Shown here one piece after another: positions 1 to 64,000 of a DNA stretch of 64,000 nt. How positions within the stretch are numbered: the stretch's first letter is position 1; the number at the start of each line of letters is the position of its first letter. A program made the position numbers and the translations under genes. Below the pieces are notes generated by a model. The model saw nothing but the letters and a program-made list of their open reading frames with translations. It had not been told where the DNA came from and ran no database searches. The stretch is from Tetramitus jugosus (taxonomy: Eukaryota > Heterolobosea > Eutetramitea > Acrasida > Vahlkampfiidae): NCBI GenBank assembly GCA_937625935.1, contig OW569376.1, positions 186,001-250,000 on the forward strand, given 5' to 3'.

Positions 1-1
1 T

Positions 2-232
2 TCACCAATCGCAACGTTTGACGTGAAGAATTGGCCAAATGATTCTTCACCCTTTTACATTGATGTTTGGGCAACTGATTCATTAGATGCACATTCATTT
101 GGACGCACATCTCGCTCGAGAATTCTCTTTCCAGTGTCTGTTGTGTTTGTGCTCATGTTCATACTAATGTACATGAGTTTATCGAAAAGACGATATATGA
201 TTCGACAGCATGTGAGACCTCATACGGTTTAA
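2..232 (+). CDS. C-terminal end of a membrane protein (5' truncated)
   Basis: The reading frame is open from the left edge to a TAA at 230-232 and contains no convincing start, so this is the 3' end of a gene that begins outside the window. The visible 77 residues end with one hydrophobic segment (FPVSVVFVLMFILMYM) followed by a basic tail (SLSKRRYMIRQH). This fits a type I single-pass or last transmembrane helix with a short cytosolic tail. No domain can be recognised. The stop codon is followed directly by GGTGGCG, which matches the end of the Fanzor element at 37084 (see findings). Confidence 0.6.
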   Translation, partial: SPIATFDVKNWPNDSSPFYIDVWATDSLDAHSFGRTSRSRILFPVSVVFVLMFILMYMSLSKRRYMIRQHVRPHTV

Positions 233-341
233 GGTGGCGCAACTCCCACGAATATTTGGCCGAATTTTGTTGGTCTAGAATGCACAGAATGGTAACGGCC
301 GATGACTCCCGCCAAATCACAAGTACAATAAAAACAAGGAG

Positions 342-1298
342 ATGAAGGACAGTTCGTGGCATTGGGAAACATCATATCTGAGAGCTGTTGAAAGTGCTCC
401 TAGCTCAAGACAAAGTAACATATCCAAAAGATCTCAATTGAACACTATTGATATTGATGGAGCTCAACCACGTCCATTTTCCAAGGCAACAGAACTCTGT
501 TTGCCTAATTTTCACTCAACATTGGATATCGAGGGAGGTCAACCACGCAAGTTAATTCCTACGGTCGTGAACAAACCAAATGATAGAAATTTGCGGAATG
601 ACGATATTGAGCACAGTCGACCCTACGTGAACCGAATGATCACCAATCGAGTGGTTGATCCGTTGAATCCAGACTATATGCTTCCCTCCACATCGATTAG
701 AGCTATAACACCACCGAGATTCTTGAGAGAGACGAATAGAGTTCAGGATATTAACAATGATCCTGATTACCCCACTCTGAAAAAGCCCTCTGAGTTCGCC
801 ACAAGAAATCACATGGACTACAAAGATGCAGTAGGAACACAAACTGCTGTTGCGCGACTGAAGCCTAGACAATCCAAGCATTTTGGTCCATTAGAAGTAA
901 CAGATATCAATAATGACAGAATATTTCGTACAAGGAGAGTTGGAAATCCTTTGTCACCAAGATATACCTACGATACTCCACAAGAGATGAATGAAAACCG
1001 CAGCCAAAGGAAGGAGAGTAATCATAACATTGGAGTGATTGCAGGTAATCATCCCAGGAAGTTGCCTCCTATGAGAAATGATCGACCGCTGCTATCGCTC
1101 AAGACTGACGATATAGAGAATATGAAGAGAACTGTGCTGCACTTTGTTCCTCCATCCTTCCCAGTCAACCGTCGGCAATATCGTCAAATCAACAATATTG
1201 ACGACATAGAGAAGGTCCATCCATCAAATAAGTTTACAACTTTTGCAAAGACAACACAACGAAGTACAAACCCTTTGAATCCAGTTTATAAATTTTAG
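342..1298 (+). CDS. Repeat protein with DI(D/E)GAQPR...NPLxPxY motifs, possible axonemal protein
   Basis: The single exon encodes 318 residues and starts at the first ATG of the frame. The protein has no signal peptide or membrane segment. It is basic and built from degenerate repeats: D-I-x-G-x-Q-P-R near residues 33 and 62, further D-I-N-N-D or D-D-I-E blocks, and N-P-L-x-P-x-Y phrases at the ends of the repeats, the last forming the C-terminus (NPLNPVYKF). Motifs of this kind occur in uncharacterised proteins of flagellated protists. A structural role along axonemal or other microtubules is my inference. No catalytic motif is visible. Confidence 0.75.
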   Translation: MKDSSWHWETSYLRAVESAPSSRQSNISKRSQLNTIDIDGAQPRPFSKATELCLPNFHSTLDIEGGQPRKLIPTVVNKPNDRNLRNDDIEHSRPYVNRMITNRVVDPLNPDYMLPSTSIRAITPPRFLRETNRVQDINNDPDYPTLKKPSEFATRNHMDYKDAVGTQTAVARLKPRQSKHFGPLEVTDINNDRIFRTRRVGNPLSPRYTYDTPQEMNENRSQRKESNHNIGVIAGNHPRKLPPMRNDRPLLSLKTDDIENMKRTVLHFVPPSFPVNRRQYRQINNIDDIEKVHPSNKFTTFAKTTQRSTNPLNPVYKF

Positions 1299-1531
1299 TC
1301 CGAACCTCCCTAACGATTACTTGTTGGTGCGTCATTGAGACAATGGAACTATCCAACGGGCCGTTTGTCGGATGAGGTCTTTTTTTGGACGTTTGATTTC
1401 ATCGAATGAGTAGAATGAGCAGATCGGCCACTCACCCAAAACGACTCGGTTTTTACTGCGGTTGTTGATTTAACACCACCGACACAACGAACCACGCACT
1501 CACACAACTAAAGCAAGAACCTCAACTCACC

Positions 1532-2434
1532 ATGCAATTGTCTTCCCGCTCACTTAAACAAGTGATTCTCTTTAGTGTCATCTTCTTTAGCTTCTTAGTG
1601 GTCATTTATTGGGCGGTTGTGAACAAGAACAGCATTAGTGGTGATGATATCCAACATCCTGTAGAAACTCTCGTGGCAGACCGAGATGATGTCAATGCTA
1701 GAGCGATCGAAAATCAATATCGCGGCATTACAAAACAGGAATTCCTACAAGCCAGTCAACTTGCAAGAGATATTGAAAAAAAGTGTAGATCAAACATTGG
1801 ACAATCTGGTTGCGTCACGGAAGCTTGTCCTACTCTTCCATTTGGTTTCAATGCCAGACCAAAGGGTCACACTGAAGAGCTCGTTGGCAACAATTGTGAA
1901 CCATGGATGCGTCGTGATGTTGTCTTGTTGCTCAATCAATTGGTAAAGCCCTATTTTACAGTGTTGGAGTGGAGCTCGGGATCGAGCACCATTTGGACAC
2001 TGCCAAGAGTCGCTCGGTTGATTTCTGTGGAGGACAATGCTGAATGGGCACGTTCAGTCATTAAAAAGGTTGAATCCATGGGATTGAGTCACAAGTCTGA
2101 ATTTCATATCATTCCAGGAACGAATGAGGGACCAGAGTGGGCCAAATCTTCAACAGGAAAGTTTTTTGTTGATTATGTGGGAGTTAAGTTGCCCAAGGAA
2201 CTTCATGCAAAGTATGATATGATTATTGTGGATGGAAGAGCGAGACCTGCTTGCTTGCACAGAGCAGTATCGTTGTTGAAACCAGAGGGAGGCATTCTCG
2301 TGTTGGACAACTCTGATAGAAATTACAAGAGGGATTATGTGCCTGCTTATTGGCCACGCTTCACTTCGATCGATGCTCGGCCAACTGAAACTACTGTTTG
2401 GTTGTCTCAATTGCCCAGTAATGAAACGTTGTAA
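1532..2434 (+). CDS. Membrane-anchored class I SAM-dependent methyltransferase-like protein
   Basis: The protein has 300 residues. An N-terminal signal anchor (about residues 11-30, VILFSVIFFSFLVVIYWAVV) predicts type II topology in the Golgi or ER. The luminal part has a SAM-binding motif I, TVLEWSSGSSTIW, near residue 142, an acidic motif II residue in ISVEDNAEW, and the strand IIVDGRARP near 231 followed by LLKPEGGILVLDN. This is the layout of the Methyltransf_24-like families. The substrate is unknown; glycan or small-molecule methylation is inferred from topology. Several other genes here have the same design (16151, 19118). The ATG at 1532 follows a CA-rich leader. Confidence 0.8.
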   Translation: MQLSSRSLKQVILFSVIFFSFLVVIYWAVVNKNSISGDDIQHPVETLVADRDDVNARAIENQYRGITKQEFLQASQLARDIEKKCRSNIGQSGCVTEACPTLPFGFNARPKGHTEELVGNNCEPWMRRDVVLLLNQLVKPYFTVLEWSSGSSTIWTLPRVARLISVEDNAEWARSVIKKVESMGLSHKSEFHIIPGTNEGPEWAKSSTGKFFVDYVGVKLPKELHAKYDMIIVDGRARPACLHRAVSLLKPEGGILVLDNSDRNYKRDYVPAYWPRFTSIDARPTETTVWLSQLPSNETL

Positions 2435-2558
2435 AGAAGAAATCGAGAAACTAAAATGTTAATTATTGTTCGAAGCTAGCGTGTTCGTTTGGACTTTATG
2501 CTTTCAGAAGAACTTTAATGATGGGAAAGTGCGAGAGCTCAACGATTATATTTATTCA

Positions 2559-5500
2559 TTACTTGTTGTTGCCTGAATCGAATACATCCTTCGAATGAGT
2601 AGCCGAGACTGGTGTGTTGACTTCTGACCGTATTTTTTCAATCTTGTCAGCATTGCTTGCCATTATGGAGTTGAAGCGATTCAACAGCAACTTGGCAGAC
2701 TCGACAACATTCGGGAAGCGACCAGTACAGTACTTAATTGAGTTTTCAACCATTCTTTCGAAATCTATCCTAAATGACTTATCATCCATGTATGCTAAAT
2801 TAGCGACCTTCTTTGACATTGTTGATAGATCCATCGGATGCGAGATAACTTTCCTATAGTCTGCAAATTGTTTGGGATCTACAGGCTGTTTGAACGGATT
2901 GGAGTTCAAATCATTGTTCACCTCGGTTAGAACATTTGACAACACTTCTGCCAACTGATCTCCAGTTGTTTTGCGCCTTCGACTTGTTTGAGGCTTAGGG
3001 GACAGATACTCCATGTATTCTTGTTCCTTCTGAGCACTCACTACTGGCTTGGCAATCGGTAGTGCTGGCGGCTTGGTCGCTGTCGTCTTTGGTTTTTTTG
3101 GTGGGCGAGCAGTCGAGGCTGATGCCGATGTCTTTGCTGACTGTTTTCTCTTCTTTGTAGGTTTCTCGTCAGTGGATTGTTCAATTACTGATGCTGGTAT
3201 CTGAATCTTTAGGCCTTGTGATTGTGCAGGGGTGTCCTTTGTTTTTGGAAGTGGTTTTTCTGAATTCTTGCTGAGCTTAATCTTGAACTTGGTACCACCC
3301 TCCTCTGCCACAGCAGTGTTTCCCTTCTTTTGTTTTGTCTTTTTCTCTTTGGCCTTTTCCAGTTTTTGTAATTTCTTGAGTCTCTGCTTTTCTAATCGCT
3401 CCTTCTTCCTCTCATTCTGGGATGTTGATTCCTGATATGATTGTTGAGCCAAGGTCGACCTTCTCTTTTTCTTGGAATTTGGTCCATCAGCACGATATGT
3501 TTTCATGTATCTACGATACATGTCCTGCAATCTTCTCGCTTCTTTACCTCCAGACTTGAACGATTCGTCATCAAATGCAGAGAGTCTCTTACCCTTCTTC
3601 TTATTCTTGTTTTGCTCCTGCATTCTCTTCTTTTCCATATAGAAATTAACAAGAGTTGGATCCTTGATAATTTCTTCCTCTGTTCTTGTCGTGCCATCAT
3701 CCAGCTTGATTGTCTTTGTTTTTCGTACAATGTATCTCTTCTCTGGCGGAGCTGGTACTGCACTTTCAGTCGTGCTCTTCTGAGCAACCTTCTCAAGAAG
3801 ACTTTTTTGCAATAACTTCTCTGAATCACTCTCCGAATCAGTTTCCATCTTTTGTTCCTTCATCATATCTTCGAACAAAGCTTCATCGTCCTCATCATCA
3901 GAGTCACTCATTGCGTCACCTTTGCCTGCAGATGATGAATCGATCATATATCTCGATGGATACATTGCTCTCATTGCCTCCTCTTCTTTTATGTCAGTGT
4001 AATACTCAACTCCACTTGACAATTTGTATGCTTCAATAGTGAAAATGTTTTGCAGTACTTGACGGAATTTAGCATTTCGTGCAATTTCCTTGGCATCCTT
4101 CTTATTAGCCGCATTCTGTTTCAAATCTGTAGACTGACTTCCGTCCGGGGCGTTTGCATCTGTACTTCTCGTGCCTCGCTCTGCTAATACCTTCTTGGCA
4201 GTTATTCTTCTTGCTGCCTTTGTCATTGCATTGATCTTCTCGTCAGACTCACCACTCTCAGCCAAAATCTTTCTCGCTTCAGTATCTGTAATGGTGGGCA
4301 AGATACTCTCGGCTTCTGACTTGACAGCTGCTTCAGTTTCTTTGGATAATCGATCAATGTCTTCCTTCTTCAAGTTTTGATTGACTACACTTAGAATATG
4401 CAACGAAGCGTTTTCCTTGCCGCTGAGCGCATTCAAGAAATTAGTTGTCTTGTTCCAAGGTGTGTCAATCTCCTCCTTCTCCACGAAGCGAATGGCATCT
4501 CGAATTCTTCCCTTCTCTCGAATAGCAGGTGAATACTTGTAACTGGCCATACAAGCCATCTCATTCACACCAGCTTCTTGCAAACGGAGCTGACCGGAAG
4601 ACATGCTCTCATTCAGACAAACCATTTCGGGTGTGACCATGGCTTGTAGATCCTCCTCACTCGGAATGACAAAATCCGGTTTGGCGTACCACCAACCACT
4701 GTCACCACCGCCACGCTTGAAATGTGCACATTGTTTCAAACATTTTCTAATTGTTGTCTCTGGCATGGTAGGGAATGCTTCCTTCACATCATCAATCTGA
4801 AGCTTCATCGGTTTTCCTTTCTCCTTCAACTCCTTAAACCGTCGATAAATAAATAAATTCAGCCTGTTTTTGCAAAAATTGACATGCGCACGCGAATTGG
4901 GTGCAGGAACATCGGTATTCGGTTGCGTATGACCTGCTGTATAATACATTGGAATGGGACGAATATAAAACTTTAGCCCGCCGCTAGTCTTTCTTGTTGT
5001 TAACAAGAAATCAGTGCTAGGGGGTTGATGCTTATGCAATTGAGCGCTAAACATTGAATTCTCTGTACTTGTGAAGAATTCGTCATTCTTGAGCGGTCCT
5101 AGCAAGGGTAAGGAGTCTTGAGAGTCTATTAAATAAGGAACACCATCCTCACACTTTGACACCAAACTTGTTTCATCTCCTTTCTTGAAATAGTTACAAA
5201 TCTTTGTGCCCATTCCAGTGTTATTCAAAACTGATGGCTTTTGCTCAATATATTCAACTAATATCAATCGATGATCATGAGCAGACAATTCCATCTTCTT
5301 TTCAATAATCTTTGTTTTTCTTCTGCTCTTCTTCTCCTTCTTTGGAGCTCTGTACAGTACGGGCATGATTTGATCTGTCTTGAACTTGATTCTAGGTCGA
5401 TGAAGTCGTCTAAGTTCTTCATCTTTGAGTTGCATCTTAAAGTAGCTCTTATCGAGCTTCAGTGCTGGAATGGAATGTCTCACAATGTGTCTACCCTTGG

Positions 5501-7460
5501 CCATTGATGATCCTAATGCTAATTTTGTAGAATCTGCATATTCAGAATCATTTGCCACATTGTATCTTCGTGCATTTTGAAGAGTTTCAGCCTTCTTTGC
5601 TTCGGTGGATTGGAGAGCTGGACTTTCACTAGGATTGATTTCTTCAAATATCATATCAGGATCATTCAAATCAAACACCAAGTCAGAACAGAGCGGTTTC
5701 TTTGGACCTTCATCATTGTCCCACGTTACTCGATCAAGCCACTCACAACTTAACAACTCTTCATTAAAAATGTGCTGTAAATGTTGACTGCCAACAGTTG
5801 GAAAATTGGTCGTATTCGATCGAGCAACAGGAGAAATAGTTCCACTCTTTGGATCGAACAAGGCTTTGATATCGTCCTTCTTCTTTTTCCGCGTGTATTT
5901 TTTTCTCGGTTTTTTGCCATCGGGCCCGACTGCCGTTTCACTAGCATCCGTGTGCACTTGTGATGAACCCAAATCACCGCCCGGCGCAGGTGCACCATCT
6001 GATGCTTGTTGTTGGGCGACCCGTTGTGCCTGCTGTGCACTCCTCTGCCTCATGAGCAACTTTTTGAATGCGAGTAACTCAGCTTCTTCATCTGGTTGAT
6101 TCCTAACATCTTCTTCTGTTTGACCCCATTTGACCTTTGCCTTCTTTTGAACTGCACCCGAATGAACGTACAGTGGCGCAGAAGTCGCATGAGTTACAAT
6201 CGGTGCCGTAATTAGGTTTAGTGCATCGAAATCAACATTGGACGATCCTTGTGTCAACTCATCGACATCACCATTCATATTTGAAAAGTTGTCCATAAAG
6301 TCCAACGAGTGCGAGTCAGTCACCACCAAACCACTACCACCACTCACCACCAAATTCTTCTTATTGCTATCCACGTCTGCCTCTGCTCCAACAGCCATGG
6401 GAAAAGTGGTCATATCACTTGAGATTGAGTGCAAGTTATCAGAGATCATATCAATGGACACTTGTTCATGATTTTCATCATCAATGCCCATCATGGCATG
6501 CTGATACGGTTCATTTGCATTGCCCCAGATGATATCTCTCTCCCATTCAATCTGATCAAACGGAAGCAGACCAAAATTACTTGGATCATTGATCAATCGA
6601 TCCTCATCGTCCACAGCGTCCTGTACCTGTGCACGTCGCTCTTCATGTCCCTTTCTCCATCCCTCCTCTTCTTGTTGCTGCTGCTGTTGATACAACTGCT
6701 CTTGTTGTTTTTCTTGTTGTTCTCGAAGTTGTTTGCGCCTCATAATATCAACATATGTCTCCTCGCGTCGCCTAATCTCCTTATCATAAAAACTCTTTTC
6801 AATGTTAAAGTCTTGAAACATGGGTTTGTACTGCGAAGACGACTGCGCTGCAAAACTTGATTTTTTTCTTGCCAATCTCTTCTTTTTCTGCACCTTTTTT
6901 CGTTTCAACTGCAGAGCAGGATCATTGACTGACAAATCATATTGTTTCGGTCCAAACAAGTCTGTAAATTTCAGTACTTGACCCTCTCGGGGATCCGTGT
7001 AGAGCACAAGGTGATCCGCATGTTTATCAACCACTTTTTTCTTTTTTTGAAGCATTGCTTCTCTCGCTTTTTCAAACAGAGCTCTCTGCTCTTGAATCAT
7101 CTCTTCTTCCTCCTTTTCTCTCAGCAATGTTTTTGTTTTTGTTGATGGTACCATCGACGCGATTGATGCTTTTGTTGTCTTTAAACCACCACCACCACCA
7201 CCATTCAATGCATCACCCCCGTCGTCCAAATCATCATCATCCAAATCATCTTCACCGACCATCATGTCTTCAGTAATGTTGGATGCTTGATATTGTTCAT
7301 TTTCATCATCATCATCATCAGATGGCGGTTTCAAATCATTTTCATCAATGTAGTCACTGAGACCACCGAGTGAGCCCAATGAGGAACCACCAACGTTGCT
7401 GGGTAGGTTCAATAGACCACTCATAATGTCATTGGCCGATTTTTTTGTCGTCAATGACAT
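2559..7460 (-). CDS. TAF1: Transcription initiation factor TFIID subunit 1 (TAF1)
   Basis: This is an intronless 1633-residue protein. TAF1 is the scaffold subunit of TFIID, which binds TBP and core promoter DNA for RNA polymerase II. The N-terminus is acidic, with Asp-rich tracts after a TBP-binding-like GLLNLPSNVG segment. The TAF1 core (DUF3591) lies at about residues 600-1060 and includes the family signature GHTQPNTDVPAPNSR near 840 and RLNLFIYRRF just after it. A long Lys-rich stretch follows. A single bromodomain occupies the last 120 residues (HPMDLSTM near 1543, then Y and N positions of the acetyl-lysine pocket region). Human TAF1 has two bromodomains and yeast has none in this gene, so one is notable. 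The N-terminal kinase activity of animal TAF1 cannot be judged. Confidence 0.95.
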   Translation of the reverse strand: MSLTTKKSANDIMSGLLNLPSNVGGSSLGSLGGLSDYIDENDLKPPSDDDDDENEQYQASNITEDMMVGEDDLDDDDLDDGGDALNGGGGGGLKTTKASIASMVPSTKTKTLLREKEEEEMIQEQRALFEKAREAMLQKKKKVVDKHADHLVLYTDPREGQVLKFTDLFGPKQYDLSVNDPALQLKRKKVQKKKRLARKKSSFAAQSSSQYKPMFQDFNIEKSFYDKEIRRREETYVDIMRRKQLREQQEKQQEQLYQQQQQQEEEGWRKGHEERRAQVQDAVDDEDRLINDPSNFGLLPFDQIEWERDIIWGNANEPYQHAMMGIDDENHEQVSIDMISDNLHSISSDMTTFPMAVGAEADVDSNKKNLVVSGGSGLVVTDSHSLDFMDNFSNMNGDVDELTQGSSNVDFDALNLITAPIVTHATSAPLYVHSGAVQKKAKVKWGQTEEDVRNQPDEEAELLAFKKLLMRQRSAQQAQRVAQQQASDGAPAPGGDLGSSQVHTDASETAVGPDGKKPRKKYTRKKKKDDIKALFDPKSGTISPVARSNTTNFPTVGSQHLQHIFNEELLSCEWLDRVTWDNDEGPKKPLCSDLVFDLNDPDMIFEEINPSESPALQSTEAKKAETLQNARRYNVANDSEYADSTKLALGSSMAKGRHIVRHSIPALKLDKSYFKMQLKDEELRRLHRPRIKFKTDQIMPVLYRAPKKEKKSRRKTKIIEKKMELSAHDHRLILVEYIEQKPSVLNNTGMGTKICNYFKKGDETSLVSKCEDGVPYLIDSQDSLPLLGPLKNDEFFTSTENSMFSAQLHKHQPPSTDFLLTTRKTSGGLKFYIRPIPMYYTAGHTQPNTDVPAPNSRAHVNFCKNRLNLFIYRRFKELKEKGKPMKLQIDDVKEAFPTMPETTIRKCLKQCAHFKRGGGDSGWWYAKPDFVIPSEEDLQAMVTPEMVCLNESMSSGQLRLQEAGVNEMACMASYKYSPAIREKGRIRDAIRFVEKEEIDTPWNKTTNFLNALSGKENASLHILSVVNQNLKKEDIDRLSKETEAAVKSEAESILPTITDTEARKILAESGESDEKINAMTKAARRITAKKVLAERGTRSTDANAPDGSQSTDLKQNAANKKDAKEIARNAKFRQVLQNIFTIEAYKLSSGVEYYTDIKEEEAMRAMYPSRYMIDSSSAGKGDAMSDSDDEDDEALFEDMMKEQKMETDSESDSEKLLQKSLLEKVAQKSTTESAVPAPPEKRYIVRKTKTIKLDDGTTRTEEEIIKDPTLVNFYMEKKRMQEQNKNKKKGKRLSAFDDESFKSGGKEARRLQDMYRRYMKTYRADGPNSKKKRRSTLAQQSYQESTSQNERKKERLEKQRLKKLQKLEKAKEKKTKQKKGNTAVAEEGGTKFKIKLSKNSEKPLPKTKDTPAQSQGLKIQIPASVIEQSTDEKPTKKRKQSAKTSASASTARPPKKPKTTATKPPALPIAKPVVSAQKEQEYMEYLSPKPQTSRRRKTTGDQLAEVLSNVLTEVNNDLNSNPFKQPVDPKQFADYRKVISHPMDLSTMSKKVANLAYMDDKSFRIDFERMVENSIKYCTGRFPNVVESAKLLLNRFNSIMASNADKIEKIRSEVNTPVSATHSKDVFDSGNNK

Positions 7461-8067
7461 GGTTTGACTAGTGAGTGAGTGTGCGTGTGCGTGTTGTTGT
7501 TGTTGATGTTGTGGTCAAGTCAAACCGTTTGATTGCGTTTTTTTTTTCAAAGTTCTTTTTTTGAATGGCGCAAAAAAAAATTGGAGATCGGGAATTTCAG
7601 AAGCAACTCGAAGTTTGTACTCGAATACAATACCATCGATACTGTCCAAGACCCTCTCAAACATGACAGTGAAAGAATCGAAGAAGAACCAGGCGTACTT
7701 TATTTAGAGAGATGTCTGCTGATGAGGAGTTGGTTGAGAAGCGACCCAGTTCTCTTCACATCTGAGCATTCAACAGAGATATGTGTCGATTGGCGCACAC
7801 TGGAAGTCATGAGGCCTTCATCCTTCATCCACCATAAATGTCAGAGGCAATGGTCCCCAAAGCGTTGTGGAGAGTTGGCCATGAAAATCCACGCAAGTTA
7901 CAGTCAAGGAGTTTGGCTGTGAGCAGCTCGATCCTTGCACGAACATGAATGTGGTATTTGAGGGACCCAAAGGACACTGCCAAGATTGAACCAGTGCGAA
8001 GAAAGCGTCAAGCGATTCGACCTAATAAACATAGACTCAAACCTAGGTTTAACCATAGAAGCAACAG
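7461..8067. other. Intergenic gap with an unexplained 130-codon open frame
   Basis: The gap separates the start of TAF1 (minus) from the end of the minus-strand gene at 8068. It must hold the TAF1 promoter: the leader next to the ATG is CAA-rich on the minus strand, and GGCGCAAAAAAAA at about 7567 is an E2F-like site in reverse. On the plus strand a frame runs without stop from 7533 to 7922 but has no ATG near its beginning. A second frame opens with ATG at 7712 for 17 codons only. I cannot assign a product. It could be a decayed gene or chance. Confidence 0.35.
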
Positions 8068-9261
8068 TTACTGATCGATTGTCTTCATTGATGTTTCGGA
8101 CAGCATTGAATTGTTCCATGGTCTGCTCATCAGAAAACTCCATCCACCACTCAAATCCACAAACATGGAATCATATTTGTCAGGACAAGATTTCAATCCC
8201 AGCTCTCTCAATCTGTTCCACTTGAGACCGTTCGTGATACCTACCGGAGAACTCTTGGCAGATATCGTGTGCTCCATTCCACTTTGATCCACTTTGCCGT
8301 ACTCTGACCCCTCAACACCGACCAGTATACCACCATGTCTATGCGACGCTGAAGACATGTAGTACATGTAAACATGGCCAAACTCCCCATTTGGCTCAAT
8401 CATTCTGTTTGACTTGTAATTTCCGCATCCTCCCATACTAATATTCATGCCCCAATGCCGATGATGTTGCAAGAGCTTGTTGTGCAAACCAATTTTGGTA
8501 TCTCGTAAGCTAAGTCCCAATTTTGAGTTTTTCTCAAACATGAACTTTTGTCTGACCGTATTATCATATAACTTTATCGGACGACACTCATCGTAGTTCC
8601 AATAGGAAATGGCATGTGTTGCAGCCAAACGTCTAAAAACAATCTTTTGTTCCTTCATTGCATCGTCGCCATTGGTACTCGTTGAAACCATGGATGTCAC
8701 AGATCCTTGCATTCTACCTGTGAGCAACCAAGTCCAAAACAAGTGACAATGATCTGCATCATTGTTGTTCGATGTCGTGCTCAGCACATTATCAATCTTA
8801 CGATTCAAAACAGAAACAATGCTAGACTTTTGTTGCTTCACTGTTGGATTGACCTTTGGCAACTGAATCAACACCCGGGAGCCATGACTCAGTGCAGTTG
8901 CAATGGGCAACCCCGTGTCATGCCAATACTGCCAACCCTCATCATCATTCCTATCATTGCGATACAGCAACCCACCATACCGCAGCACCTTGAACAAGCG
9001 AGATAACACCTCTAATCGTGCTCTGTCATTGTACCGATCCACAACACTTGACGAGGAAGGCAACAATGGTTCCATGGTTCGCTTCCAGCAAGTCACATCC
9101 CGAGTCACCTGTGGATAAAAACCATTGTCTCGAAATTCTTTCTCTAGGGCAGTGTGCTTGGATGGTAGGACCGGTAATGGGGAGTGTGACATATCGACTA
9201 TTCTTGTTTGTGTTTTCTGTTTCTTTTGTGTGAATGTTCCGAAAAGCAAAGAACCCATCAT
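8068..9261 (-). CDS. Conserved-looking protein of unknown function
   Basis: The frame has two consecutive ATGs at its beginning (9261 and 9258), giving 397 residues. A later ATG at about 9190 (MSHSPLPVLP) is equally possible. No signal peptide or membrane segment is visible. The C-terminal half has a Gly-, Tyr- and His-rich stretch (HWGMNISMGGCGNYKS, then GHVYMYYMSSASHRHGGIL and GVEGSEYGK) that looks like a compact enzyme-like or beta-rich domain. I do not recognise the family. The gene is divergent from PIN1, with only about 100 bp between the start codons, so the two share a promoter region. Confidence 0.7.
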   Translation of the reverse strand: MMGSLLFGTFTQKKQKTQTRIVDMSHSPLPVLPSKHTALEKEFRDNGFYPQVTRDVTCWKRTMEPLLPSSSSVVDRYNDRARLEVLSRLFKVLRYGGLLYRNDRNDDEGWQYWHDTGLPIATALSHGSRVLIQLPKVNPTVKQQKSSIVSVLNRKIDNVLSTTSNNNDADHCHLFWTWLLTGRMQGSVTSMVSTSTNGDDAMKEQKIVFRRLAATHAISYWNYDECRPIKLYDNTVRQKFMFEKNSKLGLSLRDTKIGLHNKLLQHHRHWGMNISMGGCGNYKSNRMIEPNGEFGHVYMYYMSSASHRHGGILVGVEGSEYGKVDQSGMEHTISAKSSPVGITNGLKWNRLRELGLKSCPDKYDSMFVDLSGGWSFLMSRPWNNSMLSETSMKTIDQ

Positions 9262-9363
9262 CAATCACCATAGCATATGTCCAAATCCAAAAAAAACAAT
9301 TTGATCGGACAACAAACCAACAAAAAGCAACAAACAACGAACAACAAAACATACACATCAACA

Positions 9364-9861
9364 ATGTCTCAGCACAGCTTACCACAAGGATGGAGAATGA
9401 AGGAGTCATCAAGCAGAGCAGGCCTCTTCTATTATATTAACACTGAGACCAATGAATCTCAGTGGGAAATTCCAACGGAGCCAACCACTGGTGGCGCCGC
9501 CTCCGAACCACAAAATATTCGCGCCAGTCATTTGCTCGTGAAACATAACGGATCTCGCAGACCAAGTTCTTGGCGCGAAGCCAATATTACGAGATCAAAG
9601 GAAGAAGCTCGTTTGATCCTACAGTCGTACTATGATCAGATACGCAACGCAGACAACGTTGCAGAGAAATTTGCAGAGCTAGCAAGTCAATACAGTGACT
9701 GCAGCAGTGCAAAGAAGGGTGGTGATTTGGGTGTTTGGAAGAGAGGTCAAATGCAAAAAGCTTTTGATGATGCTGCCTTTAATCTCAAGATTGGCAAGCT
9801 CAGTGGTCCAGAATTCGTGGACAGTGACAGTGGTTTGCACATTATTTACAGAACAGGCTAA
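9364..9861 (+). CDS. PIN1: PIN1/ESS1-type peptidyl-prolyl cis-trans isomerase
   Basis: The protein has 165 residues, the usual PIN1 length. An N-terminal WW domain (about 5-40, LPQGWRMKESS...YYINTETNESQWEIPT) binds phospho-Ser/Thr-Pro. It is followed by a parvulin-type isomerase domain from about residue 50 (RASHLLVKHNGSRRPSSW). The phosphate-binding K-x5-RR basic cluster, the catalytic Cys in YSDCSSAKKGGDLG, and RGQMQKAFDDAAF with the final HIIYRTG are all present. The protein acts in the nucleus and cytosol on phosphorylated targets such as the RNA polymerase II tail. The ATG at 9364 was chosen because it starts directly before the WW domain; the open frame upstream is a CAA-rich leader. 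Confidence 0.96.
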   Translation: MSQHSLPQGWRMKESSSRAGLFYYINTETNESQWEIPTEPTTGGAASEPQNIRASHLLVKHNGSRRPSSWREANITRSKEEARLILQSYYDQIRNADNVAEKFAELASQYSDCSSAKKGGDLGVWKRGQMQKAFDDAAFNLKIGKLSGPEFVDSDSGLHIIYRTG

Positions 9862-9935
9862 TCGCACTTGTCAATAATTTTTATAAATGTATTTACGAAG
9901 AAACGCATCACGTTGATTTCATTTCGGTTTTTTTT

Positions 9936-10309
9936 CTAGTTCTCAGTTCCCTTGTTGTCGTTTTTTGTGGCGTATTGACGTGCCCAAAGCTTGCTCATAA
10001 ATGGATAGGGCGAGTTGGCAAGTGGTTCAGTCACACGCTTCTCATAATAGGAACCAAAATAGATGACTGGTACACTGAGGAGAGCGCATGAGATCAAGCC
10101 AATGGCGAACCATCTGGGTCCACTCTTTGTCTTGGCATACTGTTTTTGCCATCAAACAAACAAAAAAAATGTCGAAAAAAATGAGCATTTTTCTAATCAA
10201 ATAACGTTACAAAAAAGAAAAGGATATGGTATTGGATGTGATAACTTACATGACCTCCAGCTGGCCAATATGTGTCCTTTGGATAATCAATTCTTGTTGC
10301 ACCACCCAT
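9936..10309 (-). CDS. Small single-TM mitochondrial protein resembling a complex I accessory subunit
   Basis: The two exons are 10250-10309 and 9936-10139, with a 110-bp intron (donor GTAAGT, acceptor CAG). They encode 87 residues. The first exon gives MGGATRIDYPKDTYWPAGGH. The second gives a basic stretch, a membrane segment (FAIGLISCALLSVPVIYFGSY), a charged EKR and a Pro-rich end with SPYPFMSKLWARQY. The order AGG-x-Y, basic, TM, E-x-R, PxxPxPSxxW resembles small plant-type NADH dehydrogenase subunits of the mitochondrial inner membrane. That identity is a memory-based comparison and needs a profile search. Its start faces the start of the pseudokinase gene, 228 bp away. Confidence 0.7.
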
Positions 10310-10537
10310 GTTGTGATTTGAATAACTTTGTTTTTGCGTTTTGTTGGCGCGGCGAAAAAAATCACATTACCGCGCTCAACATTTCTCCTTTTGACGTCGT
10401 CTGTTATCTTGGATGTGTGTTGCGTTAGTTTGGAAGCTTACAACATTATTCGAGTTCCAACCACCCAGCACACAAGAAGAAGAGCTAGCGTGCAACAACA
10501 AAACACTACTTTTTTTTGGATCTCATTCATCACACCA

Positions 10538-13500
10538 ATGGTTTCACCCAACTGTTCAACAACCTCAAGAAGCTGCAACAAACACTTTTCACTCAGTGTT
10601 TTGTTCTTGTTGTGTTGTTGTTTCTTCTTCACTGCTCCCAACTTGTCCTCCTGTACTCCAATAACAACAAAATCACTAACAACAACAAATCATCGTCGTG
10701 ATCAAATAGTGAGCAATAACAATAACAACAATCATACGTTCTCATTGGCATCCTATTGGAACAAAAATGAAGTTCTTGAGGAGAGAATTGCTCTGAATGC
10801 TCCCTATTCTTTCGATGTCCTAGAGGAAGGATACTTTGCACCCATGATGATACATGATGACATACCCAACTCTCCCTACTTTTACTTGTTGTTCACTGAT
10901 AGTGCCGATCCAAGTGCACCTGTCCCAGAAGTGTCCGTACTCAAGGTTCAAATCAGTACGTTTACAATTGTGGAACGATTGAGTTTGATTCATCCCTTTT
11001 TTTACTCTTCTTCGTCACATCGATTCGAGTGTGCCATTATGACATCGACCAAATCTGTGGCTGCCAAGAGACTAGTGTGTGGAAATTCAGTCTTTACGTT
11101 CAGTTTTCGGTTGCAAGGTGATGTGTTGTTTGAACCGTTGATTGATCAAGATATCAATTTTTTGGCAATGGATCACGATGGAGAGTATGGATATGTTGTG
11201 GGTGACGATATTGATGATTTCATATGGATCTTTCGTATTGATCTCGAAACGGGACAAGTCGTGAATCGAAACCGATTTTTATTCAAGGCCTTCTCCATAT
11301 CTGCTCGATTAAAGTGTGAGAAGATGAGTGATGGATCGTGGAGTCCAAACCTGATCTTGTTCAGGACCGATGTGGATACTCGAGAGCTTCAAATGTACCA
11401 TATTTCAAAATCGACACTCAAGTTGGTGAATGGGCCCATTCCGTTGGGAAATACTGATTTCTTAGCTCGGTCACAAGTCCTGCGATTCAATAATGACTAT
11501 TACATTGCACATACGCCCAACACGGATAATCCAAATTTTAACTCTACTATGCTCATTCGCTCCTCAGTGCGCGTCACTAGAATTCGTGTCAATGAATCAA
11601 TGGCGATTACTGATCGAGAGACTGTCACCATTGCTCCTAGTGTTGTTTTCAGTCCGTCTAGCATCAAATACACGCACGTCGTAATGATACCCAAGGGAGA
11701 TACTGGTATTAGTATTTCCGTTGCGTGTCCAGGTAATGTTCTGGTGGCTGTTCAAATCGATCGATACAATTTGTCCATTACCAACACTTTTTTCAACGGT
11801 ACCAGTCCGTATAGAGAAAGCATGATACAGTACTTTGCAATATTATCTGACTCAACAATGATATCGGTCATTGATGAGACTACACGTCAAATAGTGAATA
11901 TGAACACTGTCAGATCACTATCGATCGATCGGATAGCAAAACCAGGAGTACTAACACAGTCAAAGATATGGGAGAAGAAAGATTCGAAAGGACTCGTCTT
12001 ATATTCAATGCTTTTGTTTGGAACGTTCGAAGGAGAACTAATTCTGGTGTCTACATCATATCCTTTTCCATTGTATAAGGTTGTCGCTGTGTCTGACAGT
12101 AAGATTGTTTCTTTTGATATTGATCAGAGCACTGATTCGCTGTATATTGTGTCGGGAAGTCATCAACCCAAAGTCAGAAAGTACAATCTAGCTACAATGG
12201 AGTTCGATAGCTCATTTGCACAGTTGGATATTCAGCAGAGATATCCTGAGAATTTACTATTTTTGAATGATCGAATTTTTGTGACAACTAAAGGTGAGTT
12301 TCACTGCTCCACAGAGATGTAAGCTCCCATGGTCTCTTTATTAACACATTTTTATTGATTATAGAGTCAACAATCATGTTGAATTCGGTAGGAGAATGGA
12401 TCGGAGAGCGCATTTTGCCTGATGTTAAAACGTACAAGGGTGGAGCTGTGAAGTTGGGCAATGACAAAATTGTTTATGGAACAGATATGGGAAGTATGTA
12501 TTCATTACCTTACGTTTTTATGTTTGGTTTGATCATTATTAATCACATTTTTGCGCATAGTCTATCTGATTAACATACCTCGTTCAACCAACGTACCGGA
12601 GGTTTCTCGAGCGATTCAGTCCGAAAAAGCTGTCATCCTTTTTAAGAGCAGTGATGATAATTGTGTTTATTATGCAAGCAACACAGCTGTTAAGAGACTG
12701 GATGTGCGTTCCTTTGCCAGATCCACTGTGATTGATGTGTCTCGTCATTGCCATCCATTGGTCAATCAGATTACTGGTGTTCCTTTTGGTGACAGTAATT
12801 TAGCTTATATTGCATGTCAATCAAAGTCAGCCGAGTACCACAACATATTGTTAGTTAATCTCAAAACAGGGGCAGTTCTCAACGGTACATATGTTAACTT
12901 TTTGACATATAAGATGCAAGTTTTGGATATGTATGAAAAAATTTTACTCGTTTCCAGCTATGGACAAGTGAGAGAAATCTACCCACTAGCATACAATGAT
13001 AATGAGCCAGAAAAGAACTCTAATAGCCCAACAATTAGAATCATCATTATCGCTACAACGAGCTCTGTCGGCGGATTTTTATTACTATGTGTGCTCTCAA
13101 TGTTACTAGTGATGATTGTTGTTGCTTGTCGTAAGCGCAAGAGCAACTGGAAGAAGCTGGTGGATGACAATCCGTGTGATGACATAGAAGTTGGAAACTC
13201 AATAATAATGAATGACAGTGAGTTAACATACCGTAACGAAGAGATTTCCAAGAGACTACTCGAGTCACACACATCATGCGACAATTCAAAGCAATCTGTT
13301 GGTTGCTCCCAAAAACTTTTATCAAAATTGGAGGGACTCAAAATCCCACGTGTGATCTTGGAAGAAATCGAGATGAGTCGTGAGGTTGAATTTGGATCAT
13401 TGATTGGTCTTTGGCGTGGTACATTTATTCATGCAAAGAAGATTCAAAATCGAGTCACTGATTCATTCCTCAATAAGTTAAATCCTATATCCACCATTTC

Positions 13501-14233
13501 TCATCCGAATCTGAACAAGATTGTAGGGTATGCCTTGAGTGACAACAATGATTTTTATGTCGTATCTGAGAGAGAAGATGCCATCAGTTTGTACGATTGG
13601 CTCTATTCCGAAGAGTACCGAGATTATCCGCGCGAGTTCTCACACAAGCGAATGATATTGACCGAAGTTTGTAGAACACTCAATTTTTTGAGTCAACAAC
13701 AACCACCCATCCATCATAACAACATACGTGCTCAAACGATTTTAGTTGAGGAGGACTTGAGCATCAAGTTAATTAATTGGTGTAGTTGCTACAAAGCGTC
13801 AGAAAGTGCACGTAAGATTGCATATGTCGCACCCGAGGTACTCAAACAACCGAATGCATGCTCCTCGAAGAGCGATGTATACAGTATTGGTATTTTAATG
13901 TGGGAGCTGTTCTTCATGTGGAAACCATTTACCCCTCTGCCTGTTCTGGGGACACCTGCTAAACAGACAGACCAAGCGACAAAGTCAAGGATGAATCTGT
14001 TTACGTTGGGCATGTGTGTGATGAATGGAAGCCGGCCGGATCTTCCTGATTTTGCCGAAAGTTCCTCTCTGTTCGCCTGGTACTACAGATGCCACCGTGG
14101 CTCGGAAGAGGATGTACCTGAACCTGTTCTGCGCAATTATTTCTCGCTCATGCAACGGTGTTGGCACGAGAATCCAGAGTTGCGTCCCTCGCTTTTTGAA
14201 CTGCTGGACGCGCTTGATCGTGATTTTGAATAA
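10538..14233 (+). CDS. Receptor-like pseudokinase with large extracellular domain
   Basis: The three exons are 10538-12293, 12365-12493 and 12561-14233. The introns are 71 and 67 bp, with donors GTGAGT and GTATGT, and splicing keeps the frame, giving 1185 residues. The ATG at 10538 leads into a signal peptide (LSVLFLLCCCFFF). The roughly 740-residue ectodomain looks beta-propeller-like and has N-glycosylation sites. A TM helix near 785-815 is followed by a basic stop-transfer (CRKRKSNWKK). The cytosolic part from about 900 is a TKL-like kinase fold: KIAYVAPEVL, SDVYSIGILMWELF and a conserved C-lobe WHENPELRPS are present. The catalytic HRD is HNN and DFG is replaced by NWC, so it should be inactive and act as a signalling scaffold or allosteric partner. 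Confidence 0.85.
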
Positions 14234-14629
14234 TTTTACTCCGACTGACAGTTGACAAATTGCGTCGTTCCAACTTTGGCCATAACGCTTTATTTGGTCA
14301 CATCTCACCGACCACATTTACCAGGATAATTTACTTGGTGACCGCGGTCGATAGGAAACCAAACATCCAATTCTCCACACTCCAAATACCACAGGTATCC
14401 TCCGACGGATAACAATCCTTTGGGGCCCCAATTCATAGACGGTTGGTCTCCTCACACAGGGAACGAGAAACTAACCTAGGGAAATCGCCATACTGGCCAC
14501 ACACCGCCCGCACCACAAGCACACAACAGTCAATTTTCTCAAATCGAATCCACTCTTAGAAGAAGAAACCAAAACAACAAAGAAAGAAATTGAACCTCTG
14601 AGTGAACAGCTTTGTCGACAGCATCATCA
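14234..14629. other. Intergenic region, no gene seen
   Basis: The region of about 400 bp between the end of the pseudokinase gene and the start of the RGS-START gene has no open frame of note. Its last 100 bp are CA/AAC-rich (ACACAACAGTC, AAACCAAAACAAC), as in other leaders of this window, and probably form the 5' UTR of the downstream gene. Confidence 0.5.
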
Positions 14630-16138
14630 ATGGCCTCTCACTCTACAGCTATAACACTTGAAACAGTGCTAGATGACTATGAGAGCACCCTCTTTTTAGA
14701 ACGATATCTTTCGTTGACGCGCAACGTCGAACCTCTGCACTTTATTCAACAAGTAAATGATTATTCGTCACTGCACTCTCACCACAACCGATACGTCAAG
14801 GCACGAGAGATGATTGATGGCTATGTTCGGAGTCAATCGAAATCTGAGCTAAACATTGCCTCAGATGTGCGTCAAGAGATTATTCAATTGTTTGACACCA
14901 AGTGTTCACTCTATTACTGTCCAAAGTTGTTGTTTGATCGATGTGTAGGTCTTGTGATGCTAGAGCTAAAGGAGGACGTTTGGCCTCGCTTCATCAAATC
15001 GTTGGAATACCGCCAATGGTACGAAGGGGTGTACGGCTCTACGACGGAGCTCGAGGTCGAGGCAGTGCCCAACGCCGGAGAAATTAGCTCACCCACCAAC
15101 CAAACAATTACGAGTGATGGAGGAGGTGGTGAGTTCAATGTTCATTCGGAAGAGACTGGTTCGGATGAGTGCCTCGACCGTATCACATTTTCTACTGCTT
15201 CAGCAGCAGCTTACTTGAAGCCTGATGACAATGAAAATAATTATGGCCTACTGAGCAGTGCGGAGACGTTGGATGCTCAGTTGAATCTGGTCAAGGAGTG
15301 GAGCTTTGGAACGACACTGAGAGGTGAAGAATTAAAGCTCACACAAAAAACGAGTCAATACGAGTGTTATGTGACCAAGAGAGGTGTCAAGTTCAACGAA
15401 GAGGACAAGGCTCTCAAAATGTGGAAACTTCGGTTGAATCTCAATCATTCCATTGACACTGTGTTTCGGTCTGCTGTCATGGCATCGCTTCGAAATGCCA
15501 ACGACGGTAACTTGTATGAATCGTATCAAGTTGATAGCTATCAAAGTTATGATCCTAGGTATGCGATTACTGTGACACGTGAACTGTATCGATTCGGTTA
15601 TGGATTCACTGATAGGGACGCAGTGTTTGCTCACACGGCGCGTGAAGAGGTGAACGAGAAGGGACGTCGCCGCATTATTATTGTTTCTCGTGGAATAAAG
15701 CATGAGAAAGAACCAGTGTACAGTCGTGCGTGCGTATCGCAGATGGCGAAGCAAGGTGGCAGGAACACGAGTAGTGGCTCGAGTAAATTGAAGCGATTTA
15801 TTCGATTAGAAGTGATTGCGACAAGAATATTCGAAGAGGTTGAAGACAATAGGACATATTATTATGAGACGGGTTACATGGACATGAAGGGTAATGTTCC
15901 TGCATTCCTGTGGAACATTTTGGTTGGTAAGAGAGGTGCTACGTTGTACGCTGGAGTGAGTCGCTCTTGTAAACAGTTTGAAAAGATGATTAAGGAGAAT
16001 CCAAACATGGAAGTGGATTCACTGGGCACGATACAAATTGTGGAGCATAATCGAAAGTACATGGCGAACCTAAAGAAACAAAAAGAGGAAGCAGAACAAG
16101 AACTCTTTTGTCAGCACAAGAGAACTTATGTCCAGTGA
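14630..16138 (+). CDS. RGS domain plus START-like lipid-binding domain protein
   Basis: This is a single exon of 502 residues. The N-terminal 135 residues form an RGS domain: LFLERYLSLTRNVEPLHFIQ, then the helix ending MIDGYV, and LFDRCVGLVMLELKEDVWPR, with the expected all-helical spacing. RGS domains speed GTP hydrolysis by G-alpha subunits. An acidic linker follows. The region from about residue 223 to 475 resembles a START domain (YRFGYGFTDRDAVFAHT, GYMDMKGNVPAFLWNILVGKRG), which binds lipid in a hydrophobic cavity. The combination suggests a lipid-tuned G-protein regulator; that is inference. Only 12 bp separate its stop from the stop of the convergent gene at 16151. The ATG at 14630 was chosen over upstream non-ATG codons. 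Confidence 0.82.
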   Translation: MASHSTAITLETVLDDYESTLFLERYLSLTRNVEPLHFIQQVNDYSSLHSHHNRYVKAREMIDGYVRSQSKSELNIASDVRQEIIQLFDTKCSLYYCPKLLFDRCVGLVMLELKEDVWPRFIKSLEYRQWYEGVYGSTTELEVEAVPNAGEISSPTNQTITSDGGGGEFNVHSEETGSDECLDRITFSTASAAAYLKPDDNENNYGLLSSAETLDAQLNLVKEWSFGTTLRGEELKLTQKTSQYECYVTKRGVKFNEEDKALKMWKLRLNLNHSIDTVFRSAVMASLRNANDGNLYESYQVDSYQSYDPRYAITVTRELYRFGYGFTDRDAVFAHTAREEVNEKGRRRIIIVSRGIKHEKEPVYSRACVSQMAKQGGRNTSSGSSKLKRFIRLEVIATRIFEEVEDNRTYYYETGYMDMKGNVPAFLWNILVGKRGATLYAGVSRSCKQFEKMIKENPNMEVDSLGTIQIVEHNRKYMANLKKQKEEAEQELFCQHKRTYVQ

Positions 16139-16150
16139 GAAAATTGTAGT

Positions 16151-17005
16151 TTATTGCGCGGTTATTTCTTGCAATTCAGGTCTCTTATTGTTTGGGTTGA
16201 CCCAAACTTCATTGAAACCTCCATGACCAAACTTTTCCAAGTAAATAAAGCCTTGCTCTCGTAACAATTGACGACATTGTTCGTCCTTTTCTTTTGCTCC
16301 CTCTCTTCCGTTCAATTCAATCAAAATGGCATAGACAGGAACGGAGTCGAACGGATAGGTGGCCAACACTTCATACTCTGCACCCTCAACATCGACTGAG
16401 AAAAAGTCCACTCTCTTCAAGTTGGCTGCTTCCACATACTTTCGAATGGGACTGCATTCAAGCTTCCAAGTCTTCCCATCTTTCCAAATTCTCTGATGAA
16501 TAGGGTCCAATGTATCCTTCCTACCTGCCATCGCTCCATGGCCAACCATCTCAATCGTTCTTTCTTGAACACACACTGCTCCTTGAATTGTAAAAACCTT
16601 GGGTCGATTGAGTTGAAGCTTAGCAAAAGTGTCTGGGTGAGGTTCAATCAACAAACCGGTCCAACCCAATGAATCCTCATAGAATTTGGAGTTGGAGAAT
16701 TTCAGGCCATCAAAAGCTCCAATCTCAATAAATGTACCGTGATGCAACGGAGTTCCATCCTTCTGCAGAAAGTACTTTAGCATCATTTGATCTTCCTTAC
16801 CTTGCCCATAAAAAATGTACTGCTCCTTTGTTCCAATGTCTTCTTTCAACAAAAGGTTCTCGACTAACAATTCATCGCAACTGATTGGATGTTTCTCAGA
16901 CACCATCGTAGTCGTAATGATTAGATAGTAACCAATCAGAATGGCGATCACAAAGAAAACCAAGAGTTTGAATCGGGAGGTGGGCATCTCATAAAATCGT
17001 TTCAT
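16151..17005 (-). CDS. FkbM family methyltransferase, type II membrane protein
   Basis: The protein has 284 residues. The signal anchor spans about residues 13-33 (LLVFFVIAILIGYYLIITTT), so the catalytic part is luminal. FkbM hallmarks are present: FIEIGAFDGLKFSNS (SAM motif I) near residue 87, GLLIEPHPDTFAKL just after it, and VDFFSVDVEGAEYEVLA near 195. These enzymes transfer methyl groups from SAM to hydroxyls of sugars or other small molecules. Together with the GT49 gene that starts 340 bp away on the other strand and the next methyltransferase at 19118, it forms a small group of secretory-pathway modification genes. The substrate is unknown. Confidence 0.87.
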   Translation of the reverse strand: MKRFYEMPTSRFKLLVFFVIAILIGYYLIITTTMVSEKHPISCDELLVENLLLKEDIGTKEQYIFYGQGKEDQMMLKYFLQKDGTPLHHGTFIEIGAFDGLKFSNSKFYEDSLGWTGLLIEPHPDTFAKLQLNRPKVFTIQGAVCVQERTIEMVGHGAMAGRKDTLDPIHQRIWKDGKTWKLECSPIRKYVEAANLKRVDFFSVDVEGAEYEVLATYPFDSVPVYAILIELNGREGAKEKDEQCRQLLREQGFIYLEKFGHGGFNEVWVNPNNKRPELQEITAQ

Positions 17006-17344
17006 TTGTCTATGGTTATGGGAAAAGAGAGAAACATCGAGAGTGTATCTCCCCTTTTGATCTTCAATCTTGGGATGAAATCATTCCCTGACAGAGCTCA
17101 AAGCATGCGTCAACTTCAGTTATCATGTGGGTGGTGCTTCTAAAATAGTTGTCAATATAATGACAATATTGTAAACCCTTCTTTTTTTTGGCCAACCAAA
17201 ACGATTTTGTGATGGACTGTTGGCGACCTAAACATTGGCACTCATGGATAAATCTGTCGAACCATCATGAGGAATGTGTTGGTATTTAGAAGATAATCCC
17301 TTTCACTCCTGTCACTTCTCTTTGGTCAAAAACAAGAGAGGATC
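17006..17344. other. Divergent promoter region between an FkbM gene and a GT49 gene
   Basis: This stretch of about 340 bp lies between two start codons that point away from each other, so it must carry both promoters. It is AT-rich. I see no open frame and no obvious TATA element. Confidence 0.45.
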
Positions 17345-18541
17345 ATGAAAGCGTTAGATGTTAGAATTTTCATCGTCATTCTTGTTGCTGTTTGGATGAT
17401 ATTCTCGATCACAGTGTTATTCAATCGTTCACCCGATATCATAATGCACCGTCTTTGGTCACATGAGACATGTTTGGAGCTGGAAAACACGGAAGAGTGT
17501 TTCAAAGTGTATCCCAGTGCTTTTAACCTGCACAAGAACTATGAATACGTTCGGGAGGAAGATGGAATCCCAGCGTCATTACATCAATTTTCGGTTGTGT
17601 TGAGCTCTCAAGCATCTCTCAATAGATTGTTTCGTATTCGCTCACTATTGATGAACGAAGTTCCAGACATGATCAAGCAGTCCAACATCTCAAAGGCCAA
17701 TGTTTTCTTGTCCATTACCGTGTACACTCAGAACTTTGAAGAAGATTGGTTGACACTTAACGATGCCATCTATGCCAATCAAACAGTTTGTCCAGATAAA
17801 CGATGGTGTTACTCCAACTTCCATATTCACATGGTTTACAAGGAACAATTTTTGCCCTATCCCATCAACTTCCTTCGGAACATTGGATTCCAATACTCGG
17901 AAGCAAAGTGGATGATGCTCTATGATATTGACTTCATTTTGAGTTCTTCATTGATTGAGGATCTCAAAAATGCAACTATGTCCAAGGAGTCTGAAGAAAA
18001 GATGTTCATTGTTCCAGCATTTGAATTCCATTCAAAAAGGAGCGAATGCACAGACAAAGAGGCCAAGAATCTAAAAATTAACTGCAAACATGGTATTCCT
18101 TCAATGAAGACAGATTTGCACAGAGCTTATGACAAAAAGTTTGTTGGGATCTTCCATGCACTACGCTATCTCAATCTCGAGAAGTCTGGTCACGGACCAA
18201 CAAACTATACTCATTGGTTTTCGACATCTGAAGAGTATCGCGCGGGCCATAGCCACTATTATGAGCCTTACGTCTTTTTCTCTCGAAATTCATATTTAGC
18301 AAAGTATTCTGATGGTAAGTTGTGTCACGAAGGATTTTACAATAGAGGATACAACAAGATTGTGTGTTATGCAAAGTTGAAACATCACTTGAAATTAGAA
18401 CCGTTGGTCTTACCTCATAGTTTTATGATACATTTCAACGAGCCAACTAACAAGCCAAAGAAGTACCTGAGTCGCATGACAGCTCCTAAACTACTTTATG
18501 CCAAAGTGTTGAGAACTTTCCGACAAAAACTAAAGAAGTAA
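17345..18541 (+). CDS. Glycosyltransferase of the LARGE/B4GAT1 type (GT49)
   Basis: The protein has 398 residues with an N-terminal signal anchor at about 5-25 (VRIFIVILVAVWMIFSITVLF), a Golgi type II layout. The catalytic domain has the GT49 features: FLRNIGFQYSEAKWMMLYDID with the metal-binding D-x-D (YDIDF, near residue 195), a Cys-containing loop, FVGIFHALRYLNLEKSGHGP, YEPYVFFSRNS, and the C-terminal HSFMIHFNEPTNKPKK. In animals GT49 enzymes (B4GAT1, the second domain of LARGE) add glucuronic acid to the dystroglycan glycan. The acceptor in a protist is not known. The family assignment rests on motif recognition. Confidence 0.85.
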   Translation: MKALDVRIFIVILVAVWMIFSITVLFNRSPDIIMHRLWSHETCLELENTEECFKVYPSAFNLHKNYEYVREEDGIPASLHQFSVVLSSQASLNRLFRIRSLLMNEVPDMIKQSNISKANVFLSITVYTQNFEEDWLTLNDAIYANQTVCPDKRWCYSNFHIHMVYKEQFLPYPINFLRNIGFQYSEAKWMMLYDIDFILSSSLIEDLKNATMSKESEEKMFIVPAFEFHSKRSECTDKEAKNLKINCKHGIPSMKTDLHRAYDKKFVGIFHALRYLNLEKSGHGPTNYTHWFSTSEEYRAGHSHYYEPYVFFSRNSYLAKYSDGKLCHEGFYNRGYNKIVCYAKLKHHLKLEPLVLPHSFMIHFNEPTNKPKKYLSRMTAPKLLYAKVLRTFRQKLKK

Positions 18542-19117
18542 TTCATCCTCCACAATACCAGTGACTTCGTCTGAAGGAAGAACTGCCTTACATCAACGAA
18601 ACCATTGATTCATAACAGTAATTACTGCGCAGCAAAACAAGTTCGAACCAAGATTTGTGTTAATAAGCGGTCGAACTTTCCATTGACGACTTTCAGCGTT
18701 CGTACCCACATGTATAATCCAAGAACACTCATTTCTAGTTCATGGTTTTTCACCGTATGTCTTGCCAATAGGGTGTTGTCAGTAGAGGTGAATAAAAAAA
18801 ACCCTTGCAGTTCATTGATTGTAAAGATATCCTTTCGCGAAATTCAAGTCTTTTGCTGTTAAACACCAGAAGGAATTCGAGGGAAGATAATCCGTCGTTT
18901 CTTTTTTGGTCCAACGGAAACTGGAGGGTTGATTTCGATGAATCGAAACTGATTCCTCCGCGAACCATTATTATTGTGGTTAGAGACACACCAATACTGC
19001 TCGTTAGTTACCTATTCTTATTCTTGCACAGGGAGGCAACACAAAAGTTATAGTTTTCACAACAACAACCCCAATTCACACCAACATTCCCTAACAACAA
19101 CAACAACCACCACCACT
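18542..19117. other. Intergenic region, no gene seen
   Basis: These 576 bp lie between two plus-strand genes. Only short overlapping frames without ATG context occur. The last 50 bp before the next ATG are a CAA/CCA-rich leader (ACAACAACAACAACC). Around 18935 the sequence TTTCGATGAATCGAAA is an inverted repeat that could be a regulatory site of the FkbM gene at 19118. Confidence 0.45.
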
Positions 19118-20083
19118 ATGAAGATTACTTCCACACAGCCAAGACAACGGACCTTTCTATGGTTCCTCATCATTAGTCTCATTCTGTTCTCTTCGCTAAC
19201 AGTTGTCTTGTTTCGTCACCCCAAGATGTCATCTACAAAACAACAAGTTCACAGTAGGGACTCATTGAAAAATCAAGGAACGATGAACAATGGTGATTAT
19301 GCTCACTATGTCGACGAAGATGATGTCGACCAAGAACCACAACTAGTTCAGAACAATCCAGTTCATTTGTTGACACAAAACAAGGCATTGTCCTTCCCCA
19401 TTAAAACCTGTTCTCCACTAAAGCAATACATTGGTCGAAAAGAGTATGGTGGTTGGATGATGTGCCCCTTGGGATTAAACTCGGAATCGATCGTCTACAG
19501 TTTTGGTGTCGGAGAAAATGCAGAGTATGATCAGGAGATGATTCAAAGATTTGGTCTCAAGAAGTTGTATGCGTTTGATCCAACTCCCAAAGCGATTGAC
19601 TATGTCAAGAGATCAAAGGAAAAGAGAAAGCTAAGTGAAAGATTTGAGCTCTATCCAATTGCTCTGACCAGTGATCCTCAACAAACCAGTACTCAATTCT
19701 TCCTGCCCAAGAACAAGGATCATGTGAGTGGAACGGCAATCAAGGGAGTGAGTCACGTAGAAGAGACGGAGCCAGTGACTGTACAGACGATGGACCTGCT
19801 CAGAATCATGAAGATGTTGGGTCATGACCACATTGATTTGCTAAAGTTGGATGTAGAGGGCTCAGAGTTTGAAATTTTTGAGAAATTTTTGTCAGATCCA
19901 TCAAAGTTCCAGTACTGTAATCAAATTTTGGTAGAGCAGCATGCACGGTTCTTTGCATCAGAGCCTACAAAGCAAAAAGAGATTGTTGATCGAATGGTTG
20001 AGTTGTTCCGTACGAATGGTTTTGAAGTGTTGCACATTGAAAAAGGACAAGAGTACTCTTTTGTGAGAGAAGTTCGTAACTAA
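19118..20083 (+). CDS. METTL24/FkbM-like methyltransferase, type II membrane protein
   Basis: The protein has 321 residues. The ATG at 19118 was chosen because it follows a CAA-rich leader and precedes the signal anchor (FLWFLIISLILFSSLTVVLF, about residues 12-31). The luminal domain contains IVYSFGVGENAEYDQEM (SAM motif I), KLYAFDPTPKAIDYV (motif II acidic residue), and HIDLLKLDVEGSEFEIFEKF near residue 245. This pattern is shared with METTL24-like and FkbM proteins, which are predicted O-methyltransferases of the secretory pathway. Its relation to the gene at 16151 is one of family, not a recent tandem copy: the two proteins differ throughout. Confidence 0.85.
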   Translation: MKITSTQPRQRTFLWFLIISLILFSSLTVVLFRHPKMSSTKQQVHSRDSLKNQGTMNNGDYAHYVDEDDVDQEPQLVQNNPVHLLTQNKALSFPIKTCSPLKQYIGRKEYGGWMMCPLGLNSESIVYSFGVGENAEYDQEMIQRFGLKKLYAFDPTPKAIDYVKRSKEKRKLSERFELYPIALTSDPQQTSTQFFLPKNKDHVSGTAIKGVSHVEETEPVTVQTMDLLRIMKMLGHDHIDLLKLDVEGSEFEIFEKFLSDPSKFQYCNQILVEQHARFFASEPTKQKEIVDRMVELFRTNGFEVLHIEKGQEYSFVREVRN

Positions 20084-20628
20084 ACTGAATTTTTAATGTT
20101 GTATTTATTGATTGTTTTGGTGAATTACAAAACTTGGTTATTGCTACTTGAACGAATGTGTCAATTTGTTGAGGGTTATTTTCGCGAGTTTAAGGCAACA
20201 AAACACAATTGAACGCTCGTAAACAAGAGAAGTATTTGGGACAGAAGCACTATCAGTACAAACTAGGGAAAGAACTTGAATAACAATGAGAGGATGCATT
20301 CACAGATGAGTTTGGTGGACGAAACTTAAAATGACGATTAAAACAGGAAGTAAGAATTCTGAGTGGTTAACATTGATACAACATTGAATGACCGAAGAAA
20401 ATGCAACATAACATCTGCAGACAGAAAATGAATAGATGGGTCAGAAAGGGAGATACTCAACGGCATTGTGTCACTGTGGAAGAAAATGATACATGTCGAG
20501 AGAGCTTGCGAGCTCAAAAAACACATATGAGCTAGTGTTACATACCCCTCAACGCACCTAGAATTTCTTTGGTTGTGTACAGTGTAATCTCGAGTGATTC
20601 ATTGCTGAGTTGAATTTGTAGGAGTGGT

Positions 20629-20636
20629 TATAAAAG
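20629..20636 (+). promoter_or_regulatory. TATA box of an unassigned transcript
   Basis: The sequence TATAAAAG lies about 110 bp upstream of the first ATG of a short-ORF region and is followed by a leader rich in CAA, as found before other genes here. The role is inferred from position. Confidence 0.4.
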
Positions 20637-20752
20637 TGCTGAACCGAACCAAAGTGTCACATAAGCGTTACAACATCAACGAACAACTTCAAAACATCCA
20701 ATACAACTCTCAAGCAAGTTTGTATCATCTTTTACCAACATGATCATCATTC

Positions 20753-20881
20753 ATGTTTCACCAGAAGTTATCAATCCAATTCAATTGCTCGATGTGGAGT
20801 CTACAAAAAACTGAACTCGAGCGTATCCTACCTCTCCGACCACTTCAACAACAAGTGATCAAAAGAGCTAGGATGTCATGA
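20753..20881 (+). CDS. Possible 42-residue small protein
   Basis: The short ATG-started frame encodes a basic peptide rich in Leu, Gln and Arg with no membrane segment (it ends PLQQQVIKRARMS). It is preceded by a TATA box and a typical leader, but another ATG 13 bp upstream in a different frame would be met first by scanning ribosomes. It may be a small gene, the first exon of a longer one, or part of a non-coding RNA. Confidence 0.2.
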   Translation: MFHQKLSIQFNCSMWSLQKTELERILPLRPLQQQVIKRARMS

Positions 20882-21030
20882 TGGAGATATGAACCTCGAA
20901 TCAAATGGCAATACGGTGGGAAACGCAATCAATTTCCAACGCAGAAAATTTCTCAAATAATCGAAAAAACTGGACATGTCGAAAATGATTGGTGTCGATT
21001 GGCAATGGGAACTTTCCAAATGGTTCTTCT

Positions 21031-22119
21031 TTATTCTGATTGAATGTACGGGACCGAAGTTTGAGCTCCTGATATAATATTGAACCCTCTGCCATGAGTT
21101 TGACAACGTACAATGTGCTCTAATCTCTTTGGGTTCTGTTCCAAGTTAGTAGAGCTCGTCCATGCATCCAACACTCGGTGCGAGTCATACATCCTATTTG
21201 AAATATCCGTTCGTTTCTTCGTTCGAAACAACTTATCCTGAGCAAACTCAAGATGAGCATTATGGAGTATTGTTCCTGCATTAGAAGCAGTTAAGCTTCC
21301 CAATCGCTCTTTTCTCTTGTTGCGCACGTTGGTTCGGATCGCCTGCAAACTCATGTTTTGCTCCTGCATATCTTGATAAATTGGAGAATCGTGAGGCTCT
21401 TCGATAGTACCACCTAGCAGAATTCCCGTCCGGTAGCCATTCTTGAGATGTTTCTCCAACTTTATCTTCTTGGACAGGGCCTCTCGCATGGACTTGTCAT
21501 ATCTCTGCTCCGAGAGTTCATCTTCAGCAGCTGCTCTTCTCTGATACGGAAGGAGAACAAACTGGTTGTCCACCGATTTCTCAGACTTCTTCCTCTGGAC
21601 AAACTTTGCTGCCGGAGGAAGAACCGTGGAGCTAAAGAGCCCTCCTCTATCCATCATGTACCTTCCACCCTCCGGTGCTGTGATCATTCTTTTGTACTGC
21701 TCAGCAGCATCGGCGATTGACGGGCTCAGCTTTGCTCTCCATAAATCATCGGTAGACATTTTAATCGATGGTTTGTTGAAGAGCATATAATCATTGGCGA
21801 CGCTCGATTTCGAAGAACCATCAAGGATGGGAGATTTATCTTTCCCACTATTAGAAGCAAATGTAGCAGTTAAATGAGGTGATTGATTCACAGACGTTGG
21901 AGTAGTCATGAATTCCCTAAAATCATGTCTCTTCAGAGAAGAGTTGAGTTGAGAGGATGCTGAGCAATAATGAAGCGATTTGTTCGATAATACATCATGA
22001 TTCCGGTTGGAACGAACGGAAGACGATATCCGAAGAGTATTGACTTCATGTGGCTGTTGAGTTCCATATCTATTTCTTTGCAAAAACTGATCCAGATCAC
22101 GAGGATTGCTGCTACACAT
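21031..22119 (-). CDS. Basic protein of unknown function, possible flagellar protein
   Basis: The 362 residues start at the ATG at 22119; the longer frame begins with a non-ATG codon. The protein is basic, without signal peptide or TM segment. The N-terminal third is Ser/Asn-rich and low in complexity. The second half is more ordered and probably helical (RYDKSMREALSKKIKLEKHL), with stretches such as GYRTGILLGGTIEEPHDSPIY, ASNAGTILHNAHLEFAQDKLF and the end GRGFNIISGA. The last phrase recalls the ends of some conserved proteins restricted to flagellated eukaryotes. That link is inference and no domain is named. Confidence 0.65.
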   Translation of the reverse strand: MCSSNPRDLDQFLQRNRYGTQQPHEVNTLRISSSVRSNRNHDVLSNKSLHYCSASSQLNSSLKRHDFREFMTTPTSVNQSPHLTATFASNSGKDKSPILDGSSKSSVANDYMLFNKPSIKMSTDDLWRAKLSPSIADAAEQYKRMITAPEGGRYMMDRGGLFSSTVLPPAAKFVQRKKSEKSVDNQFVLLPYQRRAAAEDELSEQRYDKSMREALSKKIKLEKHLKNGYRTGILLGGTIEEPHDSPIYQDMQEQNMSLQAIRTNVRNKRKERLGSLTASNAGTILHNAHLEFAQDKLFRTKKRTDISNRMYDSHRVLDAWTSSTNLEQNPKRLEHIVRCQTHGRGFNIISGAQTSVPYIQSE

Positions 22120-22211
22120 GAAGAACACTGGTAATTTTGCTGTACACTGACTTTCGGGAAAATGATGTCAACGACTCCATGATAGATTTTAGATGAGCTA
22201 GCTACAAAGTC

Positions 22212-23506
22212 TTATGACTCTATTAAGATGCTCCAAATGCTACGAGCGATCTTTCTCAGTCGTAGCGTCGTCGTTTCCATGAAAGCCTTTCGACCATTAT
22301 ACCGACTGAGCGTGTGGACACGAGTCAAATTAACATACGCTTTGTCAGTGATTGATTCTTGGTTACAATGATTCATATTGAGTGTATGAACACCGTTCAA
22401 ATAAGAGAATGCTTTGTCCGTGATTGTTGATTGATTGCACCCACTCATGATGAGCTCATGAATACCTTCTAGGTGCGAAAAGGCCTCATCTGTGATGGTT
22501 CTTTGAGAACAATTACTCATATTGAGTGTGTGAATGCCCTTAAGGTGTTTAAATGCTTCATCTGTTATTTGCTTGCAATCAAACATTGAAAGTGTGTGAA
22601 TGCCAGTCAAATGATAAAACACTTCGTCTGTGATGGATTTTTGAGAACATCCACCCATATGGAGTGTATGAATACCTGTCAAGTGTTTAAAAGCTTCATC
22701 TGTGATTGTTATTTGATTGCAATAACTCATAGTGAGTGTATGAATTCCAGTTAAATGAGAAAAGGCATTGCTTGTGATTTGGTAGCAACCACTCATAGAG
22801 AGCGTATGGATACCAGTCAAGTGAACGAAAGCGTCGTCTGTAAAATTCACACAATAGCTCATATTGAGAGTGTGAATGCCAGTCAAATGAGAAAACGCAT
22901 TGTCTGTAATGGATGGTTGACTGCAATGACTCATATTGAGTGTATGAATACCTTGTAGATGCGAAAAAGCCTCATCTGTAATTGTTGTTCGATAACAATG
23001 ACTCATATCAAGTGTATGAATGCCCTTCAAATGGTGAAAAGCTTGGTCTGTGATCCTCCTACAAAAACTCATATCAAGTGTATGAATTCCAGTTGTATGA
23101 GAAAAGCCCATGTCTGTGATTTGATTGCAACCACTGATGTTGAGTGTATGAATGCCAGTCAAGTGAGACAATGCATTGGTGGTTATACTCATGCAACCAC
23201 TCATATCAAGTGTGTGAATGCCTTTCAACAATTGAAAATGCTGATCACTTACAGAGAGATTTGTATTCAAGTCCACATTGAACAAGGTTCCTTTTCCCAA
23301 TGCAAACAAACGTTCAATCTCTTCGGAATTCAACTGGACTTTCAGTGTTTTTCTCTTGTTGTGCATGACTTGTCTGTTGTACTTGAATTGGTTAATTCCT
23401 TTGCAAGTACAACTCAACTGCAACCATTCTCGAGTGTCACAAAACTCAATAATATTCGACCATGTGTCCTTGCAGAGCCGAACAGTCGAACAAATCTCGA
23501 TCTCAT
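22212..23506 (-). CDS. F-box-like / cysteine-containing LRR protein with a broken or mis-framed 5' end
   Basis: The main frame runs from 23513 to the stop at 22212. Its body is about 12 leucine-rich repeats of the cysteine-containing type (SHLTGIHTLNMSGCNQITD with small changes), as in AMN1 and F-box LRR substrate receptors of SCF ubiquitin ligases. Just before the repeats the frame encodes DTWSNIIEFCDTREWLQLSC, which is the second half of an F-box. This frame has no ATG before the F-box. The only nearby ATG (23506) is in another frame, so a one-base shift or an unrecognised start is needed. The first in-frame ATG (23366) would drop the F-box part. Confidence 0.7.
22300..23235 (-). repeat. 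Coding tandem repeat (LRR units of about 72-81 bp)
   Basis: The LRR part of the F-box-like gene is repetitive at DNA level too: variants of CTCATATTGAGTGTATGAAT recur every 72-81 bp across this stretch. The similarity between units suggests recent expansion or gene conversion within the array. Confidence 0.7.
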
Positions 23507-23670
23507 TTGATGATTACCACTTGTCACACGTTTGTTCTTGTTGAGGAGGGTAAGATGTGCTTCCGGGAAGTTCGAGTTCTGATTCTTCTCGGACTTTTGA
23601 GGTGCCCAACAAAAACCTTGTGTGGAATATTTATTATCAAACAACAAAAACGATTGCCCGTTATACCCCA

Positions 23671-26600
23671 ATGAGACCACAACTTTTCATCTCTTTGTTG
23701 GTTTTGCAACTACTCCTACTGGGGGGAGTAAGTCCTAAAATGATTGAATCGTCCCTGTACACTTGGGAGAGCAGAAATCCAGCTGCGCCTCGTGATGATT
23801 TGGGTTTTGGAGTGATGACCGGCAAAGTTGTCATCCAAGTTTGTACCGGTGCCGATCATACGATGGTACTGACTGACGATGGCAATGTGTTTGCCTGGGG
23901 CGGGAATCAGTTTGGCCAAGTGGGAGATGGGACAAACATTGATCGACAAAGACCTGTTGCCGTTCGAATCCAAAGCAATATTACGTTTATAGCGGCAGGG
24001 TATTGGCATTCCATGGCTGTTTCAAACGATGGTGAAGTCTATGTTTGGGGGAGCAATCAGCAAGGCCAACTCGGAACGAATTCGTTGCTTGACCATCGGA
24101 ATCTGCCTGTTGTTGTATTATCGCGGAATAACAATGCAACCCAAGTTACAGCTGGCGAAAAGCATTCCATGGCCCTTACAAGAGAAGGAACACTTTTTGT
24201 TTGGGGAAATAATAAGGAAGGTCAGTTAGGCAATGGTACAACAGTGGAGAGTTTAATTCCCATGAGGAACACCTTCATTGACAAACCTGTGAAGCAAATC
24301 GCTGCGGGACAGGCTCATTCTATGGTCTTGATGTATGATGGTATCGTTTATACGTGGGGTACTCCGAATAATGGTCAATTAGGTCGATTCAGTGATAATA
24401 GAGTACCGATGGCTGTTGATTCAGCACCCTATGGTATAATAAGCAAAATTGCAGCAGGAGATCAACATAATGTAGTTCTTACCCATGATGGAAAGCTTTA
24501 TTCATGGGGTCTCCAACTTCAAGGTCAAATAGGAGACGGCAGTCCTCCCAACCCACATATGCCTTCTACTTCTCAACTTACGCCCGTTTATATGGACGGA
24601 GTGTTGCTCAGAAAGAATGTGACCAATATCGCAGCAGGTTTTCGGCATACATTAGCGATAACGGATGATGGAGAGATTTACTCCTGGGGAGATAACCAGC
24701 ATGGCACACTCGGAGATGGCACAAACATCGAACGACGTGCTCCCACAGCAGTTAATATGAATGGAGTCTTGCGGAACAAGGTTGCAATGACAATCGCAGC
24801 TGGCAAAGAAAATTCTATGGTTGTAACTACAGATGGGATGATGTATTCTTGGGGCAATAATAACTTTGGCAAACTTGGTGATGCAACAATGACAAACAGA
24901 TTCCTTCCAGTTGATGTAAATACAGATGGTGTATTAAAGGGCAAGACCATTACTCGAGTTGCAACAAACGAAGATCACACAATTGTATTAACGAGTGACA
25001 ATCTGCTTTTCTCTTGGGGTAATAATGCTAGGGGACAGCTCGGTGATGGCAGTAATCTCGATAGAGATTTCGCGGTATCGATAGATATGGGAGGTTCTTT
25101 ACAAGGCAAGAGTATACTCCAAATAGCTGTTGGAAAAGAACATTCTCTAGCTCTAACCACTGATGGTATGGTGTATTCTTGGGGCTCGAATCTTCTTGGT
25201 CAGCTGGGGGCTGGAATTTCTCGAGATTCCCCTGTTCCGGTGCCTTTTTACTTCCAGAAGACTCAAGGGCATGTAACAAACATAGCTGCCGGAGGTTGGC
25301 ATACTGTGGTACTAACAAGTGAGAATGTGCTCTATGCTTGGGGTGGAAATGAGTTTGGACAGCTTGGTGATAGTACAACAGTTAGTAGAACTGTTCCTGT
25401 TTTGGTAAATATGACGGGAGCTTTGCATGACAAAACAATTGTGCAAATTGATGCTGGTGATATTCATACTGTTGTTTCAACCAGTGAGGGAAAAAGTTAT
25501 AGCTGGGGAGGAAATGAAAAAGGACAATTAGGCTATGGCCCTGTAGTATCAAAGATTAATCCTTATCCTGCCCCTATTGAGATAGATGGTGGCAAGGTGA
25601 CCAAAATTGCTGCGGGTGCCGGTCGTACAGTTGTTGTCACAAGTGATGGTATAGTTCATTCATATGGAGGGATAATGTCTGTCTTTCATCGCAAAGAGTT
25701 AGTTGATCATAAGATCACACACATTGCTACAGGTGATATTAATATAGTTCTCGTAACAAATAATTCCCAAGTATATGCTTGGGATTTAGGGGTCTATCTA
25801 GTCAACATTTCTAGTGTAAGCCCTAATCAAACTATCTTTCATCCCTATGCCTTCTCATATACTGTGAAGGTGGGGACTCTGAATTGGAAGAATGGTTTTC
25901 TAGGAGTGAGCTGTGAGAACGGCTATTATGGAGACACCTGCAAGTCATATAACTGCTACAATATAGGATCAACAAGCGATAGTGTTTGTTCGGGAAGAGG
26001 AAAGTGTGTCTCCATTGATACTTGCGCATGTAACAAGGGATTTACTGGAATTGATTGTGCTGCTCCAGTCTGTCAAGGATTGTCCAGTAGGGATAAATCT
26101 GTGTGTTCTTCTCGTGGAATTTGCACTGCACCAGATGAGTGTACTTGCAATTTTGGTTACTATGGAGCTACTTGTTCGAAGAACTTGAGATCACTCGGTT
26201 ACCTATCACTACTCAGTGCTCCGCTCGTATTATTTCCAGTTGTCATCATTGTACTGGTCGGCTTCATCTTCCGAAGAATCAGAAGGGATAAGAAGATTGA
26301 ATCAGATTTGCGGGCTTGTTTGCTCGAGGAAATGGCTGAATTTGAGACAACTCCTGATGAAAGAACATTCTTTATCGATATGAAAGACATCAAGTTAACC
26401 AATCGGCTTTCTGAAGGAGCTTCTGGTGTTGTATTCAAAGGAAAATGGAAGAGTAATGCAGTTGCAGTGAAGAAGATGAAGGTTCCAGATGATACATCAT
26501 TCCTGAAGGAAATATCAATTCTCCAGAGTTTAAGACATCCAAATATCCTCTACCTGTATGGATATTCCTCCAATGACAATGGTGACAAGTTTGTTATCAC

Positions 26601-27343
26601 AGAGTTCGCTGCTGGAGGCAGTTTAGATAAGGTAATTTATGGCCAAGAGCCACTGCGAGATTTTAGGAAGAAAGTAAGTATTCTATCCCAGATTGCAGAC
26701 ACGATGACTTATTTGCACGAAAGGAACCCTCGTATCATACACAGAGATTTGAAACCTCAAAATATATTGTTGGATGAGAGAGGAGACGTGAGAATATGTG
26801 ATTTTGGTTTGAGCAAAGCGGCCAATACTGCATTTACGATTGGAGTCTCTTATGGAACGATTGGTAAGTCATGTGTAATTTTGAATTTCCTTTCAATTTT
26901 TCGAAAGTATTCTTCTTATTGACCACAATGCTTCTCCTCCACAACACACAGAGTACTCTGCACCTGAGCTCTTGACTCGAAATGGGCACGATGAAAAGTG
27001 CGATGTGTACAGCTTTGGCATCATGATGCATGAAATTTTTACTGGGCAACATCCATACTCGCGTCATCATGACGGCCTGGCTATATTCTCTCTTGGAATT
27101 GAGATTGTGAGTGGTTTGAGACCATCCGTGCCATTTGATGTCCCAAGCAATGCAGATCCAAGCGTGTTAAACCAATTTTTTGCTCAGAGCAATGACGATA
27201 TCCACAATTCTTCTGCCAATGTCGCTCACATTGTAGAAGCTTTTTATGAGTTAACAACGAGTTGTTGGCAAGATGATCGACACAAACGACCCACTTTTGA
27301 GCAAGTCGCCACCAAACTTGCTGAGATATCAGCACGATTATAA
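23671..27343 (+). CDS. RCC1-repeat / EGF / TKL receptor-like protein kinase
   Basis: The exons are 23671-26863 and 26952-27343, with an 88-bp intron (GTAAGT...CAG) splitting a Glu codon, giving 1194 residues. Order: signal peptide (LFISLLVLQLLLLGG); RCC1-type propeller repeats to about 730 (recurring SWGNNxxGQLGDG and GxxHxxxLTxDG); two EGF-like Cys-rich modules at 748-830 (CSGRGKCVSIDTCACNKGF); TM at about 843-868; protein kinase from 910. The kinase has a Gly loop (SEGASGVVFKG), VAVKK lysine, HRDLKPQN near 1023, DFGLSK and SAPEL, so it should be active. It is of the tyrosine-kinase-like group. The extracellular part probably senses a ligand. It is a counterpart of the inactive receptor at 10538. 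Confidence 0.92.
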
Positions 27344-27431
27344 CAGTGTCTGACAGAATACATAAAATATACAGTCATCAATAACAATTAGAGCTCAAAT
27401 CAAACACCTAAAATGAATTTACAACAGCTTG

Positions 27432-29342
27432 TTAACGCTTTCTCTTGTTGCCCGGTTTCACTTCTGACAGTTTTGTTTGTTTTGAATGATAGTAGGGCTT
27501 CGAGAATTTCTTCTCAACGGCTGTAGAATCCTTGTCAGATCTTGCACTTACTACATCTGCTTTCAACTTCTGTTTGACTTGTGCCATGAAAGCTTCGTCA
27601 TCATCGTCACTGACATCGTCATTCGAATTTTGGAACGACAATTGAGGATTTCTAGCTTCTTTATCCTTTTCATACACGTGTTGTATGCCTTGCTTCAGCT
27701 TTGTCCTCCAATTGTTGCCACTCTTCAATTGATTCAGATATTGCTTTTCATAAAAGACTGAGGCTTGCTTCAACAAATCATCTGTTAGCTTTTGTTTGTT
27801 CTTCACGTTTTCGAATGCTTCCTGGAATCCATTCTGGAGCATTTCAATCTTGGCATGACAACGCTTTTCAGAGACCAAGTACAGTTGATCTTCAACAGCT
27901 TCCTTGTTCAAGAATTCCTTGTCTGTCGAAAAGTCTTTTAGAATCAATTTTGTGTCAGCTTCAATTGACTTTAGGCGAGTGATTTCATATTGAGAAACGA
28001 GAGAAATAGCGCTTCCTCCGCGACCGGCACGAGCCGTACGACCCACTCTATGAACATATCGATCCGTCGTTTCAGGCAAATCATAATTAATCACAAAATT
28101 GACACTAGGAATGTCTAATCCACGATTTGCAACATCAGTAGAGAACAGAGCCTTGATCTTTCTGGCTCTATATCTTCCGAGAACAGAACTACGTTCTCTT
28201 TGAGGTTTTGCACTGTGAAGAGATGCGCAATCAATTCCCAATTGCCTCATGGTTTGACATGCCAACTCACAGTCCTTTGTGTTCTGGAAAAACACCATAC
28301 AAATCACAGAATTGTCCACATTGTCCTTATCATTCTGCATCCATTCCAACAGTGCATACAAGTAACAATCTTTAACAGCATGAGGAATAAACATGTAATA
28401 TTGATCCAGATTGTCTGCTGTGTCATAGAGACGGCACGCATCATACAGGAACAAACTGTCATCTGTCCGCTGATCCTTCTTCAATGTCATATTGGCCAAT
28501 TTTTTCACATGAGAGTTCATTGTTGCAGAGTAGAGCAACGTTTGACGTTCACTCGCAGGAGGCAAATGCTTCAAAATGCACTCCACGTCGAGAGCAAAAT
28601 TTGAGCTCAATAAACGATCCGCTTCATCAAACACCAAGAACTTGATTCTCTTAAAGTAATCAAATCTAGAGAATGTGCGCAACGCATGCTCTATTCTACC
28701 CGGTGTTCCCACAACCACATGAGGAGCACTTTCCAATAGCTCTGCCTGCTTTAAATAATCCATACCACCAGTGATACAGACACATCTCAATGGAAGATCA
28801 CCAGACAAAATCTTAAAATTGTCCTTGATTTGCAGCGCTAGCTCTCTAGTCGGAGTAATTACAAGTGCAAAAACTCCGTACAAATCGCGCGCCAAAAGCT
28901 CAATAATAGGCAAAGCAAAAGCAGCTGTTTTTCCTGAACCAGTCTTACTCATGGCAATCACATTCTTCTTGTGCTTTAACGTGGCTGGAACACACTTTTG
29001 TTGAATAATGGTTGGAATGTTCATTTGCAGTTTGGACAAGTGAGCACACAGCCATGGAGATAGGCCAATTTTCTTGAAACTTGGTTGGTCAGTAGAATTC
29101 TCATCATCACCATCGTCCTCTTCAGCATCTTCGTCTTGTGCACTGGTGGATGCCTCCTTTTGGAAAATACTTTCATCAAATGTGCTTATTTTTGGTCGTT
29201 TGGACTCTGGTTCACTCGACGATTGGTTGTGATTGAGTGTAACATCGAGAGATGTATTCTCGTCGTCATCATCGTCATGTTGTTGTTGCTGTTGTTGTTT
29301 CTTTTTGCCTTTGCCTTTGCTGAATAGCGTAATATCACTCAT
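27432..29342 (-). CDS. DDX49: DEAD-box RNA helicase DDX49/Dbp8
   Basis: The 636 residues start at ATG 29342 (MSDITLFSKG). A low-complexity, acidic and Gln-rich N-terminal extension is followed by the Q motif (FKKIGLSPWL...IPTIIQQKCVPA), motif I (SKTGSGKTAAFALP, near 132), Ia (TPTRELALQ), Ib (VVVGTPGRI), DEAD (VFDEADRLL, near 237), SAT (YSATM), motif V (ATDVANRGLD-like FSTDVANRGLDIPS) and VI (HRVGRTARAG). The closest subfamily by eye is DDX49/Dbp8, which works in 40S ribosomal subunit assembly in the nucleolus. The C-terminus is Lys-rich. Confidence 0.9.
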   Translation of the reverse strand: MSDITLFSKGKGKKKQQQQQQHDDDDDENTSLDVTLNHNQSSSEPESKRPKISTFDESIFQKEASTSAQDEDAEEDDGDDENSTDQPSFKKIGLSPWLCAHLSKLQMNIPTIIQQKCVPATLKHKKNVIAMSKTGSGKTAAFALPIIELLARDLYGVFALVITPTRELALQIKDNFKILSGDLPLRCVCITGGMDYLKQAELLESAPHVVVGTPGRIEHALRTFSRFDYFKRIKFLVFDEADRLLSSNFALDVECILKHLPPASERQTLLYSATMNSHVKKLANMTLKKDQRTDDSLFLYDACRLYDTADNLDQYYMFIPHAVKDCYLYALLEWMQNDKDNVDNSVICMVFFQNTKDCELACQTMRQLGIDCASLHSAKPQRERSSVLGRYRARKIKALFSTDVANRGLDIPSVNFVINYDLPETTDRYVHRVGRTARAGRGGSAISLVSQYEITRLKSIEADTKLILKDFSTDKEFLNKEAVEDQLYLVSEKRCHAKIEMLQNGFQEAFENVKNKQKLTDDLLKQASVFYEKQYLNQLKSGNNWRTKLKQGIQHVYEKDKEARNPQLSFQNSNDDVSDDDDEAFMAQVKQKLKADVVSARSDKDSTAVEKKFSKPYYHSKQTKLSEVKPGNKRKR

Positions 29343-29478
29343 TGTTCTCTTGTTGTTGCTGAGTTTGAATTGTTTTATGCGTCTGTGAATTTGTTGAAAG
29401 TTCAATCATTTTTAGCGCAATATGTCGGGGAAACACGGATTGGAATGGGAATACAATGCAACTTTGCGAGTTGTTTAT

Positions 29479-30765
29479 TTAATCTTCCCACAACTCAATT
29501 TCTACAATGTCGATTCTATCTCGTTCTGAAACACTGCACCTCACATTGACAACATCAATTCTGAATCCGTATAGCTTATCCATTCCCTTTTTTCGGACAT
29601 AGACTGGTCTTGGATCTGTCTGCAACACCTCGATAATTGCCTCTTTAATCTCATCCAAGGAATTGTAATACTTTAGCTTTTTGGAGTCCACAATTTGTTG
29701 TAACTGATCCTTGGATTCATCACTCCACACAATGTTGTCTCTGTTGATCTTTGCTACGAACTTGTCCTCACCAATCCACTCTGGAACTCTTGCATTGATT
29801 GCAGGTGCACAATCATAACGTGGAATTACAGGCTTAATGTCCAAAATAGGAGTTCCATCCACTAGATCCACGCCACTCAAGAACAATTCATGTTTTTCAA
29901 TGCGTTCAATCGTAGCCATGGTCAATCCGATTGCATTTGGTCTATGCGGTGTTCTCGTTGCATACATTCCCACTCGTTCATTACCGTTCATTCTAGGAGG
30001 ACGAATTTTTGTTCTTTCGACACTGCAAGGAGTGTTCTTATGAAAGACAAAAATGAGCCAAACAAACTCGAATTGCGTCAGAGCATCAATGGCTTGATGA
30101 CCCTGTGGAATGGTCAATGATACTTTTCCACGTGACATGGGCACTAGATTGCCTTGTCTCGGCGTTCCATTCTTCTCTGGAAAACAACTGTGAAAAATTC
30201 CAATCGATTCCATTGAGAATTGATAAGTGTCCGTCTTTGCATTGTACTGAGCAAGGTCCATAATTGCCAATTTTTGTTTCGTCGTGCCGCCTGTAGCCGA
30301 AGATGCATGATTGGAGCGTCTATAGAATGAATCATCTTTTCCACTGTGATGTGCCTTAATGTATCCCGTAAGTACTCTTGTCTTTGACTCGTTTTCCTCC
30401 TCTTCTTCTTCTTCTTCTCGTTGTTGTTGTTGTTGTTGATCATGGTCATTTCTCTGATGCTCAGTCGCAGCAGTCGTTGTGTTGTTATTCGATTGAATTT
30501 CTCCGTCATTGATGATTTTCTCTTCGACAATGACTTTTCGGTATTCCACATGGTCCTCCAACACACATATTCTCATTCCCTTGCGCAATCGAGTGTCATA
30601 CATGGGAATGTCCTTTGTGGAATAACCAGTGGGAAGTTGAGTGAACAATGGAGCATTGTCCTTTGTGCAAATATGAGTAAATTGATGATGACTGCTGTCA
30701 ACGATGTTGTCGTTGTTCACTTTTTGTTTTTTGGGTGGTGGTTGTTGTTGTTGATTGTCTGCCAT
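29479..30765 (-). CDS. TRMO: tRNA (adenine(37)-N6)-methyltransferase TRMO-like
   Basis: This is an intronless 428-residue protein. The N-terminal 180 residues include poly-Gln and poly-Glu tracts. The TsaA/TRMO domain follows at about 183-340: IGIFHSCFPEKNGTPRQG, then FEFVWLIFVFHKN, and RVGMYATRTPHRPNAIGLT, GVDLVDGTPILDIKPVIPRYD. In this family the enzyme uses SAM to make N6-methyl-t6A37 in tRNA-Thr type tRNAs. The C-terminal extension (KKLKYYNSLDEIKEAIIEVLQTDPRP) also occurs in human TRMO. The start faces the small gene at 30875, about 110 bp away. Confidence 0.9.
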   Translation of the reverse strand: MADNQQQQPPPKKQKVNNDNIVDSSHHQFTHICTKDNAPLFTQLPTGYSTKDIPMYDTRLRKGMRICVLEDHVEYRKVIVEEKIINDGEIQSNNNTTTAATEHQRNDHDQQQQQQREEEEEEEENESKTRVLTGYIKAHHSGKDDSFYRRSNHASSATGGTTKQKLAIMDLAQYNAKTDTYQFSMESIGIFHSCFPEKNGTPRQGNLVPMSRGKVSLTIPQGHQAIDALTQFEFVWLIFVFHKNTPCSVERTKIRPPRMNGNERVGMYATRTPHRPNAIGLTMATIERIEKHELFLSGVDLVDGTPILDIKPVIPRYDCAPAINARVPEWIGEDKFVAKINRDNIVWSDESKDQLQQIVDSKKLKYYNSLDEIKEAIIEVLQTDPRPVYVRKKGMDKLYGFRIDVVNVRCSVSERDRIDIVEIELWED

Positions 30766-30874
30766 TGTTGTTGTTTTTTCTTGCTGTGTGGTTTTCTGTG
30801 AACGAAGAGCTAAAAATCCGCCTTTTTCCTGGGCGTTTTCGATTTTTACGGAAAAGTTGAGCGAACAGCGCAGA

Positions 30875-31323
30875 ATGGATATTGTTCAGGTAATCACGAC
30901 ATTGGACACACATTGGACAGTGATTCATGCTGAAATAGGGGAGATAGAAAAGGATTTGAACAATTGTTATCAGTTTCAGAGACGGTATGGTTCGCAGTTT
31001 TGGCAGAAAGCAGTCAATAACCTTTTGAGACTTAAAGGGGAAAAAGAATCATCGGTATGTCGGGCTACTCTATACTATAAAATCATCTGAAGTTAGTACT
31101 GACAGAAGAGTTTGTGCGCATGTTTCACCAGCTGCGGGACATAAAACTACAAATGGAACTGTTCCACTTGCATGTTGAGAGTGGAAGGGACTTGTGCAAG
31201 AAACTGGAAAGGTTTCAACCAATCCACCGAGCTAAACACACTCAAGCTACAACAGATGAGAACTCTCCTGAGAACACATTTGCCGTGTGGAGCAGCATTT
31301 TGGCCAACGCCGCGCCAGAATAA
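30875..31323 (+). CDS. Small helical protein of unknown function (two exons)
   Basis: The exons are 30875-31054 and probably 31111-31323, with a donor GTATGT at 31055. The nearest CAG acceptor (31105) would give an early stop. The frame is kept by the GAG acceptor at 31110, giving 130 residues. The protein is mostly helical (IHAEIGEIEKDLNNCYQFQRR, FVRMFHQLRDIKLQMELFHL) and could form a short coiled coil. I know no family for it. The exact splice site needs a transcript. Confidence 0.5.
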
Positions 31324-31346
31324 AGTCCGCATCCTTCCCGCGTTTT

Positions 31347-31354
31347 TTTGGCGC
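31347..31354 (+). promoter_or_regulatory. E2F-like site upstream of ribonucleotide reductase
   Basis: TTTGGCGC, preceded by CCCGCG and a T run, matches the E2F/DP consensus TTTSSCGC. It lies about 140 bp upstream of the large-subunit ATG. Ribonucleotide reductase genes are classic S-phase E2F targets in animals and plants. A role here is inferred. Confidence 0.4.
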
Positions 31355-31493
31355 TCAGATCGTTCCGTTATCCGTTTGAAACTCGAGAATTTGATGAAAC
31401 TTTTTCGTTTAATTTTCATTTTCAACAACACAAAACAGATCATTCCAACAACAAACCACTCCTAAAGAGATTTTTTTTAACCAGGCATTCCAG

Positions 31494-33929
31494 ATGATCA
31501 CATCCAGTGCCATTCAAATTATCAAGGCAAACAACCAGCCTCAAGCACTCGATGAGAGCAAGCTGAGAGCTAGACTAACTAAGCTTATCGATGGACTTGA
31601 CACTGTCCATTTGAGTATTGATGACCTCGTGGCAAAGATTGTGACTGGTCTATCTGATGGTATCACCAGTCAACAATTGGACAATTTGGCCGCAGAGACC
31701 TCCATGTACATGTCCATTAAGCATCCAGATTATGCTACCTTGGCTGGTAGAATCAAGACATCCAATCTGCACAAGCTCACCTTGGAAAAATTCTCAGATG
31801 TCATCTCTGGTCTTTATCACTATGTCCACCCAAGAACCAATCTTCCTTCTCCATTGATCTCGGACGATGTTTACAAAATTGTGATGGCAAACAAGGAAGT
31901 TTTAGATGCTGCTGTCGATCACACTCAAGATTTCAAGTTTGACTACTTTGCTTTCAAAACATTGGAGAGAAGCTATCTGTTGAGAATCAATGAAGAGCCA
32001 TTCGAGCGACCTCAACACTTGTTCATGAGAGTGTCTGTCGGTATTCACCAAGACAATATTGAGTCTGCTCTTGAGACCTACAAGCTCTTGTCTACTGGCA
32101 TGTTCATTCATGCGTCCCCAACTCTCTTCAACGCAGCTACTCCATCACCACAAATGTCTAGCTGTTTCCTAGTTGGTATGAAGGATGATTCAATTGAAGG
32201 TATTTATGATACCTTGAAGACTTGTGCTCTCATCTCAAAGAGTGCAGGAGGCATTGGCCTCGCTGTACACAAAATCAGAGCCAGTGGCAGTTATATCAGA
32301 GGTACAAACGGAACATCAAACGGATTGGTACCAATGTTGAGAGTTTTCAATGATACTGCTAGATATGTCGACCAAGGAGGTGGCAAGAGAAAGGGTGCTT
32401 TTGCTTGTTATTTGGAACCATGGCATGCTGATGTGTTTGAGTTTATTGAACTCAGAAAGAATCACGGTAAGGAAGAAATGAGAGCCAGAGACTTGTTCTT
32501 GGCACTCTGGATTCCAGATCTATTCATGGAGAGAGTTTCTCAAGATGAAGAGTGGAGTTTGTTCTGTCCAAATGAAGCACCAGGGCTGGCTGACGTTTGG
32601 GGTGATGAATTTGTGGAGTTGTTTACCAGATATGAGAGAGAAGGAAGAGCCAAGAGAACTTTGAGGGCTCGTGAGCTATGGTCTGCAATCATGGATGCCC
32701 ACATTGAAACCGGTGTTCCTTACATGTTGTACAAGGATGCCTGTAACAGAAAGTCCAATCAACAAAATCTCGGAACGATTCAATGCTCCAATCTCTGCAC
32801 AGAAATTGTTGAATACACAGCCCCAGATGAGGTTGCTGTCTGTAATTTGGCTTCTATTGCTCTTCCAAAGTATATCAATGAAGAGACTGGAGAATTCGAT
32901 TTTGACAAGCTATTGGCTGTCGCCAAGGTTGCAACCAAGAACTTGAACAAAATTATTGACCTGAACTACTATCCTGTTCCAGAAGCAAGAAAGTCTAACA
33001 TGAGACATAGACCAATTGGTATTGGTGTGCAAGGATTGGCTGATGCCTTCATGAAGCTTAAGATGCCTTTTGGAAGTCCTGCATCAGTTAAACTCAACAA
33101 GGAAATTTTCGAAACCATCTACTTTGGTGCCGTGACTGCCTCGAATGAGATTGCAAAGGAGTTGGGTCCATATGAAACATTTGAGGGATCACCTATGAGC
33201 AAAGGAATTTTCCAATTTGATATGTGGACCCAACAAGGTGAAGTCTTTGAGGGAGAAACCTTGACATCTGGTCGCTGGGATTGGGAATCCTTGAGACATG
33301 ATGTTGTCAAATATGGTGTTAGAAACTCTTTGCTCGTTGCTCCTATGCCTACAGCAAGTACCGCTCAAATTTTGTCTAACAATGAAAGTATTGAGCCATT
33401 TACCAGTAACATTTATGCTCGAAGAGTGCTTTCTGGAGAATTCCCAGTGATTAACAAGTATCTTGTGAAGGATTTAATCAAGCTTGGACTCTGGAACTCT
33501 CAGTTGATCAATCAAATTGTGGCCAACATGGGTTCTATCCAAAACATTGATGCCATACCAAATGATTTGAAAACTCTTTACAAAACAGTCTGGGAAATGT
33601 CACAGAAGATCTTGATTGACATGGCAGCCGATAGAGCTCCATTTATTGATCAATCTCAATCGATGAACCTTTTCATGGCAGAACCTGAAGAGGAGAAAGT
33701 GACCTCCATGCATTTTTATGCATGGAGCAAGGGATTGAAGACTGGATTGTACTATATGAGAACTCAACCAGCAGCCGCCGCAATTCAATTCACAGTTGAC
33801 CAAGAAATGTTGAAGAATGCACAAACGAAAACCCAAGAACCAGTCGAGGACGACCCTTCACAATACCTTGTTTGTAGAAGAAGAAGAGCTGGTGACGATG
33901 GAGAAGAGTGCTTGGTTTGTGGAAGTTAA
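31494..33929 (+). CDS. RRM1: Ribonucleoside-diphosphate reductase large subunit (class Ia R1)
   Basis: The single exon encodes 811 residues, full length for eukaryotic R1. It reduces ribonucleotides to deoxyribonucleotides with the small subunit, using NDPs and a tyrosyl radical. Visible residues: the redox Cys in SSCFLVGM near 223; the active-site triad N433-L-C435-T-E437 in SNLCTEI; the paired Tyr of the radical path in [19 protein letters not shown]; and the C-terminal shuttle cysteines in EECLVCGS, which ends the protein as in mammals. The N-terminus has an ATP-cone (residues 7-98). AATAAA follows about 30 bp after the stop. Confidence 0.98.
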
Positions 33930-34004
33930 TTCTTCTGACAACAGCAGTACATTTTGTCAATAAATATTTAATGTGAAAATGAAATTTCAGACCTTTCTAC
34001 TTTG

Positions 34005-34991
34005 TCATTGGTGGCCAAAAGTGTGATCCAGAAAAGATGAATAATATGGGCTCGTGTTGAATGTCGAAACACGAGTTTTGGCTAGATCCATGATCACTTT
34101 CTCCACTGCAAAAAGAGTGTAATTGTCTTCAATCTCTTGCAACTCTGGGAAATCTGCGGCGAGTTTCACAGTGCGTCCAGGTATGTTTCTCAACGATTGT
34201 GTGTACTCTGGAGAGTTGTCATTGGTCATAATGTACACTGTCTTTGGGCAATTTGGTATTCTGTCTAGAGCAACAGCAATGTTTTTTGCTGTGGTTGATT
34301 TTTCTAGAGTGGGAGTACTCGCAAGTCTGTCCCCTCTTCTGCTGTGTACGCATGTATAGGTTCCCAACTTTTTCGCTATTCCTTCTCCAAGAGCTACTAG
34401 ATGCTTGGCCTGTTTCATTTCGAATGAGGGAGGGTTGTCCAGTATTCCAATGAATGGTTTGCACTTACGAATCAAAGTGCACCTTATGCGTGGGATACGT
34501 ATCACACGTTTTTGTTCACGAGCTTCTGGGGGAATTTCATCTTCAGAGAAGAGAACTCGAAAGGGCTCTCCACCAATTTTTATGCTCGACAAGTCGTTGT
34601 ATTCGGACAAATTCGACGTAAAGTCCTTTTTGCTCTTGACGTGAACTCCAGCAAGTCTCCATTTTGGCAACACGGGCACAAAACCCATCTTATTGGCATA
34701 CAACAGGTAAACTTTCAGATTCGATCTCTGATGGGAAAGACCGCCAGGCTCCTTCAGTTTCGTTGAATCACCGAACACAAGGAACTTTGTGGTTTTGTCC
34801 ACCTCGTCGTTCTTTGGGCCACTGGGCGGAAATTCTTGGATGTTGGCCTTTTGTAATGCAGTTCCTTGATCCTTGTTCAAATGATACAAACAAACCAAGA
34901 CAATGACGATGGTGATGACAGTAAGTAAAAGTGACTTTCGATACTCTGTTTGATTGGATCGTGTACTCTTTAATGTAAAATCGTTCGACAT
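34005..34991 (-). CDS. Fucosyltransferase-like type II membrane protein
   Basis: The 328 residues start at ATG 34991 (MSNDFTLKST). The signal anchor is at about 20-39 (LLLTVITIVIVLVCLYHL). The luminal domain has GGLSHQRSNLKVYLLYANKMG near the beginning, which recalls the GDP-fucose-binding start of GT11/O-fucosyltransferase folds, and YTCVHSRRGDRLAST, matching the H-x-R-x-G-D motif of alpha-1,2- and O-fucosyltransferases, near 215. YIMTNDNSP and a C-terminal IMDLAKTRVSTFNTSPYYS follow. The family call is moderate; the acceptor is unknown. A relative with the same fold is at 50807. Confidence 0.78.
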   Translation of the reverse strand: MSNDFTLKSTRSNQTEYRKSLLLTVITIVIVLVCLYHLNKDQGTALQKANIQEFPPSGPKNDEVDKTTKFLVFGDSTKLKEPGGLSHQRSNLKVYLLYANKMGFVPVLPKWRLAGVHVKSKKDFTSNLSEYNDLSSIKIGGEPFRVLFSEDEIPPEAREQKRVIRIPRIRCTLIRKCKPFIGILDNPPSFEMKQAKHLVALGEGIAKKLGTYTCVHSRRGDRLASTPTLEKSTTAKNIAVALDRIPNCPKTVYIMTNDNSPEYTQSLRNIPGRTVKLAADFPELQEIEDNYTLFAVEKVIMDLAKTRVSTFNTSPYYSSFLDHTFGHQ

Positions 34992-35349
34992 GTTAGTATG
35001 TGTCGCAGTGGTTGGTTTTGTTGTTTGGGTTCGGTTGACAGATGCATGATTCAAGATGATGGGTCTGTTTCTTCGTCATGTGGCAACCTTTGGGTTTCTT
35101 GAAATAGAGATCAGCAACAAAAATTCGGAACAAGTTACTACTCTTCATGCATATTTTTGCAGAGTGTGCCAGACACATCAATTACAGATTTCCTGATTCC
35201 ATTTGCCAACTGTAGATGTTCCCGCTCCAAAACGCACCTGATAAATCTCCGAGAGAACGCAATAGTCACACAAAAAATCACACACCATTTCGCGAACAAC
35301 TAAAAAGCTTTTGGCATACAAAAAAAACAGCAACAAAAAAACAACGAAG
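34992..35349. other. Divergent promoter region before prolyl-tRNA synthetase
   Basis: The roughly 360 bp lie between the divergent starts of the fucosyltransferase-like gene and the prolyl-tRNA synthetase gene. The part near 35,320-35,349 is an A/CA-rich leader. No gene is seen. Confidence 0.45.
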
Positions 35350-37083
35350 ATGACAGAGGATCAACAACAACAACAAGTAGAAAACACGACTGTTCCATCA
35401 TTGGCAGAAGAGACTGAAGAAGATCGTCTCAAGAGAGAAAAAAAGGATAAAAAAGAAGCTGAAAAAAAGAAGCGACGTGAAGAGCAAAAGCTCAGAGACA
35501 AGGAGAAGAAGAAGCTCAAGAAGCAACAAAAAAAGGACACTCCTTCCACTGCTAGCACCACTTCTTCTTCAGGAGCCAATAAAAAAGTCAACTCTGATGG
35601 CATCACCATCAAGAAGACTGAAGATTTTGGTGAATGGTTCACTCAATCCATTACCAAATCAGAAATGATTGAGTACTATGATGTCAGTGGATGTTACATT
35701 TTGAGACCATATTCGTATGAGATTTGGGAACAAATCAAGTCATTTGTCGATGGTGTCATTAAGAAGATGGGTGTCAAGAATGCCATGTTCCCACTGTTTG
35801 TCACCAAGAGTGCACTTGAGAAGGAGAAGGCTCACGTGGAAGGATTTAGTGCTGAAGTCGCTTGGGTCACCAAATCTGGTCAAAGTGATTTGGCTGAGCC
35901 ATTGGCCATTCGTCCAACAAGTGAAACCATCATGTACCCTGCATATTCCAAGTGGGTTCGTTCCTACAGAGACTTGCCACTCAAGTTGAACCAGTGGACC
36001 AATGTGGTTCGTTGGGAGTTTAAGCACGCTGTTCCATTTATTCGTTCGAGAGAATTCTTGTGGCAAGAAGGACACACTGCATTTGCAACTGAACAGGAAG
36101 CAGGTGAAGAAGTGTATCAAATCTTGGACATGTACAGACGTGTGTACGAAGAGTTGTTGGCCGTTCCTGTTGTCAAGGGAAAGAAATCAGAGAGTGAAAA
36201 GTTTGCTGGTGGATACTATACTACGTCGGTGGAGGCATTCATTCCAACCAATGGACGTGCTGTCCAAGGAGCCACTTCTCACTGTCTCGGTCAAAACTTT
36301 TCCAAAATGTTTGACATTCAGTTCGAATCCGAACAGGGAGGTGAGAAGCAATACGCTTGGCAAAACTCTTGGGGTCTCACTACGAGAACCATTGGTGTCA
36401 TGGCCATGGTTCACGGTGATGACGACGGTGTCGTATTCCCACCAAGAGTCGCTCCAACACAAGTTGTTGTTGTTCCATTGTACTTTAAGGACCGTGTGGA
36501 CAATGACACATTGAACAAGAAGGCCAAGGAGATTTATGATGCATTGATTGATGCAGGTGTGAGAGCTGAGCTTGACACGAGAGACTACAAGAACCCAGGC
36601 TTCAAGTTTAGTTATTGGGAAGTGAGAGGTGTTCCATTGAGAATTGAACTCGGTCCAAAGGACTTTGAACAAGGTCAAATCACATTGGTCAAGAGATATA
36701 ACCGTGAGAAGTTTACCATGTCATTGAACGAATTTAAGGGAGCTGATGTTCAAGCTGTCTTGGACAACATTCAACACGAAATGTTTGAAAAGGCAAAGGC
36801 TGAGAGAGACAACAGAATGCCAAACGTTCACACATGGGCCGAGTTTATGGCCGAGTTGAACAAGAGCAATATGTGTTTGGCACCATGGTGTGACAGACCA
36901 GAATGTGAAGAACAAATCAAGCAAAGATCCAAGCGTGACAGCAATGAGCAAGAAGCTCTCTTGACTGCCAGCGCAAAGAGTTTGTGTATCCCACTGGAAC
37001 AAAAGGAATTGCCAGCCAATCAAAAGTGTGTCAACTGTGAACACGATGCCAAGTTGTGGTGCTTGTTCGGTAGAAGTTATTAA
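35350..37083 (+). CDS. PRORS: Prolyl-tRNA synthetase (cytosolic, archaeal/eukaryotic type)
   Basis: The 577 residues start at ATG 35350 after a CAA-rich leader. A Lys/Glu-rich, charged N-terminal extension (about 85 residues) precedes the class II core: EDFGEWFTQSI, DVSGCYILRPYSYEIWE (motif 1 area), VVRWEFKHAVPFIRSREFLWQE (motif 2, near 225) and GVPLRIELGPKDFEQ (motif 3 and anticodon-domain join). The C-terminal zinc-binding domain has its cysteines (CLAPWCDRPECEEQ, KCVNC) and the protein ends CLFGRSY with the terminal Tyr typical of the family, so the gene is complete. Its TAA stop (37081-37083) is part of the TTAA at the edge of the Fanzor element, which has displaced the original 3' UTR to 39772. 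Confidence 0.97.
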   Translation: MTEDQQQQQVENTTVPSLAEETEEDRLKREKKDKKEAEKKKRREEQKLRDKEKKKLKKQQKKDTPSTASTTSSSGANKKVNSDGITIKKTEDFGEWFTQSITKSEMIEYYDVSGCYILRPYSYEIWEQIKSFVDGVIKKMGVKNAMFPLFVTKSALEKEKAHVEGFSAEVAWVTKSGQSDLAEPLAIRPTSETIMYPAYSKWVRSYRDLPLKLNQWTNVVRWEFKHAVPFIRSREFLWQEGHTAFATEQEAGEEVYQILDMYRRVYEELLAVPVVKGKKSESEKFAGGYYTTSVEAFIPTNGRAVQGATSHCLGQNFSKMFDIQFESEQGGEKQYAWQNSWGLTTRTIGVMAMVHGDDDGVVFPPRVAPTQVVVVPLYFKDRVDNDTLNKKAKEIYDALIDAGVRAELDTRDYKNPGFKFSYWEVRGVPLRIELGPKDFEQGQITLVKRYNREKFTMSLNEFKGADVQAVLDNIQHEMFEKAKAERDNRMPNVHTWAEFMAELNKSNMCLAPWCDRPECEEQIKQRSKRDSNEQEALLTASAKSLCIPLEQKELPANQKCVNCEHDAKLWCLFGRSY

Positions 37084-37096
37084 GGTGGCGGTCTAC
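37084..37096 (+). repeat. Left terminal inverted repeat of the Fanzor element
   Basis: GGTGGCGGTCTAC is the exact reverse complement of 39755-39767. Including the TTAA flank the match is 17 bp. Confidence 0.92.
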
Positions 37097-37099
37097 CAA

Positions 37100-37130
37100 C
37101 TCCTCGTATAAATAGGGCTCCTCGTATAAA
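37100..37130 (+). repeat. Subterminal direct repeat in the Fanzor element
   Basis: CTCCTCGTATAAA occurs twice, at 37100-37112 and 37118-37130, 18 bp apart and just inside the left inverted repeat. Short subterminal repeats often bind transposase. The TATAAA parts could also serve as promoter elements. Confidence 0.7.
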
Positions 37131-37699
37131 ATGATTTTTGTTTGAGAAAAAAGAAGCAAGATGTGGGTCGATCAAAAAACATCAGAATCCATACACAAGT
37201 GTTAATCATCCACAATACTGTGAATTCTCGGTTACAAGCAACACTTTCGTGCTTTGTGATTTCTCTGCGGCGGAGGTTCGGGCTTCTTTATTTGGGCCAG
37301 TGGACAGGAACATTGAAGCTCTCTGGAGAATACAAAAACACACTTGGATGATGAGTCATCCACACGTTGTCATTAAACAAGTTCTGAGTCAAAGATGCAA
37401 TACTTGGTAGAGTTTCATATTGGAGTCTCCTCCAGTAGATGATTTCGGTTGTTGTGTGTATTGGTTCAGAGGATGGACGATGGACGTTTTCTTTCAAGAC
37501 GCGAGATTGAACCACCCAAGAAGAAATAAAGCATTTGCCAAACGAGTAACGTCATCTTTCTGTTGCCTAAATCTCAGTTTCCTCTAAGCTGCGGAATTGG
37601 TGCAGTTGTAAAAATTTCCGTTGAGACTGTCTTTACAACGGCAACGGCCATCTACCTCGGTTTAAAAAGCGCTGTCTTTTTCGCTGTTTGATTCAACTC
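37131..37699. other. 5' part of the Fanzor element, no second gene seen
   Basis: About 570 bp between the left-end repeats and the Fanzor leader. An open frame (37138-37410) lacks similarity I can name. A TTTAAAAAG near 37660 may be the Fanzor TATA element. The region probably carries the promoter. Confidence 0.4.
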
Positions 37700-37747
37700 A
37701 CACAACAAATACAACACACAACAAATACACCACACAACAAATACAAT
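37700..37747 (+). repeat. 16-bp tandem repeat in the Fanzor leader
   Basis: Three copies of ACACAACAAATAC lie at 37700, 37716 and 37732 (period 16) and end a few bases before the Fanzor ATG. The leader mimics the CAA-rich leaders of host genes in the window. Confidence 0.75.
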
Positions 37748-37753
37748 AACATT

Positions 37754-39682
37754 ATGCCACGAGGCGTGCCTAAGGACGGCAAGAGAAAGAGGAAGAGAAA
37801 AGCTGTCGAAAAGGACAAATACTCATCACACTATGTGGTCAAGGTCGGTCTGAAGTCTCTGTTGTTGCATCATCCAACTCTGTTACCAATCATACAAACT
37901 CAAGCTCTGGAGATTACAAGGATTGCTCTTCGACTCACAAGATTTATAAACATATTTGTTTTGAGGCACTTGGAGAACAATTGTGATATCCCTCTCTTGA
38001 ATCAAGGATTTATTCAACGAATCGGTTCAGTGTTGTTTGGACGCAAGTCGAAGACAAGAGACGATAATGTCAACCTCATCAACGGGTCTGTCAACATGGA
38101 TGACGTAACAATCAAGCTAAGGAAGATTTATGAGAAGATTTCCAAATCCATCAATTACGTTGCCAAGTCTCTCAATGTCAATATTTCTAACATGCTCAAG
38201 TTCACATTGGAACAAAGACTGAGAAAGTATTTGAGAGTGAGGATGAATCAATTGCACAATGACCAATCAATCCCAAGGTCTGAATACAGAAGAGTCATAG
38301 AATACATCATCAGAAAGTTGACATTCGCCACTCCAGTTTATGATTTTGTCAAACTGCCTCCAAAAGAGTTGATAGAGACTATTCCTGTGTTGATCCGAGA
38401 GGTTCGAACACTTGTTGGTGCTAAAGCTGACGAAGTGATTGATGAATCTTTTGTGAACAACAACACCAACAACATGCTGAAGTTTTACTGGCATGTTCAA
38501 CAGTTTCTGATTGGCAATGGAGTGAAATCATTTGCATTGTTGCCCTTGTCCCACTTTAAATGTAGATGCATGGAGATAGGTACGACGGACCTGATAGACA
38601 TGCTCCAACAGAAGAAGAAATCTGGAGGACAAAAGAAGGGAAATGTACAAGTAATTGAACCCATTGAATTGAAATACAATCTCGAGTGTTTGAATATCGG
38701 AACAAAGAAGATTCAAATCGACTCTATCAGAACTGACGGTATTCAAGCCTCAGTTGTTCTCAGACATCAACTCGTTGGCAATCACAAGAACAATAAGGCA
38801 AAAGAATCCAAGGGCCAGAAAGAAGCAAAGAAGAGAAAGAAAGAAACAAGTATGAACGAAGGTGCTGAATATTTGGTTGGGATTGACCCGGGTATTGTTA
38901 CGTTGGTGAGTTGTGCTGATTCAGATGGCAAGAAGTGGGAGTTGTCTAACAAAACATATAGACATCTGTCCCACCATTCAAAAAACTCCAAGCGATTGTT
39001 GAAATACAAAGCAGAATGGAACGAAATGAATGAGAAGAACTTGGATGAACTCCAAAACTCAATCAAACAGGCCGGTGTACCAACAAGTGGTCTGTTCCTT
39101 GAACACATCAATTCTGTAATGAAAGTCGAGGATGATTTGTTGAATTTTTATTGCACCCCAAAGGTGAAGAGACTGAATTGGGATAGCTATATAATGAGAG
39201 ATAAGACGATTGCCAATGTTATGAATGACTTTCGAAAGAGAGCAAATGGAAGAAGCATGTTAATTGGGATGGGCAATGCTGGTTTTGGTCATTGTTACAA
39301 AGGACATGCTCCAACACCAAAAGGAAAGCTATTGAAAAAGTTGAATGAGCACTTCAAAGTGAAAATGATCGACGAATTCATGACAAGTCAGAAATGTCAT
39401 CATTGCCATTCTCACATGAAGCCAGTCAAGCATAAGAGAATAGACAAGAATGGAACGTTGAATGTCTCTGTCGTCCGAGGAGTTAAACAGTGTGCAACCA
39501 CTAAATGTTTAGTGACTCACAACAGAGACATCAATGCGGCCAAGAACATGCTCCATCTACTGAGAACAGAAATGGATGGACAGTCACGTCCCGATGCCTT
39601 CAAGAGGAAGAAAAAGGTCGCAAAAGAATTAATCAAAATGGTGGAACACCTCCAAGGCTCACTCCATCAAGCTGCTATGTAA
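37754..39682 (+). CDS. Fanzor RNA-guided nuclease (eukaryotic TnpB homologue)
   Basis: The 642 residues start at ATG 37754. The N-terminus is a strong nuclear-localisation signal (GKRKRKRKAVEK). A 350-residue helical, basic region follows (probably the recognition and wedge parts). The RuvC nuclease fold then starts at GIDPG with D378. The usual RuvC-II Glu position (IGMGNAGFG) has no acidic residue. Glu541 in MIDEFMTSQKC is the likely substitute, as in the rearranged catalytic sites described for Fanzors. The zinc ribbon is C548-x2-C551 ... C580-x4-C585, and the last acid is D592 in NRDINAAKNML. Fanzors cut DNA using a guide RNA made from the 3' end of their own element. All parts look intact, so the protein may be active. 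Confidence 0.93.
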   Translation: MPRGVPKDGKRKRKRKAVEKDKYSSHYVVKVGLKSLLLHHPTLLPIIQTQALEITRIALRLTRFINIFVLRHLENNCDIPLLNQGFIQRIGSVLFGRKSKTRDDNVNLINGSVNMDDVTIKLRKIYEKISKSINYVAKSLNVNISNMLKFTLEQRLRKYLRVRMNQLHNDQSIPRSEYRRVIEYIIRKLTFATPVYDFVKLPPKELIETIPVLIREVRTLVGAKADEVIDESFVNNNTNNMLKFYWHVQQFLIGNGVKSFALLPLSHFKCRCMEIGTTDLIDMLQQKKKSGGQKKGNVQVIEPIELKYNLECLNIGTKKIQIDSIRTDGIQASVVLRHQLVGNHKNNKAKESKGQKEAKKRKKETSMNEGAEYLVGIDPGIVTLVSCADSDGKKWELSNKTYRHLSHHSKNSKRLLKYKAEWNEMNEKNLDELQNSIKQAGVPTSGLFLEHINSVMKVEDDLLNFYCTPKVKRLNWDSYIMRDKTIANVMNDFRKRANGRSMLIGMGNAGFGHCYKGHAPTPKGKLLKKLNEHFKVKMIDEFMTSQKCHHCHSHMKPVKHKRIDKNGTLNVSVVRGVKQCATTKCLVTHNRDINAAKNMLHLLRTEMDGQSRPDAFKRKKKVAKELIKMVEHLQGSLHQAAM

Positions 39683-39767
39683 ATCCCGATTATGTAGGAG
39701 CGTTAAGGTGTCTTATCGGGAAACCATAATGTTTTTATTATGGCTTGATGGACAGTAGACCGCCACC
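39664..39767 (+). ncRNA. Predicted Fanzor guide-RNA (omega/fRNA) scaffold
   Basis: The right end can fold: an outer stem pairs CCATCAAGC (39664-39672, inside the last codons of the ORF) with GCTTGATGG (39743-39751). Inside lie CCCGAT/ATCGGG (39685-39690 with 39715-39720) and the perfect hairpin CCATAAT-GTTTTT-ATTATGG (39724-39743). About 16 nt then lead to the element edge. In TnpB and Fanzor systems the scaffold overlaps the 3' end of the nuclease ORF and the guide is read from the flank beyond the right end. Here the guide would begin in TTAAGGTATCAGAG. Boundaries are inferred; no expression data. Confidence 0.65.
39755..39767 (-). repeat. Right terminal inverted repeat of the Fanzor element
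   Basis: GTAGACCGCCACC is the exact inverse of the left end at 37084-37096. TTAA follows. Confidence 0.92.
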
Positions 39768-39791
39768 TTAAGGTATCAGAGTACAACTCGA

Positions 39792-39797
39792 AATAAA
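39792..39797 (+). terminator. Polyadenylation signal of the original prolyl-tRNA synthetase 3' UTR
   Basis: AATAAA lies 21 bp after the right end of the Fanzor element. In the empty site it would sit about 24 bp after the ProRS stop codon, so the insertion has separated the gene from its own poly(A) signal by 2.7 kb. Confidence 0.5.
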
Positions 39798-40058
39798 ATA
39801 ACTAGTCATATTCATCAAACATTACACTTTCAGAAACAATAAAAACTTGCAGCAACAATTCTTACAAAATCGTTTGAACATTTCCTTTACATATTAACTT
39901 GAAGTCATCGGAAAACATATATGGTTTCCCTCGCATCCTATCGCAAGATTTTTCCCTCCCTCATACAGAGAGAAGATCACATAATAATCATCCAGAATAT
40001 AATAATAATAATAGCCATAATCACAATGAAAATAACTAGTCGTTTCGCCCTTCTCTCT

Positions 40059-41086
40059 CTATTCCATCTTCTTTCCTACAGCAGCCTTCTCCTTCAACTT
40101 GCGCTCCTGCTTCTTCTTTGCTTCGAAATAAGGCTTTGCTGTACCGAACAAGACATCCCACCAGATAAAGTTGCTCGAAAAGGCGCCATTGTACGTTCTG
40201 TGATGGTAATCATGCAAATCAGCACCTCCGAAAAAGTGGAGAATATTGTTGGGAGACAGTGGGAAATCATAGCCAGAGTGCGTCTCAATGGCAGACAATT
40301 GACGAACATTGACCCAAATGTACAACACGAGAACATGAGGTCTAAACAGCATTGGTCCACTAAAGGTAGCCATTCCCTGCATCAAAATCTCAATTGGATG
40401 AGCATAACTAGCTGCGAGAGCACTTGGATAGGTGAATTCATGATGAACGTGATGAACGTTTCGGTAGAGCCATGGTGTGTGCAACAATCGATGAATCCAA
40501 TAATGAGAAAAATCTTCACTCACAGAAAAGAAGACGAGTTGAGCAATCATGGTCCAAATACCGGGCAATTCCTCTACGGAGACCTTTAGGAATTGAATGG
40601 ATGGATGAGTAAAGAACATGAAGGCAACAAGGTACAGTGGCCACATGACCAAAAAGTAGCTCTTTAGCAAATGAACCACGGCTTTCATGAGCATTTTTGA
40701 GTCATTCTTCTTGTTCTTCTAATAAGCATAGAGCAGCAAAAAAAAAATGGCAAGTGTTAAAACAACAACAACAATAAACAAACAACAAACAAACGACATA
40801 ATTAAACAGAACATGATAAACAACATACTTGAATCTTGTACTTTTGAATAAATGGTAAATCAGCCATCTCTAACAAGTGCATGAGACCACATGGTATGAC
40901 ATAGCTCAAGATGAGACTGAGAAAAGGGAAGAGAATGGTGACCAACCATGGGTGATACTGGTCGAGCATATAGGACCAAAAAGCGATCACTGCTTCATTG
41001 CACGCAACAGTAAAGGAACTGTTGGCAATGGATTGAACAATGGGTAACTGAGAGAGTACTGCAGTCATTGTGCTGTTATTGCTCAT
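40059..41086 (-). CDS. MSMO1: C4-methylsterol monooxygenase (sterol methyl oxidase)
   Basis: The exons are 40829-41086 and 40059-40718. The 110-bp intron has a GTATGT donor and TAG acceptor, phase 0. The protein has 305 residues. This ER membrane di-iron enzyme removes the C4 methyl groups of sterol precursors. Several hydrophobic helices (FWSYML, LVTILFPFLSLILSYVI) precede the histidine boxes: HRLLH (HX3H), HHVHHEF (HX2HH) and HDYHHRTYNG (HX2HH), with the family phrase THSGYDFPLSP. The C-terminus GKKME has lysines at -4 and -3, an ER-retrieval KKXX signal. Sterol synthesis genes of this type are expected in amoebae. Confidence 0.94.
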
Positions 41087-41535
41087 GAGATATGTGTGTC
41101 GCTATGATGATGCGTTTGACAACAACTGTTGTGTGTTTTTTGCTTTTTATCCTTGTTGTTGGCGACAAAATTGGAGTTTTTGTTGTGCCTGTGAAAAAAA
41201 GGACGACGGAGTAACGTTGGTTGGCGGGCTTTGCTACCTTTTCGGGAACGTTTTGGAACAAAGGATGACAAGGTGTTGACCAGGAATGAGATAGATCATT
41301 CTCCGAGAGACAATGATCATCCGGATTGAATAGCCGCGAGGTACCTCTACTTGAGTATGTGAATTCGAATCGGTCTTTGAATGAAACAATACAACAATGA
41401 GGGGTACCTTGTTCTTGTTCTCTTGGGCGAGATACTGTGCTTACATCTCAACTCAAAGTTTTCCCCATCGATTACGATGACTCTTCCAATGAACCATTGA
41501 ATTTGAAAACAGACGGTTTGGTCATTTCCATTTGT
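41087..41535. other. Intergenic region, promoter of the sterol oxidase gene
   Basis: The 449 bp between two minus-strand genes hold the promoter and leader of the sterol oxidase gene and the 3' UTR of the acidic protein. Only shadow frames are visible. Confidence 0.4.
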
Positions 41536-42492
41536 TCAATCATAGTGCTTTCTCATACGACGACTTACTTCGAACGTTGTTTTGACTTGATAACTTGGAA
41601 TGAGCATATTGCTCGTTGTTGGTAGTCTAGCATCCGCGCCAACCACTCTCATGTTCTTAAATTTGCCCATATCTCTGCGATAGCGTTCAATTGCGAGATA
41701 ATCTTTCAAAAACAAGTCATTCTCATTGAATTGTTGTCCATCAACTGCAGAAGAGCTACTGGCACTCAAACGACGTTCAATAGCAGATCGCATAAATGGT
41801 GGTAACCATTGTAATTGATCCGAATTTAAAATAGAGCTTAAACCTCCCATACGCTGAGACACTGCTTGCCACAAGAGACCAACAAGTGAAACACTTGAGC
41901 GATCGGACATGATTGAACGCATGAGCGATGATTGCCGAGTATCATTACCCTCCATCCTTAACCTCATCATATCATTCTCATCCTCATCAGTGTCAAACAA
42001 TTTCATTTGATCACGAATGACCTTTTCAACCAATTCTTGTCGAAGGACGGATGACGATGTTGGTGGTTCATATCCACTCTCACCCAAATCATACATTTCA
42101 CCATCTTCACCCTCATCACTCTCTTCTTCGTCATCTTCATCATCATCTTTGTCATTTACTTCATTTTCGTTCTCTCCTTCATTTTCTTCATCACTTGCTT
42201 GACTTTCCTCTCTATTGTGCTCAGTTTCTTCAAGTTCTTCATCATTCGTTTTTTCGAAGTCTTGATCAATCTGCTCTTCATCTAGAGATTGTTCCTCATC
42301 ATCGGTCACATGGTCATCATCTTTGTCCGCTTCATCATTTGTACTGCTCTCATCATCGCTACTGCTGCTGCTGCTACTGTCACTATCACTTTTGGTATCC
42401 AAGTTCCATGGATCCCGCTTACTCAATAATGTGTCATGATCAGTGTCTTGTAAGCTATTGTGGTCATCATTGGATGGGTCGATTTCGTTCAT
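41536..42492 (-). CDS. Acidic Ser/Asp/Glu-rich protein of unknown function
   Basis: The single exon encodes 318 residues. The first 150 are extremely acidic, with Ser, Asp and Glu runs (a probable disordered region with casein-kinase-2-like sites). The C-terminal half is more ordered: MRSIMSDRSSVSLVGLLWQAV, QRMGGLSSILNSDQLQWLPPF and a final basic segment FEVSRRMRKHYD. Such layouts are common in nuclear or nucleolar proteins, but I cannot name the family. The start is divergent from the MDR gene. Confidence 0.72.
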   Translation of the reverse strand: MNEIDPSNDDHNSLQDTDHDTLLSKRDPWNLDTKSDSDSSSSSSSDDESSTNDEADKDDDHVTDDEEQSLDEEQIDQDFEKTNDEELEETEHNREESQASDEENEGENENEVNDKDDDEDDEEESDEGEDGEMYDLGESGYEPPTSSSVLRQELVEKVIRDQMKLFDTDEDENDMMRLRMEGNDTRQSSLMRSIMSDRSSVSLVGLLWQAVSQRMGGLSSILNSDQLQWLPPFMRSAIERRLSASSSSAVDGQQFNENDLFLKDYLAIERYRRDMGKFKNMRVVGADARLPTTSNMLIPSYQVKTTFEVSRRMRKHYD

Positions 42493-42977
42493 TTTTTGGT
42501 TGGAGACGGCAAAAAAAATCGACGGAGAAATAATATCGGGACAAGAATGTTCACTGGTCAGACCAAGTACGATGTTCGAGGAAGCTCATTTTTGAAGTTA
42601 TCCAGGGAATGAAAAAGTCACCCTACAACTGGTCATTATAAATGACAATAATACCCTAGGGTGCTCATAAAGGAAATAGAACCTAAATATTAGCGTGTCC
42701 TCCACAGAGTTCGATAAATTAACGAGCCCAGCAAAGGAGCAGAGGAATGGTGGTTCTCCAGTGGGAATTCTTCATTCTTTATACTCTCACACCCAAAATA
42801 CTACCTCTGGAATTGAAAAAGAGAGAGTGGCAATTCTCTGCGAAGAACCATATAAATTGAATACACCTAAAAATTGAAGACAACACCCACAACAATACAC
42901 TACTCTGAAGAGCCAACCTCAACAACAAATAAATTTTCCAACACTCATTGAGAAAATATTTGCTCAGTACATTGATA
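42493..42977. other. Divergent promoter region
   Basis: The 485 bp lie between the starts of the acidic-protein gene (minus) and the MDR gene (plus). CCATATAAATTG near 42849 is a likely TATA box for the MDR gene, followed by a CAA-rich leader. A 60-codon frame at 42695-42877 overlaps this TATA and has no ATG. Confidence 0.45.
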
Positions 42978-44177
42978 ATGAGATTTGAAATACCATCAGT
43001 TCAAATTGCCCAGGTGTTAATGCATTATTCTTCATGCTTGGAAGACATGGGTACTGAAGGATGTGTGACCTCTGTTCCAATATCCTCCTGTTTCCAATTT
43101 AAAGCTGATTACCCCGTCCAGATGGATCTCACCGCTACACAAGTTCTTGTTCGACTGGAAGCTTCTGGTCTCAATCCTTATGATGTAACAAGAAGAAAGG
43201 GACAATCCACAAGTGTTCTAGAACCAAATCCACCAGCTGTGTTGGGTACTGATGGAGCAGGTGTGATCGTTAACATGGGAGAGTTGGTCGACGAAAGCTT
43301 ATTTGATTTAGGTGACAAAGTGTTTGGAAGAACATCTGTTGTTCACACTGGCACCAATTGTCAATACGCTGTATTTGATGCAATGGACTTGGCACATATG
43401 CCTGATGAGATGACATTTGAAGAGGCTGCATGTATTCCTACAAGTGCACTCACTGCATGGCAGAGTATTCATTGTGTGGATGACGCTCAAGAGAAACTCA
43501 GAGGAGCCAATGTCGTTGTCGTAGGTGGTCCAGATCATGTAGTTTCCTGGGCTATCCTTCTCTTGAGCAAAATGTTTCAGGCAAATGTGCATGTTGTGTG
43601 TCACGACATACAACAGAATGAAGAATACTTGAGAACACTAGGAGCAATTCATGTGATGGATTATGAAAGTGGCCAAAGGGATTATGCACTCGAATTGACT
43701 GAGAAACTAGGAGAACGATGCGTTCGATTCGCAATTGATTGTATAGGAGGAGAACACGATTCACAAAGATGCTGTTCATTGCTCACTTTAGATGATGGAC
43801 ATTATGTTTCTAGTTCTAGCAACAATACCGCTACTGTTTCATCTATGCTTGGATTCAACTACCTTTGGTCGAAAGCGATCTCAATGATCTCCAACAATTC
43901 TCCCAGATGTCACTCTGTTCGTCCAGTCTCTTCTGGAAAGAACTTGCAGATTTTAGTCAATTGGGCAGAGGAAGAGGGAGAAGTGTACAAGACCATTCGA
44001 TTCTCTAAGTTTGATCTCAAGGATTTAGATTTAGCCCACACAGAGTACGAGAAGGAAGGATTGAGATCACATGTTGCCCTTACAATACCGAAGAAGATCA
44101 AGGAAAATCCTTCATTGACTTTGAAGGAAAACAAGGAAAGAATATCAAGGAGAGACATCGCTCGAGCCGATCTCTAA
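42978..44177 (+). CDS. MDR-superfamily zinc-independent oxidoreductase (quinone oxidoreductase-like)
   Basis: The 399 residues start at ATG 42978; upstream in-frame codons are TTG only. The GroES-like N-terminal domain has VLVRLEASGLNPYDVTRRKG and PAVLGTDGAGVIV, typical of NADPH-dependent quinone oxidoreductases and the RTN4IP1 group. FEEAACIPTSALTAWQSI leads into the Rossmann domain. There the nucleotide-binding loop reads VVVVGGPDHVVSW rather than the usual GASGGVG, so cofactor binding may be altered. IDCIGGEHD is the D-x-x-G segment. No catalytic zinc ligands are seen. The physiological substrate is unknown. Confidence 0.82.
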   Translation: MRFEIPSVQIAQVLMHYSSCLEDMGTEGCVTSVPISSCFQFKADYPVQMDLTATQVLVRLEASGLNPYDVTRRKGQSTSVLEPNPPAVLGTDGAGVIVNMGELVDESLFDLGDKVFGRTSVVHTGTNCQYAVFDAMDLAHMPDEMTFEEAACIPTSALTAWQSIHCVDDAQEKLRGANVVVVGGPDHVVSWAILLLSKMFQANVHVVCHDIQQNEEYLRTLGAIHVMDYESGQRDYALELTEKLGERCVRFAIDCIGGEHDSQRCCSLLTLDDGHYVSSSSNNTATVSSMLGFNYLWSKAISMISNNSPRCHSVRPVSSGKNLQILVNWAEEEGEVYKTIRFSKFDLKDLDLAHTEYEKEGLRSHVALTIPKKIKENPSLTLKENKERISRRDIARADL

Positions 44178-44237
44178 CAAATTTTGCAACCAATCATATT
44201 ATTAAACCAATTCATTACAAATAACATCATTTTATAC

Positions 44238-45284
44238 TTATCTTTGACCAGCAAACATAAAGTTGGTTTGATGTGGCAAATAGGTAACATTTTGACTCTT
44301 GGCCAACAATTGGGCAATGTCTCTACTGGCTTGAATCTTTCTCAGAGCAATTAGACCATAGCCATGCTTTGCCAACGAATCACTAATCAATCTTGCACTC
44401 TCAGCTTCACCAGAGGCACGAGTCACAGCAGCCTCTCTCTCGAAATTGGCCTTTGTCACCAAAAACTTTGCTCTTTCAGCAGCTTGTTGAGCAACTTGCT
44501 TTTGTTCGACAGCATTGGTAAATTCCTTGCTAAAGCTCAAGTGAGTAATAGCAACATCAACAATGTCCAAATTGTACTTGGTAGAAGCCAATTGCTTAAT
44601 TCTGCCAGTAATTTCATGAGAAACAACAGCACGTTGAGTAATCAACTCAACAGCATTGTATTGAGCGACAACAGCCTTCATGACTTCATTTCCAATCGAA
44701 GGAATAATTCTCTCATCATAATCCATACCATACTCCTTGTAAATGACTGGGAGTTTGTTGGTAACAGGACGGTACAACACTCTCAAAGTAATGTTCACCG
44801 TTTGTTGATCTAATAATGATCATGATGAAAATTCAAAAAAAATTGTAAGTTTTTGGCGCGTTTTCAAATCAAGAAAAAAGCTGGGCGCGATTTCACTCAT
44901 TGATCGCTCTCAAAAGAAGACTGTGTCACACAGTCATTCCCAATCGCAAACAACAGGAACAACAACAACCAGCAACAACAATTGAAACAAATCAAAATTC
45001 AACAACAACAACGACATACCCTTTGTTCCAGTAGCTGTTGGAATGCTTCTAAACTTTGTTCTCACATCAAAGATAATTGGTGTTTGGATGAGTGGCCATC
45101 TGATGTGAGTACCCTCATGCACAACATCGTCAAGAACTCTACCTCTTGCATAATCCATAATAATGGCACGTTCTCCTCCATCTACAGTGAACAAAAATGG
45201 GTATAGGAGAGCTGTGGCTGGAACGACGGCCAAACTGGTAACTGTCACTAATCGAAGGAATTTATCGGCTACTCTTGCGGCCAT
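44238..45284 (-). CDS. PHB: Prohibitin 1/2 family protein
   Basis: The exons are 45020-45284 and 44238-44809, with a 210-bp intron (GTATGT...TAG, splitting an Asp codon). They give 278 residues, the usual length. Prohibitins form ring complexes in the mitochondrial inner membrane that chaperone proteins and hold m-AAA protease. Visible parts: N-terminal membrane anchor (TVTSLAVVPATALLYPFLF), FTVDGGERAIIMDYARGRV, EGTHIRWPLIQTPIIFDVR, the SPFH core with VNITLRVLYRP and QRAVVSHEIT, and a C-terminal coiled coil (VEQKQVAQQAAERAKFLV). The end QTNFMF and LLAKSQNVTYLP fit PHB1 a little better than PHB2. Confidence 0.95.
44919..44935. repeat. Palindrome inside the prohibitin intron
   Basis: GACTGTGTCACACAGTC has 8-bp arms around a central C. 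It lies with two GGCGCG-like motifs in an intron that is longer than the others in this window. It may be a protein-binding site; function unknown. Confidence 0.4.
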
Positions 45285-45472
45285 TTTTTTGCAATATTGG
45301 AATGATGTGCTTTGTTTTTGATCCAAGAAATTTTTGTTTGATTTTTTGTTTGCGCAATATTTTTACCGCACTTCAATCTGTTAGGTGAAACGGAAAAACA
45401 ATTCACAAGGGGACAGAAAATGAAGCAAGGAGTTTGTTCAATTGTAATCAAAAACAATTTTCGTGCATTTTA

Positions 45473-47848
45473 TCACTTTGCTGCTGCTGCTGCCGCTGTT
45501 ATGGCAAGCTTCTTGGTGGGATTTTCCTTCTTTTGTTTGCTGTGAACGAGATAAGTATTGGGAGATTCCCAAATCACCTTCTCCTCAGTCCAATCAGTCT
45601 TCCACAGATTCAGGATGTAGTCACTGAATAGGAAGTGGTGCCAAACCTTTCTTGCTTTTCTCCAACCAAACTCAAATAGGTATTGAGTAAATCCCAAATC
45701 ATAAGCAGCATACTCTCGTTTGTCATTCAACATTTCGAGCATAAATTCTCTAAAGTCACTGCTGAAACTGTAGAGAGCATTTCCGTTGACGTGAACATTC
45801 ATTGCGAGTGATCCTAGATCTCCTCCAGAAGGATCATCAGCGGATTTGCCTTCTGGATTGATGAATGCCACCTTTCCTCTGTAAATGGAACCACTAACCC
45901 ACCATGGCGTATCGGGTACGTACGCTTGATCCAAGATTCTTGTGAGCCAGCCGTCTCGGATCGGAAATGTGTCTGGTTCTGCATAGAATTGATACCTATA
46001 TTGCGTGTACACTGTGTTGTCAAACATCAGTCGATAGTACATGCGATTAGCAGAACTAGGGTAGCTGTCTTCTTCTGGCAACAGATTCGTGTATCTAAAC
46101 TGAATAACAGGATTAATACAATGTAAGTCAGCCCTCAGTGGTCCATCTACTTTTCCATTGGTACTCAAGTGAGCAAGTACCATCTCCTCCAATCGTAAAT
46201 ATCTTTGTGTGTGATAGTAGAAGATGAGATCGGTTTTTTCATGATACAGCTTTGGTTTGCCAACACAAGGCTTGTGCTGTCCCCAACGTTTCAATTGATT
46301 CATAACCTCTGGAATTTGCACACGAGGGAATGGAACAACCAGAGCAAACTTTTTGTGTACTAGTGATCCTTCACACTGATTCATATTCATGTGCAATTCT
46401 TCTCTAATGACATTCAAGTCAAACAAGTTTCTCTTGTTTGCCACGACATATGCCAGTGGATTCAATTCTGATTCCTTCTTTAACAATCGGAACCGTTTGT
46501 TCACATGTCTCAATATATAGACTTGAACAATTTGCTTGTTCATGGATGGCTTTGCTGTGAGCGCGTTCGAAACGATACGATCCATTGGCAAAGTCACCAA
46601 ATCGAAATACTTCCAATTCTCCATCTCTTTCATATACTTTCTGTCCATATTCAAAGAATAGAGAATAAAAGTGATTTGAGCTTGTTGCTCCAACGTCAAA
46701 TCCTTCATGTAATTCTGCACACAGACAGCAAATTGAGACGCCTCCCTCAATGAGTTTTCGTCGTACACTGGAATTAAAAAAAGTTTTTTGGCGAGAACTT
46801 CATCCGTCGTAGCTGGCATCACATATGACACAAAAGTCAATCGAGCTTGTTCCGTTGGTGAGACACCGGTTCGAAACGCTTGTTTCTCATCTTGATCCGC
46901 AAACAGCGCATCATCATTGTCTACACCATTGAATCGAAATGCAAGTAAATTTCTTCTCTTGCTCTCCATCTCTTGCTCCAACAACTTTTTTTGCTGTTCC
47001 AAGTAGGCGACTCTCTCCACAGTTGATTTCTCTTTGGTTTCCAGCTCTGTTTCCAACTCTTGAATCTTGCTCTTCATATCCAACTCTTGTTTCTCCAGTA
47101 TTTGTCTCTTTGACTCAAATTCTTGCTCCAATTGCAATCTTTGCTTTTCCAGTTGTTGCTGTAACTCTTGTTGAGCAAGCTCAGTGGCACGTTTTTGCTC
47201 CTGTAATTGTAATTGTAGGTACAAGTGTTGTTGTTCCATTTGAGTGAACGAGGATGACGATATGTATTTATCGATGGGTTGTGGTGTCATTGATGTAGAT
47301 CCCTTGGAGTCATCGTGATTGTTGTTGTTGGATGATGATTTTTGTTGTTGTCGTCTTCGAGAGAAATGAGTCAAGAGAAGAAGAATGTAGCATGTAGCTA
47401 CCATGGAAAAGGCCAAGAAAAACAGTGTTTTCTTATTCCACTTTTTGGAGAGGTAAAACTTTGCATTTTTTACGAGACTTGAGAAAGATGTTGTTGATGT
47501 TGTTGTGGTGGTGGTGACAGTAGCTCTCTTCTTCTTGTTGGGCGTTGTAGGAGTAGAAGGTGTAGGAGTAGCTTTGTGATTCAATTGACCGTTTCGTGTA
47601 GGTGAAGAGCCCTCTTGAGAGGTCAATTTGATGGAGGAATCAATATCGCGGTTTAGTTTTTGACTGATGACTGTTCCTGTCAGTGTCGATAGTGAAGTTG
47701 TGGCGGATGTGGGTGTTGTGGGAATAGAAGAAGGAGGTGATGGTGTTTGGTAAAGAGGAGATGACCTTGCATTTTCTTGTTGAATGAGAATAATGGTGGG
47801 ATTGGGAGAGTTATTGTGATTGTCATTGGTTATTGTAGCTACTTCCAT
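45473..47848 (-). CDS. Large type II membrane glycosyltransferase-like protein with coiled-coil stem
   Basis: The protein has 791 residues. A Ser/Thr/Pro-rich cytosolic tail (about 135 residues) is followed by a TM anchor at about 145-165 (TLFFLAFSMVATCYILLLLTHF) and a Gln/Glu-rich coiled-coil stem (about 200-300). A catalytic-looking domain of about 450 residues comes last. Within it, YRYQFYAEPDTFPIRDGWL carries an acidic E-x-D that could bind metal and nucleotide sugar, followed by WWVSGSIYRG, GDLGSLAMNVHVNGNALYS and YDLGFTQYLFEFG. The order resembles GT-A fold enzymes. The specific family is not clear. The protein ends in an Ala run. Confidence 0.75.
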   Translation of the reverse strand: MEVATITNDNHNNSPNPTIILIQQENARSSPLYQTPSPPSSIPTTPTSATTSLSTLTGTVISQKLNRDIDSSIKLTSQEGSSPTRNGQLNHKATPTPSTPTTPNKKKRATVTTTTTTSTTSFSSLVKNAKFYLSKKWNKKTLFFLAFSMVATCYILLLLTHFSRRRQQQKSSSNNNNHDDSKGSTSMTPQPIDKYISSSSFTQMEQQHLYLQLQLQEQKRATELAQQELQQQLEKQRLQLEQEFESKRQILEKQELDMKSKIQELETELETKEKSTVERVAYLEQQKKLLEQEMESKRRNLLAFRFNGVDNDDALFADQDEKQAFRTGVSPTEQARLTFVSYVMPATTDEVLAKKLFLIPVYDENSLREASQFAVCVQNYMKDLTLEQQAQITFILYSLNMDRKYMKEMENWKYFDLVTLPMDRIVSNALTAKPSMNKQIVQVYILRHVNKRFRLLKKESELNPLAYVVANKRNLFDLNVIREELHMNMNQCEGSLVHKKFALVVPFPRVQIPEVMNQLKRWGQHKPCVGKPKLYHEKTDLIFYYHTQRYLRLEEMVLAHLSTNGKVDGPLRADLHCINPVIQFRYTNLLPEEDSYPSSANRMYYRLMFDNTVYTQYRYQFYAEPDTFPIRDGWLTRILDQAYVPDTPWWVSGSIYRGKVAFINPEGKSADDPSGGDLGSLAMNVHVNGNALYSFSSDFREFMLEMLNDKREYAAYDLGFTQYLFEFGWRKARKVWHHFLFSDYILNLWKTDWTEEKVIWESPNTYLVHSKQKKENPTKKLAITAAAAAAK

Positions 47849-48187
47849 TCTTTTCTGACGACGTGTTGGCCAAACAAAGGAAAGTGTAGTGCTCGTGTTG
47901 TTATTTGTTGTTTTGGTGGTGATGATGTCTCAGGACACGAAAGCAGCAATATAGGAAATAACGTGTGGAATGTGAAGCAACCGGTACTTCCTGGTGAATT
48001 CAGAAATGGTGATGTTCGTCAACTGGTGACATGCAGCCGGAACGGAATATGGGCTGTTCGTTGCTGAACAGGCATTGATGGGCCCAGGAGATGCGGAGTT
48101 TCTACCAGAGAGCCAAAAAATGCGACAACACATACCGTGAAGTTTGAACAACAGGAACTTTTCAATTTCCATCAGAAAAAAGTTGTT
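47849..48187. other. Intergenic region, no gene seen
   Basis: The 339 bp between two minus-strand genes contain only an unconvincing 80-codon minus frame (47930-48172). They probably carry the promoter of the coiled-coil glycosyltransferase gene and nothing else I can support. Confidence 0.4.
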
Positions 48188-49147
48188 TTACTCCTCTTGA
48201 GGCGTTTTGTACGCAACGAGAAAGTTATTACGATCGGACATGACACATTCATCATGTGTCATCTTCTTGAAAACCTGTGAATCGTCGCGTATCCTAGTGT
48301 GCAAGAACAGTGTCCAACCCATGTACTGAAGCACTTCCCTGCTCATACCGTGAATATTGGCATCTTCACATATCGAAGTATCCTTGCACATTTCATTCAG
48401 TGCTCTATTGTCATCAGTCTCATGCAAGCAACATGGCGAGAGTGCCATACCTACAATGTTGTCCATTTGATTGAACACATTGATGAAAATTTCACTCAAA
48501 TAAATGCACAAATGAACTCCGACGCATATACCAATCACCTCACCATCATCATCATCACCATCATTCTTTTGTTCACCATCATCACTACCACCACTTGAAC
48601 CATTAGTACTCTCAGTACTACTACCATTTGTCTCATTATTATTTTTATACTTGTTCATGAGACGATTCAAATCACTCATCAATCTCTGCGTTCCATTCTT
48701 CTTTTCCGGAAAAATGCAAAAGTGCTCAAACACAACCGATCCGTTCAACGGTTCCAAATGACTCAAATTCATTTTCGTCGTCTTGTCCAGCATAATAATT
48801 CTAGATTTTGTTCGAATCCACTCGGGCAACGCAGAATAGAGCACAACAGACGTGTAGCCCTTACCGGAGCACATGTCAAAAAAGAAGACTTGTTTCGCCT
48901 TTTGTATCCGAGCTTTCAATTTTTCACAAATTTCCATGACCAAATTCACTACGCCATAACACTCTGTCACTTCTTTTTTGAGAGTGTTCTTGTTGAGCAG
49001 AGAGTGCCATTGTTCTGCATGTTTCAAGCGAAATTGTTTAATGAGGGGGTCGTTGACAAATTGGATCACATAGGGATTATCCACTTTTTCATTGTGCACA
49101 TTCTCGCACAGGAAATCATACACGGTCGATCGGGAACGAATTTTCAT
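48188..49147 (-). CDS. Class I methyltransferase-like protein (Methyltransf_32-like)
   Basis: The 319 residues start at ATG 49147; the longer frame begins with TTG. No signal peptide. The SAM motif I is VFFFDMCSGKGYTSVVLYS near residue 105, with the D-x-C-S-G-K-G pattern typical of METTL25-like and Methyltransf_32 proteins. IIMLDKTTKMNLSH follows as motif II. A long Asn/Gly/Asp-rich low-complexity insert (about 195-225) splits the domain. After it come IGICVGVHLCIYLSE and MALSPCCLHETDD, the latter like the H-L-C-G ... PCC pattern of the family. The substrate is unknown; RNA or protein are possible. Confidence 0.72.
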   Translation of the reverse strand: MKIRSRSTVYDFLCENVHNEKVDNPYVIQFVNDPLIKQFRLKHAEQWHSLLNKNTLKKEVTECYGVVNLVMEICEKLKARIQKAKQVFFFDMCSGKGYTSVVLYSALPEWIRTKSRIIMLDKTTKMNLSHLEPLNGSVVFEHFCIFPEKKNGTQRLMSDLNRLMNKYKNNNETNGSSTESTNGSSGGSDDGEQKNDGDDDDGEVIGICVGVHLCIYLSEIFINVFNQMDNIVGMALSPCCLHETDDNRALNEMCKDTSICEDANIHGMSREVLQYMGWTLFLHTRIRDDSQVFKKMTHDECVMSDRNNFLVAYKTPQEE

Positions 49148-49314
49148 TTTTTTTTGTTTTCTTTCTTTTGTTTGGTTTTTCCTTGAACTTTCAAGAATAA
49201 TTTCACCGATTTTCGGAAAAATAGAGGAGATGGTGGTGGAAAGTCTTCTAAAGTATATCACGGCCAAGGACTAGCTCAAACTGTTTTTGTTGAAACTAAG
49301 ACAGTTTCAGACAA

Positions 49315-50453
49315 ATGAAAGTAGTTTTCAACAAGAAACTGGGATTCATACTCCTCACAGTTCTGACTATCTGTTCCACCTATTTTCTCAACCTGTCAAA
49401 TCAATTCATCAATAAACAGCAGCTCACAGTCAGTAGCTTCATATCTTCCGAACCACCATCTATCCACCAGAATGTAACATCCCTGCCGAACGGAAAGAAG
49501 AGATGTGCCTTGATTGATTGTGACAAAAACAAGAAATGGATGGAGGACTCACAACTCAATTATCACTACTCCAAGCCTCACAACACATTGTACTATCATG
49601 TGTATTGGAAGGGAGATTCATTGGATGCTTCCACTATTGATCAAGTCATACCTGGTCACTCAACAGTTGAACATTTCAAAACTTATTGTCTGGTCACCAA
49701 TATCGTTGGAAGAAGAACCAAACAAGAAGGATAGAGTCCACGATCAATCATTGAAACGCGAGCCTCTAAATGAATTACAAGAATTAAGAGACAAGTTTCC
49801 TGATAACATAGAGTTAAGAGTGTTCGAGAGAGAAGAGTTGATCAAGGGAACCTGCGTGGAGAAGAATGAGGTCTTCAATCAATTTTTGAAGAGCATGAGA
49901 CCTCAATTGGAGAGTGATGTTGTCCGTGTGTTATTGCTCAATCGCTTTGGCGGTGTTTGGATGGACAGTGATATCTTACTGATGAAGGATTTGATGACTC
50001 TCATTCCTGCTGCTCGAGAGTTCTCCACTCATTTGAGGAAATACCATGAACAATCATATCCTTCACATTAACAGAAATTCAGGTGCGGGGAAAAAGTTAA
50101 CAGAAGCCTTGTGTGGAATGATTCAACCCAATCCTCCTGTAAAACCCTCTGTTCCCTCTTGGATACTCAATGATGCATTATCTCTATATTGCAACAAAAT
50201 TTTGAAATGCGAATTGACAGGGGTACACCGCTGCCTGACTGATCCCCAACGGCTCTACGGATTTTCATCCTGTAGACAGCCATCGAATCTATCTGAAGCT
50301 TACCAGAAATTATCTGCTGCTTTTGTGTTACATCATAGATTGGACGATTGCAAGGATTTGCTTCCATCCCATTATATATTCAGATACATCAATGTTACGA
50401 ACGAAAAGATGGATAACTATCACCCAAAGCTGAGAAAAGTTAAAGGGCGTTAA
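49315..50453 (+). pseudogene. Glycosyltransferase (DXD, GT32-like) broken by two frameshifts
   Basis: Three overlapping frames together cover one protein. 49315-49734 gives the start with a signal anchor (LGFILLTVLTICSTYFL). 49514-50071 gives the middle with VRVLLLNRFGGVWMDSDILLMKD, the metal-binding D-x-D core of GT32-type sugar transferases. 50046-50453 gives the end (NNHILHINRNSGAGKKL...). The frame changes once between about 49690 and 49734 and again near 50040. No splice sites fit, so these are small indels. It is either a recent pseudogene or affected by sequencing errors. The strand and spacing relate it to the secretory glycosyltransferases nearby. Confidence 0.65.
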
Positions 50454-50806
50454 CAGGTTGAAGAATGGATAATAGGCAGAATCTTGGCGAGATGAGTATC
50501 TCTTAAGTAGTTGCCAACTATTCCACAACTGAATTGTTTACAATGATACGTGAATGTGTCCTTCAACAATGAGACATAGGCCTAAATTTGAAAAGTGGAT
50601 AGTCCAAACAGAAGCGCAACGGGTGCTCGATTTATTTACTAATTTGTTGTCAAGCGACGACACAATACAAAATCATCCCTGTTTATCTCCAAAACGCCGT
50701 CGGAGAAAAATGTCAGGGAGAAATTCGAGCTTTCGCAGTCATTAAATTCAATCGTTCGCATTCACATGACACCAAACCAAATCATTCACATTTTTGTCAT
50801 CCCTGA
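50454..50806. other. Intergenic region with a weak 63-codon ORF
   Basis: The 353 bp between the broken glycosyltransferase and the O-fucosyltransferase-like gene contain an ATG-started frame at 50554-50745. It encodes a basic peptide with a helical start (KFEKWIVQTEAQRVLDLF) and an Arg-rich end. There is too little to call a gene. Confidence 0.3.
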
Positions 50807-52030
50807 ATGAGATACAGATTCCTTTCACAATCTCTCGAGAAGCAAACTTTCAGATCTTCCTTGTTTTTGTGCTTGATTGTCGTGGGATTTCTTCTCTTTG
50901 GAGGTCTTGTGCTGGATGATCGCTTGTTACGGTCGTCATTGTCGTCGTCGTCCAACAACAACAACAACAACAACAACAACAACGAATCAAGTACGAAATA
51001 CATCATTGTTCTGGGTTTGCGCGGACTCAACAATTATATTTTGGACATGAGCAATGCTGGAATGATGGCCAAACGGTTAAAGAGAACTCTGTTGATTCAT
51101 CCATGTGTGCAGAATGAGCACCTACACATGGAATCATTCCGGTACAATCGGGCAGAACATCGCTTGATCCGGAATTTCAAATGTAAGACACATGTTGACT
51201 TTAAACGATTGTATAGAGTGAGTGAAGGTGTACCGTTTGAGATGGTGACAGAGTCGCATCCTGTGTGGAACTATTCTCAATCAATTAACGAGTGCAGTGG
51301 AGGAAGAGGACAGTCAGATTCCAAACAAATTCGTCGATTAATCAATTGTGTCAACAGGAGGAACAGCGACCCATATGTCTTTTTCACTTCAGGACTGTTT
51401 TACTTGGGAACCAAAAATGTTTTTGACTTCTCTGAGCATGTCTATCGACTTGTGAACACTGCATTCGCTCATCGAAAGATAAATCTTCAACAAACGATGG
51501 TGGTTCATGTTCGGCTTGGAGATTATGATCATCATTGTAAACACTTACAATTGTCGTACAATGACTGTTTTATTCCCTTGCCTGGCATTGAAGCTCTCTT
51601 ACTTCAATTTCAGGCGAAGTTTGACGTGAAGAATGTGATTGTGATGACAAATGGGCAACTTCCTCAAGAGTTATTGTCTCGCAACAACTGGATTGCTGTG
51701 AGTGACATTATTGAGGAGTTATCAGTGATTGAGAAAGATGAACCCATGGATGGAAACATGAGAGTTGTGTTGGAGATGGCTACAGGGGTGTTGTCCAAGT
51801 ATTTTGTTGGCAATCGATACTCAACAATGTCAGGAAGCATTGCTGCGTTGAGAGAGAGATCTCATCCAGATTTCATGAACACAACAACATCAATCTCAGC
51901 TCTCATGGGTCTCCGGAAGGAAACCACTTATGTCAATCATCTCGATTACATCAAAGAAAACGGACTTTGGGACTATGTGGGCTTTTGTAACAAAAACCTG
52001 TTTAGTGCAATGGATCCGTACCCACCATGA
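50807..52030 (+). CDS. O-fucosyltransferase/GT11-like type II membrane protein
   Basis: The protein has 407 residues. The signal anchor spans about 17-38 (LFLCLIVVGFLLFGGLVL), followed by Ser and a poly-Asn run encoded by (AAC)n. The luminal domain has IIVLGLRGLNNYILDMSNAG (like the GGLNNQ start of fucosyltransferases), MVVHVRLGDYDHHC with the H-x-R-x-G-D motif near 230, IVMTNGQLPQELL, and FVGNRYSTMSGSIAALR near 345. The last segment is the F-x-G-N-x-x-S-x-x-S-G phrase of GDP-fucose O-fucosyltransferases. The acceptor is unknown. It belongs to the same broad superfamily as the gene at 34005. Confidence 0.82.
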   Translation: MRYRFLSQSLEKQTFRSSLFLCLIVVGFLLFGGLVLDDRLLRSSLSSSSNNNNNNNNNNESSTKYIIVLGLRGLNNYILDMSNAGMMAKRLKRTLLIHPCVQNEHLHMESFRYNRAEHRLIRNFKCKTHVDFKRLYRVSEGVPFEMVTESHPVWNYSQSINECSGGRGQSDSKQIRRLINCVNRRNSDPYVFFTSGLFYLGTKNVFDFSEHVYRLVNTAFAHRKINLQQTMVVHVRLGDYDHHCKHLQLSYNDCFIPLPGIEALLLQFQAKFDVKNVIVMTNGQLPQELLSRNNWIAVSDIIEELSVIEKDEPMDGNMRVVLEMATGVLSKYFVGNRYSTMSGSIAALRERSHPDFMNTTTSISALMGLRKETTYVNHLDYIKENGLWDYVGFCNKNLFSAMDPYPP

Positions 52031-52184
52031 CCAACCAAAGCGAATTATAAACAGCGCTAGTTCTATCTCATCAGGTCGAGTGCAGGTATTGGTATGGAAA
52101 CGAAATCGAACATTCTGAACGAATACAATAGAGTTTGGATATCCTCTTATCAAGCATGATTCCAATCTGTTCGAGAAGCCACAT

Positions 52185-52847
52185 CTAATAAACAACTATA
52201 GTCATATCTGAAAACTTGACAAGCCCAGCCATCAAAAATAAATTCTGTCTAAAGTTTGCCACATGTCTTGCATCTGTTTCAACATGGAAGGGTCTGAATT
52301 GATCATCTGGTAACATAACTGCAGATATCCATATTTTACAAACCTGATCGTTCTTACAACACTTAATCAATTCCGCTTGCCATGGTTCGTTGACACAATC
52401 ATCCAATAGCTTTAATGTCACATCTTTTACCGACAAACATCGATCACATGGTGAGACCAAAATTTCTTGATTCACTAGTGGTTTTCTGTTGTACAACAAC
52501 GTCACTATTTGATTCCTCGGCACATAAACAGTGATTCCATGTTTTGCTGGGATCCTAAGGGTGAGTGTTTTCCCTGATCCAGCTGATTTCCCCATAAAAA
52601 ACATGAGGGCATGACTTCCAAACCCTCTTTTGATCCGAGCTGATACAGGTAAAATGAATGATGTCTCATTGATTGTCCATTCCCTCGAGTGTATTGTCAG
52701 AAAACAACCATCCTCTTCTTCGACAAAGATGGAGTGGTTCACTTGCACATCAAGGGCTGGAAGTGTCACCGAGACTCTACCATGAATGACAGGCTTGATT
52801 ATATTTTCTTTGTTGCACGATTTGAGATGGATCAATCTTAGTACCAT
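52185..52847 (-). CDS. Protein of unknown function
   Basis: The 220 residues start at ATG 52847; the frame continues upstream only to a TTG. No signal peptide or TM segment. The composition (alternating hydrophobic and polar residues, PVIHGRVSVTLPALDVQV) suggests beta-sandwich structure, followed by a Cys-containing C-terminal part (SPCDRCLSVKDVTL, KCCKNDQVCKIW) that could bind metal. GKSAGSGKT looks like a P-loop but the spacing is wrong for Walker A. No family recognised. The stop lies about 150 bp from the stop of the convergent gene at 50807. Confidence 0.6.
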   Translation of the reverse strand: MVLRLIHLKSCNKENIIKPVIHGRVSVTLPALDVQVNHSIFVEEEDGCFLTIHSREWTINETSFILPVSARIKRGFGSHALMFFMGKSAGSGKTLTLRIPAKHGITVYVPRNQIVTLLYNRKPLVNQEILVSPCDRCLSVKDVTLKLLDDCVNEPWQAELIKCCKNDQVCKIWISAVMLPDDQFRPFHVETDARHVANFRQNLFLMAGLVKFSDMTIVVY

Positions 52848-53126
52848 TGTTGCTGGGGTGATTATTTTGTTAGTTTCTGGAACTTGCTTTCCAACAAAAA
52901 TATTCAATAACCCTTTCCGAGGAAATCACCACCCGGAAGTTCGAGAGGACTGGAAAGCCCATTTACAAGATAAAGACGGATGATTGAACTTCTTCATTCA
53001 GGGATGTCATTATTATTTCATATCCAAAGATTTTCCTCCAATCTTCGCTTCCGAGCCTGATAAAATCTCGCTTCCGAAGCAAGGAGGAGCTTTTCAAGAT
53101 CTCGTTTTGTGCGCGCACGTGTCACG

Positions 53127-54352
53127 ATGGGCAATCATTGGAAACAAGAAAAAGCAAGCATTTCCATCATGGATAGCCATCTACAAAATCAAGAGAGTCA
53201 TATTCTGACACTGCCCCTTCATCTCCCAGAGTATCAACACGAAGAAGAAGACGACTCCGAAGAAGATGAAGAGCCACAAAATTTCACACGCGAAGAATTG
53301 GAGCGGGAAATTTATGACCGCTCAGAAATGTTGAGCTACGATGATCAGCGCCACACCATTGATGATGAGCAAGTGCTCAATGACACGAGTGATAATGATG
53401 ATCTTGTCCAACAACAACAACAAAATCATGGTTCGCATATCCTTCCAACAATTCTGTCCCATCCATTCCATCATCACTCTACAACAAGTCTCCAGGATAT
53501 CAAGATGAGTGGTGATTCAGAGCTTGGAGATGTCAAGCCGTTGGAAACTATTGTGGTGCAACAACCGACAACTACGGTCAACATGGAATCGCCCCTTCAG
53601 CCACCGGAGAACACTCAATCGGAGAAAGTTGAGGAAGTCCGACCTAGAAAAAGACGGCGCCTACGTTACAAATCCGTCAAAGCTCACACAAAAAGATACA
53701 TGAAAAAATGGAGCGGTGTTCCAAAACAAGAAAATTTGTATCGGAGGCCTCCGCTGTGGTACATGATTGTAGCTTTTATTGCTTCCTTTACAGGAATTGC
53801 AATTGTTTGTGTCATTCATTATTATGCAATGGACAATTATCATCCAAACAGCAACAAGAAGGAACATTTAGGTATGTTGATTGGTTCTTTCGGAGCCTCT
53901 GCAGTGTTAATTTATGGCGAGTTGAAGAGTCCTTTGGCTCAACCACGGAATTTTGTTGGTGGTCATCTCTTCTCTTCGATTGTTGGTGTCATTATCAAGT
54001 TGGTGTTGACTTACACGGGCAGGGCACAAGAGTGGCTGCAACCATGGGCGTGTGCACTCTCGGTCGCCACTGCAATCTTTGTCATGCACTTGACTCGGAC
54101 TACTCATCCACCAGGTGGTGCGACTGCATTGATTGCTGTCACCTCTCCATTGGTATGTTAAGAAAACTGTTGCATTTGTATCAGCTTGTGTTTGTGTAAT
54201 TTCACTTAACTAATTCATTTCTGTAGTATCCTTGGTATGGATTTCAATATGTGTTTATGCCAGTGTTGGCAGGATGCTTTATCATGCTCACGATAGCACT
54301 GATTGTTAACAATATTCGACCTTCCAACTCGTATCCACTGTATTGGCTCTGA
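53127..54352 (+). CDS. HPP family integral membrane protein
   Basis: The exons are 53127-54152 and 54227-54352, with a 74-bp intron (GTATGT...TAG, phase 0), giving 383 residues. The first 210 residues are cytosolic, acidic and low in complexity, ending in a basic stretch (PRKRRRLRYKSVKAHTKRY). The HPP domain follows with four membrane segments (WYMIVAFIASFTGIAIVCVI; HLGMLIGSFGASAVLIYG; SSIVGVIIKLVLTY; ALSVATAIFVMHLTR), the family signature THPPGGATALIAV near 325, and a last segment in exon 2 (VFMPVLAGCFIMLTIALIV). Some HPP proteins of chloroplasts and bacteria carry nitrite. Its substrate here is unknown. Confidence 0.9.
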
Positions 54353-54434
54353 GACGGAAGAACAATCATAAGGCAGAGCAAGAGAAGATTTACTACAAAT
54401 AAAGTTTTTGTTACGTAGTCAACTTCTATGGATC

Positions 54435-55421
54435 TTAATCTCTAACATATTTTAGAGGAGTAAGAGGATAGATAAAGTTGGGATCCTTGGAAACGGATTG
54501 ACCATTGAGCTCTAGTGTCTTAGTATTCATTGAGAAAAAGAAATTCTCGCCAGTGTGCAAGATTGCAACATCCAAGTACAGATTGTGAGTCACTGGATCA
54601 ATGACAAAATCATTTGAATCGTCAATGTTCGTAAATGAATCAGGAACTACTTGAACTTTTTGTACAATTTGCCCATTGTCATGTCGAAATACGTACACGT
54701 CATGCTTGAATGTTGAAAAGACGAGTGGGATTCCGTTGAGAGTAACACTAGGGTCCACCCCAAAAGTGAAGAAAGGAACATCAATGCTGACAATCTTTTC
54801 AACAATATCAACTTGATTCGGTCTCTCAATCACAGCTGGAATCTTTGCGAGATTCAGTGTAACCAGACGACTACTGTCTGTATAGTAAGTAAAAGTTCTA
54901 TCATGAGGTAAATAGTATCCAGAGCGTACCCTTCCAGATGCCTCCTTTGTAAAATTTGCTACAATATACTTTTGCTGAAGCGTGTCTGTGTCGTATTCCA
55001 AGAGCGTCACAGAGACTCCAGATCCTGATACCAATCCATACAATCGATGACTCGTCTGGTCAAAGAGCAAACAATCAACACTATAGCTCAATATTTGAGA
55101 GCTTTGCATCACTTTCTTCTCATTGACTCGGTAACTGTACAGAACAGTATACACATTGAAATCCACCCAGGTGCCATAGTTTCCAAAAGATCCATAGATG
55201 ATTTGATTGTCTTGGTCAACGACCTGAGATCTCAATATCTTTGTCTTGTATTGGCTAGGCACATCCATGTGGAATGGTGCTTCCTTTGTGAAAACAGCTG
55301 TTTTCATGTCGTATTGCATCACAGAGTGTGCATTGACAGAGTAGTAGGAACATTGAGAGAGCACTAAAAGCGAGAGAAGGTTCAGGACAATGAGCAGGAT
55401 GATGCAGTTCAGGTTGGCCAT
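54435..55421 (-). CDS. Secreted protein with beta-propeller-like sequence
   Basis: The 328 residues run from the ATG at 55421, which begins a good signal peptide (NLNCIILLIVLNLLSLLVLS). An upstream in-frame ATG at 55496 would bury it. The mature part has repeated segments of the type YDTDTLQQKYIV and FRHDNGQIVQKVQV, with Y-x-Y-D or D-x-x-T blade-like motifs. This pattern resembles PQQ/YVTN-type propellers and the ectodomain of the pseudokinase at 10538. No TM segment follows, so it is probably secreted. The longer form would overlap the zone just downstream of the tRNA gene. Confidence 0.7.
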   Translation of the reverse strand: MANLNCIILLIVLNLLSLLVLSQCSYYSVNAHSVMQYDMKTAVFTKEAPFHMDVPSQYKTKILRSQVVDQDNQIIYGSFGNYGTWVDFNVYTVLYSYRVNEKKVMQSSQILSYSVDCLLFDQTSHRLYGLVSGSGVSVTLLEYDTDTLQQKYIVANFTKEASGRVRSGYYLPHDRTFTYYTDSSRLVTLNLAKIPAVIERPNQVDIVEKIVSIDVPFFTFGVDPSVTLNGIPLVFSTFKHDVYVFRHDNGQIVQKVQVVPDSFTNIDDSNDFVIDPVTHNLYLDVAILHTGENFFFSMNTKTLELNGQSVSKDPNFIYPLTPLKYVRD

Positions 55422-55550
55422 TTTCTTGTGTTGCTTTCCAACAGGAAGCGGCAGCAAGAACTTGGAAATGTTTTCGCTCACAACGGGCAATTTCATAGAA
55501 CTCCGTGGTGGATGCTTCTGGAGTTAAGGTTCCCAAAACGAAAAGGGTTG

Positions 55551-55623
55551 CTCCTCCAGTTGGGCTCGAACCAACGACCTGCAGGTTAACAGCCTGACGC
55601 TCTACCAACTGAGCCATGGAGGA
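55551..55623 (-). tRNA. trnN: tRNA-Asn (anticodon GTT)
   Basis: The 73-nt cloverleaf lies on the minus strand. The acceptor stem TCCTCCA pairs perfectly with TGGAGGA, with discriminator G. D arm GCTC/GAGC. Anticodon arm CTGTTAA gives GTT (template 55588-55590). T arm GTTGG-TTCGAGC-CCAAC pairs fully. The internal promoters are recognisable: A box TGGCTCAGTTGG and B box GGTTCGAGCCC. No intron. One mismatch at the top of the anticodon stem (27:43) is tolerable. Confidence 0.93.
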
Positions 55624-55674
55624 TCTTACAACACAATAAATTCACCATTTCAGCCAAAAATAATTTTTCACCGG

Positions 55675-56130
55675 GTGCAAACACCCCATGGTATAGACAG
55701 GAAGTTGGAATGGTTTCATGCACAGGTACGCAGTGGAACACTCCACACAGCAGAAGTTGTACGATATCTATTCAACACTGGTGAGGAACATGTCATGTGC
55801 TGCTGGTGTCAGGGTGAGCCCGAAAGTGTGCTACATTGTTTGATCAGGTGTCCAAGGGCCATTATGATTAGAAGGCAATTGGCTGTGAAAGTGGGGCATG
55901 AGCTCAAGAATATGGGTATTCCGGATTCTGCCTACGCCGATGTTTGGTTTGATGAGGTGCGACTGAAGGAAGGAAAGGTTGTGAGGCAACCACTCAAAAA
56001 GTCTAGCCGTGAACTGCTGCAAGGAATGATGGGCATAGAAACGGACGCCATCATGGAGGTCGCTGAGGGTTGTATCTGGAGGAATGAAGAAGCCACTGGC
56101 ACAGAAGAAAGCCAAAACGTATGTGAATAG
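55675..56130 (+). pseudogene. Remnant of LINE ORF2 C-terminus with RT zinc-binding motif
   Basis: The open 151 codons have no ATG start. LEWFHAQVRSGTLHTAEVVRYL followed by CX2CX8HX4C (in MCCWCQGEPESVLHCLIRC, about residue 42 on) and CPRA is the hallmark of the zinc-binding segment downstream of reverse transcriptase (zf-RVT). The RT domain itself is absent, so the piece cannot move by itself. Confidence 0.7.
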
Positions 56131-56248
56131 TGTCAAGAGGAGATGTCTTAAGACTCTCCACCATCTGTTCACTACAACGAAGGATAAATGTAATCAACGG
56201 CAATGACGCTCTCCGAGAATCATGCCTAACAACTGGTAACTAACCAGG

Positions 56249-56271
56249 GCCTACGCTCTTCGAGCGTAGGC
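56249..56271 (+). repeat. Hairpin in the 3' UTR of the LINE fragment
   Basis: A 10-bp perfect stem with a TTC loop. A stem-loop near the 3' end of a LINE is often the binding site of its reverse transcriptase. Confidence 0.55.
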
Positions 56272-56404
56272 AAGTGAATAAGCAAGACAATAAAAAGGGC
56301 AACCGAAATGGTTGTATTTAAAAAAAAAAAAGAAAATTTTTTATCGGGTGTTACGGAGTTGCGCTCCGAAAAAAAAGAACAAAATCTATCGACGACTAAC
56401 AAAC

Positions 56405-58249
56405 ATGCAAGATTACACCGGTAATGATACCATCACACCATTGTCTGACGGTATCCGCCTAGTACACCTACCCAGTGATACCATCCCACTGATTGCCCAA
56501 TATTTGGACACCTTGAAAGATCGCTTGCATCTTCGTCATACGTGTTCCTTCTTGTACGACGTATCCAACATGTTTGCCTCCCAGTTTTTCAATGTTTCAG
56601 ATGGATATGGAGAATCGTTTGTTATTGTGTCGACTGACACGGATCTCATTGTACAGTACTTTGCTACATTGTCAGATGTTTTACGCTCCGAATGGGAATC
56701 ATCTGGAAAGTTGGAAGGCAAGGACAGTAAGAGTTACGGTAGTGATGGTAGTGGTAGACAATTGCGACCGTTTACAAGAATGTTGTTGTCATGGATTGTT
56801 CGTGGTAGTAGTCGACTCATGGAACAATATGGCTTCTCGTTTAGTAAGCATGTGACTGATGGTTTCTTCTATTGCATGATGCGTAACTTGTTGGATGAAA
56901 CGACACCGAGGGAAATAGTGGACTTGTTTCTGAGTGAGTGTCGATTCAATAGTAGTTTCTGGAATACGATTGATCGTATCGTTGGTTACGTTTATCCCAG
57001 GACACTGTTCTATGAGGCGTTTGTCAGATTATCCAAGAACAAGAGATTGTCTCAGATGCTGCCACTATTGCACAATGAGGCAGGCATTCAATTGTTTGCC
57101 ATTGACTTTTATCCGAATCAGGAACTGATTCAAAATTCATCTGGCCTCATTTTCAATCATTCTGTATCTTCATTTACAGTCGTTCATCTGGCTGCATGGT
57201 TAAGAGATTGGGATGCACTCAAACAGATGCACAGTATAAATGAAGGTGTCCTCAATACGCAAACACATCAACGCAGAACAGCACTTGATTTGTGCTTGGA
57301 AGATTCCAGCATGTATGATGTGGCACTCTTTCTCCTTGAAAAATTTCCAGCTGTGCCAAGGAGAATGATTCCTTTAGATGAAACTCATCCACTTGCCTCA
57401 AGAATAGCTGAAATAATTATTGAAAGGGGAGAAACATTGAAGAACTCATCTGAGGAAACCACTCTTGAAGATTTGGATGCTTTGGAAGAGGAGGATCTTG
57501 AGTGTCTGAGATATCAATATGATCGTAACAATTCGATGCGTCAGGATCGCTTGAAATGCTTACAAATCGTTGAAGATTACAATAGTGATGAGGACTCCAT
57601 CGAATTGAGAGATGAACAAGGTTTAGATATTCAAGATCTGATTGATGATGATATTAATACCATCGAGAAGTTAGGTCAAAAGTTTGAAACTCCTTTGGAA
57701 GAGGATTCGGAAGACGGTTATGAAGACTGGTTTAAGAAGAAAAATGTTTTGATTTTATCTCGAAAGCCATATTCTACGGAAGATGAGTCATTTCCATCTA
57801 CTACAAATGATGAATCATCAGAAGAGGAACCTAAGGCCAAGAAGCCAAAACTCGTGCATGGTATTGTATCGCGAGAGGAATTGGTAATTCCTAAATCAAT
57901 TTTTCGTCAGATTGCACGTGAGACTCTGTGGAATTATTCCACGGACTCTACGTTATCACCTGCAGCTCTCTTGACAGTCCAGCATGGATGTGAACTGTTC
58001 CTTTCCCGTGTAATTGAAGTTGGTCAGAAGTGCAAGCACATCGACACGAATCGCCCCGAGCTTCAATGTGCCCAGGTCACATTGGAACATAAGAACTGGA
58101 ATATGAGAGACGTTTGTGATGTTGTACAACCGGCTCAATCCGAAGATGACAGTGAATTCGACTCGGATTTTTCGTCTATCTCGAGTGATGCTTGTCGCGA
58201 TATCTATCATGAATCCTCTGACGACGAGGAATGGACTTACTATCAATAA
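56405..58249 (+). CDS. F-box / ankyrin protein with a C-terminal histone H3-like fold
   Basis: The 614 residues start at ATG 56405. The F-box is at about 17-58 (HLPSDTIPLIAQYLDTLKDR), which would bind SKP1 of SCF ubiquitin ligases. A helical middle region contains at least two ankyrin-like repeats near 255-325 (FTVVHLAAWLRDWDALKQM, RRTALDLCLED). An acidic linker (380-480) follows. Residues about 495-565 then match the histone H3 fold in order: IPKSIFRQIARETL (alpha N/1), SPAALLTVQHGCELFLSRVI (alpha 2), QCAQVTLEHKNW (end of alpha 2/loop 2). The tail is again acidic (DDSEFDSDFSS). It could recruit a ligase to chromatin or a histone chaperone; that is inference. The LINE poly(A) ends 74 bp before its ATG. 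Confidence 0.8.
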   Translation: MQDYTGNDTITPLSDGIRLVHLPSDTIPLIAQYLDTLKDRLHLRHTCSFLYDVSNMFASQFFNVSDGYGESFVIVSTDTDLIVQYFATLSDVLRSEWESSGKLEGKDSKSYGSDGSGRQLRPFTRMLLSWIVRGSSRLMEQYGFSFSKHVTDGFFYCMMRNLLDETTPREIVDLFLSECRFNSSFWNTIDRIVGYVYPRTLFYEAFVRLSKNKRLSQMLPLLHNEAGIQLFAIDFYPNQELIQNSSGLIFNHSVSSFTVVHLAAWLRDWDALKQMHSINEGVLNTQTHQRRTALDLCLEDSSMYDVALFLLEKFPAVPRRMIPLDETHPLASRIAEIIIERGETLKNSSEETTLEDLDALEEEDLECLRYQYDRNNSMRQDRLKCLQIVEDYNSDEDSIELRDEQGLDIQDLIDDDINTIEKLGQKFETPLEEDSEDGYEDWFKKKNVLILSRKPYSTEDESFPSTTNDESSEEEPKAKKPKLVHGIVSREELVIPKSIFRQIARETLWNYSTDSTLSPAALLTVQHGCELFLSRVIEVGQKCKHIDTNRPELQCAQVTLEHKNWNMRDVCDVVQPAQSEDDSEFDSDFSSISSDACRDIYHESSDDEEWTYYQ

Positions 58250-58325
58250 GTCACGTCGCAGGCTGATGATACAAAACTATACCACTGTATTGTAGTTGCA
58301 ATGGAGATTTATTGATGTATGATAA

Positions 58326-60752
58326 CTAAAACCAGGCACCACCAATGTTCTTCGACTTTTTCTTTTTCTTACTGGATTTCTTGGTGATAGATCTGAATTC
58401 TGTGTCAGGTTCGATCGATCCTTGTTCTAGAACTGAGTGTAGCTTTCTTGTAGTTTCCTTGTCGAGATCGTACTGCAAAGTCAATTCTCGCATTAACACT
58501 CTCCGTTCTGCTCCAGGTTTGAGTTCATCTGGAGCTGTTGGATCATCCAACCTTGCATCAAAGTAAAAGGTGAACGCTGGTGCATAGCGGAGTGCTGCAG
58601 TTTGCCCAACTCTTGACCCAAGGAACCCTGCCCTTTTGTTCAATAATTTGTTTACTTCGTTCATTTCGGCATATCTCATCCTTTCATTTGACGACTCCCA
58701 CTTGACAGAAGCTGTTCGTAGATCTTTTGCCACTTCGACATAGGTAACTTCCACACAATCTGCTCTCGAGTCTTTAAAATCGTGCAATAATACATGATTG
58801 AGTGTCTCATGAACCTTCTTACTGATCGACCGCTGTCTTGGAGTCATGTGGTCATACTCGCGCTCAAGATTCTCTGGATCCTGTTCGTTGTTTGATTCTT
58901 GACCAGTAAAATTGAACAACTTTAAGGAACTTCTTGCTCCTCTCCGTTTCCTGTCCTCTTTTCTGACAGATTCCACCATGGCCTCACGAATTCCAAGACG
59001 ATTTTGTCTCTTGATTCTCAGAGCCTCACGCTTTGACTCTTCCTCCTCTCCCTTCTTATCTCGTATCTCCTTCATACGATTCTTCATATTGACAAATGAT
59101 TTTAGGTCGTTAAATACTTCTTTGGCGGCTTCCTTTGTTGCAGAAGCTGCAGCTTTTTCATCATCGAAATAACCAGAATCTCCTTCCTCTAGTTCGTTAT
59201 CTTCATCTCTCTCATCTTCATTGCTTTCTACGATTTTTGGTTTTTTAAGAGTGCTCGCTAGAGAAGCCTCGTGCATGTCCTTTCGGAGCTTCTTCCTACG
59301 AGTCTTGAGTACATTCTGTTGCATTTTAGTGGCATAATAATCTTGTTGGATTCTAATTTCTTCATTGTTGTTGTTAGAAAACATAATTTCATGATCAGCA
59401 TTATACGCACCTTTTTCATAATCTCCACCTTCTTCCTCTGTTTGCTTCTCTGATTTGGCTAGAATAACTTTGTTATCCTTGTTTTCCTCTGGTTCATCTC
59501 CCTCCGCCTCGGCATTTCTCTTGGCCTTTCTCTGATCTTCTTCGATATCTTTGGCGATATCAGCGTTCAACTCTCTTTCGAATTCGTCCCAATCCACATC
59601 CAAATTGTCGTCTTCGTCCTCCAAGTCATCCTCTTCGGCACCAACCAACTCATCTGCTTCATTCTGTTGATCATTCAAGTACTTGTCAGACAAATGACCC
59701 AAGGAGGATAAAAGATCGTCAGCAGGCAGTGCACTCAACCGGAGTTCCTCCTCTGAGAACAAGCCATCTTCAGCCAACAACTTGTCCAACTCTTGCTCCA
59801 TTCTCTTCTCAGCCTCTGTTAAACCACTCGAATCATTCTGTTCCTGAGAAGTGTTCATAAAATTCGAATACCGTTCCATCATTTTCTTTGTTGACTCCTC
59901 TGTAAACTCATAATTATTCACAAAGTCTTCAATCTTCTCCGGATGAGCCAACAAATCAGCAATTGTCTCATCTGACATGTCATACAATTCCTTCATGAGT
60001 TCTCGTGGATCCCCGCCCATAACCTTACTCTTCAATGAATCCGGTATCAATTCTTCCAGTTGTTCCATTGTATCGGCAATGCCCATTCGACTAGACATCT
60101 CCAATAGCTCCTTTTGCTTCAAATCAAGGTCCTTGATCATTCTGGTCATATCATCCGTAGTCTGAGCTTCTTCATCAGCAGAGTACTGATAGCCACCAAT
60201 ACCTGAATCCTTCATCATCTCTTCCAACTTTTTCTGAATGTCCCTTGTTAGATTCCCACCTGCGGATGACTCGAAAAACTCGTTAAATTTCTTGAATTGC
60301 TCCTCCAGTTCAGCAGCCTCAGCAGCAGCATTCGACACTGTGGATTCGTGTGTGGCAGCAGTGGCGGCAGAGGCAGCAGCAGCCGTAGAAGAAGAGGTGT
60401 TTGACGATGAAATATCACCACTTTTTTTGGAACGTTTTTTGCCCCTTGCTTGTTGCTTGTATGCAATTTGATGATCTGGATCATTTGATGATGTTTTTGC
60501 ATTGTGCTGCTGATCAAGTTGATGGTCAGCAGAGGAACCGTCTGGAAATAGGTTGTATCCTGATTTTCGATCCACTCTCAAAAAGGGAGAAAATGTGGAG
60601 AATGGTGATGATGATGATGATGATTTGAGCGAAAATAATGATGATGTGGTTGGGTGGTGGTGATGAAAAATGGGTATCATGACTGATGGGAGTCTTGTGA
60701 CTGAACTCATGTTTGGTTTCAGTGCACATCCTGTGAAGCGAGCTCTCAGCAT
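58326..60752 (-). CDS. RBFA: Large protein with C-terminal ribosome-binding factor A (RbfA) domain
   Basis: The protein has 808 residues. The N-terminus (LRARFTGCALK..., Ser/His-rich, few acids) looks like a mitochondrial presequence. A long, highly charged and coiled central part (about 150-620) contains helices such as EEQFKKFNEFFESSAGG and Asp/Glu tracts. The RbfA KH-like domain spans about 633-745: MTPRQRSISKKVHETLNHVLLHDF, CVEVTYVEVAKDLRTASVKW, LNKRAGFLGSRVGQTAALRYAP and FTFYFDARLDD. RbfA helps mature the small-subunit rRNA of bacterial and mitochondrial ribosomes. Human RBFA is less than half this size. The extension may be lineage-specific. Confidence 0.82.
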   Translation of the reverse strand: MLRARFTGCALKPNMSSVTRLPSVMIPIFHHHHPTTSSLFSLKSSSSSSPFSTFSPFLRVDRKSGYNLFPDGSSADHQLDQQHNAKTSSNDPDHQIAYKQQARGKKRSKKSGDISSSNTSSSTAAAASAATAATHESTVSNAAAEAAELEEQFKKFNEFFESSAGGNLTRDIQKKLEEMMKDSGIGGYQYSADEEAQTTDDMTRMIKDLDLKQKELLEMSSRMGIADTMEQLEELIPDSLKSKVMGGDPRELMKELYDMSDETIADLLAHPEKIEDFVNNYEFTEESTKKMMERYSNFMNTSQEQNDSSGLTEAEKRMEQELDKLLAEDGLFSEEELRLSALPADDLLSSLGHLSDKYLNDQQNEADELVGAEEDDLEDEDDNLDVDWDEFERELNADIAKDIEEDQRKAKRNAEAEGDEPEENKDNKVILAKSEKQTEEEGGDYEKGAYNADHEIMFSNNNNEEIRIQQDYYATKMQQNVLKTRRKKLRKDMHEASLASTLKKPKIVESNEDERDEDNELEEGDSGYFDDEKAAASATKEAAKEVFNDLKSFVNMKNRMKEIRDKKGEEEESKREALRIKRQNRLGIREAMVESVRKEDRKRRGARSSLKLFNFTGQESNNEQDPENLEREYDHMTPRQRSISKKVHETLNHVLLHDFKDSRADCVEVTYVEVAKDLRTASVKWESSNERMRYAEMNEVNKLLNKRAGFLGSRVGQTAALRYAPAFTFYFDARLDDPTAPDELKPGAERRVLMRELTLQYDLDKETTRKLHSVLEQGSIEPDTEFRSITKKSSKKKKKSKNIGGAWF

Positions 60753-60907
60753 CTTTCTTACTTGTTATTTGTTGTTTGTGTGAATTTTTTGAATTTCATT
60801 GTAAAGTTCGGGGAAAAGTAATTATACTCCGACAAGGTCTGAACTTCACTCTTCATACTTGAGAAAAAAAGAACACGAAGGTCACACCGACAAAAAGATC
60901 AACAACA

Positions 60908-61438
60908 ATGAGTGGCCTCAGCATTGTCGACAACCAACATGGCGTATATTTGAAAGCTCTCGAACTATTGTTGTCCAATCGTTCTGAAAGTGAAGTAGAG
61001 CTTGAGAAATTGTTGGAGAAGCAAAAAGTGGCAGTCAAGAATCCAAAGAAACAAGCTCATTCGCTCGATCTGAAAGAGAAACCGAAACCAATGACCGGTA
61101 TGATCAGTACCGGTAGTAATTCATCATCTTCGTCATCAATCAGTGGGATTCAGAGAACAACAGCCTCGCTCAACAATCCAGTGCCGATAAACTCTGTTCA
61201 CATTGCTTCCAATTCAACATCGTCGACCATGATGAACACAGGCGCGATGAAACGGCGGCCATCCTCGGAATCAACCACGGCTAATCCAAAATCTCTTCCA
61301 CCAACGAAGAGGGTCAAAATGATGAATGACATGCAACCAATTAATGGTGCTGCGAACACTAATCCGCGGACAACACAACAAACACCCATTATGACAACGA
61401 GAAGCAATAGCACCGGTTCAATCAAGAAGATTCCTTGA
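60908..61438 (+). CDS. Ser/Thr/Asn-rich basic protein of unknown function
   Basis: The ATG at 60908 follows a CAA-rich leader. Of 176 residues, the first 45 are probably helical (GVYLKALELLLSNRSESEVELEKLLEKQK). The rest is low-complexity, with Ser runs and a basic PPTKRVKMM that could be a nuclear signal. No domain is recognised. The start is divergent from the RbfA gene, 155 bp away. Confidence 0.65.
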   Translation: MSGLSIVDNQHGVYLKALELLLSNRSESEVELEKLLEKQKVAVKNPKKQAHSLDLKEKPKPMTGMISTGSNSSSSSSISGIQRTTASLNNPVPINSVHIASNSTSSTMMNTGAMKRRPSSESTTANPKSLPPTKRVKMMNDMQPINGAANTNPRTTQQTPIMTTRSNSTGSIKKIP

Positions 61439-61584
61439 GAGAGCCGATACTCTTGTGAATTGATCATAGAAAGACTCACAATGCATTTTAAGAATGCAAT
61501 GTTGAAATAAAATTTGTAACATAGAACAAAAGTATGGATTAAGAAAGTTGTTTACTGAAAAAACCTTGCAACCAATCACATAGT

Positions 61585-62087
61585 TTAGGATTGTTGTTCT
61601 TCTTCTGGTTGTTCTTCTTGTTGTTGAGCGATTGGCAAGTACTTCAAGACATATCCTCTCTTCTTTGGGTGGGAGATAACTCTCAACCAGTCACCCAACT
61701 CTTGCTTCTTCAAGTATCTCTTTGACAAGTACTTCAAGTATCTTTGGGAAATCTTTACCTTAGTGTTAACATAAAGCTTGTTGTTCTTCTTGAAAACAGA
61801 AACCTTGTCGGTCAAGTTTCCGGTCTTTCCACCGACCTTGTACTTTTCCAAAATGTACTTTTCCTAAACATAGATCAAAGGTGTGAGAAGATGCATTTTT
61901 TAAACGGAAAAAACGAAGTTTGATTGGATGTGTGAATAATACGTACGAAGTTGTCTAGGTCAAAGATACCATCAACAACTGGGACAGCAGCATCAATGAA
62001 GTACTTGTAGGTAATCTTTCTTTGTTGCTTGACACCCTTTGCTTTAACGATGCCTGGTTTGGTGACGATTGCTCCCTTTCTGACCAT
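61585..62087 (-). CDS. RPL22: 60S ribosomal protein L22 (eL22)
   Basis: The exons are 61947-62087 and 61585-61863, with an 83-bp intron (GTACGT...TAG, phase 0), giving 139 residues, normal for eL22. Family segments: KYFIDAAVPVVDGIFDLDNF | EKYILEKYKVGGKTGNL across the intron, KVKISQRYLKYLSKRYLKK (the RNA-binding core), DWLRVISHPKKRGYVLKYL, and an acidic C-terminus. It is a component of the large cytosolic ribosomal subunit. Confidence 0.97.
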
Positions 62088-62286
62088 TTTAACTATGTTA
62101 TGTTTTGACGTGAGTTTGTTGTTTTTGTTTTTTTGTTGCTAAATTTCGTGAGTTGACTCGCGGTTTCATTGAAGTCAACCAACTTCACTGAAGAAATTGA
62201 ACTCAACAAAACACCGACACAACAAAAGCTCAAGCCCACAAGCTGAGAGCATGCATATGACTACGAGTATGGTAACAAAATGATCA

Positions 62287-63700
62287 ATGAGCCAACGTCG
62301 AACCATCAATCATCTTCTACAACTGCTCACTGCTGATCGAATGACAAATGATAACGATTTTTTTGGAGCGGATATTGTCGCGCGTTTCTGCCGCCAAAAT
62401 TCTTGCAGACAAATCGCAATGATATTTACAGCTGCTGAGCCCTCATTGTTTGTGTATGGTTGTGGTAGCTCTAAAGATGGAGAGCTAGGAGTTGCATCCA
62501 CAACACCCATACTACAACATTTGGACTTTAGAAGTGTGTTTGGTCACACAGACAACATACGTCAGATCACCTGTGGAGGTCAATTCACCTATCTGCTCAC
62601 CAATGACAATAGAGTCTTTTGTTCAGGTCGATCAAACCTTGGACAGTGTGGTAGCTATGTGAATCGACCCAAGTTTGAAGAGTTGTCTCTGAGCTCCACT
62701 ACTCTCTCTGGGCCCATTATTCACATGGCATGTGGAGAAAATTTCGTAACTATTGTCACGGGTATGTCACGTCTCTTCATATCAGCTCATTATCATAACG
62801 ATTGGTGTGTTTAATGTTGACACAATCAAACAAATAGATGATATGAGATTGTTCCTCTGTGGTGTAAAGTTCAATGGGCAGAGCACAAGCCAATTTGAAG
62901 AATATCCCATTCCGTTGGATGGAAGAACAGACAAGATTACAAAGGTCTGCTGTAGTGCCTTCCATATACTCCTTGTTGTCAATGATGTGGATGTGTACAG
63001 TCTGGGATGCAATGTTTGGGGCAATTTGGGTCGAAATACGAGCGGACAAGATGAATTGCCTTTCGGAAAAGTTCATATCAATGACTTGCAAGGAAATTCC
63101 AAGGTAAAGACAATAGGATGTGGTGGAGTTCATAGTTTGATTCATTTTGAGAGTGGAGAGCTTTATACTTGCTACAACTCTTATTTAGAGCCCAAGAAGA
63201 CAATTGCTTTCGAACGAGTGAAACTTCCATTCTCTGATCCTGTTCGAGATCTCATATTTTCTCCACTTGGTACTCATATGATGCTTAGAACAGAGAAGGA
63301 TTTATGGGCCAGTGGATCGAATAAGTCTGGTCAATTGCTCACCGGAGACTGTAAGCAGGTGAATGGCATACAAAAGTGTAACATTGAAAGCATCGTGGGC
63401 AATGAAGAGTATCGCTTGTTTTTGGCCAGAGGTAGGACCTTTATGGCCACAAGAGACAATCTTTATTGTGTAGGGGAGAACAGGTACGGCCAACTTGGTC
63501 TCCTCGACAACATTACGAATTACAAGGTACGCAGAGTGCCGATTGATTTCAGTGACAAGGAGCTTGTTGGCGTGGAGGGGGGCTACGATTACACATTCTT
63601 TATTTGCAGACGAACAAACTGTTATCGTTTCATGAACAATTTACATCGAGGTTTATCGCACAGTGGCTTTGTGGATATTGAGATGAAGACTAAAGAATAA
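62287..63700 (+). CDS. RCC1-like repeat protein
   Basis: The exons are 62287-62761 and 62838-63700, with a 76-bp intron (GTATGT...TAG, splitting an Asp codon), giving 445 residues. RCC1-type propeller blades are seen throughout: SLFVYGCGSSKDGELG, ITCGGQFTYLLTNDNRVFCSGRSNLGQCG, VDVYSLGCNVWGNLG, DLWASGSNKSGQL and YCVGENRYGQLGL. There is no signal peptide or kinase, so it is a cytosolic or nuclear propeller. A function as Ran exchange factor cannot be claimed. The start is uncertain: other ATGs at 62341 and 62419 are in frame. Its stop is 9 bp from the stop of the convergent helicase gene. Confidence 0.8.
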
Positions 63701-63709
63701 GCACAAAAT

Positions 63710-64000
63710 TTATTCATGTGGCATTCCTACGAAGCTATCTACTCTCCAGAACGCAAGGATCAAGTCTCTCAAATGGTCTTGATCGACCTCTTGGAGAAGT
63801 CTCTTCCATCTCCTTCTTAGATTAAAACATGTATCGAGAACGGTGACACCTTGATTGCCATTTGTTTTCCTCAACCCTCTGCCCATTTGCTGAACAAACA
63901 CCAATTCTGATTCTGTTGGTCTCGCCAGTACAACACAACCAATATCCTTCACATCGAATCCCTCATTCATCATCATAACGTTGATAACAATTTTAATGTG
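63710..64000 (-). CDS. C-terminal end of a superfamily 2 helicase (5' truncated by window)
   Basis: The minus-strand frame is open to the window edge. It contains motif V/VI of an SF2 helicase: IVINVMMMNEGFDVKDIGCVVLARPTESE (motif V) and FVQQMGRGLRKTNG (motif VI, Q-x-x-G-R-x-x-R). The pattern E-G-F-D and Q-x-G-R-G-L-R is that of the UvrB/SSL2/type III restriction-like group. Only the last 95 or so residues are present, so substrate and family member cannot be named. Confidence 0.8.
   Translation of the reverse strand, partial: HIKIVINVMMMNEGFDVKDIGCVVLARPTESELVFVQQMGRGLRKTNGNQGVTVLDTCFNLRRRWKRLLQEVDQDHLRDLILAFWRVDSFVGMPHE

Follow-up and report, generated by a model that had tools for sequence, protein, structure and literature searches.

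A Fanzor gene enclosed by transposon ends raises the question of how such an element moves, and of what its nuclease contributes; Saito et al. described what Fanzor cleavage does biologically as still unknown (PMC10432273). We considered this question for one locus of Tetramitus jugosus, lying within a 64,000-nucleotide stretch of contig OW569376.1 (the window), and for its relatives in the same genome. Direct reading of the letters places the whole element, with its flanking TTAA, at 37080–39771. Its arms are 17 nt each (TTAA plus 13) and 100% complementary, in agreement with the 13-bp perfect inverted ends and flanking TTAA described in the initial annotation. As shown by direct reading and comparison of the arms, the left TTAA (37080–37083, unstranded) is followed by the terminal repeat GGTGGCGGTCTAC (37084–37096, + strand), a type A end, while the right repeat GTAGACCGCCACC (39755–39767, +) puts a C before the right TTAA (39768–39771, unstranded). 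Between these ends lies a 642-aa Fanzor ORF (37754–39682, +; from ORF reading and alignment), and the element is intact, as annotated. Two TATA-like boxes read near the left end, TATAAATAG and TATAAAATG (37107–37133, +), may form a promoter. Comparison with longer copies revealed a junction at element position ~494 (37573–37574, +), 5′ of which those copies hold different sequence, VPS35 fragments included. The left TTAA also supplies the stop codon (TAT TAA) of a prolyl-tRNA synthetase ORF (35350–37083). Structure 6nab is from Naegleria fowleri. The region from the Fanzor stop codon to the right TTAA (39683–39767, +) is a putative omegaRNA scaffold, and about 20 nt of host flank beyond the element (39772–39791, +) would be the guide predicted from the SpuFz1 omegaRNA layout, as given in PMC10432273.

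The RuvC acids D378 (GIDPG), E541 (IDEFMTS) and D592 (HNRD) and the zinc ribbon C548-X2-C551 ... C580-X4-C585 occupy the annotated positions. The TnpB/Fanzor motif, given as D-X(125,275)-[TS][TS]-X2-[C4 finger]-X(5,50)-RD in PMC3627910, reads D378-X165-T544-S545-X2-C548..C585-X5-R591-D592 in the 642-aa protein, and the motif residues and E541 are invariant in an alignment of six sequences. A profile search placed the protein within TnpB/Fanzor (Pfam Cas12f1-like_TNB, 39.2 bits, cut-off 26.3), with OrfB_IS605 (16 bits, cut-off 30.5) and NCBIfam guided_TnpB (28.8 bits, cut-off 100) remaining below their cut-offs. Judged by sequence, these features support a Fanzor with intact catalytic residues. 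Its sole match among solved structures was SpuFz1 (8gkh, E 4e-14), a Fanzor1, and on this match the protein may belong to that class. The annotated parallel with Naegleria stands in part: the text of PMC10432273 reports a Fanzor2 from N. lovaniensis, whereas the sole solved match here is a Fanzor1. The N-terminus, MPRGVPKDGKRKRKRK, is basic, and the nuclear signal within it is a prediction.

The window element is not a chance arrangement, because four other places match all 2692 bp at 97% (C4:104060, C4:445790, C19:419646 and C16:99227) and each sits between different host flanks. The family comprises at least 35 right-end matches in the genome and has two different TTAA end pairs, types A and B. 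ORFs of at least 600 aa were retained in 18 of the 21 copies examined and, on sequence comparison, are under purifying selection (median dN/dS 0.18 over 153 pairs of the 18 intact ORFs). Other copies keep both ends and are internally deleted (C8:461447, C6:42967 and C8:128468). The B-ended C32:2808-4989 was suspected of being an autonomous element, and a protein search found in it a 39–44% identical Fanzor in two pieces. Viral contigs gave 357 pattern matches, none of them a relative.

The 3′ non-coding region had 35 genome matches, 24 of them across all 93 bases. The gene's last 300 nt and this region show high identity between copies otherwise diverged; L043, for instance, is 69.5% identical over the CDS but matches at 284/300 positions at the CDS end. 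Such identity could be taken for RNA constraint, but the identity profiles are mosaic, so exchange between copies explains it equally well. The putative omegaRNA fold has a z of -1.69, which alone is not significant, and the right ends resemble one another too closely for covariation to be informative. In the most diverged of them, L032, we saw by eye a matching double change in the first stem (CCCGA/TCGGG to CCCAA/TTGGG).

What might mobilize these copies? TTAA target duplications are generated by Kolobok and are also a mark of piggyBac elements, and one flanks the window element. The initial annotation had invoked a piggyBac- or Sola3-type transposase acting in trans and proposed a search for a transposase gene with the same ends. 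Our search for piggyBac domains brought to light no transposase with these ends: by coordinates, none of the 13 piggyBac-domain (PF13843) matches in the genome lies between listed type A or B ends. No A or B end was found beside the piggyBac gene in the nine of ten fetched loci that were scanned (L059–L067; L068 was left out). The single nearly identical piggyBac pair whose ends were read terminates in CGGCCAGATTTTACC. The one imperfect pair of TTAA ends at L060 (13/16 matching) is too weak to rely on and unlike A or B, and the word TTAAGATGGCGA inside L061 and L062 was taken as chance. We regard the window element as probably a non-autonomous TTAA cut-and-paste DNA transposon with a Fanzor nuclease as its passenger.

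An indication of what the nuclease may do comes from damaged copies. Thirteen copies whose flanks were read have lost the 5′ end and kept the exact 3′ end, compared with two left ends found without a right end (p 0.007). In six of these thirteen (five if L056 is dropped), TTAA and about 6–22 further host bases are duplicated. The duplicated bases after TTAA number 18–20 in L025, 8–11 in L034, 21–22 in L075, 12 in L057, 6–9 in L058 and 9 in L056, the last being doubtful as it lies inside sequence common to A_long copies. Junctions show microhomology of 1–3 nt in L025, L034, L058 and L075, and a 6-nt filler in L057. Own-flank scores totalled 109, whereas totals after shuffling of the right flanks among copies averaged 41.7 and peaked at 94 (0/20,000 shuffles reached 109), with the left boundary of L056 placed at the duplication itself. 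Without L056, the 12 copies totalled 96, which 0/20,000 shuffles reached; when L056 was instead given its BLAST-derived end, which brings its score to 0, the 13-copy total was likewise 96, again reached by 0/20,000. A clear duplication is absent from the other seven: L014, L018, L038, L074, L031, L077 and L053 (only TTAA+1). Counted among these misses are L018, with a 9-bp word at the junction and no left TTAA, and L038, with TTAA and a poor match. Five further right-end copies, lacking a known left end, stand outside the thirteen (C27, C2:593737, C1, C39, which is too diverged to read, and C47); a word search near C27, C2:593737 and C1 found no second TTAA+10 copy.

The bases next to TTAA are also asymmetric. 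In 28/29 junctions an A or T precedes the left TTAA, compared with 57% at all window TTAA (p 2e-6) and with 18/33 just outside right ends (Fisher p 1e-4), a set that leaves out L020, a left end. At the ends found, C precedes the right TTAA. The ends were gathered by patterns that include TTAA-adjacent bases, a selection that bears on the C finding, which rests mainly on a search with up to 2 mismatches anywhere; in that search every one of the 39 type A ends, whether left or right, starts with TTAAGG. In one type B right end TTAA is gone (CCAAGG, C24:244713). The C could protect a filled site from Fanzor cutting, and the left-side A/T preference could stem from an asymmetric transposase.

We consider it likely, from sequence comparisons, that the duplications are scars of cut-and-copy homing driven by Fanzor. 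A transposase from elsewhere would move the element into TTAA sites. Transcription of the right end would yield an omegaRNA with host flank as its 3′ tail, as in Spizellomyces, and Fanzor would then cut an uninterrupted allele bearing [A/T]TTAA and that flank, about 16–21 bases past TTAA. In the repair that we infer, the filled allele would serve as a DNA template: the right-hand side of the break would invade it and copy to the left across TTAA, the omegaRNA and the Fanzor gene, with a full copy as the normal outcome. Were copying to stop early, the new end would join the left-hand stump, giving a 5′-truncated element with TTAA and up to about 21 bases duplicated; copies without a duplication would need resection past TTAA. 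Excision at TTAA would not be expected to produce such a duplication; breakage of the uninterrupted site no farther than about 21 bases from TTAA would produce it. According to PMC10432273, SpuFz1 cuts after 16/17 bases on the non-target strand and 20/21 on the target strand, and GtFz1, with a TTAAN TAM, cuts at 14–17. The duplication lengths lie near these published distances; the longest (21–22) is at or one base beyond the upper value for SpuFz1 and longer than any given for GtFz1.

Target-primed products would also resemble what we see, namely 5′ truncation, an intact 3′ end and 6–22-base duplications after TTAA, if the Fanzor cut primed reverse transcription of a transcript of Fanzor, omegaRNA and guide. 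We think such RNA-templated homing unlikely: the 5′ end of L058 falls near element position 44, on the second TATA-like box, and is therefore probably upstream of the transcription start, and the listed right junctions have no poly(A) between element and TTAA. Slightly less probable again is abortive gap repair after transposase excision, with no Fanzor cut, which the internally deleted two-ended copies bring to mind. Since excision breaks the molecule at TTAA, the left stump would be expected to finish there and to hold no bases from the element's right, yet 6/13 copies (five without L056) carry such bases. We disfavour it for the copies with duplications, and it could account for the internal deletions as well as for some of the seven misses. 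Very improbable, in our view, is a LINE that retroposes Fanzor transcripts in trans; 5′ truncation and duplications of variable length are LINE-like traits, but on the right the copies stop at the exact transposon end, followed by TTAA and without poly(A), and every duplication starts with the right-junction TTAA. Equally improbable is a transposase with an asymmetric [A/T]TTAA preference combined with unrelated repair at random breaks, for although the two ends differ inside the 13-bp repeats and 7/13 truncated copies lack a duplication, random breaks are not expected to cluster within 22 bases right of TTAA.

Homing by Fanzor would have a counterpart in IS200/IS605 elements, which are bacterial, move by TnpA peel-and-paste and are not known to make a target duplication, whereas here TTAA is duplicated and the preceding base might distinguish a target from a filled site. 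In the account of PMC10432273, TnpB cuts the empty site on a sister chromosome, and the filled copy then serves as template for the repair, much as we propose here. SPu-1, the SpuFz1 element of Spizellomyces punctatus, is likewise described as a single-ORF Fanzor1 between inverted repeats, in which the stretch from stop codon to right end is the omegaRNA region; no transposase sharing its ends was found, and Fanzor-less 'ghost' relatives keep the omegaRNA region. It differs in its putative TA duplication and CATA TAM, and the truncation scar is not part of its description in the available text of either source (PMC10432273, PMC3627910). GtFz1 of Guillardia theta shares a TTAA(N) TAM and a cut 14–17 bases away (PMC10432273, PMC11423790), but its locus seems, as presented in PMC10432273, to be without inverted repeats. 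The scar itself is already known from Fanzor1 elements of another transposon type, CRe-1/2/3 of Chlamydomonas, reported to have 5′ truncation, intact 3′ ends and, on most truncated copies, 7–19 bp duplications directly after the insertion motif (PMC3627910). These differ in having Helitron2 ends, a TTTT motif, spliced genes and some far longer duplications (44–443 bp). In the account of Bao and Jurka (2013), the Chlamydomonas scar was ascribed to Helitron rolling-circle replication and a Fanzor role was left open (PMC3627910). For Helitron-1N1_CRe, as a comparison without a Fanzor, these authors give a frequency of 1 of 200. Among the papers listed in our search of open-licence PubMed Central text, none is shown to interpret truncated Fanzor copies as scars of homing.

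If the homing interpretation is true, the TAM-anchored duplication, limited in length by how far from the TAM the enzyme cuts, would mark natural cutting and copying in the genome and could be counted wherever Fanzors occur. It predicts for the Tetramitus nuclease a TAM of [A/T]TTAA, a cut distance of about 21 and self-protection by the C before the right TTAA. More broadly, and here our confidence is evenly balanced, Fanzors may be homing nucleases of eukaryotic DNA transposons whatever the transposase, in which case the Chlamydomonas duplications and those described here would be one kind of scar, and the base before the motif would tell empty from filled alleles.

The element at 37080–39771 proved to be as the initial annotation had it: a complete unit bounded on either side by TTAA and a perfect 13-bp inverted repeat, enclosing one gene of 642 codons. 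Its product exceeded the cut-off of Pfam Cas12f1-like_TNB in a profile search, conformed to Bao and Jurka’s Fanzor/TnpB motif, and carried the previously named catalytic acids and cysteines at the correct positions. SpuFz1 was the sole solved chain to match it (E 4e-14; structure-chain search, E up to 1), and six relatives (23–98% identity) were found among 7998 scored candidates. The neighboring prolyl-tRNA synthetase gene (35350–37083; best solved match 6nab) has its stop codon within the left TTAA, so the insertion left its protein whole. Elsewhere in the window, at 22212–23366, lies a protein of GIHTLNMS-type repeat units, leucine-rich-repeat-like by eye.

Searches of the 26.3 Mb genome (56 contigs; window at G000:C33:186001-250000) returned at least 62 matching pieces with the element as DNA and 64 with the Fanzor protein. 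Four further copies matched the full 2692 bp at 97%. Others have the body in common, beginning at element position ~495, and differ in their 5′ parts, some of them also having the type A right end, GGTGGCGGTC. Other copies bear a second end pair, type B (TTAAGGATGTAGTTCG...), in which the last ~25 bp differ and the gene and 3′ region are unchanged. ORFs of at least 600 aa in 18 of 21 distinct copies examined, together with a median dN/dS of 0.18 (range 0.09–0.36; 153 pairs), indicate that the nuclease has been maintained under selection. Type B ends also enclose a two-piece Fanzor at C32:2808-4989, only 39–44% identical to the window’s, and several type B insertions (L081, L083, L084, L008, L052, L054, and L055) lie directly after T runs. 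Two loci (L073, C14:515569; L072, C45:332440) are isolated fragments of the left non-coding part (positions ~135–392), one with an inverted piece. A piggyBac-domain element with a 582-codon open frame and ends CGGCCAGATTTTACC occurs at L066 (C18:38735) and L067 (C39:393561); the two are 99.95% identical, and it has apparently moved recently.

Right ends were found on 39 copies: 21 with a left end, 13 without (both flanks read), and five unsettled (C27, C2:593737, C1, C39, and C47). In six of the 13, TTAA and the first right-flank bases recur immediately left of the break. The bases duplicated after TTAA number 21–22 in L075 (C25; one indel), 18–20 in L025 (C24; two mismatches), 12 in L057/L035 (C3; then a 6-base filler), 8–11 in L034 (C52; GTC common to the element), 9 in L056 (C2; left boundary doubtful), and 6–9 in L058 (C48; CGT common to the element). 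The other seven (L014, L018, L038, L074, L031, L077, and L053) had no duplication, or TTAA+1 at most. When every left flank was scored against all right flanks, the six scar copies scored 13–22 with their own flank and at best 8.5 with any other copy’s, and none of 20,000 shuffles of the right flanks reached the observed sum. L056 is the weak case among the six, its left boundary having been placed at the duplication itself, within sequence also present in longer type A copies; moving the boundary to the end given by BLAST lowers its score to 0. With L056 removed (5/12) or scored 0 (5/13), still 0/20,000 shuffles reached the sum. A word search found no second TTAA+10 near C27, C2:593737, or C1, and counting all copies without a known left end gives duplications in 6/18.

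After a transposase break, the left stump would be expected to end in TTAA. For bases that lie beyond TTAA to appear left of the element, the uninterrupted site must have been broken a few bases to the right of TTAA, which is where a flank-guided Fanzor would cut; repair would then copy the element from the filled allele. SpuFz1 cuts after 16/17 and 20/21, and GtFz1 (TAM TTAAN) after 14–17 (PMC10432273). The two longest duplications here (18–20 and 21–22) reach the limit for SpuFz1, which the longer of them may overshoot by one base, and exceed the GtFz1 distance, whereas shorter ones are consistent with resection and microhomology joining. Because copying would run leftward from the right flank, the right end would be retained and the left lost; right ends without left numbered 13 (flanks read), vs. 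two left ends for which no right end was found (C12:183260 and C45:176676; p 0.007), fragments with neither end being left out of the comparison.

Longer Fanzor copies (L039, L042, L051, and L056) include a fragment of the host retromer gene VPS35, likely C22:81999-84489, and comparison of the VPS35 search with the Fanzor protein search gave 21 loci at which a VPS35 match adjoins a Fanzor piece. Next to the truncated copy L056 lies a host ORF (L056:4924-6168) of at least 415 aa. Its start region also occurs, as a captured flank, in L039, a longer type A copy at another locus. Copies are also mosaic: L039 and L058 are 95–100% alike from alignment column 1200 on and 70–94% before, and L043, the most diverged among the copies compared (69.5% over the CDS), is 100% identical to the window copy in two 120-column windows near the gene end. 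Both ordinary gene conversion and template switching in repairs started from the right end fit this pattern. As for the template copied in homing, L058 begins near element position 44, where a TATA-like box probably precedes the start of transcription, and this favors DNA; RNA, through a transcript-primed route, is a less likely alternative.

The right junction likewise consists of TTAA plus the predicted guide target, so that with TTAA alone as TAM the element’s own locus would be cut. A or T precedes the left TTAA at 28/29 junctions (type A 13/13, type B 9/10, scars 6/6), against 57% at all 336 window TTAA sites (both strands) and 50% at intergenic ones. The corresponding base outside the right ends is A or T in 18/33 (Fisher p 1e-4); with scar junctions removed, the left count is 22/23 (p 8e-4). 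Type A ends, left and right, start TTAAGG in 39/39 (up to 2 mismatches allowed in the search), so that C precedes the right TTAA, and an [A/T]TTAA TAM is thus predicted to leave the filled allele uncut. Similarly, in SPu-1 the CA preceding the left repeat is half of the CATA TAM (PMC10432273).

The Chlamydomonas Fanzor1 elements CRe-1/2/3 are described as frequently 5′-truncated with 3′ ends nearly always intact, and as mostly carrying duplications of 7–19 bp, a few far longer, right after a TTTT-like insertion motif (Bao and Jurka, PMC3627910). Copies reaching the full 5′ end are reported there as the exception and without such duplications, which the Fanzor-less Helitron-1N1_CRe almost never shows (1/200). 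The authors proposed rolling-circle replication and left the Fanzor’s part open (PMC3627910). The scar pattern is the same as here, but here its carrier is a TTAA inverted-repeat element, and a Helitron is therefore no longer required as explanation.
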